From a virus, in IMG/VR virus record IMGVR_UViG_3300017771_000095, positions 1 through 25,366 of that record: a stretch of 25,366 nt of DNA. One strand, 5' to 3'. The notes under the pieces are model-generated. The model was not told where the DNA came from and ran no database searches. It saw only the letters and a program-made list of their open reading frames with translations. Position 1 is the stretch's first letter; every line of letters begins with the position of its first letter. Position numbers and translations under genes: made by a program. Below, in pieces: positions 1-25,366 of the stretch.

Positions 1-1036
1 GATTTGGAGACTTTTTAGATACTTCTGTCAGAAAATCTTCTGGCTTACGAAGTCTTACTTGTCTACTTGACTCTTTATCAAAATTCTTAATAGTTGAGCC
101 GCTGATAACAAATCCTTTTGGATCATGAGTAACATACTCAGCTAAGGCTCGAGTCTTACAATTAAATGTATAGAGCCTTATTTGACCGACAATTGTTACT
201 GGTGGAATTGATACAATTTTAAAGTCTTTATTATCTTTTGCGTATTTCATTCTCGATACCTGTTTGTCTGCCGTGACTGGTTTTTTGATACGACCTACAC
301 GTTTTGCTTTTGACGCAAGTTTTACTCGTTCAAGATCATCGAGAATTTGATTACAAATTTTAATGCGGCGGTTGAGTTCAGGCCGTTTCAAGTGAGAATA
401 ACCTTCAACTGCTTGTTCACATCGTTTATGGTAGGCATCTTCATAATCAAGTAGCCATCCCTCAACCACCTTTTTGACAGGAAGAGTAGCAGACCCCGTC
501 AAACCATGTCTACGAAAAAGTGTATATACATCAATATCAGCTTTTTCGCCCTCAATCCAAGCGTCTTCGAGATCATCGAGATCAATCATAATAGTACTAT
601 TGATCTTACGTTCAAGACGCTGCTGAGGTGAAAGAACAATCACATTTGCTTTTTGTTTTTGTTCTAGTAATTTTTCTTTATATAATACTGCGCCAGATTC
701 AAGTAGTTCATCACAGAACTTTTTTAGATGTTCAATATGGCTAAGTATCTTTTTATCATCATTAGTTGGAAGATCACTGTTTATCCAAAATGCAGTACAA
801 CCGTAATGACTGAACATTGTGAACTTATGTTCAGGATTGGAGTTGATCTTCTTGTACTGATCTTTTGTATAATGATTCTTGATATAAGTTCGAATAAACT
901 CGGCATTTGCTTTTTTATCAATTTCATTATGAAAATAATATTTTACTGATTCCCAGCCTTTTTCAATTGGAATCTGAGTTACACCAATCCTACGACGGAC
1001 TGGTACAGGCTTTTTCTTTCTTTGTTTTAAAGGCAT
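1..1036 (-). CDS. Conserved-type phage protein of unknown function, 3' part cut by window edge
   Basis: A minus-strand reading frame opens at the ATG at 1036 and stays open to the window edge, giving at least 345 residues. The ATG has a good ribosome-binding site (AGGAG, 6 nt upstream) and an early-type promoter 30-60 nt upstream. The N-terminus is very basic (MPLKQRKKKPVPVRRR), and the rest is hydrophilic and mixed-charge with no membrane segment or signal peptide. Lys/Arg-rich stretches recur around residue 250. I do not recognise the family. The basic N-terminus and soluble composition would suit a nucleic-acid-associated protein, but that is a guess. Its own promoter sits just after the stop of the 72-aa gene upstream, so it can be transcribed independently early in infection. 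Confidence 0.85.
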   Translation of the reverse strand, partial: MPLKQRKKKPVPVRRRIGVTQIPIEKGWESVKYYFHNEIDKKANAEFIRTYIKNHYTKDQYKKINSNPEHKFTMFSHYGCTAFWINSDLPTNDDKKILSHIEHLKKFCDELLESGAVLYKEKLLEQKQKANVIVLSPQQRLERKINSTIMIDLDDLEDAWIEGEKADIDVYTLFRRHGLTGSATLPVKKVVEGWLLDYEDAYHKRCEQAVEGYSHLKRPELNRRIKICNQILDDLERVKLASKAKRVGRIKKPVTADKQVSRMKYAKDNKDFKIVSIPPVTIVGQIRLYTFNCKTRALAEYVTHDPKGFVISGSTIKNFDKESSRQVRLRKPEDFLTEVSKKSPN

Positions 1037-1067
1037 TGCTACTCCTTTTTTAATTTTATATAGTTAT

Positions 1068-1096
1068 ATTATATCACGTTTTTAAGACAATGTACA
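1068..1096 (-). promoter_or_regulatory. Early-type promoter for the long minus-strand gene
   Basis: Read on the minus strand, TGTACA (1091-1096) and TATAAT (1068-1073) are separated by exactly 17 nt. The spacer begins TTGTCTTAAAA, as does the promoter at 3628. The arrangement resembles T4 early promoters (GTTTACA / TATAAT), which the host sigma-70 polymerase uses. The predicted start point lies about 25 nt before the ATG at 1036. Confidence 0.75.
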
Positions 1097-1105
1097 CAAC
1101 TAAAT

Positions 1106-1324
1106 TTAAAAAGTTCCCCATTGTTTTTTTGGAAAAGCTTTATTCCAAATTTCAATTTGAGCTTTTTTGCAGTTTTCGATATTAATATTAAATTCAGAAA
1201 TAATATCGATATTTTTAGGATCATCAAAAAATAAAATTCTTTGATTTTGTGTATGTAAAGAATTAAAATCGTCGAATAGATCTTTTAGTTTGAATGGTAT
1301 AGTTGTATCTTCATTATATATCAT
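1106..1324 (-). CDS. Small unknown early protein, 72 aa
   Basis: A 72-residue acidic protein starting MIYNEDTTIPFKLKDLFDDF. The ATG is preceded by the leader AAAAGAGGAAAACAAT, almost identical to the leaders of the plus-strand genes at 2976 and 3687, and by its own early-type promoter. These signals are the best evidence that it is real, since no domain is recognisable. It is soluble, with no transmembrane segment or cysteine motif. Small acidic early proteins of T4-like phages often act on host functions, but nothing in the sequence shows a role here. Its stop is followed after about 10 nt by the promoter of the next minus-strand gene. Confidence 0.75.
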   Translation of the reverse strand: MIYNEDTTIPFKLKDLFDDFNSLHTQNQRILFFDDPKNIDIISEFNINIENCKKAQIEIWNKAFPKKQWGTF

Positions 1325-1352
1325 ATTGTTTTCCTCTTTTGATTATAGTTAT

Positions 1353-1381
1353 ATTCTACATCAAAACCCTGCAAATGTACA
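1353..1381 (-). promoter_or_regulatory. Early-type promoter for the 72-aa gene
   Basis: On the minus strand TGTACA (1376-1381), a 17-nt spacer and TAGAAT (1353-1358). The 19 bases GTGCATTTTTTTGTGTACA that end in the -35 box are identical to those before the promoter at 3628. This shows copying of the regulatory cassette, here inverted. Confidence 0.75.
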
Positions 1382-1395
1382 CAAAAAAATGCACC

Positions 1396-1500
1396 AATAT
1401 GAAAAAAGTTTTGTGCACTCAGGTTGAGCTCGTCAAATGGTGGTGTATAGTCTATCACCCAATGTTCCCAGGCTCATTGTGATATATTTATCACACAGAA
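1396..1500. other. Noncoding divergent control region with a palindrome
   Basis: No convincing reading frame is present between the two divergent early promoters. The clearest element is the inverted repeat TGTGATA-tatt-TATCACA (1478-1495), which could be an operator or a small hairpin. I see nothing else definite in 1396-1477. Confidence 0.4.
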
Positions 1501-1501
1501 T

Positions 1502-1530
1502 AAAAAAATGCAAATTAAATGCATTTTTTT
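1502..1530 (+). terminator. A/T stem-loop abutting an early promoter
   Basis: Perfect 11-bp inverted repeat AAAAAAATGCA (1502-1512) / TGCATTTTTTT (1520-1530) with loop AATTAAA. The near-identical hairpin recurs at 2888, and a variant at 3589. The T-run makes it terminator-like; it also sits directly upstream of the -35 box at 1532, so it could act as an upstream promoter element. Confidence 0.6.
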
Positions 1531-1531
1531 G

Positions 1532-1560
1532 TTTACAAACACTAAAAAATAGTGTAGAAT
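1532..1560 (+). promoter_or_regulatory. Early-type promoter for the metallopeptidase/glutaredoxin operon
   Basis: TTTACA (1532-1537), 17-nt spacer, TAGAAT (1555-1560), preceded by a T-run. The downstream leader (ACTATAATCGAAAGAGGAG) matches the other early leaders. It should drive the four overlapping genes from 1589 to 2886. Confidence 0.75.
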
Positions 1561-1588
1561 ATAACTATAATCGAAAGAGGAGATGATT

Positions 1589-2062
1589 ATGATAACAGAA
1601 AAAGATGTGATTAAAGTAGTCAAGCTGTGTATGAAAGAACTCAGAAAGAAGAAATATGAGATGAATATTTCGGTTAAACATTCACAGATGGCTCTTAAAT
1701 ACCTTAAGACGTATAATCGAACAAGAGGTCGATCATGGGGTGGATTCTGTATATTAAGTATTAACCTTAAGTGTTGGCAGTTTGGTAACAAGCGTTGGAC
1801 TGAATATAAGAGGTTTAATGCGGATAAAGTGATTGGTCAGATTGACGTCACAGATGACTACGATATTCTATTACTTCTTGTTGCACATGAAGTATCACAC
1901 TTCGTTCAGTACACATGTACAGGTAACATGCCTGAATATATGAGAAAGAAATTTAGAAATGATCGTGGCCATGGTGAAGGATTTCAGCACATATATAGAA
2001 ATCTAAGACGTGAACTTGTCAATCCAATGATTGAAGCAAAGAAGATGGAGATCGCAGCATGA
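1589..2062 (+). CDS. SprT-like zinc metallopeptidase domain protein
   Basis: A 157-residue protein with the zinc-peptidase signature HEVSH at 100-104 and a second motif GHGEGFQHIYR at 127-137. HExxH followed by HGxxF about 25 residues later is the pattern of the SprT/WLM type, where two histidines of HExxH and the later histidine (H128) bind zinc and E101 is catalytic. SprT-like enzymes of cells cleave DNA-linked proteins; the target of this phage protein is unknown. I chose the ATG at 1589, since AGAGGAG lies 6 nt before it; the ATG at 1583 touches the ribosome-binding site with no spacing. Its stop overlaps the next ATG in an ATGA junction, implying translational coupling with a second, different HExxH protein. 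Confidence 0.85.
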   Translation: MITEKDVIKVVKLCMKELRKKKYEMNISVKHSQMALKYLKTYNRTRGRSWGGFCILSINLKCWQFGNKRWTEYKRFNADKVIGQIDVTDDYDILLLLVAHEVSHFVQYTCTGNMPEYMRKKFRNDRGHGEGFQHIYRNLRRELVNPMIEAKKMEIAA

Positions 2063-2499
2063 ATGATATACAAGTATTCGGCTCAATCAAATCAAAAAGA
2101 AAACTTGCTAAAGATGTAGCATATTTTTGTATTGATCAATTAATGCCACGTATAAAGACATTAGATATTAGTATTCATCTTGATAAAATATATCAAGCAG
2201 ATGGATATTGTTTAGCTGTTACTAATCGAGAGTTTAATATTGAAATAGAAAAGACTCTTAATGAAGAAGATTTTATTACTGCCGTATGCCACGAAATGGT
2301 GCATGTAAAGCAGTTTGCTCGAGGTGAAACACAAGATATAAATATTTTTACTAAGAAGTGGAAAGGTATAGAATACCTTGGTGCGTATTCTACGGTAGAT
2401 GAGTATATGCAATTGCCTTGGGAAAAGGAAGCATACAAAATGCAAGAGGAGCTTTTACAAAAATGGAAAAAGATATTAAATTCACAGAAAAAGAATTAA
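2059..2499 (+). CDS. Second HExxH metallopeptidase-like protein (gluzincin type)
   Basis: A 146-residue protein with HEMVH at 78-82 and a downstream acidic helix PWEKEAYKMQ (120-129). In gluzincin-type peptidases a glutamate about 40 residues after HExxH is the third zinc ligand, and E124 fits. It therefore differs from the upstream SprT-like protein, which uses a histidine. No signal peptide or membrane segment is seen, so it acts in the host cytoplasm. It overlaps the upstream gene by 4 nt and the next small gene by 37 nt, in a compact operon under the promoter at 1532. Similar small HExxH proteins are common hypothetical genes in large marine myoviruses. The substrate is unknown, and structural zinc binding without proteolysis is also possible. 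Confidence 0.8.
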   Translation: MNDIQVFGSIKSKRKLAKDVAYFCIDQLMPRIKTLDISIHLDKIYQADGYCLAVTNREFNIEIEKTLNEEDFITAVCHEMVHVKQFARGETQDINIFTKKWKGIEYLGAYSTVDEYMQLPWEKEAYKMQEELLQKWKKILNSQKKN

Positions 2500-2636
2500 A
2501 CATTAGTAATTTTAATCAAATGTACTATGCTAACTGCGCTGAAAGAGAAGCTTTTGGTGATCCGATTCTTACTCGAGAAGAATATAGAAAGATATGGCGT
2601 GAATTGATTTTAACGGAGAAAAATAAAGATGGCTAA
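2463..2636 (+). CDS. Small unknown protein, 57 aa
   Basis: A 57-residue protein starting MEKDIKFTEKELNISNF. The frame is open further upstream to 2418, but that would deepen the overlap with the preceding gene. The ATG at 2463 follows AGAGGAG at about 11 nt, so I prefer it. The sequence includes a ligand-like REAFGDPILTREEYRKIW segment, hydrophilic and probably helical. No family is recognised. It overlaps the glutaredoxin gene by 8 nt, so it is part of the same operon. Confidence 0.6.
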   Translation: MEKDIKFTEKELNISNFNQMYYANCAEREAFGDPILTREEYRKIWRELILTEKNKDG

Positions 2637-2886
2637 ATATAAGATTTATTCAAAGTCAGGTTGTATTTTTTGCGATGCGGCAATGGAGCTTTTGAAAGAA
2701 CATAATTTAGAGTATGAAGAAATTAAGGTAACAGATAGTGAAGAAGCAATGCTTCTTTTTAAACAACGTAAGTGGAAAACTGTGCCACAAATTTTTGATC
2801 GTGAAGGATCTTATGTTGGAGGATATCAACAATTAAAAAGTAGATTTGAATGGCCAGACAATCCAGTAGAAATAAGAAACTTTTAA
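2629..2886 (+). CDS. Glutaredoxin
   Basis: An 85-residue thioredoxin-fold protein of usual phage glutaredoxin length. Visible features are the redox motif C12-I-F-C15, the cis-proline motif TVP at 51-53 followed by QIF, and the GGY motif at 64-66 that helps bind glutathione. In T4-like phages such proteins (NrdC type) reduce phage or host ribonucleotide reductase for dNTP supply. That role is inferred, as no reductase gene lies in this window. It is the last gene of the operon that starts at 1589, and a stem-loop follows its stop directly. Confidence 0.92.
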   Translation: MAKYKIYSKSGCIFCDAAMELLKEHNLEYEEIKVTDSEEAMLLFKQRKWKTVPQIFDREGSYVGGYQQLKSRFEWPDNPVEIRNF

Positions 2887-2887
2887 T

Positions 2888-2914
2888 AAAAAATGCAAAT
2901 TAAATGCATTTTTT
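2888..2914 (+). terminator. A/T stem-loop after the glutaredoxin gene
   Basis: Inverted repeat AAAAAATGCA (2888-2897) / TGCATTTTTT (2905-2914) with loop AATTAAA, starting 2 nt after the stop codon. It is almost the same as 1502-1530. It is a plausible terminator for the upstream operon and abuts the next promoter. Confidence 0.65.
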
Positions 2915-2916
2915 TG

Positions 2917-2945
2917 TTTACATTGTCAGAAAAGTATGATATAAT
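2917..2945 (+). promoter_or_regulatory. Early-type promoter for the 2976-3511 pair
   Basis: TTTACA (2917-2922), 17-nt spacer starting TTGTC, TATAAT (2940-2945). This is the best match to the T4 early consensus in the window. The leader carries AAAAGAGGAAAAC before the ATG. Confidence 0.8.
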
Positions 2946-2975
2946 ATACTTATAAAATGAAAAGAGGAAAACATT

Positions 2976-3305
2976 ATGGAAAAATTTGTAATACACACAC
3001 AGACTTTAGAAAACTATGGTGCACATAGTGAAAGCGGTAAGTTCGCAGACGGCCAGAGTTATTGGAAGTTCAAGGGTGGCGACACCTATGTCGTTGACGG
3101 TGTAGAGCGAATGCAAGATGCAGTTGCTTTTGTAGCTGCTATCTCAATTGAGAATGGTATTGGATGGAAAGAGTTTCCATGCCATTTCACCACTTATAAT
3201 GAGTGGATGGCTGAGATTCGTGACAGTGGCGAAGACTATCGTGAGTACCAAATAGAGAGGGCAATACATGTTGATCCTCGAACCTTTAAAAGAAAGGCTG
3301 CGTAA
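2976..3305 (+). CDS. Conserved-type phage protein of unknown function, 109 aa
   Basis: A 109-residue soluble protein. The central part (YWKFKGGDTYVV, near residues 29-40, then QDAVAFVAA) has the look of a compact alpha/beta fold, and I have seen similar text in hypothetical proteins of other large phages, without a function. The start is firm: early promoter, short leader and AGAGGA about 7 nt from the ATG. The stop overlaps the next ATG in a TAATG junction, so the two genes are likely co-translated. Nothing suggests enzymatic residues or membrane association. Confidence 0.8.
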   Translation: MEKFVIHTQTLENYGAHSESGKFADGQSYWKFKGGDTYVVDGVERMQDAVAFVAAISIENGIGWKEFPCHFTTYNEWMAEIRDSGEDYREYQIERAIHVDPRTFKRKAA

Positions 3306-3511
3306 TGGAATATTCTAACATCAAAGACATACCGGTAACACGTTTTGAAGATGAAGGTTGGATATATCGTTTTCGACCTACTCATAATATCACAACTCCA
3401 AAAGGAGATGTATTCGAATTAAAACACGCATTTGATCCGGACTATGTTCCTTATTCGAATGAAGTAATTGAAGTATTAAATCTATGGAAAAAATTATCAA
3501 AACTAGTTTAA
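3305..3511 (+). CDS. Small unknown protein, 68 aa
   Basis: A 68-residue protein starting MEYSNIKDIPVTRFEDEGW. Its ATG shares one base with the stop of the preceding gene. It has no separate ribosome-binding site of note, so translation probably depends on termination of the upstream gene. It is rich in aromatic and acidic residues, with no motif I recognise. It ends 15 nt before a strong hairpin. Confidence 0.65.
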   Translation: MEYSNIKDIPVTRFEDEGWIYRFRPTHNITTPKGDVFELKHAFDPDYVPYSNEVIEVLNLWKKLSKLV

Positions 3512-3525
3512 TCACTTCTCCAGTT

Positions 3526-3580
3526 GAAGTCATAGAGCTCGCCTTTCTCCTCCTCTTTTTGGCTAGAACTCTATGACTTC
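3526..3580 (+). ncRNA. Strong 12-bp hairpin with ribosome-binding-site-complementary loop
   Basis: Perfect 12-bp inverted repeat GAAGTCATAGAG (3526-3537) / CTCTATGACTTC (3569-3580). A shorter inner GCC/GGC helix leaves a pyrimidine loop at 3544-3560 containing CTCCTCCTCTTTTT. It follows the 68-aa gene and could be its terminator, although the T-run after it is short (TTTACTT). The loop is complementary to AAAAGAGGA and AAAGAGGAG, the ribosome-binding leaders of the nearby early genes. A regulatory RNA or 3'-UTR role is therefore possible but unproven. Confidence 0.5.
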
Positions 3581-3588
3581 TTTACTTA

Positions 3589-3626
3589 AAAAAAATGCAT
3601 TTAATTTGAAAAAAGTGCATTTTTTT
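3589..3626 (+). terminator. A/T stem-loop, long-loop variant
   Basis: AAAAAAATGCA (3589-3599) pairs with TGCATTTTTTT (3616-3626) across a 16-nt loop. The arms are the same as at 1502-1530, but the loop is longer. It acts with or after the hairpin at 3526, and directly precedes an early promoter. Confidence 0.6.
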
Positions 3627-3627
3627 G

Positions 3628-3656
3628 TGTACATTGTCTTAAAAGTAGTGTATAAT
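3628..3656 (+). promoter_or_regulatory. Early-type promoter for the 3687-4728 genes
   Basis: TGTACA (3628-3633), 17-nt spacer TTGTCTTAAAAGTAGTG, TATAAT (3651-3656). The downstream leader ATGAAAAGAGGAAAAC is the same as that before 2976. Confidence 0.8.
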
Positions 3657-3686
3657 AATACTATAAAATGAAAAGAGGAAAACAAT

Positions 3687-3932
3687 ATGCCACAAATGAA
3701 TATCACAAAAAACATGACATCAGAACAACGTATCGCAGTTTTGAAAAGACATTGGAAAAAATTTAATAAGAAGATCCAACGTAATCAAAAAGTACGTCGC
3801 ACTGAAACATCCTTCATGGATAAATATGATAGTCATAATATTAATGCTTGGACAGATGGTTCTAAATACCTTCAAGAGCATTACGGTGATCGTGTCGCTG
3901 ATCAAAAAGCTGATGACGCTGACTGGAATTAA
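3687..3932 (+). CDS. Unknown basic early protein, 81 aa
   Basis: An 81-residue protein with a strongly basic first half (KRHWKKFNKKIQRNQKVRR, about residues 20-38) and an acidic C-terminus ending DADWN. The start is set by the early leader GAAAAGAGGAAAACAAT and promoter. No domain is recognised; the charge pattern would allow nucleic acid or ribosome contact, but this is inference only. It is followed after 2 nt by the next gene. Confidence 0.7.
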   Translation: MPQMNITKNMTSEQRIAVLKRHWKKFNKKIQRNQKVRRTETSFMDKYDSHNINAWTDGSKYLQEHYGDRVADQKADDADWN

Positions 3933-3934
3933 TT

Positions 3935-4294
3935 ATGACAATGCATTTAGTGAGAGGCATGTCTAGCCTCAACAATAAAAGACGTAGAATGAAGAAGCAT
4001 CCTGGTTGGGAAAAAGATCAGGCTCGTCATGACAAATGGCTAATGGATCGTGGTGTACATCCATCGCAACTAAAAAATAAGGAGAAGAGTAGTGGCAACA
4101 GTGTTCCGAACTATTCAAGCGACCGTCCAACGATCCCGACGAGTGACCGCATCACAGCCATCCAAGGAAAAAAGAAAGCTAATGTCTATTCAGGATCCTA
4201 CGTCATCGGAGTTGCAACCCTGCACAAGTCAAACCTTGTGCCAGTCGGTAGAGGAGATAACCCCGAAGAATACGCAAAAATGAGGAGAAACTAA
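3935..4294 (+). CDS. Conserved-type phage protein of unknown function, 119 aa
   Basis: A 119-residue basic, low-complexity-leaning protein. The C-terminal part (GKKKANVYSGSYVIGVATLHKSNLVPV, residues about 78-104, then MRRN at the end) has a pattern I associate with hypothetical proteins in many large myoviruses: a turn-rich segment ending in HKSN-VPV. No function is known to me. The start is uncertain: the ATG at 3935 has a weak ribosome-binding site, while ATGs at 3941 and 3959 are in frame and the last has AGAGG close by. The stop shares one base with the ATG of the cell wall hydrolase gene. Confidence 0.75.
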   Translation: MTMHLVRGMSSLNNKRRRMKKHPGWEKDQARHDKWLMDRGVHPSQLKNKEKSSGNSVPNYSSDRPTIPTSDRITAIQGKKKANVYSGSYVIGVATLHKSNLVPVGRGDNPEEYAKMRRN

Positions 4295-4728
4295 TGATTG
4301 CAGAAGCACTATTTTGTTTGGCATTGAATGCCTATTGGGAAGCAAGAGATCAAGACATGAAAGGCATGTTAGCTGTTTCTCAAGTTGTAATGAACAGAGT
4401 TGAGTCAGAACACTATCCAGATAATATCTGCGAAGTTGTACATCAAGGACCGACTAAACCATCTTGGAAAGATAAAAATGTAAGTTATCCAGTAAAGAAC
4501 CGGTGTCAGTTTTCTTGGTATTGTGATGGCAAAAGTGATACACCTAAAGATGAATTTGCATGGGAACACGCACTGCTTGCAGCAACTGGAGTTTATTATA
4601 ATAAAGTAGATAACCTTGTCGATGATTCACTATGGTATCATGCAGATTATGTTAACCCTGGTTGGGCTAAAGCAAAAAAGAAAGTTACTAAGATAGGAGA
4701 TCATATCTTTTATTCTTGGAAAAATTAA
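4294..4728 (+). CDS. Cell wall hydrolase, SleB type (putative endolysin)
   Basis: A 144-residue protein of the SleB/Hydrolase_2 family, which cleaves peptidoglycan. Visible family marks are YWEAR near residues 14-18 with E16 as probable catalytic acid, AVSQVVMNRV (27-36), YPDNICEVV (41-49), QFSW (72-75) and the C-terminal block YHADYVNPGW with IGDHIFY. There is no clear signal peptide, because the hydrophobic N-terminus already contains the catalytic motif; a separate holin would be needed and none is seen here. Since gp5 in this window lacks a lysozyme domain, this may be the main lysin. GAGGAG lies 6 nt before the ATG. A tRNA gene begins one base after the stop. Confidence 0.9.
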   Translation: MIAEALFCLALNAYWEARDQDMKGMLAVSQVVMNRVESEHYPDNICEVVHQGPTKPSWKDKNVSYPVKNRCQFSWYCDGKSDTPKDEFAWEHALLAATGVYYNKVDNLVDDSLWYHADYVNPGWAKAKKKVTKIGDHIFYSWKN

Positions 4729-4729
4729 T

Positions 4730-4806
<77 letters not shown>

Positions 4807-4811
4807 ACATC

Positions 4812-4899
4812 GCTCGCGTGATGGAACTGGTAGACATAACGGACTTAAAATCCGTAGGCTGTAATAGCCGTACCGGTTCGAGTCCGGTCGCGAGTACCA
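4812..4899 (+). tRNA. tRNA-Leu (anticodon UAA)
   Basis: Class II tRNA with a long variable arm. Acceptor GCTCGCG pairs with CGCGAGT (terminal G-U), anticodon stem ACGGA/TCCGT with loop CTTAAAA, T arm GGTTCGAGTCC, and encoded CCA. It reads UUA, a preferred leucine codon here. Confidence 0.96.
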
Positions 4900-5075
4900 A
4901 ATTAGGTTAGTCACCCTCCATGTGGAGGCCTAGTCGCTGAATTAGATTCGGACAAAATGTGATACACAATAAAGGAGATGTCGAGCGGTAAGTTAACGCT
5001 GTTAAGCCTGTAACGACGTAAAATTTAAGACACAGGTGGGAATGGTAGCGCCCTCATTAGAAAGACTACCACTTT
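4900..5075 (+). other. Unexplained structured noncoding stretch between tRNAs
   Basis: About 175 nt with no plausible gene. It contains local inverted repeats such as CCTCC-atgt-GGAGG (4915-4928) and TGGTAG ... CTACCA near the 3' end (about 5044-5071). It lacks a T-arm motif, so it is not a normal tRNA. The only reading frame near AAGGAG (4972-4977) is an 11-codon ORF that touches the ribosome-binding site. It could be a small RNA, a decayed tRNA region or a processing spacer. Confidence 0.35.
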
Positions 5076-5150
5076 GCGGGTATAGTATAATGGCTATTAC
5101 TACAGCCTTCCAAGCTGAAGATCGGAGTTCGACTCTCCGTACCCGCTCCA
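5076..5150 (+). tRNA. tRNA-Gly (anticodon UCC)
   Basis: Acceptor GCGGGTA/TACCCGC, anticodon stem CAGC/GCTG with loop CTTCCAA, T arm CGGAG-TTCGACT-CTCCG, discriminator T and encoded CCA. It reads GGA. The CCA ends one base before the convergent stop codon of the tape measure gene. Confidence 0.96.
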
Positions 5151-5151
5151 A

Positions 5152-6909
5152 CTAGCCAATGGCGGCTGCCATATCTCTTATAGATGAATTGTCACTTTTA
5201 GCGCTTGGTGGATCTCCCATTACTAATGCTGAACTACTTGAGCTGCTATTGTCTACGTTTTGAGTAGTACTTGAGTCTACAATATTAACGCCTTTAGATT
5301 TTTCTTGCTCAATTCTAGCTTGTTCTAAGTCTACTGCTTTTTGAGCTGCTTCCATATGTTGTTTATCTGCGAGCATAGCCCTTTTCTCACGTCTATCCAA
5401 CATAGCTCTTGCTTCTTCGGGTGTGGCTTTTCTTCTATTGCCATCTTCTACAATAAACATATTGCCTTGTTTAAAGGCTTGTTGAGAACTTCTCAACATG
5501 TCATTTTCTTGATCGGCTCTTCGTGCCGCAGATCTTTCTTTTTGTTCTGCATCTTTGATATCTTGTTCGCTGATATTACCGCTGAGATTTAATTTTCCAC
5601 CTCTAATCGTATCACCTACACCTTTACCAATAAATGGAATTGATTCAATTGCACTAGCAGCTAATTCAATAACACCATTAAGAACTAATTTAAACATATC
5701 AAAAATGGTATCAACTGTTTTGGTAATAATATCCATGAAACTAAAGCTTTTTAATGCTTCAGCTGATTCATTAAATCCGAATTTACCTAATGCCCAAGCA
5801 GCTACACTTTTTATTAGATCTAATGGTATACCGATTACTGAATTGACTAGACCTTTAATTCCACCAGCGATTGTTGATATTACTTTAGATCCTATGTTTC
5901 CTTCGTCATCAACAAATCCTTCAATAGCTCCTTTTACTGTATCGTAGACAGTCATGATTATAAAGAGAGGTGCAAAAAGTTTACCAATTGTTTTACCAAT
6001 TCCATTTAACAATTGCATAAATTTAGAATTTTCTGCAAATATTTTAAATGCATCTGTAATAACTGCAAATGCCTTTGCAATTGGCCCTTCGGCTGAGAAA
6101 AATGTTTTGATTGGTTTTACCAAATCTGACACAAAGGTTATTGCTGCATTGAATGGACGCATAATTGTATTAAAAATTCTACTTAATAAACTTGGTCCTT
6201 CACCAGCCATGAATACTTGTTTAAATGGCTTCGCAACATCATCAATAAACGTTTCAAAAGGAAACACAAAAATAGCTTTAAGAGTATTAAAAAATGATGT
6301 TAGCTTCTTTCCAATAAAACCTTCTCCAGTAAATAAGGTTTTAAATGGTTGTAATAAATCATCTACAATTGCGAGAGCACCAGTAAATGTTAATCTAAAA
6401 GAACTTTTTATACCATTAACAAATCTCATAAATCCGCCTTCGGCGCTAAAGAAAGCTTTCAATGGTTGTAATAAATCATCAAGTATTTTAAGAGCAGCTG
6501 TGAATGTTGCTTTAATTTTTCCACCTAAGTCAGTACCAAATAATCTTATTGCATCTCTAATGTCTTCTAGTCTTTTAGTAAGACCTACAAGTCGTGATAA
6601 TTTTTTAATACTGTCTAATATACCTGTTAAAAATCCTGCAGTTGCCGCAATAATTCCTGCAAGAATAGCTGCTAATTTAGAACGATCTTTTTTCGGATCT
6701 TTATCGCCACCAGGCTGAGTACTATCAGCTTGATTCTTACGTTCTCTCAACATTTCAAGTAGATCTAATTGTCCTAATTGAACTGCTTTTAAAAACTTAT
6801 CAACTCTTCTCGTTAAACGTTCAACACTTTCTGCGACAAGTTCGTGTCCTGCCATGTTTTGATCGTTATTAACTTTCAGCTGTTGAGCAATAATTTCTAA
6901 ATTAGCCAT
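5152..6909 (-). CDS. Putative tail tape measure protein (gp29-like)
   Basis: A 585-residue protein, close to the roughly 590 residues of T4 gp29, the ruler that sets tail tube length. The call rests on position directly after the gp26/gp51-type chaperone pair and on composition: an N-terminal helical part, a hydrophobic Ala/Gly segment at about 78-97, long helical hydrophobic stretches, and a charged coiled-coil-like region at about 450-540. Four imperfect repeats lie at residues 144-290, marked by DDLLQP, DDLLQP, DDVAKP and SDLVKP at 144, 183, 223 and 261, a period of 38-40 residues. The tail ends in a Ser-rich linker. AAAGG lies 7 nt before the ATG, and the start overlaps the end of the chaperone extension by 8 nt. 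Sequence identity to gp29 is not evident by eye. Confidence 0.7.
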   Translation of the reverse strand: MANLEIIAQQLKVNNDQNMAGHELVAESVERLTRRVDKFLKAVQLGQLDLLEMLRERKNQADSTQPGGDKDPKKDRSKLAAILAGIIAATAGFLTGILDSIKKLSRLVGLTKRLEDIRDAIRLFGTDLGGKIKATFTAALKILDDLLQPLKAFFSAEGGFMRFVNGIKSSFRLTFTGALAIVDDLLQPFKTLFTGEGFIGKKLTSFFNTLKAIFVFPFETFIDDVAKPFKQVFMAGEGPSLLSRIFNTIMRPFNAAITFVSDLVKPIKTFFSAEGPIAKAFAVITDAFKIFAENSKFMQLLNGIGKTIGKLFAPLFIIMTVYDTVKGAIEGFVDDEGNIGSKVISTIAGGIKGLVNSVIGIPLDLIKSVAAWALGKFGFNESAEALKSFSFMDIITKTVDTIFDMFKLVLNGVIELAASAIESIPFIGKGVGDTIRGGKLNLSGNISEQDIKDAEQKERSAARRADQENDMLRSSQQAFKQGNMFIVEDGNRRKATPEEARAMLDRREKRAMLADKQHMEAAQKAVDLEQARIEQEKSKGVNIVDSSTTQNVDNSSSSSSALVMGDPPSAKSDNSSIRDMAAAIG

Positions 6910-7081
6910 TTTTTTGCCTTTGTTTTTCGTCTTCTAAATGATTAATCAAAAGATTAATATAAATTTCTCTTTCCCATGGTAACATATTCTCTATCTCAGT
7001 TAAACTCCAATTCCAGTGGGTCATTAAATTAAAGTTCATATGGTAAAAATTCTCTAAATTTTCATGAGATAGAGCTATTAT
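6902..7081 (-). CDS. gp51: gp51-like tail assembly chaperone extension, -1 frame
   Basis: A 59-codon open stretch in the -1 frame relative to the gp26-like gene. It runs from the codon after the slippery site (ATA at 7081) to TAA at 6904-6902. It encodes a helical segment with THWNWSLTEIENMLPWEREI and a charged end, the style of the short gp51-type proteins of marine T4-like phages. An internal ATG at 7039 could give a 45-aa product, but it has no good ribosome-binding site (nearest AGAG is 12-13 nt away). Open sequence upstream of that ATG, back to the slippery heptamer, favours translation as a fusion of 293 residues with the gp26-like protein, like lambda G/GT. The end overlaps the tape measure ATG. 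Confidence 0.7.
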   Translation of the reverse strand: MIALSHENLENFYHMNFNLMTHWNWSLTEIENMLPWEREIYINLLINHLEDEKQRQKNG

Positions 7082-7101
7082 AAAAAATTCTGTAGCCCCT
7101 C
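7052..7101 (-). promoter_or_regulatory. Candidate programmed -1 ribosomal frameshift site
   Basis: The heptamer T TTT TTA occupies 7087-7081 in the correct phase, directly before the 0-frame stop TAA (7080-7078). A ribosome-binding-like GAGGGG (7101-7096) lies 8 nt upstream, and a weak hairpin CTCTA (7074-7070) / TAGAG (7056-7052) starts 6 nt downstream. These are the three usual parts of bacterial -1 frameshift signals. Confidence 0.65.
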
Positions 7102-7782
7102 GATTACTAATTTATTTTCATGGTTACAAGAGCTACAAGTAAAATCTACATCGTGATTTAAAGCTGGAATCTTATCTATAAAATCTCTAATCGCCGCAAA
7201 TTGATTACTATTCATTGATTCAATAAATTCTTTTAATTCTTCGTCAGTTGAATCTCTTAAATTGATTCTTTCTTCTTCTGTAACTACGGCTCTTAAACAA
7301 CTTGCAATTAATTTAAAAGCGTTTTCAGCGTCACCCGCGTTATCAGCTCCTACACGAACTACTTCTTCAAAACTAGGCCAATCAATTTCTACAGAAATTT
7401 CATCAGTTAGTTTAATAGTTTTTTCGATGTCAGGAATTGCAATTTTAACTTCGTCAAGCTTGATTTCAACTGGATTTGAAGTTTCGCATTTCTCACATTT
7501 TAAAGCAATACTAGCGGTTTCACCAACACTTCTTGCTCTCATTTGTAAAAAAGCGTATTCAATATCGAAAGAAGTTAATGCTTGTTCTGCAATTGGTTCT
7601 TCAATACAGTCAGCAATTGTTCGAACTAATGCTCTAAAAACATCTGAATTTTTACCGCTTTCTGACGCGATCATAATTGCCTTTTCTTCTTTTACGAGAA
7701 AAGGTCTGTAGTGCACCTTTTTACCAGATGACGGAATTGTCATCTCATAGCTAGGTAGCGTATTAAGTTTAGGTAATGCCAT
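7078..7782 (-). CDS. gp26: gp26-like baseplate hub protein / tail assembly chaperone
   Basis: A 234-residue protein of the T4 gp26 type (T4 base plate protein family; T4 gp26 is about 208 residues). The N-terminus MALPKLNTLPSYEMTIPSSG leads into KVHYRPFLVKEEKAIMIA, typical of the family. Two CxxC pairs, C96/C99 and C216/C219, probably form one zinc-binding site. In T4, genes 26 and 51 lie next to each other and their products are needed for hub assembly; their place before the tape measure gene suits a chaperone role. The C-terminus QNFL ends on the slippery heptamer, so a fraction of ribosomes may continue into the gp51-like frame. Upstream AGAGG is about 10 nt from the ATG. Confidence 0.85.
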   Translation of the reverse strand: MALPKLNTLPSYEMTIPSSGKKVHYRPFLVKEEKAIMIASESGKNSDVFRALVRTIADCIEEPIAEQALTSFDIEYAFLQMRARSVGETASIALKCEKCETSNPVEIKLDEVKIAIPDIEKTIKLTDEISVEIDWPSFEEVVRVGADNAGDAENAFKLIASCLRAVVTEEERINLRDSTDEELKEFIESMNSNQFAAIRDFIDKIPALNHDVDFTCSSCNHENKLVIEGLQNFL

Positions 7783-7788
7783 AATAAT

Positions 7789-8451
7789 TTAACCTCTGTA
7801 AAATTGTTGCGAGGATTGTACTTTTTTCCAGTTTGTATAGGATAACTGTACGCTCAATTCCATTATTTGAGTTTCCTCATTATTAAATTCTACTGCAGAT
7901 AGAGTCGTAGGAAATGCATCGATCAACTCCACACAGTAGGCAGATTCATAGTAAGTTTCAGGATCTGGTAAAAAACTTAAAATCTTACTTGTAATTCCGC
8001 TCAGTTTTGTTCCGCCAACTAAACCCGCAGCGGTAGGTAATAAATTTAAAATTCTAGGATCCATCTTATTTGGATCGTCTTGTACTATTTTTAATTGATG
8101 AATTTTAACAGGATGCTGGTAATCTGATTTATATCTTACTGTACCTCCTTCTTCATCTAATATAGTCTCTCTCCAATTGTCAAAATATTCTTTTACTCCA
8201 TAATCGTTTAAAAGAAGAAATGAAAGAGTAACGTCATCAACAGCAAAACCATATGCGACTTTTTCAAACTTCATTCCGATTCGTCTTTCATGAGTTAGAA
8301 TTTGTTTTCCAGGTAAAGATGTACTTCTGCATAACAGATTTAAATCTTCTAAACCTATTCCTCCAATGTCCGGCAATTCAACAAAAAATTTATTTTGATG
8401 AGCAATACCTTGTTTTTGAGATATAATACTTTTTAATTTATCAACTCTCAC
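7789..8451 (-). CDS. Tail-tube-fold protein, probably gp54-like tube initiator
   Basis: A 220-residue protein with a GTG start at 8451 (stop of the upstream gene and this GTG overlap as GTGA). The pattern HQNKFFVELPDI near residues 18-29, then LLCRSTSLPGKQI and a late EYFDNWRETIL, matches the tube-protein fold shared by T4 gp19, gp48 and gp54. In those proteins an N-terminal beta strand is followed by the SxxLPG loop. The length is nearer gp19 than gp54 (320), so it could be a tube-like baseplate component or a tube paralogue. Given its place beside the hub chaperones I favour a gp54-like role in starting the tube. Confidence 0.65.
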   Translation of the reverse strand: MRVDKLKSIISQKQGIAHQNKFFVELPDIGGIGLEDLNLLCRSTSLPGKQILTHERRIGMKFEKVAYGFAVDDVTLSFLLLNDYGVKEYFDNWRETILDEEGGTVRYKSDYQHPVKIHQLKIVQDDPNKMDPRILNLLPTAAGLVGGTKLSGITSKILSFLPDPETYYESAYCVELIDAFPTTLSAVEFNNEETQIMELSVQLSYTNWKKVQSSQQFYRG

Positions 8452-9008
8452 AATGCTCTCCTTGTATCTCTATATACTTTATTTGCTGAAGCTTTATTCC
8501 AATCTGCAGCCGGAAGAAATGTAGCAATTTCCCACTCTGGCTTATCAACCAAAGCGAATCTACTTCTTACATGTTTAAACAAATAGTGTTTCATAGCTGG
8601 AGCGATAAATCTTTGTGGCACACTTCCTTTTTCTGCTAGTACTCTATCTAAAACTCTTGCTCTTAAAACAGGTGGAAGATAATGTAAATTCAATCCATAA
8701 AATCCGTCTTTAGCCGGACCCATCATAAGAATTAATGGAAATCCGTCATAATAAGGTAAAGTTTCTTTATGCTTAGGATCATAGAAAAACATATACATGT
8801 TTCCTACAGGACCTCTTGTGCGCGTCACCGGTCGATTTCTTAAATCAATCAGATCATCATCTAGCACTCTTTTTCTATTAATTACTCTACCTCTAAACAT
8901 TTGTCTTGCTTTATTGCGAAACCACTCTATAGACTGTTTTGTGCGTGGAGTAATCCCTGCACGAAATGCCTCAAATTCTAATTGTTGAAATAAACTTTCA
9001 CCTGCCAT
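8448..9008 (-). CDS. Conserved T4-like phage protein of unknown function, 186 aa
   Basis: A 186-residue basic protein. The middle (YMFFYDPKHKETLPYYDGFP, about residues 72-91, then YGLNLHYLPPVLRARVLD) is a pattern I associate with structural or hypothetical proteins in marine T4-like phages, without a proven role. The N-terminus (LFQQLEFEAFRAGI) is helical. It lies between gp4 and the tube-fold protein in the late minus-strand operon, so a virion or assembly function is likely. A TATAAATA element ends only 5 nt before the ATG, which would give an almost leaderless transcript; no good ribosome-binding site is present. Confidence 0.75.
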   Translation of the reverse strand: MAGESLFQQLEFEAFRAGITPRTKQSIEWFRNKARQMFRGRVINRKRVLDDDLIDLRNRPVTRTRGPVGNMYMFFYDPKHKETLPYYDGFPLILMMGPAKDGFYGLNLHYLPPVLRARVLDRVLAEKGSVPQRFIAPAMKHYLFKHVRSRFALVDKPEWEIATFLPAADWNKASANKVYRDTRRAL

Positions 9009-9013
9009 ACTAC

Positions 9014-9021
9014 TATTTATA
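9014..9021 (-). promoter_or_regulatory. Possible late promoter (TATAAATA)
   Basis: An exact TATAAATA on the minus strand, overlapping the end of the gp4 intergenic space. It is very close to the next start codon, so the transcript would begin at or near the ATG. It may be chance in AT-rich DNA. Confidence 0.4.
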
Positions 9022-9022
9022 A

Positions 9023-9520
9023 CTATTTTTTACGTTTTTTACGAAATGGTGGCAGTGGTTTTAACTTCTTTAATTTACCTGGTACAGGTTTACTCAATAG
9101 CTTCATTTCTTGTAAAGTTTTTTCTGTCCATATTTGGAATTCCCAACCACGATCTTTACAATAATTATTGGCGGCTTCCCACTTATTCATATTTTTTATG
9201 TATGTAAATCCTTCATTGATATATTTTCTAGTGCGTTTTTGTCCTGTCGGCGGAACAGTTTCTTTTTCAGGTTTAATTTCAACTAAAAGAGTTCTATCTT
9301 CAAATATAATTTTTATATCTGGAAAATATCTATGATACTTTTTATCTGCATCATAATAATAAGGTATTACAACCTCTTCTGACGACCACCCTTTTATTTT
9401 AGGATTCGAATCACACCATGAAAAAACAGATTTTTCCCATAGCGATCTATAGACGACTTTAGTATAGTCACCTTTATATTTCTTTGTGTTCTTCACTTTA
9501 TAGTAACCAGAATATGCCAT
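9023..9520 (-). CDS. gp4: Head completion protein gp4
   Basis: A 165-residue protein of T4 gp4 type (about 150 in T4), needed to finish filled heads before tail joining. The PD-(D/E)xK nuclease-like signature is visible: E29 in YRSLWE, D68 in FPD and E81-I-K83 in VEIKP. The C-terminus is strongly basic and proline-rich. The frame is open up to an ATG at 9577, but that lies upstream of the late promoter at 9553-9560 and overlaps the divergent gp48 gene. I therefore take the ATG at 9520, which gives the usual start MAYSGYYKVKNTKKYKGD. No clear ribosome-binding site precedes it. It is the first gene of the minus-strand late operon. Confidence 0.9.
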   Translation of the reverse strand: MAYSGYYKVKNTKKYKGDYTKVVYRSLWEKSVFSWCDSNPKIKGWSSEEVVIPYYYDADKKYHRYFPDIKIIFEDRTLLVEIKPEKETVPPTGQKRTRKYINEGFTYIKNMNKWEAANNYCKDRGWEFQIWTEKTLQEMKLLSKPVPGKLKKLKPLPPFRKKRKK

Positions 9521-9527
9521 TTTTTCA

Positions 9528-9535
9528 TATAAATA
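9528..9535 (+). promoter_or_regulatory. Late promoter for the gp48 operon
   Basis: Exact TATAAATA, 35 nt before the gp48 ATG, followed by AGGA as ribosome-binding site. It matches the T4 late -10 element used with the phage sigma gp55 and the sliding clamp. Confidence 0.75.
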
Positions 9536-9552
9536 AGATAAAATTACTTTTA

Positions 9553-9560
9553 TATTTATA
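9553..9560 (-). promoter_or_regulatory. Late promoter for the gp4 operon
   Basis: Exact TATAAATA on the minus strand, 32 nt before the gp4 ATG at 9520. It is convergent with, and downstream of, the plus-strand element at 9528, so the two transcripts overlap at their 5' ends. Confidence 0.72.
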
Positions 9561-9570
9561 GGAAAAATAG

Positions 9571-10566
9571 ATGTCATTTAGCTTTAAAGATTTTGCTCCT
9601 ACAACAGGCACAGAACGAAGATACCCTATCGATGAAGTTGATCAATACAAAAGTAGAATTACTTTTCAGGTAATGAAAGTAATTCCACCAAGATTCAACG
9701 TTCAATTTAAATCAAATAAAGTTGAAGGAGGAGGAGACTCTGGATTCGAATTAAACAAAGAATCTGCAAGTTTATCCGCAGTTGACGTTAAACCAATACC
9801 TAATGAAAAGACAGATCTCTATTTGCCTATTGCATTTCAGGTAAATGATAGAGCTGAATATGGAAATGCTTCTTTAGGATTAACTGGAATGGCTGCTGCG
9901 ACAGGGATGAATTCAGGTGCAAGTATTCCTAGTTCAGTACTTGAAGGAATTAAACAAACTGGTCAATCTTTTGTTGAAGCATTTAAATTGCTTGGTGGAG
10001 AAGGTGTAAGTGGACTTGGCGCTGCAAGAATAGCACAAATTATTCCAAATGATAAAATAAGTAATGCCACAACTCTTTCAGCTAGAGTCATTTTAAATCC
10101 TAATGTTCGAACTCTTTTTAACGGAGTTGCGATTAGAGAATTTACATTTCAATTTCAATTTCAACCTAAATCTAGAAAAGAAGCAATTGCAGTTAAAGAC
10201 ATCGTAAAATATTTTAGATACCACATGTATCCAGAAGAAATTAGCGGTCGACTTGGGTCTGCTGATATTCCTTTAGGATTTAAATATCCTAACATGTTTA
10301 GAATTAAATTGCTTTCAAATCTTAACGGACCATTTAAGAATATAGGAACACCAATTAAATTGAGTTATTTAAGATCGGTTAGTACTTCATACAATAACCA
10401 ATCAGGTGCATTACATGAGGATGGTTCTCCAACAGATGTTAATTTAAGTCTAAGCTTTGTTGAATATAAGACTATCAGTAAAATTGATATTAGAAATGAA
10501 GAAAATGATGTTTTCTACCAGCATGAATTTACTAAGTCAGCTGGAAGTATTTCAGGAGCTACATAA
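9571..10566 (+). CDS. gp48: Baseplate tail tube cap gp48
   Basis: A 331-residue protein of T4 gp48 type (about 364 in T4), which sits on the hub and starts the tail tube. The N-terminus MSFSFKDFAPTTGTERRYP and the YKSRITFQVMKV strand are family-like. A Gly/Ala-rich insertion (residues about 95-150) and the C-terminal tube-fold part with FTFQFQFQPKSRKEA and FKYPNMFRIKL follow. AGGA lies about 8 nt before the ATG. It begins the long plus-strand late operon; its stop shares a base with the gp53 start. gp54 has a related fold and cannot be ruled out. Confidence 0.82.
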   Translation: MSFSFKDFAPTTGTERRYPIDEVDQYKSRITFQVMKVIPPRFNVQFKSNKVEGGGDSGFELNKESASLSAVDVKPIPNEKTDLYLPIAFQVNDRAEYGNASLGLTGMAAATGMNSGASIPSSVLEGIKQTGQSFVEAFKLLGGEGVSGLGAARIAQIIPNDKISNATTLSARVILNPNVRTLFNGVAIREFTFQFQFQPKSRKEAIAVKDIVKYFRYHMYPEEISGRLGSADIPLGFKYPNMFRIKLLSNLNGPFKNIGTPIKLSYLRSVSTSYNNQSGALHEDGSPTDVNLSLSFVEYKTISKIDIRNEENDVFYQHEFTKSAGSISGAT

Positions 10567-11312
10567 TGGATTACTTTAAATATTTTCCTACAATAGATTA
10601 TAATTTTGGTGATCATGCTCAAAAAGATAAATTCAGAAATATCTCAATATACACAGATGTCATTGATCAAGTAAAAGATAATCTTACGATATATGAAGAC
10701 TATAATATTTTAGATGGTGAAAGACCCGATAACGTTTCTCAAAAAATGTACGATACACCAGAATATCATTGGACTTTTTATATGTTGAATGATAAAATCA
10801 GAGAAAAAGGCTGGCCGTTAACACAGAAAAAATTATACGAATTTGCTCTTAGAAAATATCCTTTTAAAGTAATGAACTTATCGATTGATATTTCTACTAT
10901 TTTAAAAGTAGGACAAACAATTACAGGGGTGAGTAACGGAGCAACTGCAAAAATTATTCACAGAAATACAGATTTATTACAATTAGTCTTAACTGATATT
11001 GATGGTAATATTACATCAACACAGGGATATCAAGTAACAAACGCAGATGGATCAGTTACAACCGTTGCTGCTAGTGACGTATCGGGCGTTGTCAATCAAA
11101 TTAATGCGACACATCATATAGAAAATACTTCTGGAGAATATATAGATTTAATTGATTCAAACGGAGATTTTATTTTAGGTTCTGGAGATATACCGGTAAC
11201 TAATTTAGAAGAATTAGTAAGAGTCAATGATAGTTTAAAACAAATTAGAGTTTTTAGACCAGGAAATGTAGATCAAATAGCAGACGCATTCAAACAGGCA
11301 ATTAAAATATAA
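10566..11312 (+). CDS. gp53: Baseplate wedge protein gp53 with inserted beta-rich segment
   Basis: A 248-residue protein of the gp53 family (about 196 in T4), a wedge component that binds to the hub. The N-terminal block MDYFKYFPTIDYNFGDH and YDTPEYHWTFYMLNDK (about 60-75) are characteristic. The extra length lies in residues about 112-185, a Thr/Asn/Gly-rich stretch (GQTITGVSNGATAKII, then TDIDGNITSTQGY) that looks like a small beta domain. The family C-terminus (VNDSLKQIRVFRPGNVDQI) follows. It joins both neighbours by TAATG overlaps. Confidence 0.88.
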   Translation: MDYFKYFPTIDYNFGDHAQKDKFRNISIYTDVIDQVKDNLTIYEDYNILDGERPDNVSQKMYDTPEYHWTFYMLNDKIREKGWPLTQKKLYEFALRKYPFKVMNLSIDISTILKVGQTITGVSNGATAKIIHRNTDLLQLVLTDIDGNITSTQGYQVTNADGSVTTVAASDVSGVVNQINATHHIENTSGEYIDLIDSNGDFILGSGDIPVTNLEELVRVNDSLKQIRVFRPGNVDQIADAFKQAIKI

Positions 11313-12634
11313 TGTTAAAAGGTGCACCAGAACAACAGTCAGATTATCTCTTTGAGTCGATTCTTTTAGAATCTGATAGGTTGAATAAGCCTATAGAAGT
11401 AAAGAATCAAGTCAGTGATTTAGAGATTTTTGAAAGTATTGAAAAACCTTATCTTACTGGCACTGTGGTCATTCTAGACGACGCTGATATTATGCAAAGA
11501 GTTGATATTCTAGGTGGAGAAAAGATTACTGTAAAATTAAAAAGCTCTAGATCTGGTTCAGTAACAATTATTAAAATATTTTATATCGATAAAATTATTT
11601 CTAAAAAAAGAGTTAATGACAATTCTCAATTATTAATTGTTAATATTATAGAAGATATCGGATATACGGCATGTTTGATAAACATTAACAAATCTTATAA
11701 AGGTAAATGTTCTGAAATTATTAAAAAAGTATCGCAAAACTTTTTAAATAAAACAGTCGATGTATCAAATACTGATAAACAATTTTTTAAAATGATTGTT
11801 CCAAATTTAGATCCGTTAGAAACAATTCAATGGGTATCAAACAGAGCGTCAACAAAAGAAGGATATCCTTTTTATATGTTTTCTGTTCTAGTAGAAGATA
11901 AATTAAAATTTACAGACTTAGGAACAATGATTGAAAACGAAGTAATTAATTCTGATATTTCTTATAAAAGATCAAGTTTAGTTGTAAAAGCTACCAACCG
12001 AGACGTTAGACGAAGAACGATTAAAAATTACAAGTTTCATAATTCAGAAGATTTGTTGACACTAATATACGCTGGTCTTATCGGATCTCAATATCAATAT
12101 ATCGATACAACAAAAAATAAAAAGAACGAATTCTCATTTGACATTGTAAGAGATTTATTGAAACCAATTTCGGCAAAAGGAGTTTTAAAGAGATCTCAGA
12201 GTCAATATATGTTTTCAGAAGATTATAAACATAACGGAATTTCTTTTAATAAGTATAAATCACGACTTATCTCACAGATTGGTGGATCAGGCGCTTATAC
12301 AGGACCAGATGAGATATTAAGTTTTGGTGAGAGTAATATTACTTCTGATTATAAACTAAATATTATTTGTAGAGCGATGGATGGAATATTAAAGAAGGCA
12401 CCTTTAACAATTGTAGTACCAGGCGTTGATTTTATCGACGGTGATAAACATTCTACAATTGGTAATAATTTACGAATTGAATTTCCTTCTTCAACTCCTG
12501 AATCAATGGAAAACAAGGGTATAGATACTAAAGCATCAGGAGATTATTTAGTTTTTGCTGCCCGGCATATGTTTAAAAGAGAGACATATGATATATCACT
12601 TCAATGTGTAAAGATGGCGAATTATGATACCTAA
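11312..12634 (+). CDS. Baseplate hub protein, gp27-like
   Basis: A 440-residue protein (T4 gp27 is 391). The N-terminal region with DLEIFESIEKPYLTGTVVI (about 36-54) and VDILGGEKITVKL is the first beta-barrel of hub proteins of the gp27/gpD class. The middle has an alpha-helical insertion, and the C-terminal half a second barrel. The next gene encodes the gp5 spike, the direct partner of gp27 in the hub trimer. It overlaps gp53 by one base and gp5 by 11 nt. In T4 gene 27 lies beside genes 26 and 51, so the order differs here. The assignment is by architecture and context, not close identity. Confidence 0.75.
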   Translation: MLKGAPEQQSDYLFESILLESDRLNKPIEVKNQVSDLEIFESIEKPYLTGTVVILDDADIMQRVDILGGEKITVKLKSSRSGSVTIIKIFYIDKIISKKRVNDNSQLLIVNIIEDIGYTACLININKSYKGKCSEIIKKVSQNFLNKTVDVSNTDKQFFKMIVPNLDPLETIQWVSNRASTKEGYPFYMFSVLVEDKLKFTDLGTMIENEVINSDISYKRSSLVVKATNRDVRRRTIKNYKFHNSEDLLTLIYAGLIGSQYQYIDTTKNKKNEFSFDIVRDLLKPISAKGVLKRSQSQYMFSEDYKHNGISFNKYKSRLISQIGGSGAYTGPDEILSFGESNITSDYKLNIICRAMDGILKKAPLTIVVPGVDFIDGDKHSTIGNNLRIEFPSSTPESMENKGIDTKASGDYLVFAARHMFKRETYDISLQCVKMANYDT

Positions 12635-13376
12635 AAAATATATAGATTATTATGGAGATAGAACACGATGGTTTTTAGGAACTGTCGTTGATATTATTGA
12701 TCCAGAAGAACTCGGAAGAATACGAGTGAGAATCTATGGAATTCATTCTGAAAATAAAACAGATATTCCAGATGCAGATCTGCCATGGGCTCAAGTAGTA
12801 TTACCAATTACACAAGGTGGAACAAATGGACTTGGTAATAATTTAGGAATTCAAATTGATTCGTTAGTTTTTGGAATCTTTTTAGATGGAGCAAATTCAC
12901 AACTTCCACTTGTTGTAGGTTCTTTACCTAAACTTGAAGAAAATTCTCAAGGTGGTAGATCTACAAATCAACTTGCAAGAGGAACAAATACGCTTACTAA
13001 AAATGTAAACGTATCTGGTGCGCCGTCAGATCCGTACGCTGCTGTATATCCTCATAACAAAGTAATACAGACTACCAGCGGACACACGATTGAAATTGAC
13101 GATACTCCAAGTGGTGAAAGAATACATATACATCATAAGTCCGGTGCTTTTATGGAATTTCATCCAGATGGAAGTTTAGTTATAAAAACAACAAATACAT
13201 ATATCGATGCGGGTACAAATGCCAATATTAAAGCATCTAGTGTTAATGTTGAAGGTAGCACAGTAAATATTAATGGAGGTAGTGGAGATGTTGTTGTGAG
13301 TGGAATATCTTTGGTTAATCATACTCATCGTGATAATCCTGGCCTTGCTGGTGCAGTTACTTCAAAACCACTATAA
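12624..13376 (+). CDS. gp5: Baseplate central spike gp5, without lysozyme domain
   Basis: A 250-residue protein with the gp5 OB-fold (DRTRWFLGTVVDIIDPEELG, about residues 11-30, DLPWAQVVLP at 51-60 and FGIFLDG at 84-90) and a C-terminal beta-helix needle of short repeats (GHTIEID, HIHHKSG, IKTTNTYIDAG, INGGSGD; about 145-225). The end NHTHRDNPG may cap the spike with metal-binding histidines. T4 gp5 (575 residues) has a lysozyme domain between these parts, and here the linker is only about 40 residues with no room for it. Penetration must rely on the needle or on another enzyme. Confidence 0.9.
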   Translation: MIPKKYIDYYGDRTRWFLGTVVDIIDPEELGRIRVRIYGIHSENKTDIPDADLPWAQVVLPITQGGTNGLGNNLGIQIDSLVFGIFLDGANSQLPLVVGSLPKLEENSQGGRSTNQLARGTNTLTKNVNVSGAPSDPYAAVYPHNKVIQTTSGHTIEIDDTPSGERIHIHHKSGAFMEFHPDGSLVIKTTNTYIDAGTNANIKASSVNVEGSTVNINGGSGDVVVSGISLVNHTHRDNPGLAGAVTSKPL

Positions 13377-13386
13377 GGAATAGAAT

Positions 13387-14583
13387 ATGGCTGACTTGCA
13401 GATTAGAGGTAACAAAGTTGCACTTCTAGACAGTAACGATAATATTATTTACACACTTCCAGATTCGGCTGGCTCTATTGGAGAAGCTGTAGTAACTGAT
13501 GGGGCTGGTAAATTATTTTATGGTGGTATTGACATAGAATCTGTACTAGCGGCAGGAGATTCTTCGAATAGAAATATAACTGTTAATGTTCTCAATAGCG
13601 ATATCGCTATGGCTGAAACTATTAATATTGCTAATCCAAGTCCTTCTCCGTCGATACCTCCTCTTCCAGGTCATGGCTACGTTTCTGGTGGCCGGCAACC
13701 AAATATTAGTAATGTAATTGATAAATTTAGTTTTGCAGTTGGATATGATAACATCTCATATGATGTTGGCGATTTAACTGTGGGTAGAAGCCAAGTTTCT
13801 GGTAAATCTTCATCTACTCATGGATATACAACTGGTGGTGTTTTTGCACCTAATACTGCTGTGGCGAATGAAATTGATAAGCATCCTTTTAGTACAGATG
13901 CAAACGCCACTGATGTTGGAGACTTAACACAGTCTTGTTCTCACACTGCAGGCCAATCTTCGTCTACTCATGGATATACATCCGGAGGCGCTTTAGTAAG
14001 CCCACTAAGTGGCAACCCGCCCACTGGCAGAACTAATTCTATCGATAAATTTCCATTTAGTACAGATGCAAGCGCAGCCGATGTAGGAGATTTATCACAA
14101 GCTCGTAGAAGTGCTAGTGGAACAAATTCTAGCACTCATGGATATAGTTCAGGCGGTGACCCAAATGCAGGAAGCACTATCGATAAGTTTCCTTTTACTT
14201 CTGATGCCAATGCAACTGATGTAGGAGATCTCGCAGTAGAGATGGCTGAAGCGTCAGGACAATCGTCGACGACTCATGGGTACGCAACCGGAGGAAGAGT
14301 AAATGATGGTGTTTCTCCTCCACCAGTATACCGAGCTGATATACAAAAGTTTCCTTTTGCATCAGATACGAATGCCACAAACGTAGGATCTTTACAACCA
14401 TTTTCGCGCAGAGTTGCTACCGCTGGAATGTCGGCAGATACACATGGATATGCCGCTGGTGGAAATGAGGGTCTGGTAAAAGGTGACGTTTACAAATTTC
14501 CTTTTGCTTCAGATGGTGGTTCAACTGATACTTCTATGAATTTAAGTCAAGCAAGAAGCGGCGCAGCAGGAACTCAAGGATAA
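13387..14583 (+). CDS. Six-repeat propeller-like tail protein A
   Basis: A 398-residue protein. Residues 1 to about 70 form a conserved attachment module (MADLQIRGNKVALLDSND, then TLPDSAG and GGIDIESVLA). From residue 96 six repeats of about 50 residues follow, each with HGYxSGG, a variable loop, (I)DKFPF, SDANATDVGDL and a small-residue AxGQSS end. Six blades with kelch-like glycine doublets suggest a beta-propeller, a common sugar-binding fold. The loops between HGYxSGG and DKFPF vary most and are rich in Pro, Ser and Asn. AAGGA precedes the ATG. It is the first of three tandem paralogues between gp5 and gp25; a receptor-binding role is inferred. Confidence 0.8.
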   Translation: MADLQIRGNKVALLDSNDNIIYTLPDSAGSIGEAVVTDGAGKLFYGGIDIESVLAAGDSSNRNITVNVLNSDIAMAETINIANPSPSPSIPPLPGHGYVSGGRQPNISNVIDKFSFAVGYDNISYDVGDLTVGRSQVSGKSSSTHGYTTGGVFAPNTAVANEIDKHPFSTDANATDVGDLTQSCSHTAGQSSSTHGYTSGGALVSPLSGNPPTGRTNSIDKFPFSTDASAADVGDLSQARRSASGTNSSTHGYSSGGDPNAGSTIDKFPFTSDANATDVGDLAVEMAEASGQSSTTHGYATGGRVNDGVSPPPVYRADIQKFPFASDTNATNVGSLQPFSRRVATAGMSADTHGYAAGGNEGLVKGDVYKFPFASDGGSTDTSMNLSQARSGAAGTQG

Positions 14584-14585
14584 TT

Positions 14586-15803
14586 ATGGTAGACTTTCAA
14601 ATAAAACAAAATAAAATTGCATTTGTCGACAGTGGTGATAATACAATTTATACATTACCTGATTCTGCCGGCACTGCAGGAAATGCGCTTGTAACAGACG
14701 GATCAGGCAAATTATTTTTTGGTGGAATAGATATTGATTCTGTATTGGCTGTAGGAGATTCTTCGAATAGAGATATGACAGTTGGCGTTATTAATGCTAA
14801 AACTATTGAAGCGAACACAGTCGTAGAAGGTAGTGCACTATTTAGTTTTCAAGGCCTATTTTCAGGATATACCGCTGGTGGTGTTGCTCCTCCTAATCCT
14901 ACTTCATTTAGTAATCCACAAGGAATTAATGGGCATCGTACTATAGACAAGTTTCCTTTTGCCTCTGATGCCAATGCTACCGATGCAGGGAACTTAATTG
15001 CCGGCACATCTGGATCATCAGGGCAATCTTCTATCTCTCATGGTTATACATCAGGCGGAAGCGTTCCTGTATATTCAGAAGGTGTGATATACAAATTTCC
15101 TTTTAGTAATAATGCAGGATCTAGTTCTGTAGGAATACTTGCCGGACTACATCCGCTCGAAACAAATACTGGAAAAAGGAGAGGGATGGGTCATTCGTCA
15201 GCTGATACTGGATATCATTCCGGTGGTAGCTATGGGCCAGGCATAACTGGTAGAATTGTTAAGTTTCCTTTTGCTCATGACACAAATTCTGGAATAGGAG
15301 GAAATTTAACAAGTTTTGGTAGAGAAAGAGGTGCTGGGCTTTCATCTGCGACTGACGGTTATGCAGCAGGAGGACTAAGTCCTCCTGGTCCTTCTAGAAC
15401 GACAAAGATCGATAAATTTCCGTTTAGTACTGATGCTAATGCGACAACGATTGGTAACCTAACCGTGGCTAAAACAGATGTAACCGGTCAATCATCAACT
15501 ACACATGGATATGTGTCTGGTGGAAATGAAGCACCTCCATTTAATGATACTATAACAACAATTGAAAAATTCCCGTTTGCTTCAGATGCAGACGCTACAG
15601 ATATAGCAAACCTAAGTGCATCTCGAGCATTTAGTGCTGGTCAAAGTTCTATATCTCATGGATATACATCTGGTGGACATTCCGAATCCTTAACTTCTTA
15701 CACAAATATTATCGATAAGTTTCCTTTTAGCAGTGATGCTAATGCAACCGACGTAGGAGATATAAGTAAACATAGATCAGAATCAACAGGACACCAATCA
15801 TAA
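14586..15803 (+). CDS. Six-repeat propeller-like tail protein B
   Basis: A 405-residue paralogue of the genes before and after it. The N-terminal module (MVDFQIKQNKIAFVDSGD, GGIDIDSVLA) is conserved, and six repeats follow from residue 93. Some repeats have diverged, e.g. DTGYHSGG and TDGYAAGG in place of HGYxSGG, while KFPF is kept in all six. The gene begins 2 nt after its neighbour, with AAGGA upstream. Loops are longer here, such as the stretch after GVAPPNPT. A virion adhesin or fibre head is the likely role. Confidence 0.8.
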   Translation: MVDFQIKQNKIAFVDSGDNTIYTLPDSAGTAGNALVTDGSGKLFFGGIDIDSVLAVGDSSNRDMTVGVINAKTIEANTVVEGSALFSFQGLFSGYTAGGVAPPNPTSFSNPQGINGHRTIDKFPFASDANATDAGNLIAGTSGSSGQSSISHGYTSGGSVPVYSEGVIYKFPFSNNAGSSSVGILAGLHPLETNTGKRRGMGHSSADTGYHSGGSYGPGITGRIVKFPFAHDTNSGIGGNLTSFGRERGAGLSSATDGYAAGGLSPPGPSRTTKIDKFPFSTDANATTIGNLTVAKTDVTGQSSTTHGYVSGGNEAPPFNDTITTIEKFPFASDADATDIANLSASRAFSAGQSSISHGYTSGGHSESLTSYTNIIDKFPFSSDANATDVGDISKHRSESTGHQS

Positions 15804-15804
15804 G

Positions 15805-17025
15805 ATGGCCGATTTACAAATAAAAGGAAATAAAATAGCGTTAATAGATAGTAACGATAATATTGTCTATATGCTGCCAGACTCAGCAGGAGCTTTAGGA
15901 AAAGCTTTAATATCTGATGGAGCAGGTAAATTGTTTTACGGTGGCATTAACATTGATTCTGTATTAGCGACTGGAAATACTACAAATAGAAATATAACTG
16001 TAAACACCTTAACAGTTAACACTTTAAATACTTCTTTATTATCTACACAACAACCACTAACTTTCTCATTTCAAGGAAGTACTTCTGGGTATGCTTCCGG
16101 AGGAATAAATAACTTTGGCTTTACCGGACAAGATACAATCGATAAATTTCCTTTCAGTAGTGATGCAAACGCAACTGACGTAGGTGATTTAACATTAGCA
16201 AGATTTGGATCTGCGGGTCAATCGTCTTCTACTCATGGATATACATCTGCAGGAGGTGCACCACAACCAAGCCATCCGCCGTTTCAAAATTATGGCACAA
16301 ACATTATCGATAAGTTTTCTTTTGCTTCTGATGCCAATGCTACTGTTGTTGGAGGAATGCGAGATTTTAAAACCTATTACGCGTCTGGCACATCATCTGC
16401 CACGAATGGTTATATAGTTCCTGGAGAAGAGGGAAACCAAAGATTTATTGAAAAATTTCCATTTGCCGCAGATAATAGTTCATCTGAAGTAAGTTTTCTT
16501 GCAGCGCCAAGAACAGCAGGCACGGGCGGCCATTCTTCAGATACACACGGATATGTGTCAGGAGGTAGAAGCTACCCAGGTTCTGGTAATGTAAACTATA
16601 GAGATCCTATAAATGAGATAGTAAAATTTTCTATGGTAGTAGATACTCTTGTATCAGACGTTGGAGATTTGACTGTAGAAACTTCTACTCATAGCGCACA
16701 AAGTTCTACAAGTCATGGTTATGTATCTGCAGGTGTTTCATCACCTCCAGTTTATGTTCATATGACAAAAATAGAAAAATTTTCTTTTTCGGTAGATGGC
16801 AATGGTGTTTTAGTTGGTGATCTATCACAAGCTTTAGGTTCATTTGATGATCAAGCTTCTGGTCAATCGTCGACGACACATGGATATCATTCTGGTGGAG
16901 GACCATCTTGGACTGATCCTATTGCAATACTGATACAGAAATTTCCTTTTTCCACAGATACAAATTCTACAGAGGTAGGAGATTTAACTCAAGGAAGATC
17001 TAATAGTGCAGGTCAACAGGTATAA
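15805..17025 (+). CDS. Six-repeat propeller-like tail protein C
   Basis: A 406-residue third paralogue with the same plan: module 1-70 (MADLQIKGNKIALIDSND, GGINIDSVLA), a short linker and six repeats from residue 94. It is the most degenerate copy: repeat 3 has TNGYIVPG, repeat 4 has VKFSM, and repeats 2 and 5 have KFSF. It starts 1 nt after the preceding stop without a clear ribosome-binding site, so translation may be coupled. A late promoter begins within its last codons (17021-17028). Confidence 0.8.
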   Translation: MADLQIKGNKIALIDSNDNIVYMLPDSAGALGKALISDGAGKLFYGGINIDSVLATGNTTNRNITVNTLTVNTLNTSLLSTQQPLTFSFQGSTSGYASGGINNFGFTGQDTIDKFPFSSDANATDVGDLTLARFGSAGQSSSTHGYTSAGGAPQPSHPPFQNYGTNIIDKFSFASDANATVVGGMRDFKTYYASGTSSATNGYIVPGEEGNQRFIEKFPFAADNSSSEVSFLAAPRTAGTGGHSSDTHGYVSGGRSYPGSGNVNYRDPINEIVKFSMVVDTLVSDVGDLTVETSTHSAQSSTSHGYVSAGVSSPPVYVHMTKIEKFSFSVDGNGVLVGDLSQALGSFDDQASGQSSTTHGYHSGGGPSWTDPIAILIQKFPFSTDTNSTEVGDLTQGRSNSAGQQV

Positions 17026-17028
17026 ATA
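17021..17028 (+). promoter_or_regulatory. Late promoter for gp25 and the wedge genes
   Basis: Exact TATAAATA that overlaps the stop codon of the third propeller gene. The leader to the gp25 ATG would be only about 11 nt, containing AAGGA. Confidence 0.6.
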
Positions 17029-17045
17029 GATAAAAGGATTTTAAG

Positions 17046-17486
17046 ATGGCAAGAGTATTTTCATTAGAAGACGGAAACATATCAAAAAAGCCTATTATTA
17101 CGTCTCAAAATAGAACGTATACAGATATTGATTTGTCTTTTAAAAAGAAAAATAACGGAGAACTTTTTAAGAAAACAAATGCCGCGGCTGTAAAACAAGC
17201 TGTGAAAAATTTACTACTAACTAATTTAGGTGAAAAACCTTTTCGACCTTTCTATGGTGGAGATCTAAATCGATTTCTATTTAATCTTTCTGAAGAATTT
17301 GATGAGGTTGAAATTGAAGATACTATTGCTTCTGCCATGGCAATTGACGAACCTAGAGCTCAATTGCAAAATGTAAAATCAGTTTTGTCACCAGATAATA
17401 ATTCAGTTCAAGTAACGGTAAATTTTCAAGTAATAAGTACACAAGAGCCGGTGGAACTCAATATCACACTTGCGAGGTTAAGATAA
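17046..17486 (+). CDS. gp25: Baseplate wedge protein gp25
   Basis: A 146-residue protein of the GPW/gp25 family (T4 gp25 is 132), which joins the wedge core to the sheath. The family core is clear: AVKQAVKNLLLTNLGEKPFRP (about 48-68) with LGEKPFRP-x-YGGDLNRFLF, then the C-terminal barrel ending VELNITLARLR. AAGGA lies 8 nt upstream of the ATG. It directly precedes gp6, its structural partner. Confidence 0.93.
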   Translation: MARVFSLEDGNISKKPIITSQNRTYTDIDLSFKKKNNGELFKKTNAAAVKQAVKNLLLTNLGEKPFRPFYGGDLNRFLFNLSEEFDEVEIEDTIASAMAIDEPRAQLQNVKSVLSPDNNSVQVTVNFQVISTQEPVELNITLARLR

Positions 17487-19337
17487 ATGTCTACAATTAT
17501 TAGATCATCAGATTTAGATTTTGATGCAATTAAAACAAATCTAAAAACATTTTTTAAACAACAATCAGAATTTACAGATTATGATTTTGAAGCAAGTGGA
17601 ATGTCTAATTTACTAGATGTTCTCGCTTATAACACACATGTTAATGGATTAATTGCAAACTTTGCTCTTAACGAATCGTTTTTACCTTCTGCGCAGTTAA
17701 GATCTTCAATTGTATCTCATGCAGAAACATTAGGTTACTATCCAAAATCAAAAACAGCGTCAGCAGCAGTTGTTAATTTGACAGCAGCAACTTCAGATAC
17801 TTCTACTCCTTCAGCAAGTCTACCTATTAATTCGACATTTAGTGTTAATATCGATGATGTCACTTACACATTCCAAACATTAGAAGCATTTACTGCTATC
17901 AATGATGGTAGTGGAAATTTTGCTTTCCAAACATCTGCTGGTAGCTCAAATATTACAATTACTGAAGGAACTTTAAAAACAAAAACATTTGTTGTTGGAG
18001 ATATTACAGATCAACAAATTTATGTAATTCCTGACGGGACAATGGACACAACTACAATTACTGTAAAGGTATTTGATACAGTTACTTCATCAACATTTGA
18101 CACATACACTAATATTAATGATTCAGTTAGAATTAATACTAATTCAACTGTTTATATTGTAAGAGAATCTCCTAATGGATTTTACGAAATTACTTTTGGT
18201 GAAGGTAATGTATTAGGAAAATCTCCTGTCGCAGGCAATAAAATTGAAATTGCGTACTTAAGTAACTCCGGATCAGATGCGAACGGTGGTGGTAAATCAA
18301 CTAATCCTTTTACTGCAGATGCCCAAGTATCTGTTGGAGGAACACCAAAAACATTGACAGTAAGTACTGTTACATCGTCAAGTGGTGGTTCTGAAAAAGA
18401 AAGTATTGAATCTATTAAAGCAAATGCTCCTTTGGCATTCGCAACTCAACAGCGACTAGTAACAGCAGAAGACTATAGAGCTTTGATTTCTGAAAGATTT
18501 TCTACTGTTGTTAAGGATGTTATTGCATGGGGTGGTAACGATAATATTCCTGCTGATTACGGCAATGTTTATGTCAGTATTAATTTTAAAGATGGTATTA
18601 CTGCTGAAGCTCAAACAACCACTAAAAATAATATCAAAACAACACTGTCTGATAACTTAGCAATTATGTCTATCGATACAGAATTTGCTGATCCAATTGA
18701 TTCATTTTTAGAATTAACTACTAATTTTGACTTTGATCCTGATTTGTCTGGAACAACCGTAGAAACAACTGAGAATGCTATTCAATCTGATATTGCTTCA
18801 TTTTTTAATTCAAATCTAAATACATTTGAAGCTGTATTTAGAAGATCTGCTTTGCTTGCTCGAATTGACGAGTTAGATACTGGAATACTTAATTCTAGTA
18901 TCACAGCTAAAGTACAACAAAGACTAACACCAACTAGTGATCAATTAAATACAATTACAGATTATATAGTTCAATTTCCAGTAGCACTTGCTCAACCTGA
19001 TGATGTTAATCATATCGTAACTTCATCAGCAGTAACCTTTAACGGAAATCAAGCTCTCATAAAAAATAGATTAGGATCTAATACTCTTCAACTTGTCAAA
19101 GGAGATGATACGATATTACAGGATAATATTGGATCATATGACATTACTACTGGAAAAGTAAATATTGCTGGTCTTAATATTAGTGCATTTGCAGGAGATT
19201 CTTTAAATTTTTCGGCTACACCAGCAAATCAATCTACTATTAAACCTCTAAGAAATTATATTCTAAAATTTGATCCTGTGCTTTCAAAAGCAACAGGAAA
19301 TATTGATTACCAAAATACGGCAGTTACTCTCACATGA
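17487..19337 (+). CDS. gp6: Baseplate wedge protein gp6
   Basis: A 616-residue protein (T4 gp6 is 660), the main wedge ring component with a baseplate J-type core. The N-terminus contains KTFFKQQSEFTDYDFEASG and LLDVLAYNTHVNGLIANFAL (about 44-66), the most conserved part of the family. The middle is a Thr/Ser-rich beta region. The J-like helical part RLVTAEDYRALISERF (about 320-335) precedes the C-terminal domains. The stop overlaps the next start as ATGA. It begins one base after the gp25 stop. Confidence 0.92.
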   Translation: MSTIIRSSDLDFDAIKTNLKTFFKQQSEFTDYDFEASGMSNLLDVLAYNTHVNGLIANFALNESFLPSAQLRSSIVSHAETLGYYPKSKTASAAVVNLTAATSDTSTPSASLPINSTFSVNIDDVTYTFQTLEAFTAINDGSGNFAFQTSAGSSNITITEGTLKTKTFVVGDITDQQIYVIPDGTMDTTTITVKVFDTVTSSTFDTYTNINDSVRINTNSTVYIVRESPNGFYEITFGEGNVLGKSPVAGNKIEIAYLSNSGSDANGGGKSTNPFTADAQVSVGGTPKTLTVSTVTSSSGGSEKESIESIKANAPLAFATQQRLVTAEDYRALISERFSTVVKDVIAWGGNDNIPADYGNVYVSINFKDGITAEAQTTTKNNIKTTLSDNLAIMSIDTEFADPIDSFLELTTNFDFDPDLSGTTVETTENAIQSDIASFFNSNLNTFEAVFRRSALLARIDELDTGILNSSITAKVQQRLTPTSDQLNTITDYIVQFPVALAQPDDVNHIVTSSAVTFNGNQALIKNRLGSNTLQLVKGDDTILQDNIGSYDITTGKVNIAGLNISAFAGDSLNFSATPANQSTIKPLRNYILKFDPVLSKATGNIDYQNTAVTLT

Positions 19338-20326
19338 CGCATTCATTAGATAAAAATAGAAGAAGTCAAAATCTTCTTTCACCGACTATTGATGGCGCAT
19401 TACCATCGCATTTTGTTGAACAATACGGCCAAGACTCAGGAAGTTTAATAAAGCTTTTAGATTTATATTATCAATTCTTAGATAGTTCAGGTGTTAATTC
19501 TTTTGGATCTGATATACATAATCTATACACTGCTAGAGATATATCAGAAACAAACGTAAAAGGATTAGATCAATTAATCGGGGAAATTGGTAATGGTCTT
19601 ACAGCATCGGCATTTTTCCAACAACCTCGTTTAATGACAAGACTTTTAGCTTCTTTTTATAGATCAAAAGGAACTTTAGTTTCAGTAGAAGGTTTCTTTA
19701 GAGGATTTTTTAACGAAGAAATTTCAATTGAATATCCTAAAGACCAGATTTTTATAGTAGGAGAATCTAATATTGGATGGGAGGATCAAAAGTTTATTCA
19801 AGATAATGCGATTTTTCAGATCTTTTCAATTTTAATTAAAAGTGGATTATCGACTGCTGACTACATTAACTTATATAAAAGATTTGTTCATCCGGCAGGA
19901 TTTCATATCGCAGGTAGTTTACAAACAAGTACAGAAGTTGGTATTGGTGTAGGAGCAGGTATTGCTACTGATCCATTAGCCGAAGATGAAGGCTTAATCA
20001 TAGGAAATGAAGCTACACTTTCAACACAAGCGGCACTGAACGCAGTTACCGCTTTTCTTGGTGGAGATTCTGGTGCAGCAATCAGAATTGATCAAACAAT
20101 TGCAGATTATCAAAATGTTCAATTAAACTTATTAGGACAGGACTCAAGTAATGCTGGTGGAATATATCAAAGCTTAAGAGCATTAATGACACCAAACTCG
20201 TTTACATTTGATGATAGTTCTTTGAGAGACAGTAATTTAGCATCAGGTCCTGATTTCTCACTCTCATTAGAAACTATGGATAATGCAATGTTTGATAGTT
20301 ATAACACAGAACAGCTGATAATCTGA
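19334..20326 (+). CDS. Baseplate wedge protein, gp7/gpI-like
   Basis: A 330-residue protein. The segment FYRSKGTLVSVEGFFRGFFN (about 108-127) followed by the KDQIFIVGESNIGW turn resembles the helical region of P2 gpI ('tail protein I'), whose fold is shared by the N-terminal part of T4 gp7. T4 gp7 is 1032 residues, so this would be a minimal version. It lies after gp6, where gene 7 is in T4. The C-terminus is a Gly/Ala-rich region of unknown role. The start is coupled to gp6 by a 4-nt overlap. The structural role is likely; the gp7 identity is an inference. Confidence 0.65.
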   Translation: MTHSLDKNRRSQNLLSPTIDGALPSHFVEQYGQDSGSLIKLLDLYYQFLDSSGVNSFGSDIHNLYTARDISETNVKGLDQLIGEIGNGLTASAFFQQPRLMTRLLASFYRSKGTLVSVEGFFRGFFNEEISIEYPKDQIFIVGESNIGWEDQKFIQDNAIFQIFSILIKSGLSTADYINLYKRFVHPAGFHIAGSLQTSTEVGIGVGAGIATDPLAEDEGLIIGNEATLSTQAALNAVTAFLGGDSGAAIRIDQTIADYQNVQLNLLGQDSSNAGGIYQSLRALMTPNSFTFDDSSLRDSNLASGPDFSLSLETMDNAMFDSYNTEQLII

Positions 20327-20334
20327 TATAAATA
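20327..20334 (+). promoter_or_regulatory. Late promoter before the small fibre-like gene
   Basis: Exact TATAAATA directly after the stop of the gp7/gpI-like gene. The leader to the ATG at 20359 is about 18 nt and includes AAAGGTG. Confidence 0.7.
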
Positions 20335-20358
20335 ACAGTAAGAAATTAAAGGTGAAAA

Positions 20359-20943
20359 ATGGCTAGACAAAATATAAGCACAGGCGCTACAGCAAATGAC
20401 GGTACTGGAGATACTTTAAGATCTGCAGGTACTAAAATTAACAGTAATTTTTCAGAAATATATACTCTCCTTGGAGGTGATGCTAGTAATTTAACTTCGC
20501 AAATTTCATTAGGAGCTGATGGAATTATATTTGAGGGTAGTAACACTGGCGATGCAATTCAAACAACGTTGAAAGTAACTAATCCAACTTCAGCAGATAA
20601 GACAATTACTTTTCCAGATGCAGATGGTAATGTTATTTTAGACACCGCTACTCAAACAATTACTAATAAAACTATTACAGTAAAAGATATCATTTATGAT
20701 GTCACCAACGTATCGGGTGCAGTTACACTTACAACGTCGAATGCGTACATTAAATGTACTGGTACCGCATATACTTTAGCTTGGAATGAAGCTGCCACTA
20801 CAACCGGTGAAGTCAAAATATTTACTAATACCGCAAGTGGAGCTGTTGCCGTTACAGTTGGTAGCGGAGACGATTTTAGTATGGCAACTGGTACAACTAA
20901 GATGTGTATCGCAGATGGTACTAACTGGATTCAATTAACTTAA
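20359..20943 (+). CDS. Small fibre-like virion protein, 194 aa
   Basis: A 194-residue protein. The N-terminus (TGATANDGTGDTLRSAGTKI, then NSNFSEIYTLLGG) is a short module found at the start of many marine phage tail fibre-like proteins. The middle has TITFPDADGNVIL and TQTITNKTIT, a common beta-structured fibre segment. The C-terminus is a Thr/Gly-rich beta domain ending in GTNWIQLT. It has its own late promoter, so it may be needed in higher amount than its neighbours. Its exact place on the baseplate or fibre is not known. Confidence 0.75.
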   Translation: MARQNISTGATANDGTGDTLRSAGTKINSNFSEIYTLLGGDASNLTSQISLGADGIIFEGSNTGDAIQTTLKVTNPTSADKTITFPDADGNVILDTATQTITNKTITVKDIIYDVTNVSGAVTLTTSNAYIKCTGTAYTLAWNEAATTTGEVKIFTNTASGAVAVTVGSGDDFSMATGTTKMCIADGTNWIQLT

Positions 20944-20953
20944 GAGATAGAAA

Positions 20954-22327
20954 ATGACAGCAATTATTACAGACCCTTTGAAAACCAGACTCGCTCAACT
21001 AATGTTGGATGAAGTAAATGATACAACAGATTCGGCACAATATTATATTGGTATAGGAAAATCAGATCAATATTCTGCTGCAGATGACAATATCATTAAT
21101 CCTGTACAAACGCTACAGGAAGAAAGAGAATTCAGAAATAATCTTCAATCTATTATTAAAGTTGGAGCGGCTTCTCTAGTGATACCTAGATTTAATTGGT
21201 CTGCCGGTTCTACTTACTCTGCTTTTGTTGATTCAGTAGTAGGAATTCCTACTAATTCGTATTATGTTATAACTGAAGATAACCATGTTTATATCTGTTT
21301 AAAAGCTGGTACTGGTTCAAGTACAGTTCAACCAGATTATAATGATAATACACAAAATCCTGGGCAAAATAAAGTTTCAATTTTTGAAACATCAGATGGT
21401 TATAGGTGGAAATACCTTTATGAATTAAGCGCTGCTGATACTAGTTCATTCTTGAGTGCATCATTTATTCCTGTAAAAAGGGTTTTGGGAACACCAGGCG
21501 GTGCTGCTGAACAAGACCAACAAGATGTTCAAACCGCAGCAGTTGACGGAGCAATCATAGGATTTGCTATTGATTCTGGAGGAGAAGGATATTCTTCAGC
21601 ACCAACAGTCACAGTAATTGGTGATGGAAGTGGAGCAATTGCAGCTACTCCTACTATAACAGCAGGGTCAGTTACTGCTTTATCTATAAATAGCGTTACT
21701 AGTGGAGGATCTGGTTACTCATTTGCCGATGTCTCACTTACTGGTTCGCCAGATAAACCGGCAAAAATTAGACCAGTAATTGCACCAGTCGGTGGAATTG
21801 GTTTTGATGCAAGGCAAGATTTAAAAGCAAAATCTGTTATGTTTAATGCAAAACCAACTGGAACTAATGTCGATACTTTTATTATTAATGAAGATTTTAG
21901 ACAGATCGGATTAATTAGAAGTATGGAAAGAGCAGATAGTGGCGGTGGTGGAGGTTTTGTAATCTCTAGTGCATCTGAAAAAGCACTAAGAATTTTACCT
22001 ATTGATTCTGCAGATATAGGTAAAATTCAAGCAGGTGACGAGCTATCTATAGGTAGCGGAGCAACATTAGCAAAATGTTTTGTTGATGAAGTCAATGCTC
22101 CATTAAGTAGAATTTTTGTTCATCAAAATTCTAGAACAGGATTTAATTCTTTTCCAAGTACTGGAACTCTTACAGGTGGTTTTGGTGGTCCCGCAGGAAT
22201 TAGAGCAGCGGAAGAAAAAAGCAATGCAGATCCTCATACTGGACAGCTTTTATATATAGAGAATAGAGCAGCTATATCTAGAACCTCTACTCAAACAGAA
22301 GATATTAAAATCGTAATTACAATGTAG
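20954..22327 (+). CDS. gp8: Baseplate wedge protein gp8 with Gly-rich insertion
   Basis: A 457-residue protein (T4 gp8 is 334). The N-terminal YYIGIGKSDQY and the core SDGYRWKYLYELSAADTSSF (about 147-166) followed by FIPVKRVL are family-like. Residues about 195-265 hold two similar Gly/Ser-rich units, GGEGYSSAPTVTVIGDGSGA and GGSGYSFADVSLTG, a beta-rich insertion typical of surface proteins. This explains most of the extra length. The ribosome-binding site is weak (AGAGAT). Confidence 0.82.
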   Translation: MTAIITDPLKTRLAQLMLDEVNDTTDSAQYYIGIGKSDQYSAADDNIINPVQTLQEEREFRNNLQSIIKVGAASLVIPRFNWSAGSTYSAFVDSVVGIPTNSYYVITEDNHVYICLKAGTGSSTVQPDYNDNTQNPGQNKVSIFETSDGYRWKYLYELSAADTSSFLSASFIPVKRVLGTPGGAAEQDQQDVQTAAVDGAIIGFAIDSGGEGYSSAPTVTVIGDGSGAIAATPTITAGSVTALSINSVTSGGSGYSFADVSLTGSPDKPAKIRPVIAPVGGIGFDARQDLKAKSVMFNAKPTGTNVDTFIINEDFRQIGLIRSMERADSGGGGGFVISSASEKALRILPIDSADIGKIQAGDELSIGSGATLAKCFVDEVNAPLSRIFVHQNSRTGFNSFPSTGTLTGGFGGPAGIRAAEEKSNADPHTGQLLYIENRAAISRTSTQTEDIKIVITM

Positions 22328-22335
22328 GAAAGAAA

Positions 22336-25300
22336 ATGGCGTCAACACTTCAACAAAATACTTTCTCGGCAACTTATAAAGATGATTTTATCGATAGTGA
22401 TAATTATCATAGAGTATTGTTTAATGCTGGTAAAGCTTTACAAGCTAGAGAATTAACACAGCTTCAAACAATCATTAATAAGGAAGTTGAAAGATTTGGT
22501 AAAAATATTTTTAAAGAAGGTGCCTTAGTAAGGCCAGGTGGAGTTGTTCTCGAAACTAATAGAGAATTTATTAAGCTTGTGAATGGTGATGCCGACTTTG
22601 CTAATGTTCAAGTTGGAGACGAATTTACTTCAAGCAGTCCAACCAATATTAAGTTTAAAGTTTTAGAAAAAATAGCGGCTTCTTCTTCTCCTACTACAGA
22701 GCCTGATACCTTATATGTTCAATATACTGATATGGCTGGTCAAGCCGGTGGTGTAAATGCGATTAGAGTTGCCGATGGTGCTACACTAACAGGGCCACTA
22801 TTCAATGCGGCAAATCTGACATTAACTGCTGCGGCATCAAGCGCAACTGGAACCGGAAGTAGAGTTTCTGTTAATAATGGTGATTACTTTGTTCAAGGAC
22901 ATTTTGTATTTGCTAATGAACAGTCACTTATTCTTTCTAGATACACATCAACTCCAACGGCTGATATTGGTTTTAAAATTGTAGAAAATGTAGCTACTGC
23001 TGCAGACGACGCAGCTCTCTATGATAATCAAGGTGCTACTCCAAATATTGCTGCAGACGGTGCTGATCGATATCAGATTAAATTAACTCTTACAACTAGA
23101 GATCAACTTGCTTCTAATGAAAACTTTGTTTATCTCGCTAAAGTTGAAAATGGTAGAATTGTAGACCAAGTAGCAAAAGAAGATATTTACAATACAATTG
23201 GTGATTTTATTGCGTTAAGAACAAAAGAAGAATCAGGTGACTATGTTGTATCTCCTTTTAGAGCAAGCTTTAATAATTTAAATGATAGTAACTTAAGTTT
23301 AGATGTTTCTGCCGGTACTGCATATGTAGATGGTTATAGAATTTCTGTAGATGCTCAAACAATCACAGTACCAAAAGCTCAATCAACTATTGAACTAACA
23401 GATCAAAAAATTCCAGTATCTTATGGAAACTATGTTTTAGTGCAAACAACAAGTGGTCAACAAAAAGGTTTACCAAATATTGATACACTTGAAAAATTAA
23501 ATTTATACAATGCAATTACTGCAGGTGGCTCTGTGATTGGTACCGCCAGAGTAAGAAACGTAGAGGAAGACGGTGCCAATAATAGATATTATTTGTTTGA
23601 TATCCAAATGAATGCTGGATCAAGTTTTGCTACTACAAAAAGTATTGGAACGTCATCAAGCGCATTTGCTGATCTAGCTTTAGAAGGCGGTTTAGCAGTC
23701 TTAAAAGCTACTAATAATAACTCACTTATTTTTCCACTGCCAAACAAAAGTCCTACATTTTCTCCAGGAGTTACTGACGCAACGATGGACTATAACTTTA
23801 GAGCAAGAGTTACTGACACTTCAGACGGCTCTGGAGCCGGAACTTTTACTGCCCCTGCCGGTAGTAAATTTGGAGGATCTGTAATTGATTATGTAGTAGC
23901 TGCTACGAACGGACCAAGCTCTACATCAATTCCTACTTTGTCGACTACTGTTGGTAGTAATACTTTAACATACACTGGTGGTTCATCAACTACTGCTTAC
24001 GAATTAATTGCTACTTTCAACGTCGACGCTGAAAATACTAACCATATGAGAACAAAAACTCTTAATGAAGCGACTACTACTGTGGCTTGGAATACAGCTA
24101 CAGGAACAGGAGATTCAAACGGAAGCGGTCAACTTGTTCTTGATTTAGAATATGCTGACGTATATAAACTTTTAAGACTAAGAACTACAGATTCAAATGG
24201 TACCGATCTTACTGATTTATTTACTTTTGATAATGGTCAACGAGATAACTTTTATGCTGGCGGTCGATTAATACAAAAACCAGGAACAACTGTTCCAACC
24301 GTAAATATCTTTTACAGAATTCAATATTTTACACATAACGCTTTATCTGGAAGGCCTGGTTACTTTAGTGTAGAGTCATATGAAAATGCATTTAACGATG
24401 CGTCTCTTACTGGCGGAGCTCTTACTGGTGATGCCGCATATAATGCAGTTCCTAATTATCAAAAAGCTGATGGTTCAGTTATTAATTTAAGAGATACCTT
24501 AGATTTTAGACCGGTGCAAGGCACTCATCATGCAGACAATTATGATAGCAGTGGAGGTATTATTAACTTTATTCCAAGACCTAGTTCTTCGATTACTGCT
24601 GACATTACTCATTACGAAAGAAGAAAAGATAAATTAGTGGCTGTTGTTACCAATACTAAAGACGACAGAGAAGGTGCTGGCCAAATTGTATTACAACAAG
24701 GTGTTTCTTCCATTACTGATGCTCAAGAGCCTAGCACACCTACAGGATCTTTAACTCTTTACAATTTTGATTTGAATCCATATACATTTAATGAGTCAGA
24801 TCTAACCAGTGAATTTATTTCTAATAAAAGATTTACCATGAGAGACATTGGCAGGCTTGAAAATAGAATTAATAAATTAGAAGAATTGACTACATTAAGC
24901 TTACTTGAGTTAGATGCTTCTTCTATATTGATATTAGATTCAAGTGATAATCCTAGAACGAAAGCAGGATTCTTAGCAGACAACTTTAAAAGTGAAGCGT
25001 TTTCTGATGTAACAAATCTTGATTACAGAGCTGCGATCGATTTCGATAGATTTTCATTAAGACCTACGGTTTGGCCGAAAAATAATCGCTTGATCTATGA
25101 TTCAGCCGGTGGAACTGATATGGTAAATAAAGGAGATTTTTTACTTCTTCATATTGAATCAAATGAAAATTTAATTTACCAAGATAAAGCTACTCAAATA
25201 TTAAATGTTAATCCATTCGCAGTTATTACTAATACCGGTCATATTGACCTTTCACCTGCATCAGACGATTGGGTAGAAATAGAATACGTTCCAGATAATA

Positions 25301-25366
25301 TTGTGAATGCACCCGATAATGTTAGAAGCAGAGGATCAAGAAACGTCACTGGAAATTTATTTCTCC
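22336..25366 (+). CDS. Large DUF4815-type virion protein, C-terminus beyond window
   Basis: An open frame of at least 1010 residues runs off the right edge. The N-terminus includes DSDNYHRVLFNAGKALQARE followed by LTQLQTIINKEVERFG and GALVRPGG, the signature of the DUF4815 domain found in large cyanophage tail or fibre proteins. Later parts are long beta-rich Ser/Thr/Gly segments, with a helix MRDIGRLENRINKLEELTTL (about 835-854) that could be a short coiled coil. AGGAAAG precedes the ATG by about 4 nt. It lies where T4 keeps genes 9-12 for fibre attachment; a structural role as fibre network or adhesin is likely. Confidence 0.88.
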   Translation, partial: MASTLQQNTFSATYKDDFIDSDNYHRVLFNAGKALQARELTQLQTIINKEVERFGKNIFKEGALVRPGGVVLETNREFIKLVNGDADFANVQVGDEFTSSSPTNIKFKVLEKIAASSSPTTEPDTLYVQYTDMAGQAGGVNAIRVADGATLTGPLFNAANLTLTAAASSATGTGSRVSVNNGDYFVQGHFVFANEQSLILSRYTSTPTADIGFKIVENVATAADDAALYDNQGATPNIAADGADRYQIKLTLTTRDQLASNENFVYLAKVENGRIVDQVAKEDIYNTIGDFIALRTKEESGDYVVSPFRASFNNLNDSNLSLDVSAGTAYVDGYRISVDAQTITVPKAQSTIELTDQKIPVSYGNYVLVQTTSGQQKGLPNIDTLEKLNLYNAITAGGSVIGTARVRNVEEDGANNRYYLFDIQMNAGSSFATTKSIGTSSSAFADLALEGGLAVLKATNNNSLIFPLPNKSPTFSPGVTDATMDYNFRARVTDTSDGSGAGTFTAPAGSKFGGSVIDYVVAATNGPSSTSIPTLSTTVGSNTLTYTGGSSTTAYELIATFNVDAENTNHMRTKTLNEATTTVAWNTATGTGDSNGSGQLVLDLEYADVYKLLRLRTTDSNGTDLTDLFTFDNGQRDNFYAGGRLIQKPGTTVPTVNIFYRIQYFTHNALSGRPGYFSVESYENAFNDASLTGGALTGDAAYNAVPNYQKADGSVINLRDTLDFRPVQGTHHADNYDSSGGIINFIPRPSSSITADITHYERRKDKLVAVVTNTKDDREGAGQIVLQQGVSSITDAQEPSTPTGSLTLYNFDLNPYTFNESDLTSEFISNKRFTMRDIGRLENRINKLEELTTLSLLELDASSILILDSSDNPRTKAGFLADNFKSEAFSDVTNLDYRAAIDFDRFSLRPTVWPKNNRLIYDSAGGTDMVNKGDFLLLHIESNENLIYQDKATQILNVNPFAVITNTGHIDLSPASDDWVEIEYVPDNIVNAPDNVRSRGSRNVTGNLFL

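Follow-up and report, generated by a model that had tools for sequence, protein, structure and literature searches.

A programmed -1 frameshift very probably joins gp26-like and gp51-like tail assembly chaperones in a marine T4-superfamily myovirus

The window analysed here, the whole stretch of 25,366 nucleotides of IMG/VR virus record IMGVR_UViG_3300017771_000095, very probably carries a programmed -1 frameshift that joins a gp26- and a gp51-like protein of a marine T4-superfamily myovirus in a layout like that of lambda G/GT. Frameshifting was by far the best explanation of the locus because the heptamer is conserved together with start-less coding in the -1 frame, because stimulators flank the site and because of the order of the genes. 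The frameshift and its likeness to lambda G/GT had been proposed in an initial annotation, and the comparative data presented below support both. The features of the locus are collected in the table.

Table. Features of the gp26/gp51-like locus in the window (positions are those of the window)
Feature	Position	Strand	Evidence
Putative tape measure protein, 585 aa	5152..6909	-	phrog_58 tail length tape measure, E 2.5e-16
-1 frame extension, gp51-like 'T' domain, 59 codons + stop	6902..7081	-	phrog_634, E 5.9e-25; open in every homologue; coding signature before any start codon
45-aa ATG ORF	6902..7039	-	ORF list; family match starts upstream of its ATG
Weak local hairpin CUCUA...UAGAG, 6-nt spacer after heptamer	7052..7074	-	-3.6 kcal/mol in the window
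gp26-like gene, short tail assembly chaperone ('G', TAC-N), 234 aa	7078..7782	-	PF12322 (T4_baseplate), E 6.5e-61; phrog_150, E 1.9e-64; AlphaFold2 pLDDT 88.9
Slippery heptamer T TTT TTA	7081..7087	-	direct reading; in-phase T TTT TTN in 95/95 homologues
GAGGGG, internal Shine-Dalgarno-like stimulator, 8 nt upstream of heptamer	7096..7101	-	direct reading; anti-SD pairing above synonymous resampling
Tail tube protein gene, just upstream of the gp26-like gene	7789..8451	-	phrog_45, E 3.6e-27

The gp26-like protein matched PF12322 over positions 2 to 218 of the 219 of the profile, i.e. over the full domain, and it possesses CxxC pairs, as does gp26 of many relatives. Its gene ends with CAG AAT TTT TTA TAA. 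Both this end and the heptamer in phase with the gene were read directly in the sequence, as they had been originally. In the -1 frame reading was open for 59 codons, from ATA at 7081 to TAA at 6904..6902. The first ATG of this frame is located at 7039, 14 codons in, and neither GTG nor TTG occurs earlier; these coordinates agreed with the open frame initially described. Together, the gp26-like protein and the extension comprise 293 aa. The -1 product had also been called gp51-like. Indeed, its residues 2-58 of 59 matched phrog_634, the gp51 family of baseplate hub assembly catalysts, and the C-terminal part of phrog_150, the profile of the gp26 family, itself matched the -1 product. A free gp51 of 45 aa starting at 7039 had been named as the opposing possibility. 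The corresponding ATG ORF exists, but the phrog_634 match begins 13 residues before this ATG. For this reason the 45-aa ORF, which automated annotation would label gp51, probably represents only part of the -1 extension, read from an internal ATG. Within the 25-kb fragment there was a single gp26 gene followed by the -1 extension, and no separate full-length gene for a long form.

Two overlapping ORFs are situated between the tail tube and the tape measure genes, which yields the order tail tube - G - T - tape measure. Lambda has the same order in its genes V-G-T-H. The end of the extension including its stop codon overlaps the tape measure gene, whose ATG is at 6909, by 8 nt; that the extension ends inside the start of this gene had been recognized at the outset. 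Antisense to the tape measure gene, an open frame of 254 codons extends from 5954 to 6718 (+), which is likely a by-product of the composition of that gene. Elsewhere in the window, positions 12624-13376 (+) encode a gp5-like hub protein of only 250 aa. Two separate stretches of it match a hub/lysozyme family of 868 positions, and the lysozyme domain may be missing. Two adjacent genes in a baseplate gene block (13387-15803, +), encoding 398 and 405 aa, both match phrog_19111 of unknown function and are probably tandem paralogues.

Conservation of the junction was examined in 95 gp26 loci, drawn partly from IMG/VR contigs and partly from named phages, among the latter P-SSM2, P-SSM7, C48C1, phiN3, P10VF, Vibrio D527 and Atu_ph07. 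Clustering by protein identity sorted them into 59 clusters at a threshold of 70% and into 40 at 50%; one frame-broken locus (L145) was excluded from the counts. An in-phase T TTT TTN was present in 95/95 loci and 59/59 clusters, with N being C in 54, T in 28, A in 12 and G in 1. The last codon of the heptamer was the last to third-last codon of the gp26 gene. The codon preceding TTT always ended with T (AGT 32, GAT 30, TCT 16, AAT 12, GCT 4, CAT 1), and the P-site codon was TTT in every locus. As a background, the same residues elsewhere in these genes had T-ending codons in 63%, Phe was encoded by TTT in 71%, and other Phe-Phe/Leu dipeptides (F[FL]) were found in a T TTT TTN context in 13 of 225 cases. 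Because a raw product of such codon rates ignores shared ancestry, we relied on the cluster counts and not on a p-value. The motif was also present in a further 16 IMG/VR loci beyond the 95 and in PhiW-14, pf16, P-TIM40, avDM12, VmeM-32, Aeh1, CC2, Cronobacter S13, a KVP40-type phage and Mendera. An alignment of the junction over T4-like marine phages had been suggested in the initial annotation; the survey returned the heptamer in all 95 loci with the -1 frame open upstream of the ATG. Judged from these sequences, the conservation of the heptamer is far beyond chance.

The -1 frame remained open over the whole extension in all 95 loci, its length being 56-76 codons. A stop codon between heptamer and ATG in a homologue, which had been named beforehand as evidence against frameshifting, occurred in none of them. 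In 31 of the 95 loci (the window and 30 others) the -1 ORF contained no ATG, GTG or TTG before codon 14 after the slip. We compared the 29 distinct sequences without a start in the first 14 codons after the slip. In the -1 frame 69% of the single-nucleotide codon differences were synonymous, compared to 20% and 14% in the other frames. The rarer starts ATT, ATC, ATA and CTG occurred early in some of the 29 sequences, and 7 were devoid even of those. Because the start-less stretches change synonymously in the -1 frame, the substitution pattern indicates that the motif LSHDxLxNYYxTNF is kept as protein at a place which ordinary initiation cannot reach.

These data bear on the view that gp51 is a separate short protein, produced by termination-reinitiation or internal initiation after gp26, and that the T-run is incidental. 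An ATG, GTG or TTG was found in the first 10 codons after the slip in 62/95 loci, thus separate synthesis of gp51 by reinitiation is possible there. In P10VF (TGATG) and D527 (TAATG) an ATG overlaps the stop, in P-SSM2 it follows three codons on, and public records annotate gp51 as a separate short protein. On the other hand, the residues before codon 14 are conserved and under purifying selection in the window and the 30 loci that have no start there. Furthermore, reinitiation does not explain the absolute conservation of T TTT TTN, and T4-type gp51 itself contains a gp26 domain, fused in frame. We therefore consider a separately initiated gp51 very improbable. As to the public records, none of the frameshift-type records examined joins the frames. 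Those that list gp51 give it a CDS of its own which begins beyond the slip site and is, for instance, 96 nt long in P-SSM7; the others leave gp51 unannotated. On these grounds, many public phage records probably present gp51 wrongly, as a small protein that lacks its true beginning.

A programmed frameshift was further supported by the flanks of the slip site. Both elements that had been pointed out in the window were confirmed, i.e. GAGGGG at 7101..7096 and the weak hairpin starting 6 nt downstream of the heptamer, although the latter competes with other structures in a longer fold (111 nt, z -0.52). Among the 59 cluster representatives, anti-Shine-Dalgarno pairing about 7-10 nt upstream of the heptamer exceeded that of synonymous resampling (Mann-Whitney p 7e-7). 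The 60 nt beginning 6 nt downstream folded better than dinucleotide shuffles with a mean z of -1.98, while control values were 0.12 at offset 50 and -0.33 at offset 100. Compensatory changes among relatives were seen in two alternative hairpins. With shuffle statistics that are inflated by the relatedness of the sequences, the 11-bp stem with a 5-nt spacer of the P-SSM2-type group showed 16 double-change cells vs 6.2 expected (0/500 shuffles), and stem 20-27/38-45 of other relatives showed 21 vs 13.6 (3/500 shuffles), the latter in a test that leans towards structure, as its sequences were picked partly for their ability to form the stem. Sliding the partner by 1-3 columns lowered the covariation score in every case. 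Taken together, the alignments indicate that a Shine-Dalgarno-like signal and covarying hairpins flank the slip site in many relatives, the window's own hairpin being weak.

The same features speak against transcriptional slippage, in which the frames would be joined by the polymerase on the T-run and not by ribosomal frameshifting. Runs of 7-8 T in 28/95 sites are in its favour. However, the run is exactly 6 in 67/95 sites including the window, where it is ended by A, C or G and is short for efficient polymerase slippage, and the codon phase, the upstream Shine-Dalgarno-like signal and the covarying hairpins are ribosomal hallmarks. This renders polymerase slippage slightly less probable still than a separate gp51. 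A frame break by sequencing error or gene decay has a negligible chance and is refuted by the comparative data; homopolymer errors do occur in such records (5 T in IME-SM1 vs 6 T in its close relative Mendera), but the identical architecture was found in 95 independent loci and in more than 10 named phages from different sequencing groups. The T-runs of IME-SM1 and Mendera (L149 and L159) were compared over positions 319-336, where IME-SM1 is one base shorter than each of the 14 other Menderavirus records. Hence the alignment suggests that its 5-T run is probably a homopolymer sequencing error which garbles the annotated end of gp26.

The slip site was thus shared by nearly all of the relatives sampled. 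Some relatives deviated from this pattern. Ackermannviridae and relatives (loci L096, L114-L128, L148, L151, L154, L094 and L099) kept the gp51-like ORF in the -1 frame. An X XXY YYZ heptamer was absent at the gp26 stop in this Ackermannviridae-like clade, and the site read [AC]TT TT[TC] NNN TAA. The codon overlapping the gp26 stop was ATT in Kuttervirus-type phages and ATG in others. A one-codon slip on U UUY or reinitiation at AUU is possible in this clade. Atu_ph07 (L101, 2636-2875) retained T TTT TTC in phase, and its -1 frame was open, but the extension was unlike gp51. In Campylobacter phage CC_R7 (L098, 1995-2672) the gp26 homologue had neither the heptamer nor a gp51-like -1 ORF.

In T4, genes 26 and 51 are divergently transcribed. 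Residues 1-201 of T4 gp51 matched PF12322 with an E of 3.9e-52, the same domain as in gp26, and the 48 residues that end the protein share homology with the marine -1 products. Comparison of the gp51 C-terminus of 13 Straboviridae with the -1 products yielded E-values of 1e-8 to 7e-3 by hmmsearch (Z 10,000), and hhalign gave a probability of 96.6% with an E of 4.9e-10. In the same comparisons Straboviridae gp26 had no C-terminal match to the -1 products. The ends of T4-type genes 26 had no heptamer, and their -1 frame did not continue into gp51-like sequence. Because a C-terminus like the -1 product is located only on gp51, the sequence comparison supports T4 gp51 as the in-frame counterpart of the long form and T4 gp26 as that of the short form. 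In AlphaFold2 models the order of secondary structure elements of gp26 and gp51 agreed, with extra helices at the C-terminus of gp51. A sequence search of the PDB with gp26 and T4 gp51 gave no matches, and no meaningful structural match came out of Foldseek when a T4-type gp51 model was compared to the PDB.

The T TTT TTN frameshift architecture was also found within Straboviridae, namely in Aeh1, CC2, VmeM-32, avDM12, Cronobacter S13 and the KVP40-type VH1_2019. In a tree, the T4-type gp26 and gp51 domains grouped together (100/97), apart from all frameshifting forms; since the tree is unrooted, the direction of change had to be inferred. The two-gene state appears to be derived because frameshifting is spread over many families, whereas the duplication is confined to part of one. 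As Aeh1, CC2, the KVP40-type phage and Cronobacter S13 keep the frameshift, the two genes of T4 most likely represent a later duplication within Straboviridae. In contrast to the divergent pair of T4, Klebsiella phage RCIP0006 (L102, 1141-2435) carries gp51-like and gp26-like paralogues in tandem on one strand, which may preserve the original layout of the duplication.

On the observed site, open frame, conservation, coding signature and synteny we base a scheme in which the slippage itself, its efficiency and the partners of each form are inferred. In this scheme, a T4-superfamily myovirus makes its tail assembly chaperones from the locus. Most ribosomes would stop at UAA after gp26 and release the short chaperone (G/TAC-N) of 234 aa. 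A minority would slip back by one base at U UUU UUA and produce a gp26-gp51 fusion (GT/TAC-NC) of 293 aa. The target of both forms would be the tape measure protein, whose gene follows immediately. If lambda is taken as the model, the portion shared by the two forms would attach to this protein, and the T domain would bring in tail tube subunits. In a Foldseek search against the PDB the HK97 tail assembly chaperone 2ob9 had by far the highest probability (0.85/0.77), with TM-scores by target of 0.40-0.51 and E-values of 0.48-0.85, which are not significant.

T4 gp26 and gp51 have been listed as hub assembly chaperones, gp51 being required and absent from the particle (PMC3004832). In a 2016 review, which also covers the programmed -1 frameshift of lambda G/GT (Levin 1993; Xu 2004), T4 is listed as the exception to tail-chaperone frameshifting, which is otherwise conserved (PMC5009743). 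The present data show the frameshift layout in the greater part of T4's wider family, and they show how T4 came to look exceptional. The impression in the initial annotation that no case had been described for gp26/gp51 is probably wrong. Our literature search for a frameshift with gp26/gp51 yielded no direct description; a 2022 study of the tail assembly chaperones of T4-like phages (Vladimirov, Gautam & Davidson, Virology 566:9-15) is known through citing papers only. According to passages in PMC10885494, some T4-like phages do without frameshifting and carry one copy for the short form and another, fused one for the long form, and passages in PMC12846349 mention poly-T -1 signals in short-form genes of T4-like phages; both papers cite the 2022 study. 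From these statements we treat the core idea of a chaperone frameshift in T4-like phages as known, and it appears to have been published in the 2022 study. What the present analysis may contribute is a broad survey, the signature of coding ahead of any start, hairpins with covariation, a position for the duplication inside Straboviridae and the non-canonical sites of Ackermannviridae-like phages.

A wider reading is put forward tentatively. The gp26/gp51 frameshift with its Shine-Dalgarno-like and hairpin stimulators might be ancestral and near-universal in the wider T4 superfamily; T4 genes 26 and 51 would then stem from a single later duplication that replaced the frameshift within Straboviridae, and the Ackermannviridae-like clade would have moved to the degenerate [AC]TT TT[TC] NNN TAA, possibly with a one-codon slip or AUU reinitiation. 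If true, this is new only where the 2022 paper lacks it.

Among known systems, the tail chaperones of Vandenendeviridae/Andersonviridae use a -1 frameshift (PMC12846349). Likened by description, they share with the window a short-form gene that ends with a poly-T signal and a -1 frame that is always open, yet their motif is GTTTTT and they are other phage families (PMC12846349). T4 gp26 and gp51 belong to the same families as the proteins of the window, gp26 being PF12322 and gp51 a PF12322 domain plus a T-like C-terminus; however, T4 has two divergent genes and the window one frameshifted gene. With lambda G/GT, compared by layout and not by sequence, the window has in common the gene order, the slippery site at the end of G and a T without a start of its own. 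It differs in the heptamer, which is U UUU UUA here and G GGA AAG in lambda, and in gp26 being larger and equipped with CxxC pairs in the window and many relatives.
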